Positions 1 through 64,000 of a stretch of DNA of 64,000 bases are shown in pieces. The notes under the pieces were generated by a model that saw only the letters and a program-made list of their open reading frames with translations, did not search any database and was not told the DNA's origin. This DNA comes from Sphingomonadales bacterium (lineage in GTDB: Bacteria; Pseudomonadota; Alphaproteobacteria; Sphingomonadales; Sphingomonadaceae). Made by a program: the position numbers and the translations under genes. The stretch's first letter is position 1. Every line of letters begins with the position of its first letter. The stretch lies in contig JAIXWO010000010.1 of NCBI GenBank assembly GCA_027491235.1, positions 62,001 to 126,000 on the forward strand, read 5' to 3'.

Positions 1-486
1 ACCGGCATTTCATTGGGTGGCCATTTCGCGCCGCGAGCGGTGGCATTCGAACCGCGCTTTGCGAGCGGAGCCGTCTGGGGTGCAAACCACAATTGGGCTG
101 AGGTCCAGCAGAAACGCCTGCGTCGCGAAGGTGAAAACCCTGTGCCGCATTATTGGGCGCATGTGATGTGGGTATTCGGAGCGACCGACATGGACGATTT
201 CCATGAGAAATCAAAGGACATGACTCTGAACGGCGTGATGGAGCGCATCAAGGTGCCCTTCCTCGTCACGCATGGCAAGAAGGACCGCCAGATCGGGGTG
301 GAGTATGCGCATCAGAGCTTTGACCAATTGACCAACTGCCCCCAGCGCGAACTGAAGATCTTCACGGATCGCGAAGGCGGGGTTGAACATGTCGGGGCAG
401 ACAACATGTCGTTCGGGCGCGACTATATCGCAGACTGGTTCGCCGAAACGCTGGGTGGCCACACTTCTGGCACCACAGCAAGATGA
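1..486 (+). CDS. alpha/beta hydrolase, C-terminal part (5' end outside window)
   Basis: The reading frame is open from base 1, so the gene begins upstream of the window; 161 residues are visible. It opens on a nucleophile elbow (G-I-S-L-G-G, Ser at residue 4 of the fragment). Later a K-K-D-R segment offers the acidic residue and an E-H-V-G-A segment near the end the histidine, giving a plausible Ser-Asp-His triad. The stretch after the elbow resembles the FrsA / DUF1100 and 2,6-dihydroxypseudooxynicotine-hydrolase branch of alpha/beta hydrolases; this is family resemblance, not a substrate call. The stop overlaps the next ATG by four bases, so it probably heads or joins the catabolic-looking operon that follows. 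Substrate unknown. Confidence 0.8.
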   Translation, partial: TGISLGGHFAPRAVAFEPRFASGAVWGANHNWAEVQQKRLRREGENPVPHYWAHVMWVFGATDMDDFHEKSKDMTLNGVMERIKVPFLVTHGKKDRQIGVEYAHQSFDQLTNCPQRELKIFTDREGGVEHVGADNMSFGRDYIADWFAETLGGHTSGTTAR

Positions 487-803
487 CCTTTACCGCAACC
501 GCCCGCATCCCGACGACCAGCGCCAGCAAATATCTGCAGCAGGTCTGCAAGCACTGGGAACACAATCTGCCCGTCACGTTTGACACGACTCACGGCCAGA
601 TCACCTTTGCCCGGGATGCCCGCGGAGCGGACTGGCCCGCCGATGCGATTGTGACGCTGGATGCGGACGACGATATTCTGGTCTGCACGATCAACGCCAG
701 CGCCGAAGGCCAGCGCGATGGTCTGAAAGGTGCGCTGGAACGCCACATCGACCGGTTTGCCTTCCGCGAAGTGCCGTTGGCCTACAATTGGGCCGACGCA
801 TGA
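483..803 (+). CDS. DUF2218 family protein
   Basis: A 106-residue soluble protein without signal peptide. It matches the DUF2218 pattern as I know it: an N-terminal A-S-K-Y-L-Q-Q-V-C-K-H-W segment (about residues 14-25), a middle D-T-T-H-G-Q-I-T-F segment, and a C-terminal E-R-H-I-D-R-F-A-F-R-E segment. The family has no established biochemical role; it is often found with oxidoreductases or uptake genes. It starts with an ATGA overlap on the upstream hydrolase and lies 75 bases before the cyclase, so translational coupling and co-transcription are likely. No catalytic residues can be assigned. Confidence 0.75.
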   Translation: MTFTATARIPTTSASKYLQQVCKHWEHNLPVTFDTTHGQITFARDARGADWPADAIVTLDADDDILVCTINASAEGQRDGLKGALERHIDRFAFREVPLAYNWADA

Positions 804-878
804 GCGCTGCCCTTTTGTCTTGGTGCACCGGGCTTGCTATCAAAATGACCTATGCCGCGCGGATGAGAGGATAAGAGT

Positions 879-1658
879 ATGCCCCGCCAGTTCATCGATT
901 TGTCGATCTATCTGGAAAATGACGTCATCACGGACCCGCCGTTCATGCGGCCCAAGATCACCTATCAGCAGCACACCGAGACCGTGGCCGAACTTGGCCA
1001 TTTCTTCCCCGGGGTGACGGCCGAGCAGACCCCCGATGGCGCAGGCTTTGCGGCGGCGGAATGGGTCACGCTGACGACGCACAACGGCACGCACCTTGAT
1101 GCGCCCTGGCATTTTCATCCAACGATGGACGGCGGCCAGCGCGCGATCACCATTGACGAGGTGCCGCTGGAATGGTGCTTCAACCCCGGCGTCAAACTTG
1201 ATTTCCGTCACTTTGAGAATGGCTATGTCGTCACCGCAGCCGATGTGGAGGCAGAGCTGGACCGCATCGGGCACACGCTTCAGCCGTTCGATATCGTTCT
1301 GGTCAATACCGCAGCGGGCGGCGCGGTCGGCAGCGACCATTTTGTCGATACCGGCTGCGGCATGGGGTATGAAGCCACAATGTACCTGCTGGAACGCGGC
1401 ATCCGCGTCACCGGCACCGATGCCTGGAGCTGGGACGCCCCGTTCAGCTACACCGCCAAGAAGGTCGCAGAGACTGGCGACAACTCGCTGATCTGGGAAG
1501 GCCACAAGGCCGGGCGCGACATCGGTTACTGCCATCTGGAAAAGCTGCACAATCTCGAATGTCTGCCCGCAAACGGGTTCACCCTAAGCTGCTTCCCGCA
1601 CAAGATCCGCGGTGCATCGGCTGGCTGGACCCGCGCAGTGGCCATTCTCGAAGACTGA
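879..1658 (+). CDS. cyclase family protein (kynurenine formamidase-like metal hydrolase)
   Basis: A 259-residue enzyme of the cyclase / KynB superfamily. The diagnostic metal-binding motif HNGTHLDAPWH lies at residues 68-78, and the usual C-terminal D-x-W-S-W-D and later His-containing segments are present. Family members hydrolyse amides, lactones or similar bonds using a divalent metal, for example N-formylkynurenine or isatin. No tryptophan-catabolism genes lie nearby, so formamidase activity is not implied. The start at 879 follows a gagagg-like ribosome binding site a few bases upstream. It is followed after two bases by the SDR gene, consistent with one catabolic operon whose substrate I cannot name. 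Confidence 0.85.
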   Translation: MPRQFIDLSIYLENDVITDPPFMRPKITYQQHTETVAELGHFFPGVTAEQTPDGAGFAAAEWVTLTTHNGTHLDAPWHFHPTMDGGQRAITIDEVPLEWCFNPGVKLDFRHFENGYVVTAADVEAELDRIGHTLQPFDIVLVNTAAGGAVGSDHFVDTGCGMGYEATMYLLERGIRVTGTDAWSWDAPFSYTAKKVAETGDNSLIWEGHKAGRDIGYCHLEKLHNLECLPANGFTLSCFPHKIRGASAGWTRAVAILED

Positions 1659-1660
1659 GG

Positions 1661-2428
1661 ATGATGCCCGGCGCGTTCAACCTGCACGGCAAGACGGTCC
1701 TCGTCACCGGCTCCACACGCGGGATCGGGCTGGGCATAGCCAAGGCGTTGGGCAGCGCTGGCGCGCAGGTCGTCATATCGAGCGAGGACCCGGACGATAC
1801 CGGAAAGGTAACGGACGAACTGCGCGCCAAAGGCTATGTCGCACACGGTATCGCCTGCGATGTCACCGATCACATTGCGCTCAACGCGCTTGTAGAAGGC
1901 ACCCTCGCTCAATTCGGCGGCATCGATGTTCTCATTTGCAACGCCGGGATCACGGGCGAGGCCGGAAGCTGGGCGCTTGATGATTTCGACCGGGTGATGG
2001 CGGTCAACCTGCGCTCGATGGTTGCGCTGACCACCCTCACGCTGCCGCATATCGCCGCACGTGGCGGCGGCAGTGTCATCCTGATGTCCAGCCTGTCGGC
2101 CCTGCGCGGCAACGGCGCGATCAACGCCTATGCGCTCGCCAAGGCGGGCGTGGCGCAGCTGGCCCGCAATCTGGCGGTGCAGTGGGGGCCGCAAGGTGTG
2201 CGTGTGAACGCGATCGCGCCGGGGCTGATCGATACGCCGCTGTCGGCACCTCTGATGGCAGACGAAGCCTTCATGCAGCGGCGAATGCAGATGACGCCGC
2301 TGCGCCGAACCGGCACGGTGGACGACATCGCTGCGGCCTGCCTGTTCCTTGCCGCGCCCGGCAGCAGCTTCATCACCGGCCAGCAAATCGCCATCGATGG
2401 CGGAACGTCGATCACCGATGGAAGCTGA
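1661..2428 (+). CDS. short-chain dehydrogenase/reductase
   Basis: A 255-residue classical SDR. The cofactor motif TGSTRGIG is at residues 16-23, N-A-G at about 94-96, and the catalytic set Ser144, Tyr157 and Lys161 is intact. The C-terminus ends in the usual I-A-I-D-G-G-T segment. I chose the ATG at 1661, two bases after the cyclase stop; the frame is open further upstream but that part lies inside the cyclase gene and has no SDR character. It probably oxidises or reduces an alcohol/ketone intermediate in the pathway encoded here. It overlaps the next gene by 11 bases. Confidence 0.88.
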   Translation: MMPGAFNLHGKTVLVTGSTRGIGLGIAKALGSAGAQVVISSEDPDDTGKVTDELRAKGYVAHGIACDVTDHIALNALVEGTLAQFGGIDVLICNAGITGEAGSWALDDFDRVMAVNLRSMVALTTLTLPHIAARGGGSVILMSSLSALRGNGAINAYALAKAGVAQLARNLAVQWGPQGVRVNAIAPGLIDTPLSAPLMADEAFMQRRMQMTPLRRTGTVDDIAAACLFLAAPGSSFITGQQIAIDGGTSITDGS

Positions 2429-3350
2429 CCTGTCCCGCAATGTCCTCGTCACCGGCGCTGGCGGCTTTGTCGGTCAGGCACTGGTGCGCGCTTTGGCAAG
2501 CGGCTGGCGCGTGATCGCCACCGACCGGGCGGAGATGGACTTTGCCGAACTGCCAAACGTCACTGTGCTGCCCGGTGATCTTGATGACCCCTCGCTGATC
2601 GCTGCCCTGACCGCGCAGCCGCTGGACGCCGTTGTGCACCTCGCCACAATCCCCGGCGGGGCGGCCGAAGCCGACCCGGTCTTGGCGGCGCGGATCAATG
2701 TGGCGGCCAGCATGGCGCTCATCGATGCGGCCTCCGCGCATGGCAACTGCCCCCGTGTCCTCTTCGCCAGCAGCATCGCCGTGTTTGGCGATCCGCTGCC
2801 AGCCCATGTCGATGATGATACGCCGCTCACGCCCATGCTGCGCTATGGCGCACATAAAGCGATGGTGGAGGAATGGATCGCGACGATGACCCGGCGTGGC
2901 GCGATCCGCGGGCTTTCGCTGCGCCTGCCCGGCATCCTCGCGCGGCCGCTGGCCCCTTCGGGCATGAAATCTGCCTTTTTGAGCAACCTGTTCCATGCGT
3001 TGAGAGCAGGCCAACCGATCACGCTGCCGGTCTCGGCCGATGCAACCAGCTGGCTGCTCTCCCGCCGCACCCTGATCAGCCAGCTCGAACGCGCGCTTGA
3101 TCTTCCTCACGATCCTGCCGATGCCCGGCTCACCTTACCGGCCTTGCGCGTGGTGATGCGCGATATGGTCAATGAAATCGCCCGCCAAACCGGCAGCGAC
3201 CCGGCGCTGGTCAGCCATGCACCCGATCCCGCCATCGAGGCCGCCTTCGGCAGCCAGCCACCGCTTTCCACGCCGCGCGCCGATGCACTTGGCCTGCATC
3301 ACGATGGCACCCTTGCAGCGCTGGTCACCCATGCGCTGGCCGACCTTTGA
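2418..3350 (+). CDS. NAD-dependent epimerase/dehydratase family protein, DenD-like
   Basis: A 310-residue extended SDR. The nucleotide-binding GxxGxxG motif occupies residues 13-19 and the catalytic Tyr143/Lys147 pair lies in Y-G-A-H-K. The C-terminal half, with R-L-P-G-I-L-A-R-P and a later W-L-L-S segment, resembles D-erythronate dehydrogenase (DenD) and its relatives, which oxidise acid sugars. I place the start at ATG 2418, inside the end of the preceding SDR, because the Rossmann fold begins directly after it. Substrate is uncertain: DenD partners (a DUF1537 kinase and a DUF2437-type or aldolase partner) are not seen here. Confidence 0.8.
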   Translation: MEADLSRNVLVTGAGGFVGQALVRALASGWRVIATDRAEMDFAELPNVTVLPGDLDDPSLIAALTAQPLDAVVHLATIPGGAAEADPVLAARINVAASMALIDAASAHGNCPRVLFASSIAVFGDPLPAHVDDDTPLTPMLRYGAHKAMVEEWIATMTRRGAIRGLSLRLPGILARPLAPSGMKSAFLSNLFHALRAGQPITLPVSADATSWLLSRRTLISQLERALDLPHDPADARLTLPALRVVMRDMVNEIARQTGSDPALVSHAPDPAIEAAFGSQPPLSTPRADALGLHHDGTLAALVTHALADL

Positions 3351-3368
3351 CCGTTTGAAAGGACCCAC

Positions 3369-4334
3369 ATGAAACTCGCAACCCATGACAATGGCACCGC
3401 TGATGGCATACTGGTTGTCGTCAGCGCCGATGGCAGCCGCTATCTTGGTGCAGCGCCAGTGGCCGCCACCCTGCAGGCGGCGCTGGACAATTGGGCCACT
3501 GCCGAACCAGCCTTGCGGGCACTGTCCGAACGGCTGGCAGCGGGTGAGGGCCAAGCGGCGCAAGGCCTGAACTTTGCAGCTCCATTGCCCCGCGCCTGGC
3601 AATGGCTCGATGGCTCGGCCTTCCGCAGCCATGGCGAGCTGATGGAAACCCTTTTCGGCACCGAACCGCCCCCGCCGGGCCGCCCGCTAATGTATCAGGG
3701 GCTCTCGCACCAGTTCCTCTCCGCCACCGCCGATGTGCCTGTGCCGCGCGAGGAGGATGGCATCGATTTCGAGGGTGAGTTCGGCGTCATTACCGATCAT
3801 GTACCGATGGGGGTGACCCCCGCGGAGGCCTTGGCGCACATCAAGCTGCTGGTGCAGATCAACGATTGGTCGCTGCGGGCGCTTGCGCCTGTCGAGATGA
3901 AGACCGGCTTCGGCTGGGTGCAGGCCAAGCCCGCGTGTTCGGTCGCGCCATTTGCAGTGACGCCCGATGCGCTGGGCGACGCCTGGCGCGATGGGCGCAT
4001 CCACCTGCCGCTCAGGGTAGACTGGAACGGCGCACTCTTTGGGGAGGCCGTTGGCGGGGTAATGGAGTTCGGTTTCCATGATCTTGTGGCCCATGCCGCC
4101 AGCACCCGCTCGCTGTGCGCCGGCACCATCATCGGTTCGGGCACCGTCTCCAACAGCAATTTCCGAGAGATCGGATCATCCTGCATCGCGGAGCGGCGCG
4201 GCATCGAGATGCTCGATGAAGGCACCGCACGCACCGACTATATGCGCTTTGGCGATACCGTGCGGATGGAGGCGCGCCAAGCCGATGGTAGCCTGCTGTT
4301 CGGCGCGATCGACCAACAAGTGATCAAGGGATGA
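3369..4334 (+). CDS. fumarylacetoacetate hydrolase family protein
   Basis: A 321-residue member of the FAH superfamily, whose enzymes hydrolyse, decarboxylate or hydrate beta-diketo or 2-oxo acids with a divalent metal. The fold is recognisable from the acidic metal-ligand region around residues 132-140 (D-F-E-G-E-F-G), the N-D-W-S segment, and the late G-S-G-T-V-S-N motif followed by R-F-G-D-T-V. An aaagga site precedes the ATG at 3369. Length fits the two-domain FAH group. It lies 18 bases after the epimerase-like gene and overlaps the cupin by four bases, supporting a carbon-carbon bond cleavage or hydrolysis step late in the pathway. Confidence 0.85.
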   Translation: MKLATHDNGTADGILVVVSADGSRYLGAAPVAATLQAALDNWATAEPALRALSERLAAGEGQAAQGLNFAAPLPRAWQWLDGSAFRSHGELMETLFGTEPPPPGRPLMYQGLSHQFLSATADVPVPREEDGIDFEGEFGVITDHVPMGVTPAEALAHIKLLVQINDWSLRALAPVEMKTGFGWVQAKPACSVAPFAVTPDALGDAWRDGRIHLPLRVDWNGALFGEAVGGVMEFGFHDLVAHAASTRSLCAGTIIGSGTVSNSNFREIGSSCIAERRGIEMLDEGTARTDYMRFGDTVRMEARQADGSLLFGAIDQQVIKG

Positions 4335-4825
4335 CCCGACCCGCATCTCCGCCCGTTCGCCGCATTGTCACCGGCCATGATGATGCAGGTAAGGCCGTGT
4401 TCCGCAGCGATAACCTGCTGCCGGTCAATCCCATCCCCTCAGGCGATGCCGCGTTCAGCCTCATCTGGACGACCGCCAGCGTACCGGCCGACAATAATGA
4501 CGATACCGATGGCCGGGAGCGCGACGCGGGGCTGACCCTGCATCAGGGATCGGTGATCCGCATCGTCGACATGGTGCCGGGTGGCACGTCACCCATGCAT
4601 CGCTCCAGCAGCATCGATTATGGCATCGTCCTGTCGGGCGCGGTCGAACTGGAACTCGACGACGGCGCAGTCACCACCGCACGCGCGGGCGACATCATCG
4701 TCCAGCGCGGCACGATCCACCTATGGCGAAACCCCTCTGCGACCGAAATCTGCCGCATCGTGTTCGTCCTGATCGAGGCAGAACCCAGAATTGTCGAAGG
4801 AAAGCCGCTTCCCGATGTGATGTGA
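4331..4825 (+). CDS. cupin domain protein
   Basis: A 164-residue single-cupin protein. The first cupin motif is atypical: P-G-G-T-S-P-M-H-R-S-S-S-I-D-Y has only one of the usual histidines. The second motif, G-D-I-I-V-Q-R-G-T-I-H-L-W-R-N, is standard. It may therefore bind metal weakly, or be a non-metal cupin or sensor. It is translationally coupled to the FAH gene by an ATGA overlap and is the last gene of the forward run that begins at or before base 1. Possible roles are isomerase, dioxygenase-like enzyme or accessory protein; the sequence does not decide. Confidence 0.8.
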   Translation: MTRPASPPVRRIVTGHDDAGKAVFRSDNLLPVNPIPSGDAAFSLIWTTASVPADNNDDTDGRERDAGLTLHQGSVIRIVDMVPGGTSPMHRSSSIDYGIVLSGAVELELDDGAVTTARAGDIIVQRGTIHLWRNPSATEICRIVFVLIEAEPRIVEGKPLPDVM

Positions 4826-4954
4826 AGCGATCAGCCGCCTTGTCGGTAGCTGGAGAATCTAGCGAAAACAGCCCTTCGAAAAATCCGAACACGGCGAAAT
4901 CGGCACCTCCCGCTAGGAAGTGATTTTCTAAATCGTTGATTTTTGTGGAAAAAC

Positions 4955-5029
4955 TGGAGCGGGCGAAGGGATTCGAACCCTCGACCCCAACCTTGGCAAG
5001 GTTGTGCTCTACCCCTGAGCTACGCCCGC
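4955..5029 (-). tRNA. tRNA-Gly (GCC)
   Basis: On the reverse strand a complete cloverleaf can be drawn: 5' acceptor GCGGGCG pairs with 3' CGCCCGC, the D-arm contains TAGCTCAG, the anticodon loop TTGCCAA carries GCC, and the T-arm contains GGTTCGAATCC. The 3' CCA is encoded (4955-4957) after a U discriminator. It lies between the cupin gene and the thioredoxin-family gene, both of which read in the opposite direction. Confidence 0.95.
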
Positions 5030-5181
5030 TCTGGCGTTGGCGCGGGACATGGCGTCCTGCGCGGGAGGGGGGCTGTTAACAGCGCACCTTGGGTTATGCA
5101 AGCCTGTTTGCGCGCATTTTTGGGTTGTCTCTTTTCGGTTTCTTCCCACATAGGGCGGTAAGACAATTCAGGAGCAGTAAG

Positions 5182-6093
5182 TTGGCCACGCTGGGGATGA
5201 GCGAACAGGACAAGCAGGCCGTCGAGGCCTTTAAGAAAGACGTCATTGAACCGTCGATGACGTCGCTCGTCATCCTCGATTTCTGGGCGGAATGGTGTGG
5301 GCCGTGCAAGCAGCTGACGCCGGTGCTCGAGAAGATCGCGGCGGACTATGCCAATAAGGGCGTTCTGCTCGCCAAGGTGAATGTCGATGAGCAAAAGCTG
5401 ATCGCGTCGCAGTTCCGCGTCCAGTCCATCCCCACCGTCTATGCTGTGTTTCAGGGGCAGTTGGTGGCAGACCTGACGCAGTTCCGCACCGAAAGCCAGC
5501 TGACCCGCGCGCTGGACCAGTTGCTGGGCCAATTGCCTGTGCAGGGTGAGGCCCAAGCGCTGGAGCAGGAAATTGAGCCACTGATCGCGATGGGCGAAGA
5601 GGTTCTGGCTGCGGGCGATGCTGACCGGGCCGCAGGCCTGTTCCAACAGATATTGGAAATGGCGCCTGACAATGAAGAGGTGCTTTCCGGCCTGATCCGC
5701 GCCTTGGTGGCCGGTCACCATATGGACGACGCCGCTGCCCTCGCCGCATCGCTCACCGATGATCAAAAGAAGCATGTTGCTGTCAGCCGCGCTTTGTCTG
5801 CCCTTGCCATCGCGCAGGAGGCGCGGCCGGTGGATGATCTGGCAGGGCTCAAGGCCGAAGTCGCCGCGCAGCCCGACAACCACGCCGCCCGCTTTGAGCT
5901 GGCCGGAGGGCTGATGGCCTCTGGCGACCGCGATGGTGCCGCCGACGCGCTGCTCCATATCATCCGCACGGATAAAGAATGGAATGACGGGGCAGCCCGC
6001 ACGCAGTTGCTCAAACTGTTTGAAGCCATTGGCTTGGAAGACCCCTGGGTCTCCGCCACACGGCGTAAGCTTTCCGCGGCGTTGTTCGGATGA
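5182..6093 (+). CDS. thioredoxin-TPR protein (YbbN/CnoX-type co-chaperone)
   Basis: A 303-residue protein with an N-terminal thioredoxin domain (residues about 15-115; active-site C39-G-P-C42 in W-C-G-P-C-K) followed by an alpha-helical TPR-like C-terminal half. This architecture matches YbbN/CnoX, which combines redox activity with holdase function. I chose TTG at 5182 because GGAG lies at 5171-5174 at ideal spacing; the alternative ATG at 5197 has no comparable site and would only remove five residues. It heads a three-gene operon coupled by ATGA overlaps to a Lon-substrate-domain protein and a Trm112 protein, suggesting a protein-quality-control theme. Confidence 0.85.
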   Translation: MATLGMSEQDKQAVEAFKKDVIEPSMTSLVILDFWAEWCGPCKQLTPVLEKIAADYANKGVLLAKVNVDEQKLIASQFRVQSIPTVYAVFQGQLVADLTQFRTESQLTRALDQLLGQLPVQGEAQALEQEIEPLIAMGEEVLAAGDADRAAGLFQQILEMAPDNEEVLSGLIRALVAGHHMDDAAALAASLTDDQKKHVAVSRALSALAIAQEARPVDDLAGLKAEVAAQPDNHAARFELAGGLMASGDRDGAADALLHIIRTDKEWNDGAARTQLLKLFEAIGLEDPWVSATRRKLSAALFG

Positions 6094-6713
6094 GCACGAA
6101 AACCATCACACGCCTGTCGGTCTTCCCGATTGCGGGGGCCGTGCTGTTTCCGCACATGCAATTACCGCTGCACATTTTTGAGCCGCGCTATCGGGCGCTG
6201 GTCCGCGATGCCCTGTCGCGCGATCAACGCATCGGCATGGTCCAGCCGCGCGATGCCGGGGATCCGCCCAGCCTGTTTGATGTCGGCTGCGTCGGTAAGA
6301 TCGGCCATGTCGAAGCGCTGGACGATGGCCGCTACAACATCATCCTTGAAGGGCTGTCCCGCTTCCGCATCCGTCGGGAATTGTCGGTGGATACAGCCTT
6401 CCGACAGGTTGAGGCAGACCTGATCGCAGAGGATGACGTGCACCAGACCTTGGGCCTGATGGAACGCGCAAGCCTGGAACGCGAAGCAAAGCGCTTTGCC
6501 GATGCACAGGGCTATGCAGTGGACTGGAACGCCGTCGGTCGCCTCGATGATGAAGCCATCGTCAATGGCATCGCGCAGGTCGCACCGTTTGATATCGCGG
6601 CCAAGCAGGCACTGCTGGAGGCCAACTCCTTGAGCGACCGTGCCGAGCTGACAATGCAGCTGATGCAGTTCTTCGGCCGGCATGATGGCGATGGACAGGT
6701 GACACTGCAATGA
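6090..6713 (+). CDS. LON peptidase substrate-binding domain protein
   Basis: A 207-residue stand-alone Lon N-terminal (PUA-like) domain without ATPase or protease domain. The start [26 protein letters not shown] is split here into its typical elements: the P-L-H-I-F-E-P-R-Y motif is the family hallmark, at about residues 27-35. Such proteins are thought to recognise protein substrates; their exact role is not established. It overlaps both neighbours by four bases, so it is translationally coupled to the thioredoxin-TPR gene and to the Trm112 gene. Confidence 0.88.
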
Positions 6714-6895
6714 CCGCGCACGCAGCGGGCGTAGAAGGCTTGCTCGATATTCTCGTTTGCCCGCTCACCCGATCAAAGCTCCGCTATGATGACGCGCGGC
6801 AGGAACTTGTGTCGGATGCAGCGGGGATTGCCTTCCCTATCCGGGATGGCGTGCCAATCTTGCGGGTGGAAGAGGCGCGGACGATCGCGCCCTGA
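6710..6895 (+). CDS. Trm112 family protein (YcaR-like)
   Basis: A 61-residue protein with the Trm112 zinc-ribbon-like pattern [10 protein letters not shown] near residues 11-20 and I-R-D-G-V-P-I-L near the end. Bacterial members commonly keep only part of the zinc ligands; here one cysteine is visible. Eukaryotic Trm112 activates methyltransferases, while the role of the small bacterial protein is unclear. It is the last gene of the thioredoxin operon and ends three bases before the convergent CHAP gene. Confidence 0.85.
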
Positions 6896-6898
6896 GAC

Positions 6899-7435
6899 TT
6901 AACGTTCCAGCGAAGCGAGCTGGATCACATCGTCCGACAGCTTGAAGCCATGGTCCATCTTCGGCGCAGCGGCGAAGTGGACGGTACCGTCATTGTAGAT
7001 GAAGCCGGAGACCGGATAGCTGGTCTGGCCCATATCGCGGCTGCCCGCATGCCAGACACGGACCTTGCTCCAATCGCCTTTTTCCGAAACGTCGATGGCG
7101 CGGACGCCACGTTCGATCATGCCGGGGCGCGACCAGTTGGCGTGGTCCAGAAGGACTTCGCGGTCATTGAGAACCTTGGCGACTGTCGCGACATGGCCGT
7201 TGCGCATCGCACCGAAGCTCGGCATCGCCATGACAGCGCCAACGCGGGGTTCGTGACCGCGGCTGTAACGGCCTTCGGCTTGGTTCCACCAAGTGTAAGC
7301 ATTGCCGCGCAGTTCAACGCCGGAAACTTCACGGGCGAAAGGCACGCACTGCAGGGGACGGGCGGACGCGAGTGTCGGCGTGACCAAGGCTGCAAGCGAT
7401 AAGAAAGCAGCTGAAATCAAACGAACTTTTCGCAA
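6899..7435 (-). CDS. secreted CHAP-domain protein (amidase/peptidase), copy 1
   Basis: A 178-residue protein with an N-terminal signal peptide (hydrophobic residues about 7-25, A-S-A cleavage region) and one CHAP domain. The catalytic cysteine is Cys30 (Q-C-V-P-F-A) and the histidine His81 (N-G-H-V-A-T). CHAP enzymes cleave peptidoglycan cross-links or stem peptides. The domain is clearly related to the protein encoded at 26480-27181, with shared segments such as T-W-W-x-Q-A-E-G-R-Y, V-R-A/V-I-D-V-S-E and the final G-F-I-Y. It is a small export-ready protein without binding modules; role in wall turnover is inferred. Confidence 0.85.
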   Translation of the reverse strand: MRKVRLISAAFLSLAALVTPTLASARPLQCVPFAREVSGVELRGNAYTWWNQAEGRYSRGHEPRVGAVMAMPSFGAMRNGHVATVAKVLNDREVLLDHANWSRPGMIERGVRAIDVSEKGDWSKVRVWHAGSRDMGQTSYPVSGFIYNDGTVHFAAAPKMDHGFKLSDDVIQLASLER

Positions 7436-7867
7436 AACCTAGAAACCCCTGAGACCCAATTGTCTTGTGCATCCTCCCTGCCTGTGACCGCCATCACAGC
7501 CAAGCGCGGATCGGTGAGTTGATAAGGGTCCGGGACGAAGCGTTGGCCGCCTGCAACTCATCGCAGGCGGGGCTCGCTTTGCCGCACCGCAACATGCGGC
7601 GCCCTGCGACGAGATGTGTCGGCGGGGCGAATCACATGCGCTTCGCCACCCGAACGCCCGTCATGCTGAACTTGTTTCAGCATCCATGCCGTGAATACGG
7701 AGCAAGGTGCCGCCCGACGAGGGTATGGATGCGCGCGTGGCATGGATCCTGAAACAAGTTCAGGATGACGATGATGGGTTGAGCAATCTCCTTCCCATCC
7801 CCTCTTGCATCCCTGCCCTCACCACGCCATTTCTATCCCAACAAAAGCAAGAGCTACGGGGAAGATG
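7436..7867. other. divergent intergenic region with a class A repeat
   Basis: This 432-base gap separates the CHAP gene from the acyl-CoA ligase, which are transcribed away from each other, so it must hold both promoters. Apart from the inverted repeat pair at 7659-7770 I see no coding potential with convincing family character and no confident promoter hexamers. Confidence 0.6.
7659..7770. repeat. class A REP-like inverted repeat pair, copy 1
   Basis: Left arm 7659-7688 and right arm 7742-7770 are reverse complements of each other except for swapped C/G positions. Each arm also contains its own hairpin: TGCTGAACTTGTTTCAGCA on the left and the complement of TCCTGAACTTGTTTCAGGA on the right. 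Further copies lie at 9628, 12476 and 29013. This copy is unusual in lying between divergent genes. Confidence 0.9.
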
Positions 7868-9478
7868 ATGCTGGGATGTATGCAGGATTGGGACCTTCGG
7901 GTGACCCATCTGATCGATTATGCGGCGCGGGAGCATGGGCCGCGGGAAATTCTGACGCGCTGGGCCGATGGCCGGATCGAACGCACCAACTGGGCCGGCG
8001 TCGCGACGGAAGCGCGCAAGCTGTCGCAGGCCTTCGTCAAATGGGGCCTGAAGCCCGGTGACCGCGTCGCGACCTTCGCGATGAACCACCACCGCCACCT
8101 CGCCGCCTGGTATGGCGCGATCGGGTGCGGCGGCGTGATCCACACCGTCAACGTCCGGCTGTTTGACGAAGACCTCATCTACATCATGAACCACGCTGAA
8201 GACCGGGTGTTGATGTATGACGCGCAGTTCCAGCCCGTGATTGACCGGTTGAAGCCGCATCTGAAGACCGTTGAACACTTTATCGTGTTCGACAGCGACG
8301 ACAGCTATGGCGCGCTGATATCCGCACAGGACGGCGCGTTTGACTGGGTTTGGGGCGATGAGCGCGATCCGTGCATGCTCTGCTACACCAGCGGCACGAC
8401 GGGCAACCCGAAGGGCGTGCTCTACCAGCACCGCTCCACCATGCTGCATGCGATGGCCGAGATTGCGCCTTCTGTGTTCAACCTCGATACGACGTCGGTG
8501 CTGCTGCCCATCGTGCCGATGTTCCACGCGGCAAGCTGGGGCCTGCCCTTTGCAGGTGCAGCGGCCGGCGTGAAGTTCGTGTTCTCCACGACCAATGACG
8601 CGCCGACGCTGCATGGCCTGATGCTGGCCGAAGGCGTGACGCATAGCGCAGGTGTGCCCACGGTGTGGCTCGCCATGTTCCAGCATCTCGATGCCACGGC
8701 AAAGGCGGGCGGCGAGGCCGGGCTCGGGAAGCTGAAGCTTGTCACCATCGGCGGGTCGGCGGCACCGCGCGCGATGATCGAGCGGCTGATGAAGCAGGGC
8801 ATCCGCGTCGCCCACGCCTGGGGGATGACGGAAACATCGCCCATTGGCACCATGGGCAGCCCTGTTCCGGGGTGGGAGGACATGGACCTCGACGCGCAGA
8901 TCGACATCGTGACGAAGCAGGGCCGCGTGCCCTTTGGCGTGGAGCTGCGGATCGTTGATGATGAAGACAATGTCCTGCCGCGCGATGGCACCAGTTCCGG
9001 CCGGTTGCAGATCCGTGGGCCATGGGTCGTCAAACGCTACTTCAAGTCAGAGGCCGACGCGGTGGACAAGGACCAGTGGTTCGACACCGGCGACGTCTCC
9101 GTCATCCACGCCGATGGCACGATGCAGATTACGGACCGCGCGAAGGACGTCATCAAATCGGGCGGTGAATGGATCAGCTCGGTTGAACTGGAAAATGCCG
9201 CCGTCGGCTGCCCCGGCGTGGCGGAAGCCGCCGCGATTGGCGTTTATCACCCGAAGTGGGACGAACGCCCCATCCTCCTCGTCGTGAAGAAGGAGGGCGC
9301 CGCGCTGAGCGAGGCGGACGTCACCACCTATCTCGCAGGTGTCGTCGCCAAATGGTGGCTGCCCGATGAGGTGCTGTTCGTTGACAGCCTGCCGCATACG
9401 GGCACAGGCAAGATCCAGAAGGCGGAACTGCGCAAGGCGTATAAGGACTATAAGCTGAAGGCGCTGGCGGGGGCTTAG
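7868..9478 (+). CDS. acyl-CoA ligase, DmdB/FadD13-like
   Basis: A 536-residue ANL-superfamily enzyme that would activate a carboxylic acid to its CoA thioester through an acyl-adenylate. The AMP-binding P-loop [11 protein letters not shown] occupies residues 173-183, W-G-M-T-E-T-S-P follows in the middle, D-T-G-D-V and R[11 protein letters not shown] in the hinge region, and the catalytic lysine lies in G-T-G-K near residue 515. The N-terminus (M-L-G-C-M-Q-D-W) is typical of the group containing 3-methylmercaptopropionyl-CoA ligase (DmdB) and medium-chain acyl ligases. I chose ATG 7868 on that homology; in-frame ATGs at 7865 and 7880 are alternatives. Substrate probably a medium-chain or thio-substituted acid; not determined. 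Confidence 0.87.
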
Positions 9479-9513
9479 TCTGTTTCGCGCAGAGACGCAG
9501 TGGATAAGAGAAA

Positions 9514-9600
9514 CCGTTTGGGCTGAGCTTGTCGAAGCCCTGTCCTTCTTGTTTTGGGTGAACAGAAAGGACGGCCCTTCGACAAGCTCAGGGCAAACGG
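9514..9600. repeat. class B inverted repeat pair, copy 1
   Basis: Left arm contains GGCTGAGCTTGTCGAAGCC and right arm CCCTTCGACAAGCTCAGGG, flanked by CCGTTT and AAACGG. The arms pair with each other and each can also fold alone, with the G and C blocks swapped between arms. Other copies start at 12351, 31089 and 43546. Confidence 0.9.
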
Positions 9601-9627
9601 ACTTTTAATTCCGCCGCGCCCCTTCCT

Positions 9628-9734
9628 CGTCATGCTGAACTTGTTTCAGCATCCATGAACACCTGCGCCGAAAGCATGGTGCTCGGTCCGGGCAGTTTGG
9701 TGCCAATGGATCCTGAAACAAGTTCAGGATGACG
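9628..9734. repeat. class A REP-like inverted repeat pair, copy 2
   Basis: Same arms as copy 1 (TGCTGAACTTGTTTCAGCA on the left, complement of TCCTGAACTTGTTTCAGGA on the right) with a different central spacer, inside the composite block at the convergent gene ends. Confidence 0.9.
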
Positions 9735-9796
9735 AAGGGTTGGGGGAATGGCGCGACACCTCCGCGCCCTCTGCGTCTCTGCGCGAACCCGTCCTC

Positions 9797-10876
9797 TCAA
9801 ATCAACCGCAACTGCGCCCCCTGCCCTTCCCCCAACGGGGCCTCAAACAAGTCCTGCCGCAATTCCACCCGCACCGCATTCAGCCCCAGCCGCTTGCACG
9901 CGATCTTGAACCGCGTGCGGATCAGCTGCGCCCACACGCCCGTCCCGCGCATTCGCGTCCCGAAGGCGGGGTCATTGTCCCGCCCGCCGCGCAGGGCCGC
10001 CACCTGCGCCATCACCTTAGCGGCGCGATCGGGGTAATGCACCGCCAGCCAATCGCGGAACAGGGGCGCCACTTCATGCGGCAGGCGCACGGGGATGTAG
10101 CTCGCCGTCCGGGCGCCCGCCTCCCACGCGGCGTCGAGGATCGCCTCCAGCTCATGATCGGTGATGGCGGGGATGATGGGGGAGACGCTGACATGCACCG
10201 GCACGCCCGCCGCGGCCAAAGCGCGGATCGCCGCCAGCCGCCGCGCAGGGCCTGGCGCGCGCGGTTCCAGCCGGCGGTGCGTGTCCGCACACAAGGTGGT
10301 GACGGACAAAGCGACCGCGACCAGCCCGCGCGCGGCCATCGGCGCCAGCAGATCAAGATCACGCACCACCCGGTCTGACTTGGTGGTGATGGTCAGCGGA
10401 TGGCCGCAGTCCGCCAGCACCGCGATGCAGCCGCGCGTGATCTTCCACTCCCGCTCAATCGGTTGATAGGGGTCCGTATTCGTCCCCATCGCAATGGGCG
10501 TCGGCACATGGCCGCGCTTGGCAAGCGCCGCCCGCAGGAGCGCGGGCGCATCCGGCTTTGCAAACAACCGGCTTTCAAAGTCGAGCCCCGGCGACAGATC
10601 ATGAAAGGCATGGCTGGGCCGCGCATAGCAATAGATGCAGCCATGCTCACACCCCTGATAGGCGTTGACCGACTGGTCGAACGGAATGTCCGGCGATGTG
10701 TTGCGGGAGAGGATGGTGCGCGGATGGACGACCGACACGGTGGTGGCAGGCGGCGCCCCTGCCCCGTCGATCAGCGGCCGAACATCCAGCCAATCCCCAT
10801 CCGCCTGCCGCTGCGGCAGCTGAAAGCGCGTGCTGGTGTCATTGACCTGCGCGCCTCGGCCTTTGAGGGTTGACAT
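9797..10876 (-). CDS. PA0069-family radical SAM protein
   Basis: A 359-residue radical SAM enzyme. The iron-sulfur cluster motif is C-E-H-G-C-I-Y-C (Cys76, Cys80, Cys83; CX3CX2C), preceded by the family-typical N-A-Y-Q-G segment and followed by Y-A-R-P-S-H. This spacing and the S-P-D-I-P-F-D segment match the PA0069 / Rv2578c / SplB-related group. Its substrate is unknown; relation to spore photoproduct lyase suggests a DNA-repair-like chemistry but that is only inference. Strong start at the ATG 10876, 34 residues of variable N-terminus before the core. Its 3' end faces the acyl-CoA ligase across repeats. Confidence 0.85.
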   Translation of the reverse strand: MSTLKGRGAQVNDTSTRFQLPQRQADGDWLDVRPLIDGAGAPPATTVSVVHPRTILSRNTSPDIPFDQSVNAYQGCEHGCIYCYARPSHAFHDLSPGLDFESRLFAKPDAPALLRAALAKRGHVPTPIAMGTNTDPYQPIEREWKITRGCIAVLADCGHPLTITTKSDRVVRDLDLLAPMAARGLVAVALSVTTLCADTHRRLEPRAPGPARRLAAIRALAAAGVPVHVSVSPIIPAITDHELEAILDAAWEAGARTASYIPVRLPHEVAPLFRDWLAVHYPDRAAKVMAQVAALRGGRDNDPAFGTRMRGTGVWAQLIRTRFKIACKRLGLNAVRVELRQDLFEAPLGEGQGAQLRLI

Positions 10877-10993
10877 GTAGGGAACATAGAGGGAACGAAA
10901 ACGAAAATCTAGATGAGCAGAGCGTCGTCTGCATCACAGGTGGAATTAGCAGTAGGAAACGAGTTTCTTCGTCAGTTTCGTATAAGGATTGGA

Positions 10994-11926
10994 CTAGACC
11001 GGGTTGTTCTTCTTGGCCGACTTACTCAACCAAGCTGCCGTGTCATAAACGCTAGTGCGAATGTCGGCATCGGCGACCGCTTTGATGCCGTTAACGGGAG
11101 TGCTAGTTCGCCGAATAGTTCGAACTAAAAGAGAGCCGCTACAGTCACATTCCACGCCGAACACATCGATCCAAGTAAGAAAGAAGGTCGCCTTCACGGT
11201 GCAATTGGTGATAGGGGCAAGAATTATATTTCCAGTTTGATCATACGGCATATTCCCATTGACCTTTGGGAGGAAGGGAACTCGAATGTCTTGCCGAAGC
11301 TCCCCAGGAGCGACCGCTCCGACCTTAGATTCGGATTCACTGAAATCCATCTGTGTTAATTGAGGCATCTTTGGATTTTTGTTGAAATCCAAATAGGAAA
11401 TTTCTGGAATAGTGGTCACATTAGCAACAGCAGCAGGGGATTGCCCGCTGTTCTCGACGGCTAGTTCCCAATATGGAAGTCCATCCAAAATGTTCAGGCG
11501 TGCAGATTTGACTGACAGATAGGCCCGTGCTTGAGCCTGCCCAACCTGACGCGTAATGATGTTAGCGTCTCTATTGTGCGATGCCGCAATTCCCGCAAAG
11601 ACTGCAGCGGCAACCGCAGCGACTAGTGTTAGACTGCCTACAATTGTTCCTGTCCAAGTGGCATTGGCGGAGCGCTCGGCAGCATCTGCTGCCTTCCATT
11701 GCGCGCAGAGATCGGAACGACGTTCATCTACACCCTGCTGACATGGCTTATTCAAGCTCGAAATCTCTGTTGCTTGAATTATCGGTTCGACCACTTCGCC
11801 GACAACTAGCTCTGCCTTTTGACTGGGAGCTTCTTGCTGATCAGCGCTTCCACTGCTCGGTGAGCCTGCACCAATTAAAAATAATCCTGCAATCACAAAG
11901 AAGTAGTGCCGAAATACTCTCAACAT
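10994..11926 (-). CDS. orphan membrane protein, unrecognised family
   Basis: A 310-residue protein I do not recognise. It has a hydrophobic N-terminal segment (about 6-22, signal peptide or anchor), a linker rich in Glu and Ala, a stretch with C-Q-Q-G-V-D-E-R-R-S-D-L-C (two cysteines, possible disulfide), a strong membrane segment at about residues 94-115, and a long C-terminal domain that looks beta-rich and soluble, with two more cysteines in V-E-C-D-C. Codon use and base composition are visibly more AT-rich than in the neighbours. It stands alone between the radical SAM gene and a repeat block, with no partner gene. A recent acquisition is plausible. Function unknown. Confidence 0.7.
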   Translation of the reverse strand: MLRVFRHYFFVIAGLFLIGAGSPSSGSADQQEAPSQKAELVVGEVVEPIIQATEISSLNKPCQQGVDERRSDLCAQWKAADAAERSANATWTGTIVGSLTLVAAVAAAVFAGIAASHNRDANIITRQVGQAQARAYLSVKSARLNILDGLPYWELAVENSGQSPAAVANVTTIPEISYLDFNKNPKMPQLTQMDFSESESKVGAVAPGELRQDIRVPFLPKVNGNMPYDQTGNIILAPITNCTVKATFFLTWIDVFGVECDCSGSLLVRTIRRTSTPVNGIKAVADADIRTSVYDTAAWLSKSAKKNNPV

Positions 11927-12350
11927 ATATTCAATTCAGTCGCCATGAATTTCAGACAAGCTAACTGTTTCCCATAATTGGCTCGAAGTCCACAAATACT
12001 ACCGAGTTTATTGGCAGTTTCACGCAGCCTCGGATCCATAGCCTGCTTAGGTCTGTATAGGTGCCACTTTCCCCTGTCCTACAGCCCCCAGAATATGCCA
12101 CACTGCTCACTCTCCCGCAGAAAAGGTGGGATCATGGCCGCTCCCGCCCCCTCATTTTGCACGTCTGAAGTTGGAAAGCGCGGGCGCGGGAAAGTTGCCC
12201 CTTTCCATCAGCGCGGAATGGATTTCTGCGGCGTGAGGGCCTCAACTTCCTCCACTTCCGCACCTTTCACAGGGCAAAGAGCGCGCGGGGGATTTTCCTA
12301 CTTTTCGGGCCTGGCAGCGGGGTGTTGGGGGCGACTCGGGTGGGGCCTCT

Positions 12351-12444
12351 CCGTTTGGGCTGAGCTTGTCGAAGCCCTGTCCTTCCTTTGGATTGCCTTA
12401 CCCGGAAGAAGGACGGTGTCTCGACGTCGCTCGACACGAACGGG
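12351..12444. repeat. class B repeat pair, copy 2 (right arm degraded)
   Basis: The left arm is intact (CCGTTT followed by GGCTGAGCTTGTCGAAGCC). The right arm keeps GAAGGACGG and TCGACA..CGAACGG but has lost the central core, so this copy appears decayed. Confidence 0.75.
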
Positions 12445-12475
12445 GTTGGGGGTTGGTGCCGCCCCTCCCCCTTTT

Positions 12476-12572
12476 CGTCATGCTGAACTTGTTTCAGCAT
12501 AACCGGCTGGTGGCTCATATTGGGCGGTTCAGATGCTCCACGCTGTTATCCTGAAACAAGTTCAGGATGACG
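12476..12572. repeat. class A REP-like inverted repeat pair, copy 3
   Basis: Both arms are present with the cores TGCTGAACTTGTTTCAGCA and the complement of TCCTGAACTTGTTTCAGGA; the ATCCATG tails seen in copies 1, 2 and 4 are missing, and the spacer is unrelated to theirs. Confidence 0.88.
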
Positions 12573-12614
12573 AGGTGGTGGGCAGGATGACGCGGGGTTG
12601 GGGGATTGGTGCGG

Positions 12615-12722
12615 TGCCCCCTCCACCGCTTCGCGGTTCCCCTCCCCCGGTGGGGGAGGATTTAGCGCTTAGATCCTCCCCCACCGGGGGAGGGGGACCA
12701 TGCGCAGCATGGTGGAGGGGAC
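12615..12722. repeat. class C GC-rich inverted repeat
   Basis: Two arms with CCTCCCCC..GGGGGAGG cores form a large inverted repeat: the left arm (12615-12662) reads into a 5'-TCCCCTCCCCCGGTGGGGG block and the right arm (12672-12722) is its approximate complement, ending in GGTGGAGGGGAC. Each arm also folds by itself. It ends six bases from the moaB stop and would form a very stable hairpin at the 3' end of the moaB transcript. Confidence 0.85.
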
Positions 12723-12727
12723 AACCC

Positions 12728-13255
12728 TCAGGACTCCCGCAATCTTCCGATCAGGTCCACGAAGTTGCAGGGTTTAAACCGGCTGTCGAGCTGGTGGACG
12801 AGGATGTGTTCCCACGCGTCGGCGCAGGCGCCGGTGGAGCCGGGCATGGCGAAGATATAGGTCGAGCGCACGATATAGGCGATGGCGCGCGACTGGATGG
12901 TGGAAGTGCCGATGGTGCGGTAGCTGATCCAGCGGAACAGCTCCCCAAAGCCCGGGATTTCCTTGCCGCCCAGAACGGCGAGTGCCTCTGGCGTCACATC
13001 CCGGCCGGTTACGCCGGTGCCGCCGGTGATGAGGATGCAGTTGATCGACTGATCGTCCACCCATTGGTGGAGGCGGCCAAGGATGGCGCCCTGATCATCG
13101 GGGACGAGCGCATAGTCGGCAAGCGTATGGCCAAGCTCTTGCAACGCCTCACACAGATAGCCGCCGGATTTGTCGGTTTCGCGCGTCCGGCTGTCGGATA
13201 CGGTGAGGACGGCAATGCGGATGGGCTTGAATTCCGCGGTCTCGTCAATCGGCAC
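12728..13255 (-). CDS. moaB: molybdenum cofactor biosynthesis protein B
   Basis: A 175-residue MoaB/MogA-type protein. MoaB-family enzymes adenylylate molybdopterin before metal insertion. Visible hallmarks are V-L-T-V-S-D-S-R-T near residue 16, the molybdopterin-binding [11 protein letters not shown] block near residues 76-86, [10 protein letters not shown], and A-M-P-G-S-T-G-A. The start lies 11 bases inside the end of the lytic transglycosylase gene, so the three reverse genes UDG-like, slt and moaB form one transcript. The GC-rich class C hairpin follows directly. The orphan molybdenum-hydroxylase-type 2Fe-2S protein at 44834 is the only possible Mo-enzyme relative in the window. Confidence 0.93.
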
Positions 13256-14987
13256 TGGCCACTCCGCTCACCCGGTCCATGCGGACGGCGGTGGGCCCGG
13301 GAAGGCCCGGAAAGCGGGGCCACATCCCCTGCGACAGGGCCGCAAGGCTGGTCGTCTGGTCGCCCGACTGCATCTGATACATCCAGTAGTTCCGCATGAT
13401 GATCGTCACATAAGCCCGCGTTTCCCAATAGGGAATGGACTCAATGTACAGCAGCGGATCGGTGTTATCGCGGCTGCGCTCATTCCAGGTGCCGATGGGC
13501 AACGGGCCGGCATTATACGCGGCGATGACCTTGGGGAGCATCCCGCCAGTCACCTGCATATCGCGCAACCGTTCAATAAAGCTCTGCCCATATTCCATGT
13601 TGGTGGCCGGATCATTGAGGGAGCCGACGCTGTCCCGCCCCTTGGCGCGGGCCATCATGGCGGCGGTACCGGGCATGACCTGCATCAGGCCGCGCGCGCC
13701 CGCCGGGCTGACGACAGAGGTGCGGAAGTTCGATTCCTGAAGGGCGTGGGCATAGACCAGCGCCTTATCCACCCGCCAACCGCCTTCGGGCGTCCAAGTG
13801 CGGGGCATGGGGTAGCGGGCGGAAGCCGGGGCGCGGGCGCCAGACGGGCCATTGTGCGCCAGCCAAAGCTGCGTTCCGGGCAGGTCCATCCGTCCGGCGA
13901 GCGTGGCCAAGGCGGCGTGGCGACGGGGATCACCAATGCGGGCCTGATGGCGGATCATCTCATCCGCGAGCGTCATCTCGTTGATTTCAGCAAGCGCAAG
14001 CGCGGCGCGGACATTGGGCAGCTTTTCGACATCGGCAATGTCGTCCGGCACTTTCTGGACAGTCTTGGCGATGCCCAGCCGTTCTGCCGAGAGCAGACCG
14101 TAAAATGTTTCGCCGTTGCGCGCGGCCGCCTTCAGATGCGCGTCCACCTTTTGCGGCTGGCCCGATGCCATGGCGGCGCGGGCGGCCCAGAAATGGGCGG
14201 CGGCGTCCATATCGTCATTCTGGAAACGCGATGCAGCGGCTTCAAAAGCGTCTGTGGCGGCGGCATAATCCCGGCTGCGCCAGGCCGCGAGGCCCATCGT
14301 CCAATCGGACATGGCGGCCCAATTGCCAGAGCCTTCCTGCCCCAGTGCCGCGATGCGGCGGGCGGAAATGTCATCGCCTGTAATGAAGTAAGACCAGGCG
14401 ACCTTCTGCATCAGTTCCGACCGGCCCTCAGGCGACAGAGAGGCTTCGCTCTCCATCACAATGGCTTCCGCCTCAAACGGCATATTGTCTTTGATGAGCG
14501 GCTGGATGCGGGCGTTCAGCGCATTGGCGACACCATCCTGAGAGGCGGCCATCCGCGAACGACGCGGGGCGCTGCCCAGCCAGACCAGCTCTTGGGTTGC
14601 GGGCAGGTTGAACCCAACATCCATCCCGCGCGATTTCGCGAGCCGCGCCAGCTGTGCGGCCTGCGGCAACTGCGGCGCCTTTTCGAGCAGTGCTGCGATC
14701 TTTTCGGGCTCAACCTTGGGCGATCCCTTGGCGAGATAAAGTTCCGCCCATGCTATGGCGTGGAGCGGCCCTTCCGGCATCGACTCCAGACCAGCCTGTG
14801 CGACATCCCACTGGCCGCTGCGGATTGAGGTGAAGACATCCTTGTAGCGCGCCCGTGCATTCGGCCCGAGCTGTGCCGCGAAATTGGGGGTCAGAGTGGA
14901 GGCAGACGTCGCGAACGTGGATTGTGCTGACGCGGGGACGGACATGAGACCCGCCAGAACCAAAGCAATACCCGAAAACAACTTCAC
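13245..14987 (-). CDS. soluble lytic murein transglycosylase
   Basis: A 580-residue exported Slt70-like enzyme. It has a signal peptide (about residues 1-21, ending A-S-A), a long alpha-helical superhelix of TPR-like repeats, and a C-terminal transglycosylase SLT domain. The catalytic glutamate is Glu418 in A-L-Q-E-S-N-F, followed by G-L-M-Q-V-M-P-G-T-A and A-Y-N-A-G-P, all standard motifs. It would cleave glycan strands in the periplasm leaving 1,6-anhydro ends. The start overlaps the upstream UDG-like gene by four bases and the end overlaps moaB by 11 bases. Annotated by domain; the symbol slt would be the E. coli analogue. Confidence 0.9.
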   Translation of the reverse strand: MKLFSGIALVLAGLMSVPASAQSTFATSASTLTPNFAAQLGPNARARYKDVFTSIRSGQWDVAQAGLESMPEGPLHAIAWAELYLAKGSPKVEPEKIAALLEKAPQLPQAAQLARLAKSRGMDVGFNLPATQELVWLGSAPRRSRMAASQDGVANALNARIQPLIKDNMPFEAEAIVMESEASLSPEGRSELMQKVAWSYFITGDDISARRIAALGQEGSGNWAAMSDWTMGLAAWRSRDYAAATDAFEAAASRFQNDDMDAAAHFWAARAAMASGQPQKVDAHLKAAARNGETFYGLLSAERLGIAKTVQKVPDDIADVEKLPNVRAALALAEINEMTLADEMIRHQARIGDPRRHAALATLAGRMDLPGTQLWLAHNGPSGARAPASARYPMPRTWTPEGGWRVDKALVYAHALQESNFRTSVVSPAGARGLMQVMPGTAAMMARAKGRDSVGSLNDPATNMEYGQSFIERLRDMQVTGGMLPKVIAAYNAGPLPIGTWNERSRDNTDPLLYIESIPYWETRAYVTIIMRNYWMYQMQSGDQTTSLAALSQGMWPRFPGLPGPTAVRMDRVSGVASAD

Positions 14988-15736
14988 GCCAATTGTCCCC
15001 CGACAAGCATCTGCATATCCTGCCAGACGGCGGCCTTACGTTGCGGATTTTGCAACAAAAGACGCGGCGCGGAACTGGCGATCGCAGGGACCATAGACCG
15101 GATGTGGTTAATTTTCTGGCCTGTTTTGTTGGTGTTGGTCGCATCCAGCCCAAGCAATGCACGGCTGGTCGACTGACCAAGCAGCCAGACAGCCTGAGGG
15201 TTCACAAGCCCCAGATGATGCTTGGCAATTTCTCCAAGACGCGGCAGCGCGTCCTTCGCCGTCTGGCCCGACGGCGGGCGTCCCGGCGTCAACGCGAAGC
15301 AATAGACCTTGTCCCGGTCCAACCCGATGGCGGTGAGCATCCGGTCAAACAACCGCCCCACCTCACCGGAAAAGAGCGCGCCTGATTCGGCGTCGCCCAC
15401 CTCTGGCATGTCAGTGATGATGGTTATCGCAGCCCCCGGCGTGCCAAAGGGCCGCAGCCGGAGGTGCGGCGGGCCTGCTTCCGGCACGCTGGCATCGGTC
15501 GCCAGCCACTCAACAAAGGCATCGAGTGTCGCTGGAAGCGTGGCGGGTGCAGGCGCCTCAACTTGCTTCGCACGCGCGGCCATCGGCGCGGCTCCACTGG
15601 GGGGCGACGCTACGGCGACGCGGCCCAACCAAGGCTGCGGCGCGTCTTCCACCAGCGTGTCGACACCCATATCCTCCCACCACTGCAACGCAGCAGCGAC
15701 AAGGCGCGGATCGACGGCGGTTTGCACTTCATTCAC
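14984..15736 (-). CDS. uracil-DNA glycosylase superfamily-like protein, active site lost
   Basis: A 250-residue protein with the fold signature of family 4/5 uracil-DNA glycosylases but without their key residues. The first motif, normally G-E-A-P-G-x-x-E, reads T-D-M-P-E-V-G-D at 108-115. The motif normally containing the catalytic His before P-S reads S-A-P-R-L-L-L-Q-N-P at 222-231. Only one cysteine (Cys146) is present, so the four-cysteine iron-sulfur cluster cannot form. The first 90 residues are a Pro/Ala-rich variable region. It heads an operon with slt and moaB. It may be a non-catalytic DNA-binding or structural derivative; glycosylase activity looks unlikely. Confidence 0.7.
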   Translation of the reverse strand: MNEVQTAVDPRLVAAALQWWEDMGVDTLVEDAPQPWLGRVAVASPPSGAAPMAARAKQVEAPAPATLPATLDAFVEWLATDASVPEAGPPHLRLRPFGTPGAAITIITDMPEVGDAESGALFSGEVGRLFDRMLTAIGLDRDKVYCFALTPGRPPSGQTAKDALPRLGEIAKHHLGLVNPQAVWLLGQSTSRALLGLDATNTNKTGQKINHIRSMVPAIASSAPRLLLQNPQRKAAVWQDMQMLVGGQLA

Positions 15737-15853
15737 AACCGGCCTTCAACCCGCATAATTCCTGTTGGTCAACCGCAATCGCTTCGCTATCTGCCAGACT
15801 GAAACTGGGCCGCGACAACTCGAAAGGCCGGCCGAACGGGAGACGAATGCGCC

Positions 15854-17500
15854 ATGAGCGAACGGGAATCGATGCCGTATGATGTTGTGATTGTTGGGGG
15901 CGGGCCTGCCGGCCTGTCAGCAGCCATCCGGCTCAAACAGCTGAACGCCGATCTGTCGGTCTGCATCCTTGAAAAGGGATCGGAAGTCGGAGCGCACATC
16001 CTTTCTGGCGCGGTGTTCGACCCGCGGGCCATGGATGAGCTGCTCCCCGACTGGAAAGAACAGGGCTGCACCATGGCCGATGTGCCGATCACGGAAAACC
16101 ACCACTGGGTTCTCTCCGCCGGCGGCCACATGGCGATCCCGCACATTTTCACCCCCGGCTGGATGCACAATAAAGGCACCTATACAGGTTCGCTTGGCAA
16201 TCTGTGCCGCTGGCTCGCAGGCCAGGCGGAAAATCTGGGCGTGGAAATCTTCCCCGGCTTTCCGGCTGCAGAAATCCTCTACAATGACGACGGCTCGGTC
16301 AAAGGCGTCGCCACCGGTGACATGGGTGTGGCCCGCGATGGCAGCCACAAGCCTGACTATCAGCCGGGCATGGAACTCCATGCGAAGTACACCCTCTTTG
16401 CCGAAGGCGCGCGCGGCCATCTGACCAAGCAGCTGAAGGCGAAGTTCGACCTCGAAGCAGATTGCCAGCCGCAGGTTTACGGCCTTGGCATGAAGGAACT
16501 CTGGGATATCGACCCCGACAAGCATGAACCCGGCCGCGTCATCCACACGCAGGGCTGGCCGCTGACGGAAACCGACAGCTGGGGTGGCGGCTTCCTCTAT
16601 CATCAGGCCAACAATCAGGTCGCCTTGGGCTTCGTGGTCGCGCTTGATTACAAAAACCCGCACGTCTTCCCGTTTGAGGAGTTCCAGCGCTGGAAGCAGC
16701 ATCCGGAAATCCGCAAGATCCTCGAAGGCGGCAAGCGCATCTCTTATGGCGCCCGCGCGATCAACGAAGGCGGCTGGCAGTCTGTGCCGAAGCTTGCCTT
16801 CCCGGGCGGCGCACTGATCGGCTGTTCTGCCGGATTCGTGAACGTGCCGCGCATCAAGGGCAGCCATACCGCGATGAAGTCGGGCATGCTTGCCGCTGAA
16901 AGCATCGTGGCCGCCATCGCTGCCGGTCGCGAATTTGATGAGATCGCCGACTATCAGGCCAACCTCAACGAGAGCTGGATCGCAACTGAGCTGAAGCTGG
17001 TGAAGAACGCGCAGCCTGCGGTTGCCAAATATGGCAATGACTATGGCACCGTCCTTGCGGGCATCGACATGTGGATGCGCACGCTGAAGATTGGCCTGCC
17101 GATCACGATGAAGCACCACGCGGACAATGAAATGACGGGCCGTGCGGACCTCTATCCCAAGATCGATTATCCCAAGCCTGATGGTGTGATCAGCTTTGAC
17201 CGGCTGTCTTCGGTGTTCCTGTCGAACACCAATCATGAGGAAGATCAGCCCTGCCATCTGCAGTTGAAGGATCCGGACGTTCCGGTGAAGATCAACCTGC
17301 CGCTCTATGACGAACCCGCGCAGCGTTATTGCCCTGCCGGTGTCTATGAAATCGTCGGCAAGGAAGAAGGCACTCCACGGCTGCAGATCAACGCCCAAAA
17401 TTGTGTCCATTGCAAAACCTGCGACATCAAGGACGCGACCCAGAACATCAACTGGGTCACGCCGGAGGGTGGCGGTGGCCCCAATTACCCGAACATGTAG
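15854..17500 (+). CDS. electron-transfer flavoprotein-ubiquinone oxidoreductase
   Basis: A 548-residue ETF-QO. This inner-membrane-associated enzyme takes electrons from ETF, reduced by acyl-CoA and choline-type dehydrogenases, and passes them to quinone. The FAD-binding G-G-G-P-A-G-L-S motif is at about residues 16-23. The 4Fe-4S ligands are Cys493 (C-P-A-G-V-Y-E-I), Cys517, Cys520 and Cys523 (C-V-H-C-K-T-C-D). Length and order match the family. It links to the two acyl-CoA synthetases in this window through fatty-acid oxidation. The downstream TPR gene begins within its last codons. Confidence 0.95.
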   Translation: MSERESMPYDVVIVGGGPAGLSAAIRLKQLNADLSVCILEKGSEVGAHILSGAVFDPRAMDELLPDWKEQGCTMADVPITENHHWVLSAGGHMAIPHIFTPGWMHNKGTYTGSLGNLCRWLAGQAENLGVEIFPGFPAAEILYNDDGSVKGVATGDMGVARDGSHKPDYQPGMELHAKYTLFAEGARGHLTKQLKAKFDLEADCQPQVYGLGMKELWDIDPDKHEPGRVIHTQGWPLTETDSWGGGFLYHQANNQVALGFVVALDYKNPHVFPFEEFQRWKQHPEIRKILEGGKRISYGARAINEGGWQSVPKLAFPGGALIGCSAGFVNVPRIKGSHTAMKSGMLAAESIVAAIAAGREFDEIADYQANLNESWIATELKLVKNAQPAVAKYGNDYGTVLAGIDMWMRTLKIGLPITMKHHADNEMTGRADLYPKIDYPKPDGVISFDRLSSVFLSNTNHEEDQPCHLQLKDPDVPVKINLPLYDEPAQRYCPAGVYEIVGKEEGTPRLQINAQNCVHCKTCDIKDATQNINWVTPEGGGGPNYPNM

Positions 17501-19127
17501 CGCCGTCGCGCTCGCGCTGCTCGCCTGCGCGCCTGCCCTGTCGCGTCCGTCCGAGCGGTCGGCGTTAGACCTCTATATGCAAGCGCGGCTGGCGGATGCG
17601 TCGGGCGCGGGGGATGTGGCCCTGCAATCCTATTCGGCGGCGTTGCTCGAAGAGCCGGGCAACGCCGTGATTGCGAACCGCGCGCTACGGCAAGCCATCG
17701 AGAATGGGGATCGCAAGCTGGCGCTGGAAGCCGCCCGCAAATTGGAAGCGGCAGGCGAACTGCCGGCTGATCTGCCCTTGCTGCTGCTGGGGGACCGTCT
17801 TCAGGCAGGCGATGTTACAGGCGCACGCGCGCAGGCAGACCAGCTGGAAGCCGACGGCAATTTGGCGTTTCTTGTGCCAATCCTGCGGGGTTGGATCGGC
17901 CTAGCTGCACGCCAGCCCGGATCTCTGCGGGAATTTGATGCCGCACGGAAATCAGGGTTGGGCATCGGCTTCGTCAACCAACAGCGGGCAATGGCCGAAT
18001 TGTCGGGGAGCAATCCCGATGCAGGTATCGCCCTCGTCAAATCAATCGTTGCCGAAGATGGGCGACCGAGGCTGGCCCGCATCATCGCCGCCGCCACGCT
18101 GCAGCGCAAAGGCCAAAAGGCAGCAGCACTCGATATGCTGGAAGGCAGCGATCAGACCATGGCGCTGGCCCGGGAACAGCTCTCTGCAGGCAAACCGATT
18201 GGTGGGGCCGTCGACACGCCGGCACGGGGCGTCGCCTTCTTCTATGCCAGCCTTGCGTCGGATCTGGTGCGCGACAAAGCGGCGGCCTTCGCCCTGACGC
18301 TTGCCCGCTATGCGCAATTTCTGGACCCGCAAAGCCCCTATGTCGCCCTTTCGACGGCACAGGCTCTCGCCGCGAACGGCCTCGATACGGACGCCTTAGC
18401 TGCGCTCGAGAGCATCCGTCCCGGAAGCACCTTCATGGCGCTGGCCGATGAAAGCCGGCTCGCTTTGTTGGAGCGACTGGGCCGGGGCGATGAAGCGGTC
18501 GCATTGGCCACGTCCCTCTCCACCGGATCGACCCGCGCGGCAGACCATGTGCGGCTTGGTGATCTGCTTGGGCGGCTCAACCGACGCAGCGAAGCCGCCG
18601 CCGCCTATCAGCACGCCATTGACGCGCCGGATCAGTCCGGCGCCCCGGCGCTCTGGGGCCTCTATATGCTTAAAGGAAGCGCCCTTGCCCAGCAGGGCGA
18701 TTGGGAGGCCGGCCGCGCAGCGCTCCGCAAGGCGCTGGAACTCGGTCCCGATCAACCGGCCGCGCTCAATTTCCTTGGCTATTCGATGCTGGAGCGGCGT
18801 GAGAATATTCCAGAGGCGCTCCGTCTTGTCGCCAAGGCCAGCGCAATGCGCCCTGATGACGTCGCGATCACAGACTCGCTGGGGTGGGCCTATTTCCTTT
18901 CGGGCGACTATGAAAAGGCTGTTTCCACCCTCGAAATGGCCGTTGACCTCGAACCAATCGAACCAACGATCGGCGAGCATCTTGGCGACGCCTATTGGCG
19001 CGCGGGGCGCAGAGTAGATGCCCGCTACACCTGGCGCGCCGCTCTGTTGCTTGCCGAAGGCAGCGATGTCGCGCGCCTTGAAAACAAGATCGACACGGGC
19101 CTGACCGACACGAACATGGCGCGCTGA
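17475..19127 (+). CDS. TPR-repeat protein, probable lipoprotein
   Basis: A 550-residue protein made mostly of tetratricopeptide-like helical repeats, strongest in the last 200 residues (repeats with A-L-x-L-G-P-D-x-P-A-A-L-N-F-L-G and later A-Y-F-L-S-G-D-Y-E-K-A). The N-terminus is a short export signal with A-L-L-A-C, a likely lipobox. I chose GTG 17475, seven bases after GGAG at 17464-17467; GTG 17469 is an alternative. Both place the start inside the end of the ETF-QO gene, indicating translational coupling. Function unknown; similar proteins are widespread in sphingomonads, and a role in envelope assembly is a guess. Confidence 0.78.
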   Translation: MAPITRTCSAVALALLACAPALSRPSERSALDLYMQARLADASGAGDVALQSYSAALLEEPGNAVIANRALRQAIENGDRKLALEAARKLEAAGELPADLPLLLLGDRLQAGDVTGARAQADQLEADGNLAFLVPILRGWIGLAARQPGSLREFDAARKSGLGIGFVNQQRAMAELSGSNPDAGIALVKSIVAEDGRPRLARIIAAATLQRKGQKAAALDMLEGSDQTMALAREQLSAGKPIGGAVDTPARGVAFFYASLASDLVRDKAAAFALTLARYAQFLDPQSPYVALSTAQALAANGLDTDALAALESIRPGSTFMALADESRLALLERLGRGDEAVALATSLSTGSTRAADHVRLGDLLGRLNRRSEAAAAYQHAIDAPDQSGAPALWGLYMLKGSALAQQGDWEAGRAALRKALELGPDQPAALNFLGYSMLERRENIPEALRLVAKASAMRPDDVAITDSLGWAYFLSGDYEKAVSTLEMAVDLEPIEPTIGEHLGDAYWRAGRRVDARYTWRAALLLAEGSDVARLENKIDTGLTDTNMAR

Positions 19128-19133
19128 AGCGCC

Positions 19134-19955
19134 ATGCAACTGACGGAAACAGCGCACGCCAAGCTTAACCTCGCCCTCCATGTCCGACAGCGGCGGGCGG
19201 ATGGCTATCATGAACTCGAAACGGTCTTCGCCTTTACCGAGGCTGGCGATGAATTGAGCGTGGCCGCAGCGGACGATTTCTCGCTAGCGATCACCGGTCC
19301 CTTTTCGCAGGAACTCGACACGGGACCGGACAATCTGGTGCTCAAGGCAGCAAAGGCATTGGCGGACGCCGCAGGCATAAGAACAGGGGCGGCCTTCACC
19401 CTCGATAAGCGCCTTCCCATTGCCTCAGGCATTGGCGGTGGTTCGGCAGACGCTGCGGCCGCTCTGCGATTGGTCGCGCGTCTCTGGGCGCTGGACACCG
19501 TGCGCCCCATGGATGTCGCCGCCAATATCGGGGCAGATGTGCCGGCCTGCGTTCTATCACAAAGCTGCTTTGGGACAGGCGTGGGGGAGCGATTGGTACC
19601 CTTTGACGGCAGCCGTTTGACAGGTCTCCCGGTTTTGCTCGTCAACCCGCTAAAGGCCTGCCCGACGGGCCCTGTGTTCAAGGCATGGGATGGAGTGGAT
19701 CGCGGCAGCCTGCGCCCCGAAGGCTGGATGGAGGGCCGCAATGACCTGCAAGCGCCGGCAGGCCGCCTTGTGCCCGAAATCGGCACGGTGCTTGAAGAAT
19801 TGGACCAGCAAGCGGGCGTGCGCCTGAGCCGAATGTCCGGATCAGGCGCAACCTGCTTTGCTCTGTTTGAAACCGCGGCCGCACGCGACGCCGCAGCAGC
19901 GACGATCACGCACAGTCATGCCGATTGGTGGGTGGTGCCAACCGCGCTTTTATAA
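19134..19955 (+). CDS. ispE: 4-diphosphocytidyl-2-C-methyl-D-erythritol kinase
   Basis: A 273-residue GHMP kinase of the MEP isoprenoid pathway; it phosphorylates CDP-methylerythritol at the 2-position. The ATP-binding motif P-I-A-S-G-I-G-G-G-S-A-D-A-A is at residues 95-108, the catalytic Lys10 lies in A-K-L-N-L, and the late M-S-G-S-G-A-T-C-F motif is present. It follows the TPR gene by six bases. The pathway supplies IPP/DMAPP for quinones and for carotenoids, so it indirectly feeds the retinal needed by the rhodopsin at 46321. It ends immediately against the convergent TonB-receptor stop. Confidence 0.95.
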   Translation: MQLTETAHAKLNLALHVRQRRADGYHELETVFAFTEAGDELSVAAADDFSLAITGPFSQELDTGPDNLVLKAAKALADAAGIRTGAAFTLDKRLPIASGIGGGSADAAAALRLVARLWALDTVRPMDVAANIGADVPACVLSQSCFGTGVGERLVPFDGSRLTGLPVLLVNPLKACPTGPVFKAWDGVDRGSLRPEGWMEGRNDLQAPAGRLVPEIGTVLEELDQQAGVRLSRMSGSGATCFALFETAAARDAAAATITHSHADWWVVPTALL

Positions 19956-22046
19956 TCAGAAACCGAAGCGGAGCGACACCCGAACGTCCCGCCCGGCAAG
20001 CGGCGCATAATCCTTCAGGAAGCTCGCATGGCGGCGGGCGTTCACGTCGAAGATATTGTTCGCCGACACCATCAAGCTCACGTCACGGTCACGGCCCCAA
20101 GGGCGCAAAGCTACGCTGGTGTTGACCATAGTATAGCCTTTGGTCGTGGTTTCAAACGGCGCCACACGGTTCTGCCCGTCGACCCATTCCGTCTCTGCGC
20201 GGATGTCGAGCTTCTCTGACTTTGCTTCCAGCCCCCCCAGAAGGCGTAGGGCCGGAATGCGCGGTGCAGCCTGATTTCCGCCCGCTCTCAGGATCGTCGC
20301 ATGGGTAAAGTCGCCAACCGCATCAAAATTCAGCGCGAAATCACCCATCTGCGCGAGGGTGACAGACCCCTCAATCTCAGCGCCGTAATAGCGGGCTTTG
20401 TCCTGCAGGATGTTGAATACAGGCAGGCCATCCTCAATCGAGCCATCGGGCTGTTCATAGATAAAGTTGTTGAACCAGCTATGATAGACAGAGGCGGAGA
20501 GGTTAAAGCCCGACCCCTTCCCTCGCAGCGTCATTTCCAGACCCTTGGACACTTCCTTTTGAAAGTCCGGGTTGCCGACTTCAAAGGCCTGCGTCCCCGC
20601 ATGCGGCCCATTTGAGAACAGTTCCTCAGCAGACGGTGCGCGCTGGGTATAGGACGCATTCAGGCCGAGGCGCCAGCCGCTGGCGACTTCATAGGCAGCG
20701 CCAAGCGAGCCTGAGACAGCGGTGAAATTGCGATCATAGTTCGGATTGCCGAGTGTCGCATCTTCCGCCGCCGTTGCATGGGTGCGTTCGATGCGCCCGC
20801 CTGCCTCAGCACGCAAATGCCCCAGATCAAGCGACTGGACTGTAAAGAGGCCAAACTGGCTCGCCGTGCTTTTTGGCAAGAACTTTTCATCGCCGATGAT
20901 GTTGAGCTTGCGGAGCACAAACTGGCTTCCAATGGCGCCTTTCCAGCCGCCATGGTCGCGCTGGACGAGTTCCATCCGGCCTTCCCATCCATCATGCAGG
21001 AACGTGGTCGCCACGGCGCCGGTATCATCGATTTCCTGGTGCTTGTAATCGGCATAGCCGCCCCGGAAGCGGATCGCCTCCAGGAAGCCGGATGAAGGAT
21101 TGATTTCGGCACGCATATCAACGCGCGTCTGGTGCATGTCGATCCGGACCTGTTCCGCCTCAACCGCTGGATCGAGGGAGAAACGAACTGGCACGCCATA
21201 GAGATTACCCATACGGCTGACGGAGAAACCGAGATTGCCATTGCCCGTTACAAGTGCCGCGCCACCCGCAACTTCCCACATGCGCGATCCGCTATTGGGA
21301 AGCGTGCCCTTCAAGTCAGCAAGCTCTTGAATGTCCGCATCGGGGCTCGCTTCGGCCTGCGCGCGCAGCGCGGGCGAAAGCAGATATCCGCCCACATGCA
21401 GATCCCCGGTCTTGGAGTAAGTGCCGTCAAAATGGACAACAAATTTGTCTGAAAGCGCTGCATCCAGTCGCGCGCCGGCGGACCTTTCATTGGCGGCCGA
21501 GCCATAGGTTGCGGTGCCGTCCACATGAAGGCCCTCATCCGGCACGCTACGGGGAATACGGCTGTCGATCACATTCACAACGCCGCCAATCGCCGATGAA
21601 CCAAACAGCAGAGATGCGGGACCACGCAAAACTTCGATCCGGTCGGCCGTCAGGGGATTGATCACGACGGCGTGATCGACACTGGTGTTGGACACGTCAA
21701 AGCTGCCAATGCCGTCCGCCAGAACGCGGATGCGTTCTCCCTGAAAACCGCGCAACACTGGGCGCGAGGCGTTGGGGCCAAAGGAAGTCGCCGAAACACC
21801 GGCCTGACGCGACAGCGTTTCCCCGATGGTCGGGCGGACTTCGCGCGCCAGCTCCGTCGATGTCAGTACGGACGTTCCCGACAAAATATCCTGCTGGCTG
21901 TGGCCGATGATCGCCGTGATGACGATGTCGTCCCCGTCGCTATGGTCGCCATGTTGGCGCCCCTCTGGCACGGTCTGGGCAGAAAGCGGAACAGCGGCAA
22001 CAAGGCCCACGGAAAGGGCCAGATACGAAGCGAATGGACGGAACAA
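19956..22046 (-). CDS. TonB-dependent receptor, ZnuD-like (zinc uptake)
   Basis: A 696-residue outer-membrane receptor with a signal peptide (about 1-23), a plug domain and a 22-strand barrel ending in aromatic Phe. The plug region contains the ZnuD-type sequence elements T-S-V-L-T, E-T-L-S-R-Q, G-P-N-A-S-R-P-V-L-R-G and E-V-L-R-G-P-A-S-L-L-F-G. A His/Asp-rich patch (G-R-Q-H-G-D-H-S-D-G-D-D) lies just after the signal peptide and may bind metal. Together with a probable Zur operator 44 bases upstream of the start, this supports zinc import across the outer membrane under zinc limitation. A different metal or a metallophore is the alternative. Confidence 0.85.
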   Translation of the reverse strand: MFRPFASYLALSVGLVAAVPLSAQTVPEGRQHGDHSDGDDIVITAIIGHSQQDILSGTSVLTSTELAREVRPTIGETLSRQAGVSATSFGPNASRPVLRGFQGERIRVLADGIGSFDVSNTSVDHAVVINPLTADRIEVLRGPASLLFGSSAIGGVVNVIDSRIPRSVPDEGLHVDGTATYGSAANERSAGARLDAALSDKFVVHFDGTYSKTGDLHVGGYLLSPALRAQAEASPDADIQELADLKGTLPNSGSRMWEVAGGAALVTGNGNLGFSVSRMGNLYGVPVRFSLDPAVEAEQVRIDMHQTRVDMRAEINPSSGFLEAIRFRGGYADYKHQEIDDTGAVATTFLHDGWEGRMELVQRDHGGWKGAIGSQFVLRKLNIIGDEKFLPKSTASQFGLFTVQSLDLGHLRAEAGGRIERTHATAAEDATLGNPNYDRNFTAVSGSLGAAYEVASGWRLGLNASYTQRAPSAEELFSNGPHAGTQAFEVGNPDFQKEVSKGLEMTLRGKGSGFNLSASVYHSWFNNFIYEQPDGSIEDGLPVFNILQDKARYYGAEIEGSVTLAQMGDFALNFDAVGDFTHATILRAGGNQAAPRIPALRLLGGLEAKSEKLDIRAETEWVDGQNRVAPFETTTKGYTMVNTSVALRPWGRDRDVSLMVSANNIFDVNARRHASFLKDYAPLAGRDVRVSLRFGF

Positions 22047-22089
22047 AACACACTCTCCAACTGGACTGGAGGTGTCCGATTAAAAGAGA

Positions 22090-22104
22090 TGTTACATTAT
22101 ATCA
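22090..22104. promoter_or_regulatory. probable Zur operator
   Basis: The 15-mer TGTTACATTATATCA agrees at 12 of 15 positions with the Zur box core TGTTATAATATAACA as known from proteobacteria. It lies 44 bases upstream of the ZnuD-like receptor start, in the AT-rich promoter stretch. Zinc-loaded Zur would repress the receptor. The sequence match is seen; function is inferred. Confidence 0.6.
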
Positions 22105-22118
22105 ACCCAAAACTTGAG

Positions 22119-23948
22119 TTAGCCCAAACCCAGCCTTTGTTCGACCAACGCCAGCGGCATCGAACCTGCCTCCAGCACAGTGCCGTGAAACTCTCGCAAA
22201 TCGGCGTTCTTCCCGCCGCGCGCGCGAAACTTTTCCCGCATGTCGAGCAGCCGCAATTGCCCCAATTTGTAGCCCAACGCCTGCCCCGGCCAGGCCATAT
22301 ACCGTTCCACTTCCGCGATGACGCGGACCTCGGCGATGCCGGTGATGTCCTGCATCGTGCGGATCGCCTGCTCCCGGGTCCAGCGTTTGTGGTGGAGGCC
22401 CGTGTCGACAACAAGGCGAACAGCGCGGAACAGTTCATCCTGAAGACGGCCAAGATCACCAAGCGGATCATCCGCATACGCGCCCAATTCGGCCATCAAC
22501 CGTTCGGCATAGAGGGCCCACCCTTCCTGATAGGCATTGAAGCTGGCGATGCGGAGGAGGAGCGGCGCCGTTCCAAAGGCGGTCGCGACTGAGCCCTGTG
22601 TGTGGTGACCCGGCACGCCTTCGTGAAAGCTGAGCGTCGGCAACCGAAAGCGTGCGACTGCGGCCATATCGCGCAGGTTGATCCAATAGGTTCCGGGGCG
22701 CGACCCATCGAGCGATGGCCCATCATAAAAGCCGCCGGGCGCGCCATCCTGCGTCGCCACCGGCACGCGCTTCACAACGAGCCCCTGTTTTGGGATCAAC
22801 ACCTCTGGCAACAATTTGGGGTAGAGCGCTTCGGCATCGCCTACCTTTTGTCGCACATAGGCCAGCAATTCCTCCCGCCCTGCATCGCTATTGGCAAATT
22901 GATTGGCCGGATCTCGCGCGAGCGCCGCCATGCGGGCACCGATGGAGCCTTCGGTCATGCCACGCGCCGCCAACAGCGCATTCATCTGTGTCGTGATACG
23001 GCCAACCTCATCCATCCCGATCTCGTGAATGTCATCCGGCGGCAATTGCGTGTCGCCTAGCGCGCGGACATTGGCCGCGTAAAGCACGTCACCCTGTGGC
23101 TGTGCCCAAAGACCGGCCTCTGTGCGACCGGACGGAAGTAAGCCGGCAATCTCGGCGCGGAGACGTGCCATCGCCGGGCGGGCACGCCTTTGGAGCGAGA
23201 TCGTCGCGCGGCGCAGGGCCAACTGGCGCGTCCGTTTGGCGAGGCCTGCCTTCTCCATCCCCTCATCAAGCGCACGGATGAGCGGATGCGCCGCGGCAGG
23301 GCCGGATTGGAACGCATCAAGCACCGGCAGCGTCTTTTCCATGAGGATGCGCGGGGGCACACAGCCAGCGGCACGATCCGCCCGGATCTTCTCGACAACG
23401 CCGCCATAAGCCTGTGGGAACCCATCGAGCTTTTCGAGCCAGGCATCAACGGCAGTGGGCGTTTGGAGCGACTGCTGCTCCATCATGATGTTCAGGCCGT
23501 CGATATGTGGCCCGTAAATCTGCGTCACGACATAGGGCACATGGCCTGCAAAGTGGAACGGGTTGATCTTGCCATAGGGAACAACGGCGGAGCGCGTGCC
23601 GTTTTCCAGAGTCGCTTCGACGACGGCACGCTGCGTGGCCGTCCGATCATCGCCGCTGCGCCGCATCGACGCGACTGCCTTTTTGGCATCCGCATAGGCC
23701 GCGCGGATCTTTGCCTCCCCGGCGGGTGAATAATCGTCCATCCGCCGGGCGAGCGGGCCGCCAGCCAAAGACCCCGGCGTGCCATTATAGGTGGCCGTAT
23801 CGGGCAAAAGCGCAAGCAGCCGTTCAGTCACCTCCTCAAACGGAACGGTCGCGGGTGGAAGAATGGCGGACTTGCGCTTCTTCGCCCAAACAGGCGCCGT
23901 CGGGACGAGTGCGGAGGCGACGAGCGCCTGACGTCTGGAAAATTTCAT
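22119..23948 (-). CDS. DUF885 family protein, exported putative metallopeptidase
   Basis: A 609-residue protein of the DUF885 family. The hallmark H-E-G-V-P-G-H-H, related to the HExxH zinc site, is present in the C-terminal third together with the family's downstream A-Y-x-E-G-W-A-L-Y segment. The N-terminus has S-R-R-Q-A-L-V-A followed by a hydrophobic stretch ending A-P-V-W-A, consistent with a Tat or Sec signal peptide. Members are believed to be periplasmic or outer-membrane peptidases or carboxypeptidases, with few characterised examples. It is divergent from the N-formylglutamate amidohydrolase; both fit peptide and amino-acid degradation. Confidence 0.87.
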   Translation of the reverse strand: MKFSRRQALVASALVPTAPVWAKKRKSAILPPATVPFEEVTERLLALLPDTATYNGTPGSLAGGPLARRMDDYSPAGEAKIRAAYADAKKAVASMRRSGDDRTATQRAVVEATLENGTRSAVVPYGKINPFHFAGHVPYVVTQIYGPHIDGLNIMMEQQSLQTPTAVDAWLEKLDGFPQAYGGVVEKIRADRAAGCVPPRILMEKTLPVLDAFQSGPAAAHPLIRALDEGMEKAGLAKRTRQLALRRATISLQRRARPAMARLRAEIAGLLPSGRTEAGLWAQPQGDVLYAANVRALGDTQLPPDDIHEIGMDEVGRITTQMNALLAARGMTEGSIGARMAALARDPANQFANSDAGREELLAYVRQKVGDAEALYPKLLPEVLIPKQGLVVKRVPVATQDGAPGGFYDGPSLDGSRPGTYWINLRDMAAVARFRLPTLSFHEGVPGHHTQGSVATAFGTAPLLLRIASFNAYQEGWALYAERLMAELGAYADDPLGDLGRLQDELFRAVRLVVDTGLHHKRWTREQAIRTMQDITGIAEVRVIAEVERYMAWPGQALGYKLGQLRLLDMREKFRARGGKNADLREFHGTVLEAGSMPLALVEQRLGLG

Positions 23949-24013
23949 CGATGACCCTGTTCTAAGTGCTGGCGGATGGTGACATTGCGCCGCGTTGCGG
24001 GCAACAGGAATTG

Positions 24014-24733
24014 ATGGACGACACCGCTTGGCTGGATATCACCGGCCCCAATGACAGCCCCTTCCTTCTGATCGCCGACCACGCGTCCAATCGTGTGCCG
24101 GAGGATGTGGACCTTGGCATTGCGTCTGCACTGCTGACCGAACACATCGCCATCGATATCGGTGTTGCCGAACTGGGACGCGCTTTATGTGCGCGGCTGG
24201 GCTTTCCCGGTATCCTTGGCAACGTGTCCCGCCTTGTGGTTGATCTGAACCGTGAGGAGGATGCCCCGCACATCATCCCGATTGCGAGTGACGGTCACAC
24301 CATCCCGGGCAATGCGATTGATCACGACGCGCGATTGGTCCGCATCGACCGTTACTGGCGCCCTTATCATGCACGGATCGAAGCACAGATGGCAGCGCAG
24401 CGGCCGCGCCTCTTGATCTCACTGCACAGCTTTACCCCGCAACTGGCGACCAAACCCGAGGAAGAACGCCCCTGGGAAATCGGCATCCTCTACAATCAGG
24501 ATGACCGCGCCGCGCGGATTGCCATTCCCTTGCTGGAAGCCGCCGACGTCCGCGTCGGCGATCAGGAGCCCTATTCCGGCAAGCTCCTCAATGCGACGAT
24601 GAACCGGCACGGCGAAGATACGGGCACGGCCTATCTCGGCATTGAGATGCGGCAGGATTTGATTGGAACGCCGGAGGGCGTGGCCAAATGGTGCGATGTG
24701 CTGGCGCCGGTGATTGCGGCGATCAACCTTTAA
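24014..24733 (+). CDS. N-formylglutamate amidohydrolase family protein
   Basis: A 239-residue FGase-family enzyme, which hydrolyses N-formyl-L-glutamate to formate and glutamate in histidine catabolism. Visible elements are A-D-H-A-S-N-R-V-P near residue 24, D-I-G-V-A-E-L, the N-R-E-E-D-A-P segment, Y-W-R-P-Y-H and the L-I-S-L-H-S-F-T-P metal or substrate segment. I chose ATG 24014 with AGGAA just before it; the frame is open 16 codons further upstream without a better site. No hut genes are nearby, so a broader role in N-acyl amino-acid cleavage is possible. It overlaps the convergent acyl-CoA synthetase by four bases at its 3' end. Confidence 0.85.
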   Translation: MDDTAWLDITGPNDSPFLLIADHASNRVPEDVDLGIASALLTEHIAIDIGVAELGRALCARLGFPGILGNVSRLVVDLNREEDAPHIIPIASDGHTIPGNAIDHDARLVRIDRYWRPYHARIEAQMAAQRPRLLISLHSFTPQLATKPEEERPWEIGILYNQDDRAARIAIPLLEAADVRVGDQEPYSGKLLNATMNRHGEDTGTAYLGIEMRQDLIGTPEGVAKWCDVLAPVIAAINL

Positions 24734-26265
24734 GCGGTCAACCGGTCCCGCAATTCGCGCTTGAGCACCTTGCCAATCGGACTGCGTGGCAGTTCCTCCG
24801 CGACGACCAAGCGGTTGAGCCGCTGTGTCCGACCGACCTGCGCATTTGCGGCGGCAAGCACGGCATCCGGATCAACGCCGTCACGCAGCACGACAAAGCC
24901 GACCGGCGTTTCGCCCCATTCCTCGGACGGCGCGCCAATGACGGCGGCCTCGACAACTCCGGGGTCCTTCAGCAGTACCGCTTCGAGATCGCTCGGGTAG
25001 ATATTGAACCCGCCCGAAATGATCATGTCCTTGGCGCGGTCCATCAGCGTCAGGAAGCCGTCTTCATCAATCCGGCCGATGTCGCCGTGCCGGTAATAAA
25101 GGTGGCCATCGGCATCCCACCATTTCATCGCCTCGGTCGCGTCGGGACGGTTGTTATAGCCCGTCATCATCGCAGGGGACCGCCCGACGATTTCACCGAC
25201 CGAGCCCGGCGGAAGTTCATTGCCGTCTTCGTCAATCACCTTGGCGATCTGCCCCGGCGCCGGCCGACCGACCGTATGGAGCTTGTCCGGGAATTCATGC
25301 GCGACCAGAAGGAATGTGCACCCGCCTTCTGTCAGCCCGTAAATCTCAACCAACCCGCCGGGCCAACGCTTCAAAATGTCGGCCTTCAACGCCGCCGCAA
25401 AGGGGGCGCTGGTGCAGTATTTCATCACAAAGCTCGACAGATCAAAGCTGTCGAAATCGGGATGCGCCATGATGCGGCGATACTGGACGGGCACCAGCAT
25501 GGTGTTGGTCGCCCGTTCCCGTTCCGCCAGCTGGAGGAAGCCGAGCGTGTCGAACTTCTTCATCAACACGACCTGACCGCCCGATCCGAGCGTCGGCAGG
25601 AAGCTGGCCATGGTGGTGTTTGAATAAAGCGGCGTTGAAAGGATCGTCACCGATGCTGGACCATAAGCCGCCACACCGCGCTGGATGTGCTGCCACCGCA
25701 TGGCGTGGCTGTGGACGATCCCCTTGGGTGTGCCGGTCGTCCCGCTGGAGTAGATGATGTTGAAGCCCGTCTTCGGCGTGATCTCTATGGGCTGGGGCGC
25801 GGCACCTTCAGGCGCCATCCAGTCCAGCAATGGCTCCCCCCAAGCGCCCCCATCCATTGAAATGCGCTTCGGCGCGCCGAAGCTTTGCCCATCAAGCGAC
25901 TCTGCCGCCTTTTCATCAAGGAACAGGTGATTGGCGCCTGAATCGACGATCATCGCCGCCATCTGCTCTCCGGTGGCCGTGTTGGTGATGAGGCCAGCAA
26001 TCGCGCCGACCCGCAACGTCGCAAGGAAGACACAGACCTGCATGACCGAATTGAGCCCCGCAATCGCCGTCGCTTGCCCGGGGCCGACACCGTCGGCCTG
26101 TAACTTGGCCGCGATCCGATCGACAAAGGCATCCAGTTCCCGCCAGCTGATCCGACCATCGGGGTCGGCAACCGCAGGCGCATCAGGGCGCTCGGCAGCG
26201 AAGGCTTTGATAAGGGCGGGCAGCGTCGCAAATTCGGACGCCAGCAATGTTTGTGAGCTCTCCAT
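24730..26265 (-). CDS. acyl-CoA synthetase / class I adenylate-forming enzyme
   Basis: A 511-residue ANL enzyme. The P-loop YSSGTTGTPKG is at residues 172-182, Y-G-L-T-E-G-G and the hinge R-A-K-D-M-I-I-S-G-G-F-N-I-Y-P-S follow, and the C-terminal S-P-I-G-K-V-L-K-R carries the catalytic lysine. I chose the ATG at 26265 (M-E-S-S-Q-T) because the 14 upstream residues in the same frame look non-native. The organisation suits a fatty-acid or aromatic-acid CoA ligase. It is distinct from the DmdB-like ligase at 7868. Substrate not assignable from sequence alone. Confidence 0.85.
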   Translation of the reverse strand: MESSQTLLASEFATLPALIKAFAAERPDAPAVADPDGRISWRELDAFVDRIAAKLQADGVGPGQATAIAGLNSVMQVCVFLATLRVGAIAGLITNTATGEQMAAMIVDSGANHLFLDEKAAESLDGQSFGAPKRISMDGGAWGEPLLDWMAPEGAAPQPIEITPKTGFNIIYSSGTTGTPKGIVHSHAMRWQHIQRGVAAYGPASVTILSTPLYSNTTMASFLPTLGSGGQVVLMKKFDTLGFLQLAERERATNTMLVPVQYRRIMAHPDFDSFDLSSFVMKYCTSAPFAAALKADILKRWPGGLVEIYGLTEGGCTFLLVAHEFPDKLHTVGRPAPGQIAKVIDEDGNELPPGSVGEIVGRSPAMMTGYNNRPDATEAMKWWDADGHLYYRHGDIGRIDEDGFLTLMDRAKDMIISGGFNIYPSDLEAVLLKDPGVVEAAVIGAPSEEWGETPVGFVVLRDGVDPDAVLAAANAQVGRTQRLNRLVVAEELPRSPIGKVLKRELRDRLTA

Positions 26266-26479
26266 ACAGGAACCGTGGTCGCGTAACATGACGTATACGT
26301 CAAGCAAAAGCCGCCGCGTCCTTTTGCGACGAACCGTTACGATAGATGCTGTGCCTGACGGGATTCTGACGCCTTTTCGACCACAACATCTGCGATTGAC
26401 GCCAGAGCGGTTATGGTTGTGGCCCCGTTAACCATTCAATTTCAGCGGTTTATTCACTATCCAGTGTCAACTTTCCGAC

Positions 26480-27181
26480 ATGGAGAACGGTATTTTGGAT
26501 CGCAGGAAACTCTTGCTGGGCTTAGGCGGCGTTGCGCTTGCCGGCCTTGCTGTGCCTGCATCGGCCCTGCCAGTTGCTGATGAGATCAATGATGATCCCT
26601 ATTGGCAGTGCGTCCCCATTGCGCGGACAATGTCTGGCATCCAGATCTACGGCGACGCCCATACCTGGTGGGATCAGGCCGAGGGCCGGTACCGCAAAGG
26701 CACCGATCCCCGAAAGGGCGCCGTGCTCAATTTCATGCCGCATGGCGGGATGAAACTGGGCCATGTGGCCGCCGTCACCAAGATCCTTGATGACCGCAAT
26801 ATCCTTGTCACCCACAGCAACTGGTCACCCTATGGTGGCCGGCGCGGCTATGTCGAAAAGAACGTCCGCGTGATCGATGTGTCTGAGGACAATGACTGGA
26901 GCCGGGTGCGCGTCTGGTTCTCCCCCATTGGCGATATGGGCGGGACGGAGTGGCCGACCTTCGGCTTCATCTATCCCAATGGTCGCCCGCCCATGGCGCT
27001 GCCGCAAACGGCAATGGAACTGCCCAAGCAGCCGCTGCAGCCGCGCATGGCCGTGCGCGAAGATCCGGGAGAGGACATCCGCCCGACCTCGCGCATGGCA
27101 GACATCCGCAAGTCCCTGTTCGGACCGGCTCCAACAGGTCGCCTCACCTATCTTGACCGGACATTGAAGCGCCTCAAGTAA
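26480..27181 (+). CDS. secreted CHAP-domain protein, copy 2
   Basis: A 233-residue paralogue of the protein at 6899-7435. The N-terminus (D-R-R-K-L-L-L-G-L-G-G followed by a hydrophobic run ending A-S-A) looks like a twin-arginine or Sec signal. The CHAP domain has catalytic Cys44 (Q-C-V-P-I-A) and His95 (G-H-V-A-A). It carries a C-terminal extension of about 50 residues rich in Pro, Gln and Arg that copy 1 lacks. Predicted peptidoglycan amidase or endopeptidase in the periplasm. It stands alone, with the siroheme gene 41 bases downstream on the same strand. Confidence 0.85.
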   Translation: MENGILDRRKLLLGLGGVALAGLAVPASALPVADEINDDPYWQCVPIARTMSGIQIYGDAHTWWDQAEGRYRKGTDPRKGAVLNFMPHGGMKLGHVAAVTKILDDRNILVTHSNWSPYGGRRGYVEKNVRVIDVSEDNDWSRVRVWFSPIGDMGGTEWPTFGFIYPNGRPPMALPQTAMELPKQPLQPRMAVREDPGEDIRPTSRMADIRKSLFGPAPTGRLTYLDRTLKRLK

Positions 27182-27222
27182 CACCGATTGGCCCCCGCCG
27201 ATCGCAGTGCTAGGCAGGCGCC

Positions 27223-27990
27223 ATGCACAGTCTTCCTCTCTTCGTCCGCCTGAACGGCCGCCCCGTCATCCTGCTGGGAGATGGCGAGCCTGCCGCGGCC
27301 AAACGCCGCCTGCTGGACCGCGCCGGCGCGCAGATCGTCGGTGAGGACACCCAGGCCAGTCTTGCCATTGTCGCGATAGAAGATGATGCCGAAGCCGAAG
27401 CCGCCATCGCCCGGCTGAAGGCACGCGGTGTGCTCGTCAACGCAGTCGACCGTCCGTCTGCCTGTGACTTTACCCTGCCGGCGATCATTGACCGGGACCC
27501 CGTCCTCATCGCCATCGGCACCGGTGGCGCGTCGGCGGGTCTGGCCAAAGCGCTGCGCCAGCGGTTGGAACAACTCATCCCCGCTGGACTTGGCGCCATC
27601 GCTGCCGCGCTGGGGAGCGCCCGAAGCAAAATGCGCGCGCGCTGGCCCGAAGCCGCCGACCGAAGGCGCGCCATTGACGCCGCTTTTGATCCCGGTGGGC
27701 CGCTCGACCCGCTCTCCGCAACCGAGGCGTCGGCCGTCGACGATTGGCTGGCCGGAAAGGCGCAGGCCGTTGCCACCGCCTTCCACCACATCACCCTCAC
27801 CTCCGACGCACCGGATGATCTCACGCTGGCCCAAGCCCGGCTGCTGGGGCAGGCCGACACGGTCCTGCACACATCGCGCGTTGCCCCTGCCATCCTCGAC
27901 CGCGCCCGCGCCGACGCCGCACGGGTCGCGTGCGAAGCGGCGCCTATCGAGGCACCAGAAGGCATGACGCTTTTCCTGGACCGCCTATGA
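27223..27990 (+). CDS. precorrin-2 dehydrogenase / siroheme synthase N-terminal enzyme with SUMT remnant
   Basis: A 255-residue protein whose first about 150 residues form the CysG N-terminal / Met8-type NAD-dependent precorrin-2 dehydrogenase and ferrochelatase (L-P-L-F-V-R-L-N-G-R-P-V-I-L-L-G-D-G, then V-L-V-N-A-V-D). The last about 60 residues resemble the beginning of the uroporphyrinogen methyltransferase domain (P-D-D-L-T-L-A-Q-A-R-L-L-G-Q-A-D-T-V-L) and then stop. It would contribute to siroheme for sulfite or nitrite reductase. It is coupled to the ZntB-like gene by an ATGA overlap. Confidence 0.85.
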   Translation: MHSLPLFVRLNGRPVILLGDGEPAAAKRRLLDRAGAQIVGEDTQASLAIVAIEDDAEAEAAIARLKARGVLVNAVDRPSACDFTLPAIIDRDPVLIAIGTGGASAGLAKALRQRLEQLIPAGLGAIAAALGSARSKMRARWPEAADRRRAIDAAFDPGGPLDPLSATEASAVDDWLAGKAQAVATAFHHITLTSDAPDDLTLAQARLLGQADTVLHTSRVAPAILDRARADAARVACEAAPIEAPEGMTLFLDRL

Positions 27991-28946
27991 GCCGCGCCTT
28001 TGTCTTCCGGGAGGGAGCCGCCTTCGAAATGTCCTTTGCAGAGGCCATTGCCCTGCCCCGCAATGGCGGCCTCATCTGGCTCCAATTGGACGGGCGGGAA
28101 GATACCGCACGCAACTGGATCCGCGATCAGGAGGATATTCCGCATATCGCCCGCGAAGCGATGCTGGCTCAGGAAACGCGGCCACGCGCAACGCTCATCG
28201 GCGGCGGCACGCTGATCAATTTGCGCGGGCTTGGCACGACGCCTGATGACGATCCTGATGCACTCGTCTCCACCCGTTTCTGGGCGGACCGTGGCCGCGT
28301 CATTTCCGTCAGCTTCCGCACGCCCAAGGCCCTCGCCATCGTCATTGACCGCTTCCATGCCGGAGAAATCGTCGATCCCGGTGACCTCCTCTCCCGCTTT
28401 GCCGAAGCGACGAGCGACCTGCTTGACCCTGATGTGGCGGAACTGGGTGATACAATCGACGATTGCGAAGTCGCCGTGGATTCAGCCAGCGTCCTTGCAA
28501 CCCGCAGGCGTGTGACCGAGGTGCGCAGTCAGGCAATCTCGTACCGCCGCTTCGTCGCCCCACAGCGACAGGCCCTCGAACGCCTCGCCGCCGCTGACCT
28601 CGACTGGCTGGACGAGGATGACCGGATGCATCTGCGCGAAGCTGCAGACCGCGCCGCCCGCATGACCGAAGAGCTGGAGGCGATTCGGGAGCGCGCCGCG
28701 CTCATCCACGAAGAGCTGACTGACCGCCGTGCCGAGGTGATCGATACCCGCGCGCTGCTCATCTCCATCGTCGCGCTCATCTTCCTGCCGCTAACCTTCG
28801 TGACCGGCCTGCTCGGCATGAACGTCGAAGGTATCCCTTATGCCAAGGAGCCTTGGGCCTTTTGGGGCGTCACAGGCGTCTGCCTTGCTATTGCAATTGG
28901 TGTGCTCGGATGGTTCGTCCGTGCGCAGTGGATCAAGGGCAAATAG
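27987..28946 (+). CDS. CorA/ZntB-family divalent metal transporter
   Basis: A 319-residue 2-TM-GxN transporter. A large cytosolic alpha/beta domain is followed by a long coiled helix and two membrane segments near the C-terminus. The signature between them reads G-M-N-V-E-G-I-P-Y (G-M-N filter), and the C-terminus is short and basic. The overall sequence is closer to ZntB (zinc transport, proton-coupled uptake in recent models) than to classic Mg CorA. Start at ATG 27987 overlaps the siroheme gene by four bases. The gene ends before a class A repeat. Confidence 0.87.
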   Translation: MSRAFVFREGAAFEMSFAEAIALPRNGGLIWLQLDGREDTARNWIRDQEDIPHIAREAMLAQETRPRATLIGGGTLINLRGLGTTPDDDPDALVSTRFWADRGRVISVSFRTPKALAIVIDRFHAGEIVDPGDLLSRFAEATSDLLDPDVAELGDTIDDCEVAVDSASVLATRRRVTEVRSQAISYRRFVAPQRQALERLAAADLDWLDEDDRMHLREAADRAARMTEELEAIRERAALIHEELTDRRAEVIDTRALLISIVALIFLPLTFVTGLLGMNVEGIPYAKEPWAFWGVTGVCLAIAIGVLGWFVRAQWIKGK

Positions 28947-29012
28947 GGCGGATTTCGGTTCTCACGGAGAGGCCGCGAAAACCTCGCCAATAAACGACAA
29001 TCTTCCCCCATT

Positions 29013-29123
29013 CGTCATGCTGAACTTGTTTCAGCATCCATGCCTCTCACGCAGTGGCAAGGCCTACCGTCGAGTGGGCGCCCACTCTCGAGGCATGGAT
29101 CCTGAAACAAGTTCAGGATGACG
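29013..29123. repeat. class A REP-like inverted repeat pair, copy 4
   Basis: Both arms with TGCTGAACTTGTTTCAGCA / TCCTGAACTTGTTTCAGGA cores and ATCCATG tails, lying between the convergent 3' ends of the ZntB-like gene and phhB. The spacer is a different sequence with its own small inverted repeat (CGAGTGGGCGCCCACTCTCG). Confidence 0.9.
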
Positions 29124-29131
29124 AAAAGGAA

Positions 29132-29422
29132 TCAATCGAGCAGCGCATCAATCGCCGTCGCCATCTTGATATCCCGCTGGGACAATCCCCCCGCATCATG
29201 CGTGGTCAGCAAGATGTCCACGCGGTTCCAGACGTTTGACCATTCGGGGTGATGGTCCTGCACTTCGGCCAGCAGCGCGACACGCGTCATGAAGGCGAAG
29301 GCTTCAGAAAAATCCTTGAAGATGAACTGACGGGTGATGCCGTCACGGGCGTCGTCGACGTCCCATTCCCCAAGCCGGTCCAATGCGGTTGCGCGTTCTT
29401 CGGGGGAGAGTTGTTCGACCAT
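29132..29422 (-). CDS. phhB: 4a-hydroxytetrahydrobiopterin dehydratase (pterin-4a-carbinolamine dehydratase)
   Basis: A 96-residue protein matching the PCD/DCoH family in size. The catalytic H-H-P-E-W motif lies in the middle, preceded by [12 protein letters not shown] and followed by [13 protein letters not shown]. It regenerates pterin cofactor for aromatic amino-acid hydroxylase. No phenylalanine hydroxylase is in this window. It begins next to the divergent zincin gene. Confidence 0.93.
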
Positions 29423-29459
29423 GCTTTGCCTCTTTCATTTATACCTCTATGTCGCAGGG

Positions 29460-29855
29460 ATGACGGGGAAAGGTCAACTGGCGCCGAGCTGTTCGGACAT
29501 TGAATCCTTGGCGCGCAATGCCTTGTCGCGCCTGCCGGAGCTGTTCCGCAGTCATCTGGGCCATGTCGCGCTGATCGTGGATGATTTCGCCGACGAAGCG
29601 ACACTGGCCGAACTCGGCATTGAAGACCCATTTGATTTGTCTGGCCTCTATTCGGGCAGGCCCGTTGGCGAGACAGCGCAGACGGGCGACCTGCCGACAA
29701 CCATCCACCTGTTCCGCAGGCCCATCCTCGATGAATGGGCGGAAAGCGGGGAGACGCTGGAACATCTGGTCGCGCATGTGCTGGTGCATGAAGTCGGCCA
29801 TCATTTTGGCCTAAGCGATGATCAGATGCACAAGCTGGAAAACATCGTCGCATGA
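29460..29855 (+). CDS. metallopeptidase family protein (zincin, DUF1025 / PF06262 type)
   Basis: A 131-residue protein with the zinc motif H-E-V-G-H-H-F-G-L-S-D near the C-terminus (the family's H-E-x-x-H-H-x-G-x-x-D), preceded by a T-I-H-L-F-R-R-P-I segment. This minimal cytosolic zincin family has no known substrate. I chose ATG 29460; ATG 29421 is an in-frame alternative that would overlap the divergent phhB start. It overlaps ccmA by four bases, so it is co-translated with the cytochrome c maturation genes; this pairing is common in alphaproteobacteria as far as I recall. Confidence 0.83.
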   Translation: MTGKGQLAPSCSDIESLARNALSRLPELFRSHLGHVALIVDDFADEATLAELGIEDPFDLSGLYSGRPVGETAQTGDLPTTIHLFRRPILDEWAESGETLEHLVAHVLVHEVGHHFGLSDDQMHKLENIVA

Positions 29856-30436
29856 CGGCCTCCCTCACCTTTTCCAATCTCGCCTGCGTGCGCGGGGGGC
29901 GGGTACTGTTCAAGGGATTGAACGCGACACTCGGCCCCGGCGAAGCGCTGTTGCTGACCGGACCCAACGGCGTCGGCAAATCGAGCCTGTTGCGACTGAT
30001 CGCGGGGCTGCTGCCCGCTTATGCCGGCAAAGTGACGCATGAGGGGCGTCTCGCGCTGTCCGATGAAAGCCACGCGCTTGATCCGCGCCTGCCGCTGGCC
30101 AAGGCGCTTGGCTATTGGGCGGGGATGGACGGCACCGGCCCGGGCGCCGTCGCGGACGCGCTGGATGCGCTGGACATGGCGCGCCTTGGCGACGTCCCAG
30201 TGCGGCTCCTCTCCACCGGCCAGCGGCGACGCGCCAACCTCGCCCGCGTGCTGGCGAGTGGCGCCGACATCTGGTTGCTTGATGAACCCGGCAATGGGCT
30301 GGATACCGCCTCGCTGGCATTGCTGGGGCGCGCCATTGCCGCGCACCGGGCGCAGGGCGGGATCGTCGTGGTCGCGTCGCACCAGCCGCTCGGGCTGACT
30401 GATGCTCAGGCCCTCGCATTGGAGGCGGCGGAATGA
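29852..30436 (+). CDS. ccmA: heme exporter ATP-binding protein CcmA
   Basis: A 194-residue ABC ATPase of the cytochrome c maturation system I. Walker A is G-P-N-G-V-G-K-S-S-L near residues 36-45, the signature is L-S-T-G-Q-R-R-R, and Walker B is I-W-L-L-D-E-P. CcmA with CcmB drives release of holo-CcmE from CcmC. It is translationally coupled upstream to the zincin and downstream to ccmB (ATGA). Substrate assignment depends on the neighbouring ccmB. ccmC is not adjacent. Confidence 0.92.
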   Translation: MTASLTFSNLACVRGGRVLFKGLNATLGPGEALLLTGPNGVGKSSLLRLIAGLLPAYAGKVTHEGRLALSDESHALDPRLPLAKALGYWAGMDGTGPGAVADALDALDMARLGDVPVRLLSTGQRRRANLARVLASGADIWLLDEPGNGLDTASLALLGRAIAAHRAQGGIVVVASHQPLGLTDAQALALEAAE

Positions 30437-31080
30437 ACGCGTTCCTCGCCATCCTTGGGCGTGACCTGCGCCTGTCGCTTGGGTCAGGCGGCATTGGCCT
30501 GCCCGTCGTCTTCTTCCTGCTGGTTGCCACGCTCTATCCGTTCGCGGTCGGGCCGGATGGCGCCTTGCTCGCCAAAACCGGTGGCGGCGTTTTGTGGGTA
30601 GCGGCTTTGCTCGCAGCGCTCCTGCCCATCGACAGGCTGATCGCCCCCGATGCGGAAGCGGGCGTGCTCGATCAATATGCCGTGCGCGGTGTGGGCGAGG
30701 AGATGATTGCCGCCGCCAAGATCACCGCCCACTGGATCGGCTTTGGCCCGCCGCTGATGCTCGCGGCCATCCCGGCTTCGGCCATGCTGCGGCTGGATGG
30801 CGAGACGCTGGCTGCGGTCGAACTCGGATTATTGGCGGGCACACCGGGACTGGCAGCACTTGGCGTGATGGTGGCGAGCCTAACCGCCGGGCTTCGACGC
30901 GGTGGCGCGCTGGCGGGGCTGTTGATGTTGCCGCTGGCCATTCCGCTCATCATCTTTGGCGCGGGGAGCATCGGGGACTTTGGCGGCGGGGCCCTCAGGT
31001 TTCTAGCGGCGTCTTCGCTGTTTCTGGTCGCTGTGGCGCCGTTCGCAGCGGGCGCCGGGATTAGGGCGCTGCGGGAGTAG
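30433..31080 (+). CDS. ccmB: heme exporter membrane protein CcmB
   Basis: A 215-residue protein with six predicted membrane segments, the CcmB size and topology. The first part has R-D-L-R-L-S-L-G-S-G-G typical of the family, and A-P-D-A-E-A-G-V-L-D-Q-Y-A-V is the CcmB-like loop. It would be the membrane subunit of the CcmAB transporter needed for heme attachment to cytochromes c, which is relevant to the oxidase operon downstream. The class B repeat follows the stop by eight bases. Confidence 0.92.
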   Translation: MNAFLAILGRDLRLSLGSGGIGLPVVFFLLVATLYPFAVGPDGALLAKTGGGVLWVAALLAALLPIDRLIAPDAEAGVLDQYAVRGVGEEMIAAAKITAHWIGFGPPLMLAAIPASAMLRLDGETLAAVELGLLAGTPGLAALGVMVASLTAGLRRGGALAGLLMLPLAIPLIIFGAGSIGDFGGGALRFLAASSLFLVAVAPFAAGAGIRALRE

Positions 31081-31088
31081 TCCTTATC

Positions 31089-31176
31089 CCGTTTGGGCTG
31101 AGCCTGTCGAAGCCCCGTCCTTTTACCTTTGACACACAGAAGAAGGACAGCCCTTCGACAAGCTCAGGGCAAACGG
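31089..31176. repeat. class B inverted repeat pair, copy 3
   Basis: Left arm CCCGTTTGGGCTGAGCCTG and right arm with CCCTTCGACAAGCTCAGGG, between the convergent stops of ccmB and the methyltransferase gene. One base of the left core differs from copy 1. Confidence 0.9.
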
Positions 31177-31188
31177 AGGGAGCCGTCC

Positions 31189-32058
31189 CTACCGTGACCA
31201 GCGGGCAAAAATGGCCGTCGGCAGCACAAGGCCCCGCGCCTCTTCCCGCACGCCGAGTTCTCCGCATTCCACCGTGCCACCAAGATCGGCAAATTGCTGG
31301 CGCACCAGTTCCCCAATGGCGAGGGCGGACATGCGGACGGCGTAGACGGTGAGGAACAGGAAGCGCGAGTCGGCATCAAGCAGCTTGCGGCAATCGGCGA
31401 TCAGTTCGGGCAAACCTTCTTCCAGCTTCCACACTTCGCCGTCGGGACCGCGGCCGTATTTGGGCGGGTCAAGGATGATGCCGTCATAGCGCTTGCCGCG
31501 CCGCACTTCGCGGGCGGTGAACTTCATCGCATCGTCGATGATCCAACGGACGGGCTTGTCCGTCATGTTCGACAGCGCTGCATTGGCGCGCGCGGCCTCA
31601 ACCGATTTCTTGGAGGCATCGACATGCGTGACGGCGGCGCCCTTGGCTGCAAGCGCCAAGCTGCCGACGCCGGTGTAGCCGAACAAGTTCATCGCGGTCG
31701 GCGCGTCCATGCCGTCCAACTTTCCGCGCATCCAGGACCATACAGGTGCCATGTCGGGGAAGAAGCTCAAATGCCGGAAGGGCGTCGGCTGCATGGTGAA
31801 GCGCACTTCTTCCCAGCTTCCGGTCCAGCCCTTTTCGGGCAAGCGGCTGGAAAAGCGCCACTGGCCGCCACCATCTTCATCGGCACCGGGCACAAACTCA
31901 CCATCGGCTGCCCAGTCGTCGCTGGCGGGTGCCCAAAGCGCCTGCGGTTCAGGCCGGATGAACCGGCGCGGGCCGTACCGCTCCAGCTTGCGGCCATAGC
32001 CGGAATCAATCAGGCCGTAATCGGCCCAAGGCTCCCCGATAAGGGTAATCGGCGTCAT
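31189..32058 (-). CDS. class I SAM-dependent methyltransferase, RlmI/RlmK-like
   Basis: A 289-residue methyltransferase with a preceding wing domain. The SAM motif N-L-F-G-Y-T-G-V-G-S (about residues 124-133) and acidic post-motif V-D-A-S-K-K-S are typical, and the catalytic L-D-P-P-K-Y-G-R-G segment resembles the DPP/NPP motif of 23S rRNA methyltransferases (PF10672). It would act on RNA, base unknown. It overlaps thrC by four bases and lies last in the long reverse transcript that starts with ctaC. Confidence 0.85.
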   Translation of the reverse strand: MTPITLIGEPWADYGLIDSGYGRKLERYGPRRFIRPEPQALWAPASDDWAADGEFVPGADEDGGGQWRFSSRLPEKGWTGSWEEVRFTMQPTPFRHLSFFPDMAPVWSWMRGKLDGMDAPTAMNLFGYTGVGSLALAAKGAAVTHVDASKKSVEAARANAALSNMTDKPVRWIIDDAMKFTAREVRRGKRYDGIILDPPKYGRGPDGEVWKLEEGLPELIADCRKLLDADSRFLFLTVYAVRMSALAIGELVRQQFADLGGTVECGELGVREEARGLVLPTAIFARWSR

Positions 32059-33455
32059 GCAGCCGGCGTTGCCCGTTCGGCGACATAGGCGGCAATCGCC
32101 TCCTTCGTCGCAGGCAGCGTGTCGTAACGTTCTTCGCGTTCAAACAGATTGCCCATGCGTGCCGGCAGATGCGGGCGGACGCCGGTGGCGCGCTCCACAG
32201 CATCGCGGAACTTGGCCGGATGCGCCGTTGCGAGCGTGACGACAGGCACATCGGCAGGCAGGCCTGCGTTGCGCGCCGCCGCCAGACCAATGGCGGTATG
32301 CGGGTCAATGACCTGATCGGTTCGCTCATGCGCCCAGCGCATCACGTCTGACATGCCATCGGCATCGATCCGGGCACTGACGAACAGATCTTTGGAGCCT
32401 GCCAGCATATCGGCGGGGATCGTCATCGCGCGCGTCGATTCGAAATCGGCCATCATCTTGGCCAGCCCCTTGCCGTCGCGTCCGGCGAGGTCGAACAAGA
32501 GCCGTTCGAAGTTAGAGCTGACCTGAATGTCCATGCTGGGCGTCGCCGTCGCGGTGACGGTGCCGCAGCTATAATCACCCGTGGTCAGTGCGCGGTGGAG
32601 GATGTCGTTGACGTTGGTCGCGACAATCAGCTTTGCGACGGGCAGGCCCATGCGCTGTGCGACATAGCCTGCAAACACATCGCCGAAATTGCCTGTCGGC
32701 ACGGAGAAGGCGACAGGCCGTTCCGGTGCGCCCAGACGGACGGCGGTGTAGAAATAATACACAACCTGCGCCATCAGCCGCGCCCAGTTGATCGAATTGA
32801 CTGCAGACAGCGTGAAGCGACCGTTAAAGTCGCGATCGTTGAACAGCGCCTTCACGATCGCCTGCGCATCATCAAAGCTGCCATCGATCGCGATGTTGTA
32901 AACATTGGGTGCGAACACCGTCGTCATCTGGCGGCGCTGCACATCGGAGACACGACCGGCGGGGTGGAGCATGAAGATGTCGATCTTCGCGCGGCCAGCC
33001 ACGCCGTCAATCGCCGCAGAGCCGGTGTCGCCCGATGTTGCGCCGATGATCGTCAGATGCGCGTCACGCTTGGACAGGAAGGTTTCAAACAACTGGCCGA
33101 GCAGTTGCAGCGCCACATCCTTGAACGCCAGTGTCGGGCCGTGGAACAGCTCCATCAGCCAATGCTGCTGGTCCAGCTGGATGACCGGCGTCACCGCATC
33201 GTGCGAGAAGCGGCCATAAGCGGTGGTGCACAGGCGCTTGAGCGTTGCATCATCAAGGCATCCGGCAACAAAGGGCCGCATGACGGCGACAGCGGTATCG
33301 ACATAAGAAAGGCCGCGCATCGCCGCGATCTCTTGCTTGGAGAACTCCGGCCAGCTTTCAGGCACATAAAGTCCACCATCTGAGGCCAACCCGGCAAGGG
33401 TGGCGCCTTCGAAATCGAGCGCCGGTGCGCTTCCCCGAGTGCTGACATACCGCAT
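32055..33455 (-). CDS. thrC: threonine synthase
   Basis: A 466-residue PLP enzyme converting O-phosphohomoserine to threonine. The N-terminal M-R-Y-V-S-T-R-G pattern and the PLP-binding lysine Lys112 in F-H-G-P-T-L-A-F-K-D are characteristic, as is the later S-G-D-T-G-S-A-A motif. Length is normal for the alphaproteobacterial long form. Start at 33455 has no competing upstream codon. It lies 40 bases after the TauE/SafE permease and is followed by the methyltransferase with four bases overlap. Confidence 0.95.
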   Translation of the reverse strand: MRYVSTRGSAPALDFEGATLAGLASDGGLYVPESWPEFSKQEIAAMRGLSYVDTAVAVMRPFVAGCLDDATLKRLCTTAYGRFSHDAVTPVIQLDQQHWLMELFHGPTLAFKDVALQLLGQLFETFLSKRDAHLTIIGATSGDTGSAAIDGVAGRAKIDIFMLHPAGRVSDVQRRQMTTVFAPNVYNIAIDGSFDDAQAIVKALFNDRDFNGRFTLSAVNSINWARLMAQVVYYFYTAVRLGAPERPVAFSVPTGNFGDVFAGYVAQRMGLPVAKLIVATNVNDILHRALTTGDYSCGTVTATATPSMDIQVSSNFERLLFDLAGRDGKGLAKMMADFESTRAMTIPADMLAGSKDLFVSARIDADGMSDVMRWAHERTDQVIDPHTAIGLAAARNAGLPADVPVVTLATAHPAKFRDAVERATGVRPHLPARMGNLFEREERYDTLPATKEAIAAYVAERATPAA

Positions 33456-33495
33456 GATGCGGCGGCGTTAGCCGCGATAGGCCCAATGGGCAAGT

Positions 33496-34149
33496 TTAGG
33501 TGAGCGCAACACGGATAAGCTCTGCCCCAACCGCCACCATCAGTAGCGAGATGAGCGTGTTGAAACGTTCCGCACTCACCCGCTTCACGAGCCGCACCCC
33601 GGCCAAGGTGCTGGCAATGGCGACAGGCAGAAAGACGAGAGTGAGCTGCATATTGGCCCAAGTGAACTGCCCGAGGGCCATATAAGCGGGCACCTTCATC
33701 CAGTTGAGCACCGCAAAGAAGATCGCCGACGTGCCGATGAACACTGTGTGCGGCATCCGCCGCGATAAGGCCCAGATCTGGAAAGGCGGGCCACCGGCAT
33801 GGGCCACCTGACTGGTAAAGCCCGAAACAGCGCCCCAGAACGCGCCCACCCATAAAGGCAGATCGGCCTTGATCGGCAGGCGAAAGCCCCGTTCTCCGGC
33901 GAGGCGATAGCTGCCAAAGGCCACCGCAATCAGCCCGACAAAGGCGCGGACGGCATCAGGCGGCACAATGGTTGCCAGCAGCCAGCCGAGAAACACACCG
34001 ACAATGGCGCCGGGCACCATCAGCTTGAGCGTCGGCATGTCAAAGCTGCGGCGGAACGCCCAGACGCCAACGACATCCTGCACGATCAGTATCGGCAAGA
34101 GCATGGCAGCCGCCGGCACGGGATCCATGACCAACACAAGGATGGGCAT
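33496..34149 (-). CDS. TauE/SafE family permease, N-terminus without conventional start codon
   Basis: From the first ATG, 217 residues with about six membrane segments and the C-terminal V-G-x-R-L-V-K-R-V motif of TauE/SafE (DUF81) transporters, which are thought to export or import sulfur-containing anions such as sulfite or organosulfonates. The protein-like sequence continues upstream of this ATG for about 30 codons, including the family's conserved G-I-A-K-G-G-F-A-G segment. No ATG, GTG or TTG occurs in that frame before the TGA of the SURF1 gene at 34249-34251. Either a rare codon (ACG at 34237-34239 or similar) starts it, or the gene has lost its first membrane helix. Substrate unknown. 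Confidence 0.75.
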   Translation of the reverse strand: MPILVLVMDPVPAAAMLLPILIVQDVVGVWAFRRSFDMPTLKLMVPGAIVGVFLGWLLATIVPPDAVRAFVGLIAVAFGSYRLAGERGFRLPIKADLPLWVGAFWGAVSGFTSQVAHAGGPPFQIWALSRRMPHTVFIGTSAIFFAVLNWMKVPAYMALGQFTWANMQLTLVFLPVAIASTLAGVRLVKRVSAERFNTLISLLMVAVGAELIRVALT

Positions 34150-34248
34150 TGACGCCGCACCCAGCCCTGCAAAGCCGCCCTTGGCGATGCCGACAAGAAT
34201 GACAGCAATCGACGCGACGATGAAAAAGACGGGGTCCGTGCGGCAGGT

Positions 34249-34872
34249 TCAACCCGCGCGCATCCGGCGGCGGAGTGCGAGAACATAGATCAGGGCCGCC
34301 ACGCCTGCGAACAGGAACCATTGGACGGCGTAAGCGAGGTGATTATTGGGCACCTCATCCGGCGATGGCGGGGCACTGGCCTCTAACCCCGGCGCGGGAG
34401 TGTCTGACACCAGCATCGGCCGCAGCACCTCTTGCTCACCACCCAGCTTGCTGAACAGGCTCTGGTGGCTCGGTTCTGTCGTAACGCGACCGCGCACAAG
34501 ACCGCCACCCCAATTGGGCTTCAGCTTCGGGTTGCGGGTCACGCCCATATCGGCAAGCAGGCCAGGCCCTTCGGCACCGGTGCTGCACTCCGCAATCCAG
34601 CGATAGCCGCCCCCGCCCTTGACGGATCGGCCCACTTCGGTCCGCCAGCCGGTGACTTTAACGCACATCGCCGATGACAAACGGAACAGCAGGGCATCAG
34701 GCACCGGCCCCTTGGGCTGATAGGCGGCAGCTTCCCTCTGCATATTCGCCGCAAATAAGGCGATCTGCCCCGCCTTTTCTGCGCGACGGTCCAACTGCCA
34801 GAAGCCGAGCGCAATCATCACTGCACAGGCGATCGACACCACAAGGGTCGGAAGAACCGGGATGCGCGTCAA
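34249..34872 (-). CDS. SURF1 family cytochrome oxidase assembly protein
   Basis: A 207-residue Surf1 protein with the two-membrane-helix layout: one near residues 7-25 (V-L-P-T-L-V-V-S-I-A-C) followed by G-F-W-Q-L-D-R-R, and one near the C-terminus (W-F-L-F-A-G-V-A-A-L-I-Y-V). Surf1 delivers heme a to subunit I of aa3 oxidases. Sits within the oxidase operon, four bases overlapping the DUF983 gene upstream and directly before the permease. Confidence 0.9.
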   Translation of the reverse strand: MTRIPVLPTLVVSIACAVMIALGFWQLDRRAEKAGQIALFAANMQREAAAYQPKGPVPDALLFRLSSAMCVKVTGWRTEVGRSVKGGGGYRWIAECSTGAEGPGLLADMGVTRNPKLKPNWGGGLVRGRVTTEPSHQSLFSKLGGEQEVLRPMLVSDTPAPGLEASAPPSPDEVPNNHLAYAVQWFLFAGVAALIYVLALRRRMRAG

Positions 34873-35237
34873 AGAACCAGCCGCCCTTCGCGCGCCCGGT
34901 TGCGATATTCAAGAATGAGCAGCGCGCCCTTGGCCAGCCGCAGCAGCCCAATGACCAGCCCAGCCGTTACCGGCAACCAGATGAGGATATGCACCCAAAA
35001 GGGCGGCTCGGCGGAAAGTTCCAGCAGGACCGCACCAAGAGTGACGATGGCGCCGACAATCATGATGAGGAAGGCGGCAGGCCCATCCCCAACATTGAAC
35101 TGGGTAAAGTCCAGATTACAGGTCGCGCACCTGTCTGAAAAGCGAACGGCGCCCACGAACAGAGTCGGGGCGCCGCAGCGTGGGCAAAGCCCCTTTAACG
35201 ACGCTTGGGTCGTATCCGGGGCCTGCCAGTCAGTCAT
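34869..35237 (-). CDS. DUF983 family membrane protein
   Basis: A 122-residue protein with two C-x-x-C pairs at the start (G-L-C-P-R-C-G and R-C-A-T-C-N, a zinc-ribbon-like module) and two membrane segments. DUF983 is regularly found in alphaproteobacterial cytochrome oxidase operons between ctaE and SURF1 and is assumed to help oxidase assembly. I chose the ATG at 35237 (M-T-D-W-Q-A) because upstream in-frame sequence lacks family character. Confidence 0.88.
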   Translation of the reverse strand: MTDWQAPDTTQASLKGLCPRCGAPTLFVGAVRFSDRCATCNLDFTQFNVGDGPAAFLIMIVGAIVTLGAVLLELSAEPPFWVHILIWLPVTAGLVIGLLRLAKGALLILEYRNRAREGRLVL

Positions 35238-35241
35238 CAGA

Positions 35242-36162
35242 TCAGCCGTGGACTGGCGCGCCCCAGCCGCCCCAAACGTAAACGGCGACAAAGAGGAACA
35301 ACCACACCACGTCAACGAAGTGCCAGTACCAAGCGGCAGCTTCGAAGCCGAAGTGCTGACGCGGGGTGAAATGGCCCTTGTACGACCGCACGAGGCAGAC
35401 GATCAGGAAGATCGTGCCGACGAACACGTGGAAGCCGTGGAAGCCGGTCGCCATGTAGAAGGCCGAGCTGTAGTTCAGGCCCGCGAAGGCGAACGGTGCA
35501 ACCGCATACTCATAGATCTGGATCGACGAGAAGAGCAGGCCGAGTGCGATCGTGATCCACAGGCCCTTCTTCAGATTGTCGTTTTCACCAACGCCAATCA
35601 CGCCCCACAAGCCGGTGAGCTTGCCGCCGCGTTCATTGCTGATGAGCGCGTGATGCGCCCAGGTCACCGTCGTGCCCGAGCAGAGCAGGATGAGCGTGTT
35701 GAGCAGCGGGAAGCCAAAGGCATCAATGACTTCAAGGCCCTTGGCGGGGAACTGGCCTGCAGCCTGCGTCACAGAATTCGGACCAGCAATGATCTCAACG
35801 GCGCCGTCCACAACCTGAAGCGGCACGGGGAACAACGAGAAGTCGAAAAACGCCCAGAACCAGCCGACAAAGAACATGACTTCAGAGGCAATGAATAGGA
35901 TCATGCCGTAGCGCAGATGGAGCTGCACCACCGGCGTGTGATCACCGCTTTGGGCTTCCTTCACAACATCCGACCACCAAGCGTAGAAGGTGTAGAGGAT
36001 GCCGATCCAGCCAATGCTGGACACGATGCCACCATAAGGCATCTCATGCATCCACATGACCAACCCGCCAAAGGCGAGGAGCGCCGACATTGACCCGACA
36101 AAGGGGTGAATGCTGGGCGGTAGGATATGGTAGTCGTGGTTCTTTGCGCCTGCCATCGTCAA
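35242..36162 (-). CDS. ctaE: cytochrome c oxidase subunit III
   Basis: A 306-residue subunit III with seven predicted helices. The family elements W-W-x-D-V (about residue 63), the conserved E-x-M-F-F-x-G-W-F-W-A-F-F (about 93-105), and G-F-H-G-F-H-V plus W-Y-W-H-F-V-D-V-V-W-L-F-L-F near the C-terminus are clear. Start codon ATG 36162 or the second Met two codons in. It lies between cox11 and DUF983 in the oxidase operon. Confidence 0.96.
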   Translation of the reverse strand: MTMAGAKNHDYHILPPSIHPFVGSMSALLAFGGLVMWMHEMPYGGIVSSIGWIGILYTFYAWWSDVVKEAQSGDHTPVVQLHLRYGMILFIASEVMFFVGWFWAFFDFSLFPVPLQVVDGAVEIIAGPNSVTQAAGQFPAKGLEVIDAFGFPLLNTLILLCSGTTVTWAHHALISNERGGKLTGLWGVIGVGENDNLKKGLWITIALGLLFSSIQIYEYAVAPFAFAGLNYSSAFYMATGFHGFHVFVGTIFLIVCLVRSYKGHFTPRQHFGFEAAAWYWHFVDVVWLFLFVAVYVWGGWGAPVHG

Positions 36163-36189
36163 TGCTTTCCCTGTGAATTCGAAAATCGC

Positions 36190-36732
36190 TTAGCTTTGGT
36201 TTTTCGCCTCGTCCACCGGATAGAAGGTGTAACTGAGCGTGATTTCTTCAACATCCCTTGCCGCCGGGTCCTTCAGGATCGCCGGATCGACGTAAAAGAC
36301 GACCGGCATCCGCACCTGCTGGCCCGGTTGCAACGTCTGCTCGGTGAAGCAGAAACACTGGATTTTGGTGAAGTATTTGCCGGCCTGATTGGGCGTCACG
36401 TTGAAGGTCGCGGTGCCCTTGACGGGCTTGTCAGACAGGTTTTTCGCCACATAAAAGGCAATTTCCTGTTCCCCGACCTTCACAACCTCACGGTTCACTT
36501 CCTGATGGAATTTCCACGGCAGGCTAGGGCTATGGTTGGCATCAAAGCGCACCGACATGGTTTGCCCGGCCACAGCGCCCGGTGCGGAGCCGCCAATTGC
36601 CTTTTGCGTCGTCCCGGCGAAGCCCGTTACCTGACAGAACAGCCGGTAAAGCGGCACACTCGCATAGCCGACTCCGGCCATCGTCACCGCCAGCGTCGTG
36701 GCCAGCATGCCTGTCCGTAAAGTCGCGTTCAT
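36190..36732 (-). CDS. cytochrome c oxidase assembly protein CtaG/Cox11
   Basis: A 180-residue Cox11-type protein with one N-terminal membrane helix (residues about 8-25) and a periplasmic copper domain. The copper-binding C-F-C-F motif lies in Q-C-F-C-F-T-E. It inserts Cu into the CuB centre of subunit I. The ATG at 36732 overlaps the TAA of the small upstream gene in a TAATG arrangement. Named CtaG in alphaproteobacteria (Cox11 homologue). Confidence 0.93.
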   Translation of the reverse strand: MNATLRTGMLATTLAVTMAGVGYASVPLYRLFCQVTGFAGTTQKAIGGSAPGAVAGQTMSVRFDANHSPSLPWKFHQEVNREVVKVGEQEIAFYVAKNLSDKPVKGTATFNVTPNQAGKYFTKIQCFCFTEQTLQPGQQVRMPVVFYVDPAILKDPAARDVEEITLSYTFYPVDEAKNQS

Positions 36733-36848
36733 TACCCAATCCTCGCCAGAGTGATGAAGTAGAACAACAGGCACATGCCAACCAGCAGCACTGCCGTCAC
36801 GATTGAGCGCTGTTGCCGGCGCCGGTTAAATTCGTCTTGGTCGCTCAT
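36732..36848 (-). CDS. small single-helix protein of the oxidase operon (CoxF-like)
   Basis: A 38-residue open frame between ctaB and cox11 that overlaps both by a few bases (ATGA with ctaB, TAATG with cox11). It has a basic Arg/Gln-rich N-terminus (N-R-R-R-Q-Q-R) and one membrane helix (residues about 16-35). Position, size and tight overlaps match the CoxF-like small proteins in other alphaproteobacterial oxidase operons. The open reading frame is short, but coupling on both sides supports it being real. Its function is unknown; oxidase assembly is likely. Confidence 0.75.
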
Positions 36849-37756
36849 GCCAATACCATACGGTCCACCGCGACCGCCCCAAAGAGGACAAAGAGATAGA
36901 CGATCGAAAAGGCGAACAAGGCCTTTTCTGGCGCCATCGAATCGCCTTCCCGCGTGGAGCGGAAGGCGACACGTGCGGACAATAGCAGAAACACAACGGA
37001 CAGCAGGATGGCCGTAATGCCATAAATCAACCCGAGCATCCCCAATGCGAAGGGAGCAATGGCGCAGGCGACCATAGGCAAGGTGTAGAGCAGCACCTGC
37101 GTGCGGGTCGTTTTCTCCCCGGCCACAACCGGCAGCATCGGGACGCCGGCATTGGCGTAATCGGTCTTCACAAACAGCGCCAAGGCCCAGAAATGCGGCG
37201 GCGTCCAAAGGAAAATGATGCCGAACAGCAGGATCGGAAGCAGGCTCATATCGCCCGTTGCCGCCGCCCAGCCGATCATCGGCGGGAAAGCCCCTGCCGC
37301 GCCGCCAATGACGATGTTCTGCGGTGTCCGGCGCTTGAGCCAGACCGTGTAGACGAGCACGTAGAACAGAATCGACGCAGCAAGGATGGCGGCTGCAAAC
37401 CAATTGGTCGCCACACCCAGCGTCAGCACCGAAAAGAAAGAGAGGCCAACGCCAAAATGCAGCGCGGATTGGCGGTCCATACGGCCAGCCGGAAGCGGAC
37501 GGTCTTGTGTGCGCTTCATCAGCGCATCGATATCGGACTCATACCATTGGTTGAGCGCACCTGCGGCACCTGCGCCAAGCGCAATGCACAGAACAGCGGT
37601 AAAAGCGAGGACGGGATGGATGTGCACAGGCGCAGCAATCAGCCCGCACAGCCCCGTAAACACCACGAGCGACATGACCCGGGGCTTGGTCAGCGCGAGG
37701 AAATCGCGCCAATCCGCCGGGAGGGTCTGTGTGTTGATCACGCTCAGGCTTGTCAT
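36845..37756 (-). CDS. ctaB: protoheme IX farnesyltransferase (heme o synthase)
   Basis: A 303-residue UbiA-superfamily prenyltransferase with about nine helices. The first Asp-rich motif N-Q-W-Y-E-S-D-I-D (near residues 88-96) and the later membrane-embedded loops are typical. It farnesylates heme b to heme o for heme a synthesis. It starts 129 bases after the ctaD stop; that gap contains two hairpins. Confidence 0.95.
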
Positions 37757-37885
37757 AAGCTCTTAACGCTGTTTCCAGCCTTCATACCAGCGCCCGGTCT
37801 GCCTTTAAGAGCAGACCGGGCCACCGGATGTTTCAGTTAAGACCAGAGGAACGGGCCATGCTGCACCTCTGGTCGATCTTGCCCT
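37757..37885 (-). other. intergenic spacer between ctaD and ctaB with two hairpins
   Basis: Two perfect inverted repeats lie here: 37792-37802 with 37811-37821 (11-base stem, 8-base loop) and 37841-37849 with 37866-37874 (9-base stem, 16-base loop). Neither is followed by a T run on the reverse strand. They could process or attenuate the transcript between the oxidase structural genes and the assembly genes. Confidence 0.7.
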
Positions 37886-39553
37886 TTAGTCGATCTTAGG
37901 CAGTGTTTCGAACTGGTGGAACGGCGGCGGGCTGGACAGGGTCCATTCGAGCGTCGTCGCGCCTTCGCCCCAGTAATTTCCTTCCGCCTTACGTCCAGCG
38001 AGGAACGCATAGGCAATGTTGACGAAGAAGATCACCATCGAGCCAGCCATGATGGCATAGCCGATTGAGGCAATTTCGTTCCAGTAGGCAAAGGCGTCCG
38101 GATAATCCGGATAACGCCGCGGCATGCCCTGCAACCCGAGGAAGTGCATCGGGAAGAAGATGATGTTCACGCCGAGGAAGAACACCCAGAAGTGGAGGTG
38201 GCCCAGGAACTCATTGAGGTGACGGCCGCTCATCTTCGCGAACCAGTAGGTGAAGCCCGCGAAGAGCGAGAACACCGCACCCAGCGAAAGAACGTAGTGG
38301 AAGTGCGCCACAACATAATAGGTGTCGTGCATGTAGTTATCGACGCCGCCATTGGCGAGGACAACGCCCGTCACGCCACCAACGGTGAACATGAAGATGA
38401 AGCCGAGTGACCAGACCATCGGCACGGTAAAGCGGATGGAGCCACCCCACATTGTCGCGATCCAGGAGAAGATCTTAATGCCGGTCGGCACCGCGATGAC
38501 CATGGTGGCCGCCGTGAAATACATCTTCGTGTTCACATCGAGACCGGTTGTGAACATGTGGTGTGCCCACACGACAAAGCCGACAACGCCAATCGCGACC
38601 ATGGCATAGGCCATGCCGAGATAGCCGAAGATCGGCTTTTTCGAGAAGGTCGAGATGATCTGGCTGACGATGCCGAAGCCCGGCAAGATCATGATGTACA
38701 CTTCAGGGTGACCGAAGAACCAGAACAGGTGCTGATAGAGAACAGGGTCCCCACCGCCGGCCGGATCAAAGAAGGTCGTACCGAAGTTACGGTCCGTCAG
38801 CAGCATGGTGATGGCGGCAGCCAGAACCGGCAGAGCCAACAAAAGCAGGAACGCCGTGACCAGAACCGACCAGACAAACAGCGGCATCTTGTGCAGCGTC
38901 ATGCCCGGGGCACGCATGTTGAAGATGGTGGTGATGAAGTTGATCGCGCCCATGATCGAGCTTGCGCCCGCCAGATGGAGCGAGAAGATCGCCATGTCGA
39001 CGGCAGGCCCCTGCGACCCGTAGGTCGAAAGCGGTGCGTAGACCGTCCAACCGGTACCGGCGCCAAGACCCGTGCCGCCGGGTACGAAGGCCGACCCAAG
39101 CAGCAGGATGAAGGCAGGAACCAGCAACCAGAACGACACGTTGTTCATACGCGGGAACGCCATGTCCGGCGCACCGATCATGATCGGAATGAACCAGTTA
39201 CCAAAGCCACCGATGAGCGCTGGCATGACCATGAAGAACACCATGATGAGGCCGTGCGCGGTGATGAGCACGTTCCACAAATGGTAGGCCTGATCAATGC
39301 TGGCGCCTTCGCCTTCCACCATGGCAGCCCAGGTGGTCAGATATTGGATACCCGGCTGTGCGAGCTCAGCACGCATCAGGCCGGAGATGCCGCCCCCGAT
39401 GATCCCCGCCAGAATTGCGAAGATCAGATAAAGGGTGCCAATATCCTTGTGGTTGGTTGACATGAACCAACGGGCAAAGAAGCCCGGATGATGGTCCGCG
39501 TCGTGATGATCATGTGCGTGATCGTGCGTTGCAGCAACGGTGGTCATTGTCAT
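37886..39553 (-). CDS. ctaD: cytochrome c oxidase subunit I
   Basis: A 555-residue subunit I of an aa3-type oxidase. The catalytic-core signatures are visible: G-H-P-E-V-Y-I with the CuB histidine and its cross-linked tyrosine, V-W-A-H-H-M-F with two further CuB histidines, and H-F-H-Y-V-L-S with the heme a and a3 ligands. The N-terminus is His/Asp-rich ([13 protein letters not shown]), as in many alphaproteobacteria. It overlaps the upstream ctaC stop in a TAATG arrangement. Confidence 0.97.
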
Positions 39554-40626
39554 TACGCCTTGGTGTTGGCGGCCGGAGCAGCCGGAGCAGTTTCGTTTGC
39601 GCCTTCGGCCGGAGCCGCCGCAGGTGCGGCAGCCGGCGTTACGGCAGGTGCAGGAGTGGCAGCGGGAGCGGCGACGGCTTCAGCGCCAGGCATCTTGCCG
39701 CCCTTGGCCGCGACCCATTTCGCGAAGTTTTCCTTAGACACGACTTCAACCGCAATCGGCATGAAGGCATGGCGCGCGCCACAAAGTTCGGAACACTGGC
39801 CGTAATAGAGGCCTTCCTTTTCGACCTTGAACGTCACTTCGTTCAGGCGGCCGGGAACAGCGTCCATCTTCGTCCAGAAGGCCGGAACCGCGAAGGAGTG
39901 GATCACGTCTTCCGACGTCACAATCGCCTTGATCTCGGTGCCGACGGGCACAACGAGACGGTTGTCGACAGCCAGTAGACGGGGCTCACCACGCTTGGCA
40001 GCTTCAGCATCGGTCAGCATGTTGGACACGATTTCAAAGTCGCCATGGTCTGGATACTGATAGCTCCAATACCATTGATGGCCGATAACCTTAATCGTCA
40101 CCGCATCCTTGCCGGCCGGCTTATACTGCGCGGCAAGCAGGCTGATCGACGGAATAGCGATCACCACGAGGATGATCACGGGGATCAGCGTCCAGGCGAT
40201 TTCGATGAGCGTGTTGTGGCTCGTCTTTGACGCAACGGGGTTGGCCGCACGACGATAGCGCACGATCACCCAAAGCAGGAGACCGAGAACGAACAGCGAG
40301 ATAACCGTGATAACCGGAAGGAGGATCGCATCATGAAACCATTGTGCGCGCTCCCCATTCACCGTCACCTGCGGCTGGATGCCAAGTTTACCGTTGACCG
40401 GTTGGCCAATGCCATCGACGGGCACGAGCGCCATCGGGGCTTCCGGCTTGGCTTGATCGGCAGCAGGTGTTGCAGCAGCGCTATCCGCCGTAGGGGCGGG
40501 GGCAGCGGCAACAGGCGCAGGCGCGGCGGCGACCGGCGCAGGTGCAGCCGGGGTTCCTTGCGCCATCGCAACAGCCGGTGCCAACACCAAACCGATTGCG
40601 AATAGGGCAGATCTCAGCTTGTTCAT
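39553..40626 (-). CDS. ctaC: cytochrome c oxidase subunit II
   Basis: A 357-residue subunit II with signal peptide, two membrane helices and the CuA domain; the [12 protein letters not shown] motif holds the CuA ligands. After the signal peptide comes an Ala/Pro repeat region (A-P-A-P-V-A-A type), and the C-terminus has a second Ala/Pro-rich tail of about 45 residues. I chose ATG 40626; ATG 40641 and an upstream codon at 40665 are alternatives. It heads the operon and lies divergent from pyrE. Confidence 0.95.
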
Positions 40627-40844
40627 TACCTGTTTTTCCATGTTGCGGCCCGGAATTCCGGGCAAAAAAGGCTTTGGCGACTATTCTTATCGAGACGCTT
40701 GGCTGCGGCCTATACGCACGAAACATATGAGGCTCAAGCGATTCAAGCGGCATTTTTCACACAGCATTGCAGGCTTTGTCTACCATCCCTAATGGACGGG
40801 TTTGCAAGACATATAGCAGTCAGCGAAGGGCAACTTCTCCCGTT

Positions 40845-41435
40845 ATGATGACAGACGACGATATCCTCAACGAATTCCGTGCCGCCGAAGCTTTGCTCGA
40901 AGGGCATTTTATCCTGTCTTCCGGCCTGCGGAGCCCTAGGTATCTGCAATGTGCCCGCGTTCTGATGAACCCGGCCCGCGCCGCGCGTCTCGCTGATGAA
41001 GCGGCCCGTCGCCTGCCCGATAACATCCGCAACGCCATCGACGTCGTCGTCTCGCCCGCCATGGGCGGCATCATCATCGGTCATGAGATGGGCCGCGCCT
41101 TGAACAAGGATGCGCTGTTCCTCGAACGCCCCGATGGCGTGTTCGGCCTGCGCCGCGGCTTCCGGCTGGAGCCGGGCCAGAAAGTGCTGATGGTCGAAGA
41201 CGTGGTGACAACGGGCCTGTCCTCCCGGGAGGCCATCGAGGCCGTGAAGCGCGAAGGCGGGGAAGTCATTGCCGAGGCGTCGCTCGTCGACAGGTCCAAT
41301 GGTTCGGTCGATCTTGGGGTTCCCTTCTTCCCGCTGATCCGATTGGATGTGGCCACTTATGATGCCGACAAACTTCCCCCCGACCTTGCGGCGATCCCGG
41401 CCGTGAAGCCCGGCAGCCGGAAGGCAGACGCTTGA
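40845..41435 (+). CDS. pyrE: orotate phosphoribosyltransferase
   Basis: A 196-residue enzyme that makes orotidine 5'-phosphate from orotate and PRPP. The PRPP loop [11 protein letters not shown] (about residues 118-128) and [12 protein letters not shown] near residues 20-31 are diagnostic. I place the start at ATG 40845, with ATG 40848 equally possible. The first gene of pyrE-pdxJ-acpS-lepB; overlap with pdxJ is four bases. Confidence 0.95.
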
Positions 41436-42163
41436 CGCCTCACCTGCGCCTCGGCGTCAATATTGATCACGTCGCGACCATCCGGAATGCGCGCGGCGGA
41501 GACCATCCTGATCCATGGCGCGCGGTGCAGGTCGTCGAAGCGGCAGGCGGAGACGGCATCACCGTCCATCTGCGCGAGGACCGGCGCCATATCCGCGATG
41601 GTGATCTCGACACGCTGATGGCCAACACGACCTTGCCCATTAATCTGGAGATGGCGGCGACCGAGGAGATGCTGGCCATCGCCCTGCGCCACAAACCCCA
41701 TGCCGCCTGTATCGTGCCTGAAAAGCGCGAAGAGCGGACGACCGAGGGCGGTCTGGATGCGGCTGGCCTCCACAACCAACTCGCCCCCATGGTTACGCGG
41801 CTGACAGACGCGGGCATCCGCGTGAGCCTATTCATCGAACCTGATGCCCGCCAGATCGACGCAGCCATTCAGTTGCGCGCACCGGTCGTTGAGCTGCACA
41901 CTGGTCGCTACGCGCACTGTGAAGGTGAGGAACGGGCGACCGAACTGCGCCGCATTGCCGATGCGGCTGCCCTCGCGGCCCGCAATGGCATTGAACCGCA
42001 CGCCGGCCATGGGCTGACCTTCGACAATGTCGGGCCAATTGCCGCCATCCCGCAAATTGCGGAGCTCAACATTGGCCACTTCCTCATCGGTGAGGCCATC
42101 TTCATCGGGCTGGACGCCAGCATCCGCGAAATGCGCGCGCGGATGGACGCGGCGCGGGGCTGA
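41432..42163 (+). CDS. pdxJ: pyridoxine 5'-phosphate synthase
   Basis: A 243-residue TIM-barrel enzyme that condenses deoxyxylulose phosphate with 3-amino-2-oxopropyl phosphate to pyridoxine phosphate. N-terminal [16 protein letters not shown], the H-L-R-E-D-R-R-H-I segment, L-F-I-E-P-D and H-A-G-H-G-L-T are all family hallmarks. ATGA-type overlap with pyrE and six bases to acpS; pdxJ-acpS is a widely conserved pair. Confidence 0.96.
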
Positions 42164-42169
42164 TCGCGC

Positions 42170-42583
42170 ATGATCGTCGGCCTCGGCTCTGACCTCTGCA
42201 ATATTGAGCGGATCCAGAAGTCGCTCGACCGCTTTGGGGAGCGGTTCACCAACCGCGTCTTTACCGATGTCGAACGTGCCAAAGCCGCGCGCCGTCCGTT
42301 CACGCAGGCGGGCACCTATGCCAAGCGCTTTGCCGCCAAAGAGGCGTTCTCCAAAGCCGTGGGCACCGGCTTCAAGCGCGGTGTGTTCATGAAGGACATT
42401 GGCGTCGTCAATGCCCCTTCCGGCGCGCCGACGCTGGCCTTGTCCGGCGGCGCCAAAGCCGCGCTCGACGCCCTTGTGCCAGAGGGCTATGAGGCGCGCA
42501 TTCATCTTACGCTCACCGACGATCATCCATGGGCGCAGGCCTTTGTCATTATTGAAGCCCTGCCTCTCCCGAAAGCCTCCTGA
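42170..42583 (+). CDS. acpS: holo-[acyl-carrier-protein] synthase
   Basis: A 137-residue 4'-phosphopantetheinyl transferase. The Mg ligand Asp8 is in G-L-G-S-D-L-C and the second motif [12 protein letters not shown] carries the Glu. It would modify the AcpP encoded at 59919. Follows pdxJ by six bases and precedes lepB by two. Confidence 0.95.
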
Positions 42584-42585
42584 CC

Positions 42586-43533
42586 GTGACGACCTCCCCC
42601 GACCCCGCCCTGACCGAAAGCACGCCCACCGACATGGCCAAAACAAAGCGCAAGGATGACAAGGTCAATTGGGGCGAAGAGATTAAAGGCGCCGCACTTT
42701 TGCTGGCCGCCGTGCTCGGCTTTCACAGCTTCATCGCCAAGCCCTTCTACATTCCGTCGGAATCGATGGTGCCGACGCTGATGGTTGGGGACCGGCTGGT
42801 CGTGAACAAATTCGCTTATGGCTGGAGCCATGTGTCCCCGACGATCCCGTCCATCCCCGCCCTTTTCCGTTGGCTGGTGCTGCGCGAGCCGGTCGAATCG
42901 CTCGCAGTCAACCTCCCGGACTGGAAGGGCCGCATCTGGGGCAGTGAACCGGAGCGCGGTGATGTTGTCATCCTGACACCGCCGGGCATGAACCAAGACT
43001 ATATCAAGCGCGTTATCGGCCTGCCGGGCGATCGCATCGAAATGCGCGGCGGTGAACTCATCATCAACGGCAAACCGGTCACGCGCGCGCCGAAGGTGGA
43101 CCGGCTTGTGCCGGTGGATCTGAATGACCCCTGCTCCCCAGAAGATTATCCCGACCGCCGCGTGGCGAAGGATGACGGGACGCTCTGGTGCAAGCTGCCG
43201 ATCGTGCGCGAAACGCTGCCCAATGGCCGCAGCTATGACACCGTGGACGTCGACCCCAACTCACCGGGCGACAATTATGGCCCGATCACAGTGCCGGACG
43301 CGCATTACTTTTTGATGGGTGATAATCGCGATCACAGCGCCGACAGCCGCTTCCCGCAATGGCAGCGCGGCCTTGGTGGGCCAGTGCCATGGGAAAATAT
43401 CGGTGGCCGTGCGGAGATCATCACCTTCTCGCTCGATGGATCGTCCAGCTATCTCAACCCGCTGAGCTGGGTGCGCGCCATCCGGCCGGACCGGACATTC
43501 GTGAGCCTGTCTGCAAAGAAGGACGGGGAGTAA
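42586..43533 (+). CDS. lepB: signal peptidase I
   Basis: A 315-residue type I leader peptidase with one N-terminal membrane helix (about residues 33-50), catalytic Ser60 (P-S-E-S-M-V-P-T-L) and Lys141 (D-Y-I-K-R-V-I-G), and the C-terminal G-D-N-R-D-H-S-A-D-S-R box. I use the GTG at 42586, directly after acpS; ATG 42634 would start at residue 17 and still include the whole membrane helix. Last gene of the operon before a class B repeat. Confidence 0.93.
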   Translation: MTTSPDPALTESTPTDMAKTKRKDDKVNWGEEIKGAALLLAAVLGFHSFIAKPFYIPSESMVPTLMVGDRLVVNKFAYGWSHVSPTIPSIPALFRWLVLREPVESLAVNLPDWKGRIWGSEPERGDVVILTPPGMNQDYIKRVIGLPGDRIEMRGGELIINGKPVTRAPKVDRLVPVDLNDPCSPEDYPDRRVAKDDGTLWCKLPIVRETLPNGRSYDTVDVDPNSPGDNYGPITVPDAHYFLMGDNRDHSADSRFPQWQRGLGGPVPWENIGGRAEIITFSLDGSSSYLNPLSWVRAIRPDRTFVSLSAKKDGE

Positions 43534-43545
43534 ACGTCCCGAATT

Positions 43546-43637
43546 CCGTTCGTCCTGAGCTTGTCGAAGGACTGTCTTTCTCTGATCCCTGCGGCGCAAA
43601 GATAAGGTCAGCCCTTCGACAAGCTCAGGGCAAACGG
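43546..43637. repeat. class B inverted repeat pair, copy 4
   Basis: Left arm GTCCTGAGCTTGTCGAAGGAC and right arm CCCTTCGACAAGCTCAGGG between the convergent stops of lepB and the FKBP gene. The left arm has GTCC/GGAC in place of GGGC/GCCC, a paired change that keeps its own hairpin. Confidence 0.88.
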
Positions 43638-43644
43638 GGTAAGA

Positions 43645-44262
43645 TTACTCCGCCGACGGTGCCGGAACAGCCTGTGGCTGACCTTCGCCGGTCGGGGCAC
43701 CCGGTGCGCCCTGCCCGCCCTGTTGCTGCTGCATCATCTGCTGCATCATCTGGAGTTCGGCCGCACTCTTGAAATCAAGCAGGTCGACATCGAAAATCAG
43801 GATCGAGTTCGCCGGGATCGGGCCGGCCGCCTGCGGGCCATAACCGAGTGCGGGCGGAATGCAGATGCGGTAGCTGCCGCCACGCTGCATCTTCTTCAGC
43901 GCTTCCGAAAAGCCAGGAACAACCTTGGAGACTTCCAGCGGAGTCTGCTGGTTCGCGTCAAATTCCGTGCCGTCCTTCAGCGTGCCCTTATAATTGATGA
44001 GCGTGACATCGGCATCGGTCGGGCTGGCGCCTGTGCCGGCCTTGCGGACCTGAAAGTGCAGACCGGTGCTCGTCACTTCATGCGCCTTAACACCGCCGCC
44101 TGCAGGCAGCATTTCAGAGGCAGAGCAGCTCTGGCCGACAGCCTTGGCGGTGCCCGTCCAGGCAAGGCCACCTGCGACCGCCAGTACGACGGCAACGCCG
44201 CCCCACAGCTTCAGCATCGAGCCCTTGGCAATCGGAGCAATCGGAACTGTGGAATTCGACAT
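43645..44262 (-). CDS. FKBP-type peptidyl-prolyl cis-trans isomerase, membrane-anchored
   Basis: A 205-residue protein with an N-terminal membrane helix or uncleaved signal (about residues 16-33), an FKBP domain (residues about 65-160: V-T-L-I-N-Y-K-G-T-L, P-G-F-S-E-A-L, P-P-A-L-G-Y-G), and a Gln/Met-rich then Pro/Gly-rich tail. It would catalyse proline isomerisation in the periplasm. I chose ATG 44262 (M-S-N-S-T). The bidirectional terminator separates it from rpsU. Confidence 0.87.
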   Translation of the reverse strand: MSNSTVPIAPIAKGSMLKLWGGVAVVLAVAGGLAWTGTAKAVGQSCSASEMLPAGGGVKAHEVTSTGLHFQVRKAGTGASPTDADVTLINYKGTLKDGTEFDANQQTPLEVSKVVPGFSEALKKMQRGGSYRICIPPALGYGPQAAGPIPANSILIFDVDLLDFKSAAELQMMQQMMQQQQGGQGAPGAPTGEGQPQAVPAPSAE

Positions 44263-44333
44263 GGGATGACCTCTGTTTTGATCTACATGATGTTGGGCGC
44301 GCCTATGCCGCAACATTTGCCGCGCGCCAAGCG

Positions 44334-44377
44334 CAAACGAAAAGGGCGCCGGATGAACCGACGCCCCTTTTCGTTTG
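44334..44377. terminator. bidirectional intrinsic terminator
   Basis: Near-perfect palindrome with CAAACGAAAAGGGCG on one side and CGCCCCTTTTCGTTTG on the other, a short loop between, and A runs at one end and T runs at the other on both strands. It lies 16 bases past the rpsU stop and upstream of the FKBP gene, so it mainly ends rpsU transcription. Confidence 0.75.
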
Positions 44378-44393
44378 GCAAAAGCCGCGTGGC

Positions 44394-44600
44394 TTAACGG
44401 CCGCCGTCGCGTTCCAGACGCTTGCGCTCCATCTTGCGGGCACGACGGACAGCGGCTGCCTTTTCACGCGCGCGCTTTTCCGACGGCTTTTCATAGTGCC
44501 GACGCAGCTTCATTTCGCGATAAACGCCTTCGCGCTGCAGCTTCTTCTTGAGAGCCCGGAGCGCCTGGTCAACATTGTTGTCGCGAACGATAATCTGCAT
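44394..44600 (-). CDS. rpsU: 30S ribosomal protein S21
   Basis: A 68-residue basic protein. The sequence from [18 protein letters not shown] and the [12 protein letters not shown] segment fit S21 and its basic C-terminal tail. S21 assists start-codon recognition on the small subunit. Monocistronic, with its own terminator downstream. Confidence 0.96.
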
Positions 44601-44833
44601 AAAAAAGCCACACTCCGAAGTCGAATATGAGGGCGGTCATCCGCCCCGAAAGCCAAAATACAAGCGTCGTCGCAACTCGCGCCGCGCCGTTCCCAGCGGG
44701 CACTAGGCCCCGATTCCCTAAAAATCAAGGAGAAAGGCCAAGATTGCAAGTTCCGCCCTGCCCGTGTCATAGGTGCAACAGGGTCAGCAGACGAGATCGG
44801 GGGCAAGATGACAGCCGGATGTGAGGCGGGCGC

Positions 44834-45373
44834 GTGACAAAATTCACCGTCAACAACCAGCCGGTCGCCTATCAGATCGACCCCGATACGCCGCTCCTCT
44901 GGGCCTTGCGCGATGCCTCTAACTTGACCAGCCCCAAATATGGCTGCGGTACGGGAGACTGCGGCGCCTGCATGGTGGATATTGACGGGCGCGCCGTCAT
45001 GTCCTGCCAAATTGCCATCAAAGGCGTGGAAGGCAGCTTTGTCACAACTCTCGAGGGCCTGTCACGCGACCGGAGCCACCCCGTCCAACAGGCGTTGGTC
45101 GCGGAAGGCGCCATCATGTGCGGCTTTTGTACGCCCGGTATCGTCATGGCCGCCGCCGTGCTGCTGAAAGCGAATCCCAAACCAAGCGATGCGGACATTG
45201 ACGCCGCGATCACGAACCTCTGCCGCTGCGGCACCTACCCCCGCGTCCGCCGCGCCATCCACCGCGCAGGACGCGTCCTGCTGGGGCTGGAAAGAATCGC
45301 CGCTGCCCCACCACCCGGAATTTCAGCCGAAGATGCCGCGCGGAGCGTGCCTGCGCTGGAAGGTAAGGAGTAA
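44834..45373 (+). CDS. (2Fe-2S)-binding protein, small subunit of a molybdenum hydroxylase-type enzyme, orphan
   Basis: A 179-residue protein of the xanthine-dehydrogenase small-subunit / isoquinoline 1-oxidoreductase alpha type. The plant-ferredoxin cluster ligands are Cys38, Cys43, Cys46 and Cys58; the second cluster uses Cys96, Cys99, Cys130 and Cys132. The start is GTG 44834 with GAGG seven bases before it. The C-terminal tail of about 30 residues is longer than in most orphans and Ala/Pro-rich. No molybdopterin-binding large subunit is adjacent in this window; blh, on the opposite strand, is the next gene. Partner may lie elsewhere. Confidence 0.88.
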   Translation: MTKFTVNNQPVAYQIDPDTPLLWALRDASNLTSPKYGCGTGDCGACMVDIDGRAVMSCQIAIKGVEGSFVTTLEGLSRDRSHPVQQALVAEGAIMCGFCTPGIVMAAAVLLKANPKPSDADIDAAITNLCRCGTYPRVRRAIHRAGRVLLGLERIAAAPPPGISAEDAARSVPALEGKE

Positions 45374-45395
45374 GCGGAGCTGCACCAAGTGCCAG

Positions 45396-46319
45396 CTAGG
45401 TGCGCACCCAGCGATCAACGAACAGCGTCAGCAACAAGTGCGGCGCCGCCACGACAGACAGCAGACGAAACGCCTCTGCGGACACCGCCAGCGATTGCCC
45501 TGAGATGAGGCCAGGCGCCAGCAGGACGGCAAGGGCAAGGCAGGCAAAGCACATCAGGCCGCCGTATATCCAGAACCGCGGGCCAGACCAGCTCGGCAAC
45601 GTCGCGGCCACGCCCCGCATGTGAAGCGGGGAATGCAGAAAGACAAAATAGAGCAGAAAACCGACCTGAGGCGGCAAAACGGCCAGCGCCAAAAGCGCTG
45701 CAAATTGTGCCAGCGCCCATCCGGAATGGCCGGCGCGAACGGCCATCAACATCCCAACTGAAGTGACCAGCACGGCCACGGGCGTAAAAGCGACGATGAA
45801 GCGGCGGACCCAATCTGCCTCAGGCCCCGCCATCGCAACGAACAAGGCTGTGACAGAGGCGGGATGCGCAAAAGCAGGAATACACAATACCGAAGCGCCC
45901 GCCATGGCCCGCAGCAGCCCTGAGTCGAGCATGCGCCAGTCTTCTCCAAAATGGACCGCAGAAAGCGCCAAAAACAGGCAAAGCGTTGTCACAGGGGCAA
46001 GGGCCCATAAGGCCATCATCGCTAAGGCAACGCCAACATATGCGAGGAAGAAGGCGGCGGCCGAAGACCGATTTAGCTTTAGGACGGACTGCGCGATCGC
46101 AATGTCAAATGCACCGTGCGGCAGGCCGCCAATCAACATGAAAACCGCCGCGAGGGCAAGAAAGCCATTTCCCGTCAACGGCACATCAAGAGCCAACGCC
46201 AAAGTTAGACAAACAAAGGCAGGCCAAAAAAATTTCGGCACCGGAACATACGCTGGGTACGCTCCGGTGCCGTTGCTCGGCAGAGGCCTGGGATAGAGGT
46301 TCTGCCGAGCAGCTTTCAT
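45396..46319 (-). CDS. blh: beta-carotene 15,15'-dioxygenase, Brp/Blh family
   Basis: A 307-residue integral membrane protein that would cleave beta-carotene to two retinals. Conserved histidines of the Blh family are visible: His68 in G-L-P-H-G-A-F-D, His123 in V-H-F-G-E-D-W, His229 and His233 in H-S-P-L-H-M, and His294 in A-P-H-L-L-L. About eight membrane segments. ATG 46319 lies one base after the rhodopsin stop, so the genes form one transcript. Alternative upstream starts would lie inside the rhodopsin gene and add non-homologous sequence. Confidence 0.9.
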   Translation of the reverse strand: MKAARQNLYPRPLPSNGTGAYPAYVPVPKFFWPAFVCLTLALALDVPLTGNGFLALAAVFMLIGGLPHGAFDIAIAQSVLKLNRSSAAAFFLAYVGVALAMMALWALAPVTTLCLFLALSAVHFGEDWRMLDSGLLRAMAGASVLCIPAFAHPASVTALFVAMAGPEADWVRRFIVAFTPVAVLVTSVGMLMAVRAGHSGWALAQFAALLALAVLPPQVGFLLYFVFLHSPLHMRGVAATLPSWSGPRFWIYGGLMCFACLALAVLLAPGLISGQSLAVSAEAFRLLSVVAAPHLLLTLFVDRWVRT

Positions 46320-46320
46320 T

Positions 46321-47076
46321 TTACTTCGCTGTTGCGGCTTCCGCTTCGGACTTGCGCACGGCAATGACCCAAACCAGAACGCCAACAGCAGCCTTGGCGA
46401 TGAGATCAGCAATCGTGTAGCCGATCTGAATGGCCGTTGTGGCCGATGCGCCTGAAATGTCGGCATAGGGTGCCATGTACACGATGGGGTAGAAGCCCCA
46501 TGATGCGAAGGTCAGCAAGCGGGCCTTCTTGACGAGCTCACGCACGCTTTCCGGCTGGCGTTCGATCGACGCACCCAGACCGCTGAACAGTTCCCAGATG
46601 ATGTAGAGGAACGGAATGGCCGACAGCGTGCCCCACAGAGCGCGGGTCGGAATGTCGGTTGCGATTTCACCCGGATAGCCGAGCACGATCATCAGAGCAG
46701 CAGCAGCGCCGAGCTTTGTGGCCTTGCTGACCGTTTCTTCACGCGACAGGCGCATAACGAGCACGAGTTCGATGAGAAGCAGTGGCACCGTCAACAGCCA
46801 GTCGACATAGCGATAGGCGTCGTTGAAGGCGACGCCGGTTACCGTCAGAACGCCGTCTGTAACGGTGTAGGCAGCTTCCCAGCTCTCAAAAATCCGCCAA
46901 TAATGGTAGGCCGCGATCGCGCAGACGAGACCGGAAATGGTGACGGCGGTCTTATAATGGGCCGAAACCTGCGAACGACCAAGCCACAGGAACAGCGTCG
47001 CTGCAGCCATCGTCGCAAATGTAAATGAAAACGCATTGTAAACCAGTGAGTACTGGAATGTGCTTATTATCTCCAT
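46321..47076 (-). CDS. xanthorhodopsin-like light-driven proton pump
   Basis: A 251-residue seven-helix microbial rhodopsin. Numbering from ATG 47076: helix C Asp92, Thr96 and Glu103 in D-W-L-L-T-V-P-L-L-L-I-E give the proton-pump DTE pattern; Leu100 corresponds to the green-absorbing tuning position; His58 in Y-H-Y-W-R-I-F matches the proteorhodopsin His75 position; Asp224 and Lys228 in helix G carry the counterion and retinal Schiff base. Helix E has L-W-G, so the second Trp of bacteriorhodopsin is Gly149, the opening used by carotenoid antennae in xanthorhodopsin. I chose ATG 47076 because GGAGG lies five bases before it; the in-frame ATG 47088 lacks a site. Followed directly by blh. Confidence 0.93.
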   Translation of the reverse strand: MEIISTFQYSLVYNAFSFTFATMAAATLFLWLGRSQVSAHYKTAVTISGLVCAIAAYHYWRIFESWEAAYTVTDGVLTVTGVAFNDAYRYVDWLLTVPLLLIELVLVMRLSREETVSKATKLGAAAALMIVLGYPGEIATDIPTRALWGTLSAIPFLYIIWELFSGLGASIERQPESVRELVKKARLLTFASWGFYPIVYMAPYADISGASATTAIQIGYTIADLIAKAAVGVLVWVIAVRKSEAEAATAK

Positions 47077-47402
47077 GGCATCCTCCATATGGGTCGCCGA
47101 TCCATCGTGGCGACCTTCGTGTATAGAGAAGGCTCATGTGCGCGCCGCCTCCCCCAAAATCGCTGCACTGATATAAAAATCAAACACTTAGCAGCATGGT
47201 TAACATATATTCACAATCGCTCTTGTCTACCAATACGTCTCTTAGGCCACCCAGCAGACAGAGGCCTTGGGGCTCTTGGAAGAACGGAGATACGTCTGAA
47301 TCGTTCCTTGCAACCTCGTTAAGCCAGCGCTCATCTGCCGCTTGTCAGATTGTGTTTCTGGGAGGCGGGGTGCGACTCGCTCCGCTTTTTTGGAGGGCGA
47401 GT
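47077..47402. promoter_or_regulatory. divergent promoter region of rhodopsin and RcnB-like genes
   Basis: A 326-base gap containing an AT-rich stretch (about 47165-47235) that stands out against the GC-rich background and likely includes promoter elements for one or both genes. A short inverted repeat TGAT-N6-ATCA lies at about 47171-47184; its spacing does not fit an FNR box. I cannot name a regulator. Confidence 0.45.
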
Positions 47403-48392
47403 ATGCGTAAATTTCTTCTATCTTTTCTCCTGGTGACCGTGGCCGCCATTCCTGTTGCCGCACAGGCGCAGCAGGAGGATTTTTCGAGGCGGGCAAATGA
47501 ACGTGGTTTTGAACGCCGCGTCGATCAGCCAAGGGGCGACTGGCGGGCGCAGCGGGCGCAGCAGCCTACCCCCGCTCCGCAGGCGCAAGCGCCCCAGCAA
47601 GCGCCTGCTCAGCAGAGCGCCGCCGAGCGAGGTCAGGCGCAATATCGCGACCGGCAAAGCTTCCGACAGTCACGCAGTGCGGCCCGCACGCCGGACACGA
47701 TGAACACATCGCCCGAGCCGCGCCGCTGGGAAGGTCGCCGTGAGGGAGAACGGCGCTTTGAAGACCGCCGGGACGAACAGCCGCAGCGCCGCTATGGCTG
47801 GAACCGCGACAATGGTCAGGCTGTAACACCACCGCCGGTCGTCGTTCCGCAGCAGCCAGGTCAGAACTGGAGCAACGACCGCCGCGAACGCTGGGCCAAT
47901 CGCAATCGCAACGAGGATCGCAACCGTTGGACCAACAACCGCCGGGACGGTGATTGGGATCGGTATGACAATGACCGACGGGACCGCGATGGCCGCCGAT
48001 ACGCCTATCGCACGCCCAATGGCCGCGATGACCGCAATTGGCATAACCGCAGCTGGTACGACAATGACAGCCGCTATGACCGGTGGCACAATGATTGGCG
48101 GCGCGACCGGCGCTATGATTGGCGCAGCTTCCGGTCTCACAACCGCGATTTCTATCGCCTGCCGCGATACAGCCATCCCTATGGCTATAATTACGGTTAT
48201 CGCCGCTTCTCGATCGGGATCTTTCTCGACAATTTGTTCTTCAGCAAACGCTATTGGATCAACGACCCCTATGAATACCGCCTGCCGCCCGCTTATGGGC
48301 CGTATCGCTGGGTTCGATATTATGACGACGTTCTGCTCGTCGATCTGCGCAACGGCCGCGTGGTCGATGCCATTTACGGCTTCTTCTATTAA
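47403..48392 (+). CDS. RcnB-family periplasmic protein, low-complexity Arg/Asp/Asn-rich
   Basis: A 329-residue exported protein: signal peptide (about 1-22), then Gln/Pro/Ala-rich and Arg/Asp/Asn/Trp-rich segments with repeated D-R-R-D / R-Y-D / N-R-N-W words, and a C-terminal domain of about 90 residues that matches RcnB (Y-R-L-P-P-A-Y-G-P-Y-R-W-V-R-Y-Y-D-D-V-L-L-V-D). RcnB in E. coli affects nickel and cobalt homeostasis; whether this protein does so is not known. ATG 47403 follows GGAGGG at good spacing. The long charged region could be an intrinsically disordered or surface-binding part. Confidence 0.83.
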   Translation: MRKFLLSFLLVTVAAIPVAAQAQQEDFSRRANERGFERRVDQPRGDWRAQRAQQPTPAPQAQAPQQAPAQQSAAERGQAQYRDRQSFRQSRSAARTPDTMNTSPEPRRWEGRREGERRFEDRRDEQPQRRYGWNRDNGQAVTPPPVVVPQQPGQNWSNDRRERWANRNRNEDRNRWTNNRRDGDWDRYDNDRRDRDGRRYAYRTPNGRDDRNWHNRSWYDNDSRYDRWHNDWRRDRRYDWRSFRSHNRDFYRLPRYSHPYGYNYGYRRFSIGIFLDNLFFSKRYWINDPYEYRLPPAYGPYRWVRYYDDVLLVDLRNGRVVDAIYGFFY

Positions 48393-48414
48393 GCGGGAAA
48401 GGCGGGCGCTGGCC

Positions 48415-49284
48415 TCAGCGTCCGCCGACCGCGATCCGTTCCAGCCGGGTTAGCGCCTCACGTAACGGCACATCGTCCAGCGCCTGTGGGTCTGTCCGTT
48501 TCAAGGTTTCCAGTCCGCGCTGGAAGCGCTCCATCAGTTCGGCGATCGTCGGTTCCCGCGACTCCACGATGCGGGGACGCGGGGCTAAGCGCGGCGCGTC
48601 TTCTTCTATTGGGTCAACAGGTGGCGGAACCGGTGCAGGCGCCAAATGCAGCACCGTTTCAGGCCGGATGAAAATGTCCGGCATCTGCGGCAGATTGGAC
48701 GATGCAAGAGGCACATCCTCCAAAGCAACGTGAATGGCTTCCATAAACACGGCGTCCGGCGTCATCGGCACAGCGGGGGCGGCAGGCACTTCCTCGACAA
48801 TCATCAGCGCATCGAGCAGAAGTTCATCCTCCTCATTCTGGGTCGGCTCATTCTGGACTACTGGCTGCGTCTCTTCCGCCAGTTGCGCCAGCGGCTGGGC
48901 AAGGAAGCTGGGCAGATTGGGCTCATCCTCCAGCACAGGGGCTGCGAAGACCGACGGGCGGTTGAAAATGGGCGCTTCTTCCGCATCACGGCGCAGCGGC
49001 TGAACCGTCACCGCCTGTGGCTTGCGCGGCTTGGCATTGCGGAACGGGAGGGCAGCCACAAAGGCCAGGACAGCCGCGCCACCGCCGGCCAGAACAACGA
49101 GGAGAAAGCGCGCCTTGGTCCCCAAAGGCGGGGCGGCGGCGGGCAATACATCCGGCAGACCGACCGCAAGCACGGCGTGCTCCAGCAACCAGACGGGCGT
49201 CGCCAGAACGAGGAGGGCCGCCACTGCTGCAAACATCAGCGCCACGACAGGCGCAAATGGCAGACGCTGGAGTTGCTTCAACAC
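48415..49284 (-). CDS. hypothetical membrane protein with two N-terminal helices
   Basis: A 289-residue protein without a recognised domain. Membrane helices lie at about residues 14-33 and 60-80. The remainder is a Pro/Glu-rich cytosolic or periplasmic region containing short words such as E-E-D-A and P-A-P-V-P-P-P-V, ending in a helical segment with E-L-M-E-R-F-Q-R-G-L-E-T-L. It may act as a scaffold, but nothing in the sequence shows function. It lies 21 bases after the exosortase-associated glycosyltransferase on the same strand, so co-transcription is likely. Confidence 0.7.
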   Translation of the reverse strand: MLKQLQRLPFAPVVALMFAAVAALLVLATPVWLLEHAVLAVGLPDVLPAAAPPLGTKARFLLVVLAGGGAAVLAFVAALPFRNAKPRKPQAVTVQPLRRDAEEAPIFNRPSVFAAPVLEDEPNLPSFLAQPLAQLAEETQPVVQNEPTQNEEDELLLDALMIVEEVPAAPAVPMTPDAVFMEAIHVALEDVPLASSNLPQMPDIFIRPETVLHLAPAPVPPPVDPIEEDAPRLAPRPRIVESREPTIAELMERFQRGLETLKRTDPQALDDVPLREALTRLERIAVGGR

Positions 49285-49305
49285 TTGGATTCGCCCCTTT
49301 TATGG

Positions 49306-50511
49306 CTAGTTCCAAGCACCTTTAGCAATCTGGTGGTAAACAGTTTCGTAACGACGAATATTTGAAGCCCAGTTACGCTCTTTCTCGACGAAAGCCCGGG
49401 CTTGGTCGCGGCGGTCATCCCAAGTTTCCCGCCCGCTGAACAGATGGGAGAGCGACTCGGCAATCGCACTGGGGCTGTCTGCTGCGAATAAGGTGCCGGT
49501 CTGGCCATCCGTAATGAGTTCGCGATGTCCGCCAACGTCTGACGCGGCCACAAGCTTGCCTTGGGCCATTGCCTCTAATGGCTTGAGCGGGGTTACCAGA
49601 TCGGTCAGCCGCATTTTCTTGCGTGGATAGGCCAGAACATCGATGAGGCTGTAATAGCGCTCCACCTGATCATGGGGGACACGCCCGACAAACCTGATAC
49701 GGTCGGCAACCGTTGACGCGGCAGCCTGCGCCCGAAGCGCGGGCTCCATAGGCCCACCGCCGACGAGCAGCAGAGCGGCATTGGGCTGTGCCGCGACGAG
49801 ACGCGGCATGGCGGCAATCAGATCATCCAGCCCTTCATAATCGTAAAAGCTGCCGATGAAGCCCACCGTCTCTGCGCCGTCGAGGCCAAGATCCGTTGCC
49901 AGTGCCGTGTCGCGCGGCGGTGGATTGCCAAAAAGATGGAGGTCCACACCATTGGGCGATACCGTGATCTTGGCCGGATCAATCCCACGGGAAATCAGGT
50001 CCGCCTTCAGCCCTTCGCAGATGACCACCACAGCATCGGCGCGGCGCACGGCCCATGTCTCCAGCGCCTTGGTGACACGGTAGCGCAGCGATCCTTCCTT
50101 GCCTGTGCCGTTGCCGACCGCCGCATCCTCCCAAAAGGCCCGGATTTCATAGACAAAGGGTAACCCCCGCCTGCGCGCGACCCGCAAGCCGGCCAGTGCG
50201 TTCAGCACGGGCGAATGGGCGTGCAGGACATCGGGGCGATATTGTTCGACGAGCGCATCGATCCGTTCCGCAAAGGCCGCTACCTCGGACCACTCGCGAA
50301 GAACGGGCAAGGGCACTGCTGCCCCGGGGGTGCGATGAAAGACAAGGCCGTCAATCTCTTCAACCTTGGGGCCATCTGCTGTGTGCCGCAAACCCGTGAC
50401 ACCGCGCACGTCCCACCCCAATTCCTGCTGAGCCTTCAGGATGGCCCGGGTGCGGAACGTGTAGCCTGAATGCATCGGCAGGCTGTGATCGAGGATGTGA
50501 AGAATACGCAT
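49306..50511 (-). CDS. exosortase A-associated glycosyltransferase (TIGR04063-like)
   Basis: A 401-residue GT4-type glycosyltransferase. The N-terminus M-R-I-L-H-I-L-D-H-S-L-P-M-H-S-G is characteristic of the exosortase A-associated family (PEP-CTERM system), and the C-terminal P-L-K-P-L-E-A-M-A-Q-G-K-L-V-A-A-S-D-V-G-G sugar-nucleotide region is standard GT-B. It would add a sugar to an exopolysaccharide or glycoprotein glycan. It is divergent from the small membrane protein and ligase genes that belong to the same functional set. Confidence 0.85.
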   Translation of the reverse strand: MRILHILDHSLPMHSGYTFRTRAILKAQQELGWDVRGVTGLRHTADGPKVEEIDGLVFHRTPGAAVPLPVLREWSEVAAFAERIDALVEQYRPDVLHAHSPVLNALAGLRVARRRGLPFVYEIRAFWEDAAVGNGTGKEGSLRYRVTKALETWAVRRADAVVVICEGLKADLISRGIDPAKITVSPNGVDLHLFGNPPPRDTALATDLGLDGAETVGFIGSFYDYEGLDDLIAAMPRLVAAQPNAALLLVGGGPMEPALRAQAAASTVADRIRFVGRVPHDQVERYYSLIDVLAYPRKKMRLTDLVTPLKPLEAMAQGKLVAASDVGGHRELITDGQTGTLFAADSPSAIAESLSHLFSGRETWDDRRDQARAFVEKERNWASNIRRYETVYHQIAKGAWN

Positions 50512-50613
50512 GCGCGCTCGCGGCTCTGCTCTTTGTTGACCAAATTCGAGCCGACACCTGCCACAAAGGACTTAACGCGACGTCAACCGGATGCATCTAA
50601 AGCCGGGTGCGAT

Positions 50614-50760
50614 ATGATCGATATGTTCTCGCTCCTCCTGTCGCACGGGCTGCTGCTGCTTATGGCCTGGCGCCTGTTATGGCGCGGCGATCTGGACGAC
50701 GATAAAGGGCCGGTCGACACCCGCAAACAGCACAATAAATGGGGCACGCCCGATGCGTGA
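50614..50760 (+). CDS. small membrane protein preceding the O-glycosylation ligase
   Basis: A 48-residue frame with one membrane helix (about residues 4-20: F-S-L-L-L-S-H-G-L-L-L-L-M-A-W-R) and a charged C-terminus. It overlaps the start of the O-glycosylation ligase by eight bases. Small proteins at this position occur in exosortase-A gene sets, as far as I recall. Start at ATG 50614 is the most natural choice; longer forms overlap the GT promoter region. Confidence 0.6.
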   Translation: MIDMFSLLLSHGLLLLMAWRLLWRGDLDDDKGPVDTRKQHNKWGTPDA

Positions 50761-52120
50761 TCTGTTCTTTGTCGCCTTTCTTGGCGCGATGCTGCTGCTT
50801 GGGATGCGGCGACCCTTTTTGATGGTGCTTGGCTATGTCTATGTTGACATCGTCTCGCCGCAGCATCTGTCTTACTACCTGCTCAACAGCGTGCCGGTGT
50901 CGCTCATCTTCTTTCTGGGAGCGGTTGGCGGTTGGTTGATATTCGACCGAAAACAGGTGTTCACATTCGGCCCAAGGCAGGGCGCGATGCTTCTGCTCCT
51001 CATCTATTGCTATTTCTCCACCGAAAATGCCGATTTTCCGTTGGAGGCAGCGGCAAAGTGGGACTGGGTGTGGAAGGTGCTGGTCTTTGCCATTTTCCTC
51101 CCACTGACGATCACCACACGGCTTCGGATCGAAGCGCTGGCAACCACGATGATCCTTTCAGCCGCCTCCATCATCATCGCGGCGGGAATTAAAACAGCCG
51201 CATCCGGCGGCGGCTATGGCGTGCTTAACCTCATGTCAGACAGCAATAGTGGCCTTTATGAATCGTCCACACTGGCCTGTGTGGCCATTTCGCTCATCCC
51301 GTTCATCCTCTACCTGCGCCGGAACAGTACGATCTTTCCGCCCGACTGGCGGGTGTCGCTCTTTTGCGGGGCGCTGTGCTTTGCCTGCCTGCTGATCCCC
51401 GTCGGCACGGAAGCCCGCACCGGGCTGATCTGTATCGCAGCGCTGAGTGTGATGATGCTGCGCGCCGTTAAGCGCCCGTTTCTCTATGTTTTTGCGGCGG
51501 CCTTCCTCGGGCTGGCTTCCCTTCCGCTCCTGCCGGAAAGCTTCACAAAACGCATGGACACGATGAACGAGGTGCAGGCCGACGAATCGGCTTCGACCCG
51601 CCTCGCGGTCTGGCGCTGGACGCTGGATTATGTCGGCATTCATCCGATGGGCGGCGGATTTGATTCCTATCGCGGCAACTCCTTCCGTTATGAGGTGCGC
51701 GCCAGCAGCAAATTTGATCCAAACGCGCCGGCGGTGCAGGAACCCGGCTCCACCGTTGTCGTGGTGGATGAAGCCCGCGCTTTCCACAGCGCCTATTTTG
51801 AAATGCTGGGAGAACAGGGCTGGCCGGGCCTCGGCATCTGGCTGTTCATCCATTTGTCCGGCCTGCTGCGCATGGAAATGCTGTTGCGCAGATATCGAAA
51901 CCGGGCACCGGAAGACGGACACTGGATTGCAGGTCTGGCCACAGCCCTTCAGCAGGCCAACATCATCTACTTGATCGGCGCGGCGTTCATCGGTGTCGCC
52001 TACCTCTCCTTCGCCTATATGCTCATCGCGATGCAGATCGCGCTCGATGCCCATGCCCGGCGTTTTGAGCTGGAGCGGACACGCAAGCCCTTCTTTGCCG
52101 CGAAGGCTGTACCCGCATGA
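50753..52120 (+). CDS. putative O-glycosylation ligase, exosortase A-associated (TIGR03097-like)
   Basis: A 455-residue O-antigen-ligase-type membrane protein with about ten helices and the large periplasmic loop of the WaaL/Wzy superfamily (residues about 280-350). The N-terminal M-R-D-L-F-F-V-A-F-L and the V-D-I-V-S-P-Q-H-L-S segment, plus the loop containing R-L-A-V-W-R-W-T-L-D-Y, match the exosortase-A-associated ligases. It would attach glycan to a protein or polymerise it. Four bases overlap with the acyltransferase downstream. Confidence 0.85.
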   Translation: MRDLFFVAFLGAMLLLGMRRPFLMVLGYVYVDIVSPQHLSYYLLNSVPVSLIFFLGAVGGWLIFDRKQVFTFGPRQGAMLLLLIYCYFSTENADFPLEAAAKWDWVWKVLVFAIFLPLTITTRLRIEALATTMILSAASIIIAAGIKTAASGGGYGVLNLMSDSNSGLYESSTLACVAISLIPFILYLRRNSTIFPPDWRVSLFCGALCFACLLIPVGTEARTGLICIAALSVMMLRAVKRPFLYVFAAAFLGLASLPLLPESFTKRMDTMNEVQADESASTRLAVWRWTLDYVGIHPMGGGFDSYRGNSFRYEVRASSKFDPNAPAVQEPGSTVVVVDEARAFHSAYFEMLGEQGWPGLGIWLFIHLSGLLRMEMLLRRYRNRAPEDGHWIAGLATALQQANIIYLIGAAFIGVAYLSFAYMLIAMQIALDAHARRFELERTRKPFFAAKAVPA

Positions 52121-53199
52121 CCAAGGCGACAGCACAGCTTGACGCCCTTACCGGCATGCGCGGCATCGCGGCGTGGTTTGTCGTGCTTTATCATATCCGC
52201 GCTGCCTTTCCGGACAGTGTGCCGCATTGGATCGTCGCGACGCTGTCCAAGGGCTATCTGGCAGTCGACCTGTTCTTCGTTCTGTCGGGCTTCGTCATGT
52301 GGCTCACCTATGGCGACAAATTCCAAAAGGACGGGCTTGCCGCGGCCCCGCAGTTCCTGTGGCGGCGCATTGCGCGCATTTATCCGCTCCACTTTCTAAT
52401 CATCCTCGCAACCATGGCCTATGCGATGGCGCTGGCGTCGGCGGGCAAGCCATATGGCGTCCAATATCCGTTTGAAGAACTGCCGCTGCACTTCCTCCTC
52501 ATTCAGAACTGGTGGTTGACCGATGTTCTGACCTGGAATGACCCTAGCTGGTCAATCTCCGCAGAACTGGCCGCCTATATCCTGCTCCCCTTCGTCGCAG
52601 TGACGCTCTTTCGGAAAGACTGGTCGCCTGCCGCCAGCATTGCGGGGGCCGTCGTGCTCGCGCTTGCGCTGCACATCTGGTTCTTGGCGCATGGTGAAGA
52701 GACGATTGGCAAGCACATTGTTTGGAACGGCTTGCCACGCTGCTTTGCCGGATTTTTTGCCGGTGTGTTCGTGGCGATGATCTGGCGCGCGCGCCCTTCG
52801 GGCCCGACGACATTCATCGCGCTGTCGGTCAGCCTGTTCGCTTTCGGTATGTTTGTGATGGGCTGGGCGCCGGAAACGCTGGCGATGCCTCTTGCTTTCA
52901 CAGCTTTGGTCTATGTTCTTGCGGCAACATCGGCCGCGCCCCGCAACCCTCTGTGCGGGCGCTTTGTGCTCCACCTCGGCGATGTCAGTTACTCGACCTA
53001 TCTCGGCCATTTTCTGCTGTGGATCGTCTTCAAACATGTGTTCGTGGATGACCCCAAGAACGTCCCGTTGCCCCTGATTGGGCTGTACCTGCTGAGTGTC
53101 TACATCTCCTCAATCCTGCTCTACCGTCTGGTCGAAGCGCCGGGTCGGTCGGTCCTCCAGTCCATCGGCAAACGCAAGGCGGCGCCCGCCCTGACCTGA
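52117..53199 (+). CDS. acyltransferase family 3 (OafA-like)
   Basis: A 360-residue membrane acyltransferase with about ten helices. The start motif L-T-G-M-R-G-I-A-A-W-F-V-V-L-Y-H-I-R contains the family Arg and His. The product would acetylate or otherwise acylate a cell-surface glycan. ATGA overlap with the ligase gene puts it in the same small operon (small protein, ligase, acyltransferase). Confidence 0.88.
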   Translation: MTKATAQLDALTGMRGIAAWFVVLYHIRAAFPDSVPHWIVATLSKGYLAVDLFFVLSGFVMWLTYGDKFQKDGLAAAPQFLWRRIARIYPLHFLIILATMAYAMALASAGKPYGVQYPFEELPLHFLLIQNWWLTDVLTWNDPSWSISAELAAYILLPFVAVTLFRKDWSPAASIAGAVVLALALHIWFLAHGEETIGKHIVWNGLPRCFAGFFAGVFVAMIWRARPSGPTTFIALSVSLFAFGMFVMGWAPETLAMPLAFTALVYVLAATSAAPRNPLCGRFVLHLGDVSYSTYLGHFLLWIVFKHVFVDDPKNVPLPLIGLYLLSVYISSILLYRLVEAPGRSVLQSIGKRKAAPALT

Positions 53200-53241
53200 T
53201 CGGGCAATTGCACTCGGGCGCGACGTTGCTAGGTTGGCGGG

Positions 53242-54375
53242 ATGACGACACCCAAAGCCTCGATCCTGACTGACATCAACCGCATTATCGACATCGCCCT
53301 AGCCTGGCTGGATGGCCATACGACCCAGATCGCGCTGAGCGTTGCCTCCGGCGCAGTCATCGTCGTTCTGCTTTACGGTGTGAAGCTGTTCGGGGGCTAT
53401 TTGTGCAGCCCGCGCTTTTCCAGTTCGCATTGGCCGGGGATCATCGGTCGCGCGCTGAAGAGGACGAGGCTCTGGTTCAAGGTGGCCGTGGCAGCGCAGA
53501 TCGTTGCGGCAACAGCCCATGCGCCGACCGAGATCGCCTACCCCATCCGCGTTCTGTTCGTTATCGCCGCTGTTCTGCAGGCGGCCGTCTGGGTCCGCGC
53601 GCTGATCCTAGGCCTTGTCGAATATCGCGCGGGCACCACCGACCCGACGGGCAATCTGCAAAGCGCCATGGGGCTCATCCGCGTGCTGCTGACAGCGGGG
53701 CTATTCATCCTTGCGACGATCCTGATCCTCTCCAACCTCGGCGTTGATGTCACGGGTCTTTTGGCAGGGCTCGGCATTGGCGGCATCGCCATTGGTCTGG
53801 CCGCACAGGGCATCTTCTCTGATCTCTTCGCCGCGCTCTCCGTCCTGTTCGACAAGCCCTTCAAGAAGGGCGACATGGTGAAGTTCGATACCAGCCAAGG
53901 CACTGTGGAGGCCATCGGCCTCAAATCCACCCGCATCCGCGCGATCTCTGGGGAAGAGATTGTCATCTCCAACGCAAACCTGCTCAACAAGGAGCTGCGC
54001 AACCTCGCTGTGTTTGAAACGCGGCGCTATTTTCAGACGATCAGCCTCATTTACCAGACCCCACCGGATATCTGCGCGACGCTGCCCGCCCTGCTGAAAG
54101 CCGCGATTGAAAGCGTCGACCGCGTCACCTTTGCCCGCTGCGCGCTCGACAATTTTGCACCCTCTAGCCTCGATTTTCTGCTGATTTACGAAATCCATGA
54201 GGCAGACCCCAGCGACGCGCTGGGCCGCAAGCATCTCATCAACAACGCAATCCTCGCGCTGTTTGCTGAAAAGGGGATTCAGTTCGCCTATCCCACCCAA
54301 ACCACCTTTACGGCGGCCCCCGACGGGCGGATGGTGATGCCCTATGCCGAACCAAAAGTAGCGGCGACAAAATAG
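53242..54375 (+). CDS. mechanosensitive ion channel, MscS family
   Basis: A 377-residue channel with about five membrane helices and the MscS core. The pore helix segment contains G-L-G-I-G-G-I-A-I-G-L-A-A-Q-G-I-F-S-D-L, and the following beta domain has F-K-K-G-D-M-V-K-F-D. It is longer at the N-terminus than E. coli MscS. It would release solutes upon osmotic downshock. No operon partner is evident; VOC gene follows 11 bases later. Confidence 0.9.
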   Translation: MTTPKASILTDINRIIDIALAWLDGHTTQIALSVASGAVIVVLLYGVKLFGGYLCSPRFSSSHWPGIIGRALKRTRLWFKVAVAAQIVAATAHAPTEIAYPIRVLFVIAAVLQAAVWVRALILGLVEYRAGTTDPTGNLQSAMGLIRVLLTAGLFILATILILSNLGVDVTGLLAGLGIGGIAIGLAAQGIFSDLFAALSVLFDKPFKKGDMVKFDTSQGTVEAIGLKSTRIRAISGEEIVISNANLLNKELRNLAVFETRRYFQTISLIYQTPPDICATLPALLKAAIESVDRVTFARCALDNFAPSSLDFLLIYEIHEADPSDALGRKHLINNAILALFAEKGIQFAYPTQTTFTAAPDGRMVMPYAEPKVAATK

Positions 54376-54386
54376 GAGAGACACCC

Positions 54387-55076
54387 ATGGTCAAGCCCAC
54401 CGGCATCCACCACATCGCCATCATGACCGGCGATATGAAGACGCAGCTGGAATTCCTGACCGATGTGCTCGGCTGTGAACTGGTCGCCATCTTCGACATG
54501 CACGGCGTGCCCGATGGCCTCCATGCCTTCCTGAAACTCGCCGATGATTGCTCCTTCTCACTGGTGCAGTTGCCCGGCGTGAAGGACATCCCCATCACGC
54601 TCGGCACCACCCACGCCGGCTCCGGCGCCGGCAAATCAGCGGGCGGCACGATGCAGCATCTCGCCTTCAAAGTGGACAGCAGGGACGCGCTGATCGCGAT
54701 GCGCGACCGCATCCGCACCAAGGGCGTCAACGTCTTCGGCCCCATCGACCATGGCATGTGCCAGTCGATCTATTTTGCAGGTCCCGAGCAATTGTCGCTG
54801 GAAGTCGCCTGGTCCGACACAGCCTTAGACCCCGCCCGCTGGATCGACCCCGCGACGCTCGCCAAAATCGGCGTGACGCCGGAAGAGGCCCAGCGGCTCA
54901 TTCACCCCGACGCCTATGACGGCGAAGGTGGCGCCGTTCCCCAGCCCCCCATCGACCCCGCCAAGCCGCATCAGGCCATGCCCGAGGCGGCGTACAGGCA
55001 GATTATATCCCTGCCCGATGAGGTCATCTGGAAGATGGCGTCCTATGCTGAGCCGCCGGTGAAGGTGGAAGGGTAA
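54387..55076 (+). CDS. VOC family protein (glyoxalase/dioxygenase-like)
   Basis: A 229-residue protein with the vicinal oxygen chelate fold in its N-terminal about 150 residues (G-I-H-H-I-A-I-M, later M-Q-H-L-A-F-K-V and L-S-L-E-V-A carrying candidate metal ligands). A C-terminal Pro-rich tail of about 70 residues is not part of the fold. The protein may be a dioxygenase, isomerase or lactoylglutathione-lyase relative; no substrate clues. Good aggaga ribosome site before ATG 54387. Confidence 0.83.
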   Translation: MVKPTGIHHIAIMTGDMKTQLEFLTDVLGCELVAIFDMHGVPDGLHAFLKLADDCSFSLVQLPGVKDIPITLGTTHAGSGAGKSAGGTMQHLAFKVDSRDALIAMRDRIRTKGVNVFGPIDHGMCQSIYFAGPEQLSLEVAWSDTALDPARWIDPATLAKIGVTPEEAQRLIHPDAYDGEGGAVPQPPIDPAKPHQAMPEAAYRQIISLPDEVIWKMASYAEPPVKVEG

Positions 55077-55092
55077 ATTGGGAGCGCAAGCC

Positions 55093-55539
55093 GTGAACTG
55101 GAAGCGAAACCGGCAAGCCAACGAACGGCTATATGAGAAGGCGGCACGAATTCGAGATGGCAAAGCGATCGGATTATGGTTGCCTATTTTGGAGCATTTG
55201 GCCTGTCTTCAGTATCCAGACGCGATGGTTGATCTCGCAGATCACATATCGTTTGGAGACTCGTTGAACTCGTTCGGAAAACAATCACAGGTGTTTTCCG
55301 CAGCTTGGCTTTATCGGCGCGCCTATCTGAACGGGAGCGCGCGCGCCGCAACCAATGCTGCGTCGAGTTGCTTCAATCGAAATGATATGGCCGGGTTCAG
55401 GCTTTGGCTGCGCCGCGCCGCTAGCCTGGGAGATCAGGAGTCCGGTGTGCTGCTCAAGCGCTTTGAGCTACGTCAGCCCCATTCGTTCGCCCGCAAGGTG
55501 CGTCGCCTGAGGCCATGGCCGCGAAACGGCAAGGTTTAG
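55093..55539 (+). CDS. Sel1-like repeat protein
   Basis: A 148-residue helical protein from GTG 55093, which has GGAG eight bases before it; a TTG at 55078 just after the VOC stop is an alternative that would add five residues. It contains Sel1-like helical repeats (A-A-W-L-Y-R-R-A-Y-L-N-G-S-A-R-A-A and later W-L-R-R-A-A-S-L-G-D). It is less GC-rich than its neighbours and ends in a basic tail. Function unknown; Sel1 proteins often mediate protein contacts. Seventeen bases after the VOC gene. Confidence 0.65.
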   Translation: MNWKRNRQANERLYEKAARIRDGKAIGLWLPILEHLACLQYPDAMVDLADHISFGDSLNSFGKQSQVFSAAWLYRRAYLNGSARAATNAASSCFNRNDMAGFRLWLRRAASLGDQESGVLLKRFELRQPHSFARKVRRLRPWPRNGKV

Positions 55540-55547
55540 CTAGCCCC

Positions 55548-56249
55548 TCACGCACACCAGTGAATATCAAACGCCTGTTCGGCATCCGCCAGCACTCGGC
55601 CGACGGGGAGCGGGGAGAGCGGGCCGTCCTTGATTGCCTGTTCGACGAGCGCGCGTTTGTCGGCGCCGGTCAAGACCATCAGCAATGTGCGGGCCGACAG
55701 GATCGAATGCCGCGTGAGCGTGACGCGGGCGACGGGCGCCTCAGGCGGCAACGGATCGGGCAATACGCCGACCGCGCGGCGCGCCTTGGGGGCGTTGAGC
55801 GCATCGTCCATATCCGGACCGGCGAAGATCGAGGCGGTATGGCCGTCAGCGCCCACGCCGAGCCAGACGAGATCCGGCGGCCAGTGGAGGTCTTGCAGGC
55901 GGGCATCGGCGGCGTTGCCGGCGGCCTTGTGATCCTTGTTCTCGGTCGCGATGGGAAGGACGCGCGCGCCCTTGGGCATAAACGCCTTGGCGAGCATCGC
56001 GACATTGGACAACGGATTGTCCACCGCGACCAGCCGGTCATCGGTTGGGATGATCGTCACATGCTTCCACTTGATCGGTGCCGCGGCGAGCTTTTCGTAG
56101 ATCGGCAGCGGCGTGTTGCCGCCGGGCAGCGCGATCAGCGCCTGGCCGCGCGCATCGAGTGCGCTTTCGATGATGAAGCCGACATCTCCGGCCACAGCTT
56201 CGGCCAGTTCTTCCATGTCGTCATAGTCCCACCATTCGGCTTCGATCAT
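55548..56249 (-). CDS. pgl: 6-phosphogluconolactonase
   Basis: A 233-residue NagB/SugarP-isomerase-fold enzyme of the Pgl type. A-L-P-G-G-N-T-P-L-P near residues 40-49, the T-D-D-R-L-V segment, and the L-G-V-G-A-D-G-H-T-A-S-I-F-A-G catalytic segment are clear. It hydrolyses 6-phosphogluconolactone in the Entner-Doudoroff / pentose phosphate route. zwf and edd are not adjacent here. It is divergent from the MFS transporter with 236 bases between. Confidence 0.93.
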   Translation of the reverse strand: MIEAEWWDYDDMEELAEAVAGDVGFIIESALDARGQALIALPGGNTPLPIYEKLAAAPIKWKHVTIIPTDDRLVAVDNPLSNVAMLAKAFMPKGARVLPIATENKDHKAAGNAADARLQDLHWPPDLVWLGVGADGHTASIFAGPDMDDALNAPKARRAVGVLPDPLPPEAPVARVTLTRHSILSARTLLMVLTGADKRALVEQAIKDGPLSPLPVGRVLADAEQAFDIHWCA

Positions 56250-56485
56250 TTGGGCAGTTCCTTCAGGGGTGTTTGCAGAGGCCGCGTTGCGGCTCGGTGG
56301 CTGTGGATATGGTCGCGGGGCCGGATGTGCAATCCCGCATCAATGGTGATTAACACAAAAAATCGATTTGAGTGCACCGAGGCTGCGCGCGACCTCTCAA
56401 TTTCTGCAATCGATTGTTGCAGGTTGGAGCGGTGATGGCTAGCGTCCGCTGACACGCGCTGCTGACAGCCGGGGAGGAAATTGAA

Positions 56486-57877
56486 ATGGCCAGAACCAAG
56501 CCACGGCTATCATTGCTGCGCGTCATCGAAATGAACCTCGGTTTCCTAGGCCTGCAATTCAGTTTCGGCCTGCAACAGGGCAATATGGTGCCCATCTATT
56601 CCTGGCTGGGCGCGGATGAAGCCACGCTGCCCATTCTGCAGCTGGCCGGACCGATGACGGGATTGCTGGTCCAGCCGCTGGTCGGCGCGCTGAGCGATCG
56701 GACCAATTCCCGCCTCGGCAGGCGGACCCCCTATTTCCTCATCGGCGCGATCATGTGCAGTCTTGGCCTATTCTTCATGCCACATTCGTCCAGCCTATTG
56801 ATGGCGGCCAGCCTGTTGTGGTTTCTGGATGCAGGCAACAACATCACGATGGAGCCTTACCGCGCTTATGTGTCGGACCGGCTGGATGAGAGTCAGCATG
56901 AATTGGGCTTTTTGAGCCAGAGCGCCTTTACCGGGCTGGCGCAAAGCCTTGCTTTCCTGACACCCTCTATCCTCGTTTACGGATTCGGCTTTGATCGCAA
57001 CGCCGTAGATGACCACAACATCCCGGACATCACCCATATTTCCTTCCTGATCGGCGCGGTGCTTTCCATTTCGACGATCCTGTGGTCCGTCATCCGCGTG
57101 CCGGAACTGCCCCTATCGCAAGAGGAGCAGGCCAAGATTGCTGCCGCGCCCAAATCCGCCGGGGCCACGCTTGCGGAAATCTGGAGTGCGATCCGCGATA
57201 TGCCGCCTGCCATGCGTCAGATGGCGTGGATGAGCCTGTTTCAATGGTATGGCATGATGGTTTACTGGAATTACGGCGTGCTCTCCATCGGCCGGTCGAT
57301 CTTTGACACGACCGACAAAAGCTCCGACGCGTTTCGGGAAGCCACGCTGACAACCCAGCAATTGGGGGCTTTTTACAACTTCCTCGGCTTCATTGCGGCC
57401 TTTGCGATGATCCCGCTCGCCCGCCGCTTTGGCGCACGACGGCTTCACATGATCTGCCTTGCGCTCGCGGGGGCTAGCCTGCTCTATCTGCCCTCCGTGA
57501 CGGGCACGACGGGCGAAGCCAACGCCTTCTTCCACGCCATGGCGATGCCGGAATTGGGCAGCCATCTGCAGCTGCTGATCGTCGCCTTTGGCCTTGGCCT
57601 TGGCTGGGCGAGCATCATGGGCAATCCCTATGTCATTCTGGCCGGTTCCATCCCGCCGGAGCGGACGGGCGTCTATATGGGCATCTTCAACATGATGATT
57701 GTCATCCCCATGCTCATCCACAGCCTCACCTTCCCACTTATCTACCACCCGCTACTGGGCGGAGATTCGCGCAACGCGATCCTATTTGGCGGCGTCTTCC
57801 TGCTCTGTGCGTCTGTCACGATGATCTGGGTGAAGGATCCGGTGCGCAAAACTGGTGGTATTGCCAAGGCAGGCTGA
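56486..57877 (+). CDS. MFS sugar transporter, GPH/SUT-like
   Basis: A 463-residue twelve-helix transporter. The first loop has G-A-L-S-D-R-T-N-S-R-L-G-R-R-T-P-Y, the hallmark of the glycoside-pentoside-hexuronide and sucrose-transporter-like branch. A long central loop rich in Glu separates the halves. It would import a disaccharide or glycoside with protons; with pgl nearby, entry to the Entner-Doudoroff route is plausible. Strong ribosome site GGGGAGGAAA before ATG 56486. Confidence 0.88.
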   Translation: MARTKPRLSLLRVIEMNLGFLGLQFSFGLQQGNMVPIYSWLGADEATLPILQLAGPMTGLLVQPLVGALSDRTNSRLGRRTPYFLIGAIMCSLGLFFMPHSSSLLMAASLLWFLDAGNNITMEPYRAYVSDRLDESQHELGFLSQSAFTGLAQSLAFLTPSILVYGFGFDRNAVDDHNIPDITHISFLIGAVLSISTILWSVIRVPELPLSQEEQAKIAAAPKSAGATLAEIWSAIRDMPPAMRQMAWMSLFQWYGMMVYWNYGVLSIGRSIFDTTDKSSDAFREATLTTQQLGAFYNFLGFIAAFAMIPLARRFGARRLHMICLALAGASLLYLPSVTGTTGEANAFFHAMAMPELGSHLQLLIVAFGLGLGWASIMGNPYVILAGSIPPERTGVYMGIFNMMIVIPMLIHSLTFPLIYHPLLGGDSRNAILFGGVFLLCASVTMIWVKDPVRKTGGIAKAG

Positions 57878-57895
57878 GAAATTACGTTGGAAAAG

Positions 57896-57972
57896 TGGTC
57901 GGGGAGAGAGGATTCGAACCTCCGGCCCCTGCCTCCCGAAGACAGTGCTCTACCAGGCTGAGCTACTCCCCG
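57896..57972 (-). tRNA. tRNA-Pro (CGG)
   Basis: Reverse-strand cloverleaf: acceptor CGGGGAG pairs with CTCCCCG, anticodon loop TTCGGGA carries CGG, T-arm contains GGTTCGAATCC, and 3' CCA is encoded (57896-57898) after an A discriminator. It lies between the MFS gene and fabD, antisense to both. Confidence 0.95.
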
Positions 57973-58139
57973 ACTCTCTTATCGGGCATGACCCCGATGA
58001 AGGCAGGCGCGCCCCTTAGCCGTGCATTTCCTGCTGTTCAAGCGGCGTTGCATAAAAAGCCGCAGGAGGCTTCTCTCGACATGAGCCAGTCCTTCCCCTA
58101 ACCGCCCGAAAAATTCGCAGCATGATGAAGGACGATGAG

Positions 58140-59075
58140 ATGCGGGCATTCCTCTTTCCGGGACAGGGCAGCCAGTCGGTCGGCATGGGCAAAGCACTTG
58201 CCGACGCCAGCGCAGTTGCCCGCGAAGTTTTTCAGGAAGTTGACGAGGCACTGGGCCAGAGCCTCTACAAGCTGATGACCGAAGGGCCGGAAGATCAGCT
58301 GACGCTGACCGAAAACGCCCAGCCCGCCATCATGGCCAACGCCATCGCAACGCTGCGTGTGGCGGAAAAGGAAGGCGGCATCCGCCTGGCCGAGAAGGAA
58401 GACTTTGTCGCGGGCCACAGCCTTGGCGAATACACCGCTTTGTGCGCAGCAGGCGCGCTTGATCTGTCCACCACCGCGCGCCTTTTGAAGTTGCGCGGTC
58501 AGGCCATGCAGGCAGCGACGCCCGTTGGCACCGGTGCGATGGCTGCTCTTTTGGGGGCCGACATTGAGAAGGCCCAAGCACTTGCCGATGCGGCGGCGCA
58601 GGGCGACGTCTGCACCGTCGCCAATGACAATGATCCGTCTCAGGTTGTCATTTCCGGCCATAAAGCCGCCATCGAGCGCGCAATTGAGCTGGTGAAGGAT
58701 CACGGCATCAAGCGCGGCATCCTCCTGCCTGTCTCGGCACCATTCCACTGCCCGCTGATGCAGCCAGCCGCCGATGCCATGGCCGAGGCGCTTTCAACAG
58801 CAACCCTCCTCGCCCCGCTGGTGCCTGTCTATGCGAACGTGACGGCAGCGCCTGTGGCCGATGCCGAGACGATCAAGCGGCTGTTGGTCGAACAAGTGAC
58901 AGGCCGCGTCCGCTGGCGCGAGTCAGTGATCGCCATGTTTGACGCGGGTGTGCATGACTATGTCGAATTCGGCGGTAAGGTCCTGGCCGCGATGGTCAAA
59001 CGCTCCGCCCCCGACGCGACCGCGACAAGCATCGTGACGATGGACGATATCGAAACTCTGGTGAAAGGCCTCTGA
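58140..59075 (+). CDS. fabD: malonyl-CoA:acyl carrier protein transacylase
   Basis: A 311-residue FabD with catalytic Ser94 (G-H-S-L-G) and His203 (A-P-F-H-C-P-L-M). It loads malonyl groups on AcpP. I chose ATG 58140 (M-R-A-F-L-F-P-G-Q-G-S-Q) as in most FabD proteins; ATG 58122 would add six residues with no ribosome site. First of the fab cluster; its TGA shares bases with the fabG ATG (TGATG). Confidence 0.95.
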   Translation: MRAFLFPGQGSQSVGMGKALADASAVAREVFQEVDEALGQSLYKLMTEGPEDQLTLTENAQPAIMANAIATLRVAEKEGGIRLAEKEDFVAGHSLGEYTALCAAGALDLSTTARLLKLRGQAMQAATPVGTGAMAALLGADIEKAQALADAAAQGDVCTVANDNDPSQVVISGHKAAIERAIELVKDHGIKRGILLPVSAPFHCPLMQPAADAMAEALSTATLLAPLVPVYANVTAAPVADAETIKRLLVEQVTGRVRWRESVIAMFDAGVHDYVEFGGKVLAAMVKRSAPDATATSIVTMDDIETLVKGL

Positions 59076-59815
59076 TGTTCGACCTTACAGGAATGACCGC
59101 GCTGGTGACCGGCGCTTCGGGTGGGATTGGCTCTGCCATAGCGAAATCGTTGGTTGCGCAGGGTGCGAAGGTCGCGCTGTCCGGCACGCGGGAAGACGCT
59201 TTGAAGGCTGTTCAGGCCGAAATTGGCGGCGAAACCGTCATCCTGCCCTGCAATTTGGGGGATAGCGCCGCTGTCGACGCCTTGGTGCCGTCAGCCGTGG
59301 ACGCGCTCGGCGGGCAACTGGACATTCTGGTCAACAATGCCGGCGTCACCCGTGACGGCCTTATCCTGCGCATGAAGGATGAAGACTGGTCCGACGTGAT
59401 CCGCATCAATCTGGAAGCCGCGTTCCGCCTGTGCCGGGCTGCTGCCAAACCGATGATGAAGGCGCGCTTTGGCCGTATCATTTCGGTCACCAGCGTGGTT
59501 GGCGTGACGGGCAACCCCGGCCAATCCAACTACGCCGCCTCTAAGGCCGGTATCATTGGCATGTCAAAAAGCCTCGCGCAGGAATTGGCGAGCCGCAATG
59601 TGACGGTGAACTGCATTGCGCCCGGCTTCATCTCGTCTGCGATGACTGATGTGCTGCCCGACGCGCAGAAGGAAGCGCTCAATGCGCGTATTCCGGCTGG
59701 CCATATGGGCGAAGGCGCCGACATTGCAGCCGCCGCTGTCTATCTTGCGAGCCGGGAAGCCAATTATGTGACGGGGCAAACCCTGCACGTAAATGGCGGG
59801 ATGGCGATGATCTGA
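59075..59815 (+). CDS. fabG: 3-oxoacyl-[acyl-carrier-protein] reductase
   Basis: A 246-residue SDR, standard FabG length. T-G-A-S-G-G-I-G cofactor motif near residue 12, catalytic Ser140, Tyr153 and Lys157, and the N-N-A-G segment are intact. It reduces beta-ketoacyl-AcpP with NADPH. It sits between fabD and acpP, in the usual order. Confidence 0.95.
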   Translation: MFDLTGMTALVTGASGGIGSAIAKSLVAQGAKVALSGTREDALKAVQAEIGGETVILPCNLGDSAAVDALVPSAVDALGGQLDILVNNAGVTRDGLILRMKDEDWSDVIRINLEAAFRLCRAAAKPMMKARFGRIISVTSVVGVTGNPGQSNYAASKAGIIGMSKSLAQELASRNVTVNCIAPGFISSAMTDVLPDAQKEALNARIPAGHMGEGADIAAAAVYLASREANYVTGQTLHVNGGMAMI

Positions 59816-59918
59816 AGCTGAAATGGCGCAACAGGTGCCATAGGGCTTGCATCCCCAAACGCGGCCTATTAGGGCTGCACCTGAATTATTGCTCAAACAT
59901 GAATGAGAAGGGTTATCC

Positions 59919-60155
59919 ATGAGCGACACCGCTGACCGCGTAAAGAAGATCGTCGTCGAGCACCTCGGCGTCGAAGCCGATAAGGTGACCGAAGAAGCGA
60001 GCTTTATTGACGATTTGGGCGCGGACAGCCTCGACATCGTCGAGCTCGTCATGGCGTTTGAAGAAGAATTCGGCGTTGAAATCCCTGATGATGCTGCCGA
60101 AAAGATTTCGACCGTCAAGGACGCGATTGCTTACATCGACAGCAACAAGGGCTGA
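59919..60155 (+). CDS. acpP: acyl carrier protein
   Basis: A 78-residue acidic protein with the phosphopantetheine site Ser37 in G-A-D-S-L-D. Typical AcpP. A 103-base gap separates it from fabG, which likely includes a dedicated promoter, and a terminator-like hairpin follows it, so it can be expressed at higher level than its neighbours. Confidence 0.97.
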
Positions 60156-60199
60156 TCGAAAAGGCGCCATCGCCTTGAAAGAATCGCTGATATCGAAGA

Positions 60200-60229
60200 C
60201 GGTTTCCGGCCTGTTCGGGAGCCGTTTTT
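60200..60229 (+). terminator. probable terminator or attenuator between acpP and fabF
   Basis: Stem CGGTTTCC with GGGAGCCG (two G-T pairs) around a nine-base loop, followed by TTTTT. It lies 45 bases past the acpP stop. A second small hairpin (AAGGCG/CGCCTT at 60161-60176) precedes it. Partial termination here would raise acpP over fabF. Confidence 0.55.
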
Positions 60230-60253
60230 GATTCTGGAAAAGTGGAGCCGCAT

Positions 60254-61510
60254 ATGCGCCGTGTCGTCGTAACAGGTCTGGGACTTGTCACCCCCTTGGG
60301 TGCGGATGTTGAAACCGTCTGGGCCAATCTGATCGCCGGGAAATCCGGTGCCGGAAAAATCACGCGTTTCGACGCGTCGGACCAGAAGTGCCACATCGCC
60401 TGCGAAGTAAAGCCGAAGGACCATCCCTGGGGCTTTGATCCGGACAAGCGCGTGGACCACAAGATCCAGCGTCAGGTCGATCCGTTCATCATCTACGGAA
60501 TCGATGCCGCAGGGCAGGCGATGGAAGACGCAGGTCTGACCGACATGGACGACGACCTGAAGATGCGCACAGGCTGCTCCATCGGTTCAGGCATTGGCGG
60601 CCTTCCGGGCATTGAGAGCGAGTCGATTGTCCTTCATGAAAAAGGGCCGGGTCGCGTCTCACCGCACTTTGTTCACGGACGCCTGATCAACCTGATCTCG
60701 GGTCAGGTCAGCATCAAATACGGCCTGATGGGCCCGAACCATGCGGTCGTCACCGCCTGTTCGACCGGTGCGCATTCGATTGGTGATGCTGCGCGGATGA
60801 TCAAGGATGGCGATGCCGACATCATGCTGGCGGGCGGTGCCGAAGGCACGATCAACCCGCTTGGTGTGGCCGGCTTTGCGCAGGCCCGTGCACTCAATTG
60901 CAGCTTCAATGACCGCCCCGAACAGGCCAGCCGCCCCTATGACAAGGACCGCGACGGCTTTGTGATGGGCGAAGGTGCCGGTGTTCTGGTGCTGGAAGAA
61001 TATGAACACGCCAAGGCACGCGGCGCCAAGATTTATGCTGAAGTCGTCGGCTATGGCTTGTCGGGCGATGCCTATCACGTCACAGCCCCCCACCCCGAAG
61101 GCAAGGGCGCAGAACTGGCGATGCGCATGGCGATGCGGAAGGCTGGCATGGAGCCGGGCGACATCGACTATGTAAACGCGCATGGCACATCGACCATGGC
61201 CGACACGATCGAGCTGGGCGCCGTGAAGCGCGTGCTTGGCGATGATCTGGGCGGTGCATCGATGAGCAGCACCAAGTCCGCCATCGGCCACCTTTTGGGC
61301 GGCGCGGGTGCTGTGGAAGCCATCTTCTGCATCCTCGCCATCCGCGACCAAATCGTGCCGCCGACGCTCAACCTCGACAATCCCGATGAAGGGACAGAGG
61401 GTGTTGATCTGGTGCCGCACGTGGCCAAAAAGCGTCAGGTGCGTGCCATCCTCAACAACAGCTTCGGCTTTGGCGGCACCAACGCCAGCCTTGTGATGAA
61501 GGCTGTTTAA
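60254..61510 (+). CDS. fabF: 3-oxoacyl-[acyl-carrier-protein] synthase II
   Basis: A 418-residue KAS II with the catalytic Cys169 in T-A-C-S-T-G, the N-A-H-G-T-S-T histidine and the I-G-H-L-L-G-G-A-G histidine, plus the final F-G-F-G-G-T-N. ATG 60254 follows GGAG (60244-60247) at six bases. Elongates acyl chains. Next gene mltG lies 31 bases downstream, a common arrangement in alphaproteobacteria. Confidence 0.96.
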   Translation: MRRVVVTGLGLVTPLGADVETVWANLIAGKSGAGKITRFDASDQKCHIACEVKPKDHPWGFDPDKRVDHKIQRQVDPFIIYGIDAAGQAMEDAGLTDMDDDLKMRTGCSIGSGIGGLPGIESESIVLHEKGPGRVSPHFVHGRLINLISGQVSIKYGLMGPNHAVVTACSTGAHSIGDAARMIKDGDADIMLAGGAEGTINPLGVAGFAQARALNCSFNDRPEQASRPYDKDRDGFVMGEGAGVLVLEEYEHAKARGAKIYAEVVGYGLSGDAYHVTAPHPEGKGAELAMRMAMRKAGMEPGDIDYVNAHGTSTMADTIELGAVKRVLGDDLGGASMSSTKSAIGHLLGGAGAVEAIFCILAIRDQIVPPTLNLDNPDEGTEGVDLVPHVAKKRQVRAILNNSFGFGGTNASLVMKAV

Positions 61511-61541
61511 TCGGGGCACCTCACTTGACCGGAGTATCGGG

Positions 61542-62474
61542 ATGAAACGCCTCCTGCCAGTGCTCCTCGCCCTTCTCCTTGCCGCCTGCGGGGGGCAGGC
61601 GGGCGAGGACGTCTCCGTCGTCATCCAGCCGGGCTCCAGCCTGCGGTCAGCCGCCACGGCCTTGGAAGAAGCAGGCGCCGTCGGGTCGGCCTCAGGCTTT
61701 CTCAACTATGCCCGCGTGTTCGGCTCGGACGAGCCAATCAAGCCCGGCGAATATGCAATTAAGAAAGGCATGTCCGAAGGCGAGATTCTCAGCCTGTTGC
61801 AGGAGGGCAAAACGCTCCAGCGCTTTGTGACCGTCACGCCGGGCATGCCGTCGATCATGGTCTATGAACGGCTGCAGGCAGCTCCCTTTTTGACGGGCGA
61901 TGTCGACGTGCCTGCCGAAGGATCTGTCCTGCCGGACAGCTACGCCTACACACGCGGTGAAAAGCGCAGTGCCGTTCTGGAACGGATGCAGCGGGCGATG
62001 ACGCGGACACTGGCCAAACTCTGGGCCGAACGGTCTGCGGCAACGGTGGTAAATAGCCCGCAGGACGCGATCATCCTTGCCGGGATCGTGGAGAAGGAAA
62101 CCGGCAAAGCGTCCGAACGCCGGACCGTCGCAGGCGTCTATTCCAACCGTTTGAAAACCGGCATGCGGCTGCAGGCCGACCCGACGGTGATCTATCCGGT
62201 GACCAAAGGAAAACCGCTGGGGCGGCGCATCCTGCGATCCGAATTGCAGGCCGATAACGGGTATAACACTTATGCCCGCGCGGGCCTTCCCGCAGGGCCC
62301 ATCACCAATCCGGGCAAGGAGGCGATTGCCGCCGTCCTTAACCCCGCACCCACCCGCTATGTCTATTTCGTGGCTGACGGCACGGGCGGCCATGTGTTCG
62401 CCGAGACACTGGCGGAGCACAATGCGAACGTTGAAAAATGGTACGCCATCCGAAAGTCCCGCGGCGAGATGTAG
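61542..62474 (+). CDS. mltG: endolytic murein transglycosylase MltG, with a lipobox
   Basis: A 310-residue YceG-like protein. The conserved catalytic Glu184 lies in G-I-V-E-K-E-T-G, preceded by the LysM-like YceG domain and followed by A-G-L-P-A-G-P-I-T-N-P-G. MltG cleaves nascent glycan strands. The N-terminus reads L-L-L-A-A-C with Cys16, a good lipobox, whereas MltG is usually anchored by a membrane helix. It ends one base before the convergent efflux gene stop. Confidence 0.92.
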   Translation: MKRLLPVLLALLLAACGGQAGEDVSVVIQPGSSLRSAATALEEAGAVGSASGFLNYARVFGSDEPIKPGEYAIKKGMSEGEILSLLQEGKTLQRFVTVTPGMPSIMVYERLQAAPFLTGDVDVPAEGSVLPDSYAYTRGEKRSAVLERMQRAMTRTLAKLWAERSAATVVNSPQDAIILAGIVEKETGKASERRTVAGVYSNRLKTGMRLQADPTVIYPVTKGKPLGRRILRSELQADNGYNTYARAGLPAGPITNPGKEAIAAVLNPAPTRYVYFVADGTGGHVFAETLAEHNANVEKWYAIRKSRGEM

Positions 62475-64000
62475 CTATTCCCCGACGGGGTGGACAGGCG
62501 CGCCCGGAGGCCCTTTTGGTGGCTTCAACAAAAGGATGAGCGGCATGAAGGCGACAAGCAGGATCATCATGAACTGGAAGTTGTCGAGATAGGCGATCAT
62601 CGCCGCCTGGCGGGTGACCTCCCCGTTGAGCGTCGCCAGCGCCGCGTCCCCAAGTCCCTGAAACCGATCGCTCGTTGACGGGTCCACAGCGGCCATGGAC
62701 GAAGACGTAACGTTCGAGGCGATATCCTCATGGCTGGTCTGCATGTTGCGCGTGAAGAGCGTCGTCATGATTGAGATACCGATGCTGCTGCCGATGCTGC
62801 GGACGAGATAGAGCAGACTGGACCCGTCTGTCCGATGCTTCATCGACAGCGTAGCGAAGGCCAGCTGGTTCATTGGGATGAACACAAATCCCATGCCGAA
62901 GCCCTGCAGCAGCCCCGTGTAGAAGACCGGCTTCCAGTCCATCATCAGTCCCCACTGCGTCATTTCCCACAATGACGCGATGGTGATGACGAAGCCGACG
63001 CCCACCGTGATCCGCGCATCGACCTTGCCTGCGATCCGCGTCGCAATCTGCATGGCGACTAGGATACCGATGCCACGCGGGGCCAGCAGCATGCCGGTGT
63101 CGAACACGGTGTAGCCGAACAGCGTCTGAAGCATCGGCGGCAGCAGCGCGAACACGCCAAACATCATGATGCCAATCACCACCATGAACAGCAGCGAGGT
63201 CACAAAGTTGCGGTCCGTCACCAGTTCGGGGTCAAACATCGGCTTTTTGGTGGTGGCCTGATGGACAAAGAATATCCAGAGTGCGGAAATGGCCACAATC
63301 GCTTCGATGCGAATTTCCCAGCTTTCAAACCAGTCCTCATGCTGGCCACGGTCGAGCATGAGCTGGAGTGTCGCCACACCGAGGGCCAGCGCGGCAAAAC
63401 CAAGTCCGTCGAAATAGCGTTTGTTGATCGGGCGGCTGGGCAACAGCCACAACAGGATCGCGACCGTCGGGATGCCGATGGGCAGATTGATATAGAACAC
63501 CCAACGCCAGTTATAGCTTTCCGTCAGCCAGCCGCCGATCATCGGCCCAAAGATCGGCGCCACCATGACGCCCATGCCCCACATAGCCATAGCCTTGGGG
63601 GCGTCCTCGGGTCGGTTGATATCGAGGAGGATAGACTGGGACAGCGGCGCCATAAAGGCTGCGCACACGCCCTGCAAAATCCGGAAAATGACCATTTCTG
63701 TAAGATTGACAGAAATGCCGCAAAGCATTGAGGTGACAATAAAACCGATGGTGGACAAAATGAACAATCGACGGGAACCCACCCTGTCTGCCAACCACCC
63801 CGTCATTGGCATGACGATGGCGCCGGCCACAATATAGCTGGTCAGTACCCAAGTGACGCTATCCTGCGTGGCGCCAAGGCTGGACTGCATGTGCGGGATG
63901 GCAACATTGGCAATGGTCGAATCCAGAATCTGGATCATCGCCGCGCCCATGATGGCAAGGGTCAACAGGCCCTTGTTCTTCACAGCAAGATGGGGCGTGC
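62475..64000 (-). CDS. DHA2-family MFS multidrug efflux protein (EmrB-like), 5' end outside window
   Basis: A 14-helix drug-efflux permease, 502 residues from the GTG at 63983; the frame stays open upstream to the window end (T-P-H-L-A-V before it), and the homologous N-terminus suggests the true start is outside. D-S-T-I-A-N-V-A-I-P near the start, G-W-L-A-D-R-V-G-S-R-R, and the central S-R-P-I-N-K-R-Y-F-D are EmrB-type motifs. It would export hydrophobic compounds, probably with an HlyD-family adaptor expected upstream, which the window does not show. Confidence 0.88.
   Translation of the reverse strand, partial: TPHLAVKNKGLLTLAIMGAAMIQILDSTIANVAIPHMQSSLGATQDSVTWVLTSYIVAGAIVMPMTGWLADRVGSRRLFILSTIGFIVTSMLCGISVNLTEMVIFRILQGVCAAFMAPLSQSILLDINRPEDAPKAMAMWGMGVMVAPIFGPMIGGWLTESYNWRWVFYINLPIGIPTVAILLWLLPSRPINKRYFDGLGFAALALGVATLQLMLDRGQHEDWFESWEIRIEAIVAISALWIFFVHQATTKKPMFDPELVTDRNFVTSLLFMVVIGIMMFGVFALLPPMLQTLFGYTVFDTGMLLAPRGIGILVAMQIATRIAGKVDARITVGVGFVITIASLWEMTQWGLMMDWKPVFYTGLLQGFGMGFVFIPMNQLAFATLSMKHRTDGSSLLYLVRSIGSSIGISIMTTLFTRNMQTSHEDIASNVTSSSMAAVDPSTSDRFQGLGDAALATLNGEVTRQAAMIAYLDNFQFMMILLVAFMPLILLLKPPKGPPGAPVHPVGE

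Follow-up and report, generated by a model that had tools for sequence, protein, structure and literature searches.

A xanthorhodopsin–blh cassette from a sphingomonad, with a putative carotenoid antenna and a candidate ratio-setting stem-loop at the gene junction

The window (the whole stretch of 64,000 nucleotides of Sphingomonadales DNA analysed here) encodes a xanthorhodopsin-type rhodopsin immediately upstream of blh, the gene for a retinal synthase, and a stem-loop that recurs at most such junctions of relatives lies where the two genes meet. On balance we favour an explanation in which pump and retinal synthase form one cassette, the pump would use a carotenoid antenna and the stem-loop would set the ratio of the two proteins. 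A sphingomonad xanthorhodopsin with the antenna glycine and an accompanying blh has already been published, for Sphingomonas glacialis AAP5 (PMC7762795), and the window rhodopsin is one more likely antenna-bearing pump in that described group. The hairpin is apparently new: a weak literature search, with most subscription journals outside it, found no report of a rhodopsin–blh hairpin, and the words terminator, hairpin, stem-loop and intergenic are absent from the main text of PMC7762795. The features are:

46321..47076, minus strand: gene for a xanthorhodopsin-type proton-pump rhodopsin, 251 aa, with D92/T96/E103, L100, G149, Y200 and Y204
47081..47086, minus strand: GGAGGA, identified by eye as the ribosome-binding sequence for rhodopsin
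45396..46319, minus strand: blh, gene for a Brp/Blh dioxygenase (retinal synthase), 307 aa, starting one base past the rhodopsin stop
46236..46272, minus strand: main junction hairpin, 16 bp stem and 5-base loop, followed by AAATTTTTTT; within blh codons
46274..46311, minus strand: a further hairpin upstream of the main one, with an outer stem of 11 bp, beginning five bases past the blh ATG; predicted as well for L043, the closest of the relatives listed
45374..47317, no strand assigned: whole rhodopsin–blh cassette, in place of which the congener G050 has 18 bases
44834-45373: 2Fe-2S-type flanking gene
47196-48392: ORF containing the other flanking gene, whose true start is probably near 47403, by eye

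A first reading of this DNA from its letters (the sequence-only reading) had described a reverse-strand rhodopsin gene with D92, T96, E103, L100 and G149. The ORF and an alignment returned all of these residues, which line up with those of XR, GR, Kin4B8 and TR. GGAGG lies five bases upstream of the ATG at 47076, and a longer ORF from 47088 is less likely. The protein scored 129.5 bits against the Pfam model Bac_rhodopsin, the single match across the genome (3.39 Mb, 29 contigs), and matched XR in phmmer with an E value of 5.3e-76, far beyond chance. Its best solved relatives are psXR (9wfa, 54.3% identity), Salinibacter XR (3ddl, 55.1%), Gloeobacter GR (6nwd, 50.4%) and Kin4B8 (51.2%); a Foldseek search with an AlphaFold model (37 sequences, pLDDT 88.9) returned 9wfa, 3ddl and 6nwd at the top and then the zeaxanthin-bound 8i2z, with TM 0.89-0.94. 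With the pump set D92, T96 and E103 and the helix-B histidine H58 present, the protein is, judging from its sequence, almost certainly a member of the xanthorhodopsin family that uses light and retinal to pump protons. We found at least 580 relatives in named genomes, so this kind of rhodopsin is widespread; the best 80 were retained. The nearest among the matches listed, L043, is 98% identical and comes from a Sphingomonadales MAG whose flanking genes agree with those of the window.

The AAP5 rhodopsin (E2E30_05030) likewise has Asp92, Glu103, Leu99/100 and blh in one operon, and its crt cluster, as in the window genome, lies elsewhere. It is of similar length (255 versus 251 aa) and shares the antenna Gly (position 150 versus 149), but AAP5 also has bacteriochlorophyll photosystems (PMC7762795), whereas the contigs of the window genome gave no Photo_RC match and held no photosystem genes.

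The junction stem-loop and the opsin:Blh ratio

The product of blh scored 129.5 bits against NCBIfam TIGR03753 (cut-off 95.25) and 116.3 bits against the BCD family. The junction reads TAA-A-ATG, so that blh does start one base after the rhodopsin stop, as the sequence-only reading had it. The coupling of retinal supply to opsin that was drawn from this seems less simple than it was put: the genes are adjacent and presumably co-transcribed, but strong predicted hairpins begin five bases past the blh ATG. The one-base gap is not conserved (9 bases in L043), and it should not be taken as equal expression. In this genome the stem lies in blh codons, at a distance from the ATG short enough to impede newly loading ribosomes, and Blh may well be made by re-initiation from the rhodopsin stop. 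The hairpins predicted after the ATG suggest that Blh is kept low and relies on ribosomes coming from the rhodopsin gene. Weak blh expression has been reported in the flavobacterium Dokdonia PRO95, which has another gene order (PMC3587595).

To place the hairpin among its relatives, we used 93 rhodopsin genes with enough downstream sequence, in 61 of which blh follows directly. A stem score of at least 30 was found at 55 of the 61 rhodopsin–blh junctions, as against 2 of 87 other co-directional junctions (loci L043-L122); this threshold was picked after seeing the data, and the medians (35.5 versus 18 in the controls) agree with it. When rhodopsins at least 90% alike were merged, the stem remained in 26 of 31 clusters. 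Within the window itself, 17 of 1966 tiles reached a score of 30. Convergent gene ends were considered as a second control and dropped, there being only 4. Rfam covariance models gave no match in 44500-48500 at E up to 1.

We think it fairly probable, by analogy with known operons, that the hairpin sets the rhodopsin:Blh ratio. Acting either as a decay barrier or as a leaky terminator, the stem-loop would protect or end the rhodopsin portion of the mRNA and would also shield the blh start; the result would be much rhodopsin and little Blh. The puf operon, together with malEFG-type differential decay, offers the model: there too a stem-loop lies between genes of one operon that are needed in different amounts, the puf stem-loop is an established means of raising one transcript segment above the rest, and protective stem-loops can sit inside the downstream coding sequence, 107+/-56 nt in (PMC5927463). 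The puf genes are different ones, and a decay effect at the window junction is proposed by analogy.

The hairpin could instead be an intrinsic terminator or attenuator at which most transcripts stop after rhodopsin, with blh reached by read-through that rises with close ribosomes. In keeping with this, the 16-pair stem of the window (46272-46236, minus strand), followed by AAATTTTTTT, is the longest of 7 terminator-like sites that a terminator scan found in 45000-47600, and a stem after the stop is frequent also in rhodopsins without an adjacent blh (19 of 32), a count that weighs against the explanation we favour as well. We nevertheless regard this alternative as unlikely, if with some weight, because a T-rich tail (at least 5 T in 8) follows the hairpin at only 8 of 61 junctions. 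Together with a strict terminator search (at least 6 T), which succeeded at 3 of 93 junctions, this count keeps both a decay barrier and a leaky terminator in play as ways of setting the ratio.

A phototroph plausibly requires pumps in large number but only a little of the retinal enzyme, and a ratio-setting hairpin would be a conserved RNA device for that purpose, parallel to one in bacteriochlorophyll phototrophs; it would then do for retinal-based phototrophy what the puf hairpin does for the chlorophyll-based kind. Such a hairpin could aid the design of rhodopsin operons with balanced retinal supply.

The putative antenna site and the carotenoid genes

Bacteriorhodopsin has a Trp in the column of G149. 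The sequence-only reading had proposed this glycine as the fenestration residue, and the alignment placed it with the Gly of XR, GR and Kin4B8 (G153), no bulky residue being there; Y200 falls on the antenna Tyr of the same three proteins (Y204 of Kin4B8). Both residues are retained in L043, L044 and L045, and among 93 aligned relatives column 149 holds Gly in 72 and Trp in 21. A 2025 study used Gly and Tyr at these columns as criteria for carotenoid binding (PMC12308411), and Gly-156 together with brp/blh operons is described for marine relatives (PMC13043013). We consider antenna use by the window rhodopsin likely: a hydroxylated carotenoid, nostoxanthin or zeaxanthin, would lie against helices E and F via the G149 opening and pass light energy to retinal.

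The rest of the pocket is less familiar. For columns 204/205/208/209 our alignment reproduces the residues published in a table of five rhodopsins (PMC12308411), with Y A S Y in Kin4B8, Y M M A in XR and Y L M L in GR. The window rhodopsin has Y M Y A, a combination absent from the five and present in 12 of 99 alignment rows (window included), while a further 31 rows have Y M Y T; at the ring end, Y204/A205 has no counterpart among the five published pockets. Kin4B8 (8i2z) thus shares with the window rhodopsin its fold and the Gly and Tyr equivalents, and differs in S208/Y209 (window Y204/A205) and N188/Y191 (window K184/L187). In Kin4B8 the fenestration Gly is needed but insufficient: S208 is also required, S208A lowering carotenoid binding to 2%, and Y209 helps; polar residues at 208/209 go with hydroxylated carotenoids (PMC12308411). 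Y204 is polar and A205 is not, which tips the prediction towards hydroxy carotenoids, though not decisively, and Tyr204 in the place of the Kin4B8 Ser could crowd the carotenoid ring. Salinibacter XR and Gloeobacter GR, which share the antenna-site Gly and Tyr, have Met at the 208 column and bind 4-keto carotenoids (PMC12308411), whereas no CrtO scored over cut-off in the window genome.

The carotenoid genes found in the genome fit a hydroxylated product. crtB, crtI and crtY lie together, with crtG adjacent in the opposite direction and a crtZ-like gene on another contig, so that crtY, crtZ and crtG, the genes to look for according to the sequence-only reading, were all found, the last two as crtZ-like and crtG-like genes. 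crtY (454.8 bits) and crtI (660.7 bits) scored above cut-off; the best model for crtB gave 303.9 bits, below its cut-off of 480. crtZ and crtG, for neither of which NCBIfam had a match, are assigned solely from membership of PF04116, from size and context, and from similarity, and a search of solved structures with CrtG gave no match. The gene set and its arrangement are those of Sphingomonas elodea, in which knock-outs showed that a crtB/crtI/crtY/crtG cluster and a separate crtZ make nostoxanthin (PMC3324416); nostoxanthin is also the main carotenoid of AAP5 (PMC7762795). As to ketolases, a CrtO-like FAD oxidoreductase (L128, G000:C16:662036-663613) was rejected at 260 bits, far below the cut-off of 1000. 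The one FA_desaturase match in the genome is a protein of 380 residues, which by its size we take to be unlike CrtW.

The same pump could run on retinal alone, with the open G149 site inherited but unused, or with Tyr204 occupying the ring site. Y204/A205 do not resemble the Ser/Tyr presumed to bind the hydroxyl of the carotenoid in Kin4B8, and crtZ and crtG are common across the family with or without rhodopsin (CrtZ-like gene in 171 of 199 family genomes at E 1e-20, CrtG-like gene in 166 of 199 at E 1e-30), so their presence here is expected anyway and is weak evidence for an antenna. The 2020 account of AAP5 noted no salinixanthin, detected no rhodopsin in the membranes, and reported that nostoxanthin was washed off the photosynthetic complexes (PMC7762795). 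Against this, AAP5 was later stated to use a nostoxanthin-bound xanthorhodopsin, and in Kin4B8 the energy transfer from nostoxanthin is roughly as good as that from zeaxanthin (PMC12308411); the three relatives named above retain G149 and Y200, and Y204 still offers a hydroxyl. We accordingly rate a retinal-only pump as improbable, and prefer the antenna.

Family genomes with a Gly-type xanthorhodopsin, the window's own included, have crtZ in 14 of 14 and crtG in 13 of 14 cases, the one family genome with a Trp type has neither, and across 65 genomes crtZ is present in 34 of the 44 that have Gly but in 2 of the 21 that have Trp. On the tree, however, Gly changes once and independent pairs gave the association no support, so it may reflect shared ancestry alone, and we rejected it as independent evidence for an antenna.

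The Trp-at-fenestration branch comprises L026, L093, L097, L104 and 17 more loci, from Oxalobacteraceae, Acidobacteria, Gemmatimonadota, Armatimonadota and others. Phe replaces the antenna Tyr (column 200) in 19 of its 21 rows, again one event on the tree, and the branch is probably a closed-site lineage of single origin. Other genomes of the family carry rhodopsins with Asn-Thr-Gln (NTQ; L027-L038, L040 and L041), presumably chloride-pump-like, which also have Gly at the fenestration column, and L039 (G010:C55) is a xanthorhodopsin fragment near a contig end, with 60 residues at 67%.

Taking both parts together, we tentatively propose, at somewhat less than even confidence, that alphaproteobacterial xanthorhodopsin–blh operons share an undescribed RNA control element, a stem-loop that evolves fast in sequence while its structure is maintained and that holds the opsin:enzyme ratio high, and that these rhodopsins have a type of antenna pocket in which Tyr or Phe stands at the ring end and which would suit 2,3-dihydroxy carotenoids.

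Conservation of the stem-loop

The stems of relatives differ in sequence and lie at about the same position. In the window, the junction stretch folds with -56 kcal/mol (z -7.3), a value as low being reached by none of 200 shuffles. Across the 61 junctions the median z was -4.0, with z at or below -2 in 53, whereas pieces of the same length taken 170-300 bases before the stop or 330-460 after it gave z around zero. The exceptions are 6 junctions below a stem score of 30 and 8 with z above -2, among them L020 with z +0.5.

We weighed these values against a rival view, in which a G+C-rich coding sequence or the N-terminal peptide of Blh gives rise to the hairpin incidentally. The hairpin does lie within the reading frame, and L045 has the same peptide pieces, GTG and VPVP. 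When codons were exchanged synonymously and the protein was held constant, however, the window stem was reached in 6 of 3000 cases, and in 15 chosen loci the same null gave p values of 0.001-0.041 each. In L021, L085 and L086 the stem even lies upstream of the first in-frame blh start. Among the ten sequences of a Sphingomonas group 8 of 15 pairs had changed on both sides, as had 5 of 16 among the four sequences of the group that includes the window, and the covariation score was reached by 0 of 500 shuffles in each; in two further hairpin groups covariation was slight, with 1 of 15 pairs and 1 of 14 pairs changed on both sides. Covariation was counted in these four groups, two of them supportive, with two more groups uncounted and L091 and L058 excluded from their groups, and because the aligned pieces are each locus's best stem, the pairing counts are biased toward structure. 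Given the synonymous nulls, the dinucleotide shuffles, the control junctions and the covariation, a coding by-product is very unlikely, and we hold with high confidence that the junction hairpin is a selected RNA structure.

The cassette and its neighbourhood

Comparison of the locus with those of congeners points to gain or loss of rhodopsin and blh as one cassette. In G050 and G185 (L124 and L125) both genes are absent and the flanking genes adjoin: from the stop of the 2Fe-2S-type gene to the GTTAAGCC motif before the second gene there are 18 bases in G050 and 1,944 in the window (45374-47317). L043 has the cassette at the same place as the window, and in L044 and L045 only rhodopsin and blh were matched among the window ORFs from 38001-54000, their flanks not. 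The three other sampled genomes of the genus gave no rhodopsin match.

A role as light sensor rather than energy pump, suggested for AAP5 in 2020 because its rhodopsin gene lies next to one for a histidine kinase (PMC7762795), is highly implausible for the window protein, which retains the D/T/E pump set and among whose six scanned neighbours (42586-50511) no kinase or transducer match was found with NCBIfam.

The leader of the rhodopsin gene (47077-47250 in the window, the stretch before L043:5001 in the relative) is partly conserved by eye, and that of L043 contains a short palindrome around TTTGATATTTATATCA, a possible regulator site. Farther along, beside a gene without assignment, 49306-50511 encodes a TIGR04063 glycosyltransferase of the PEP-CTERM/XrtA system (646.8 bits, over cut-off).
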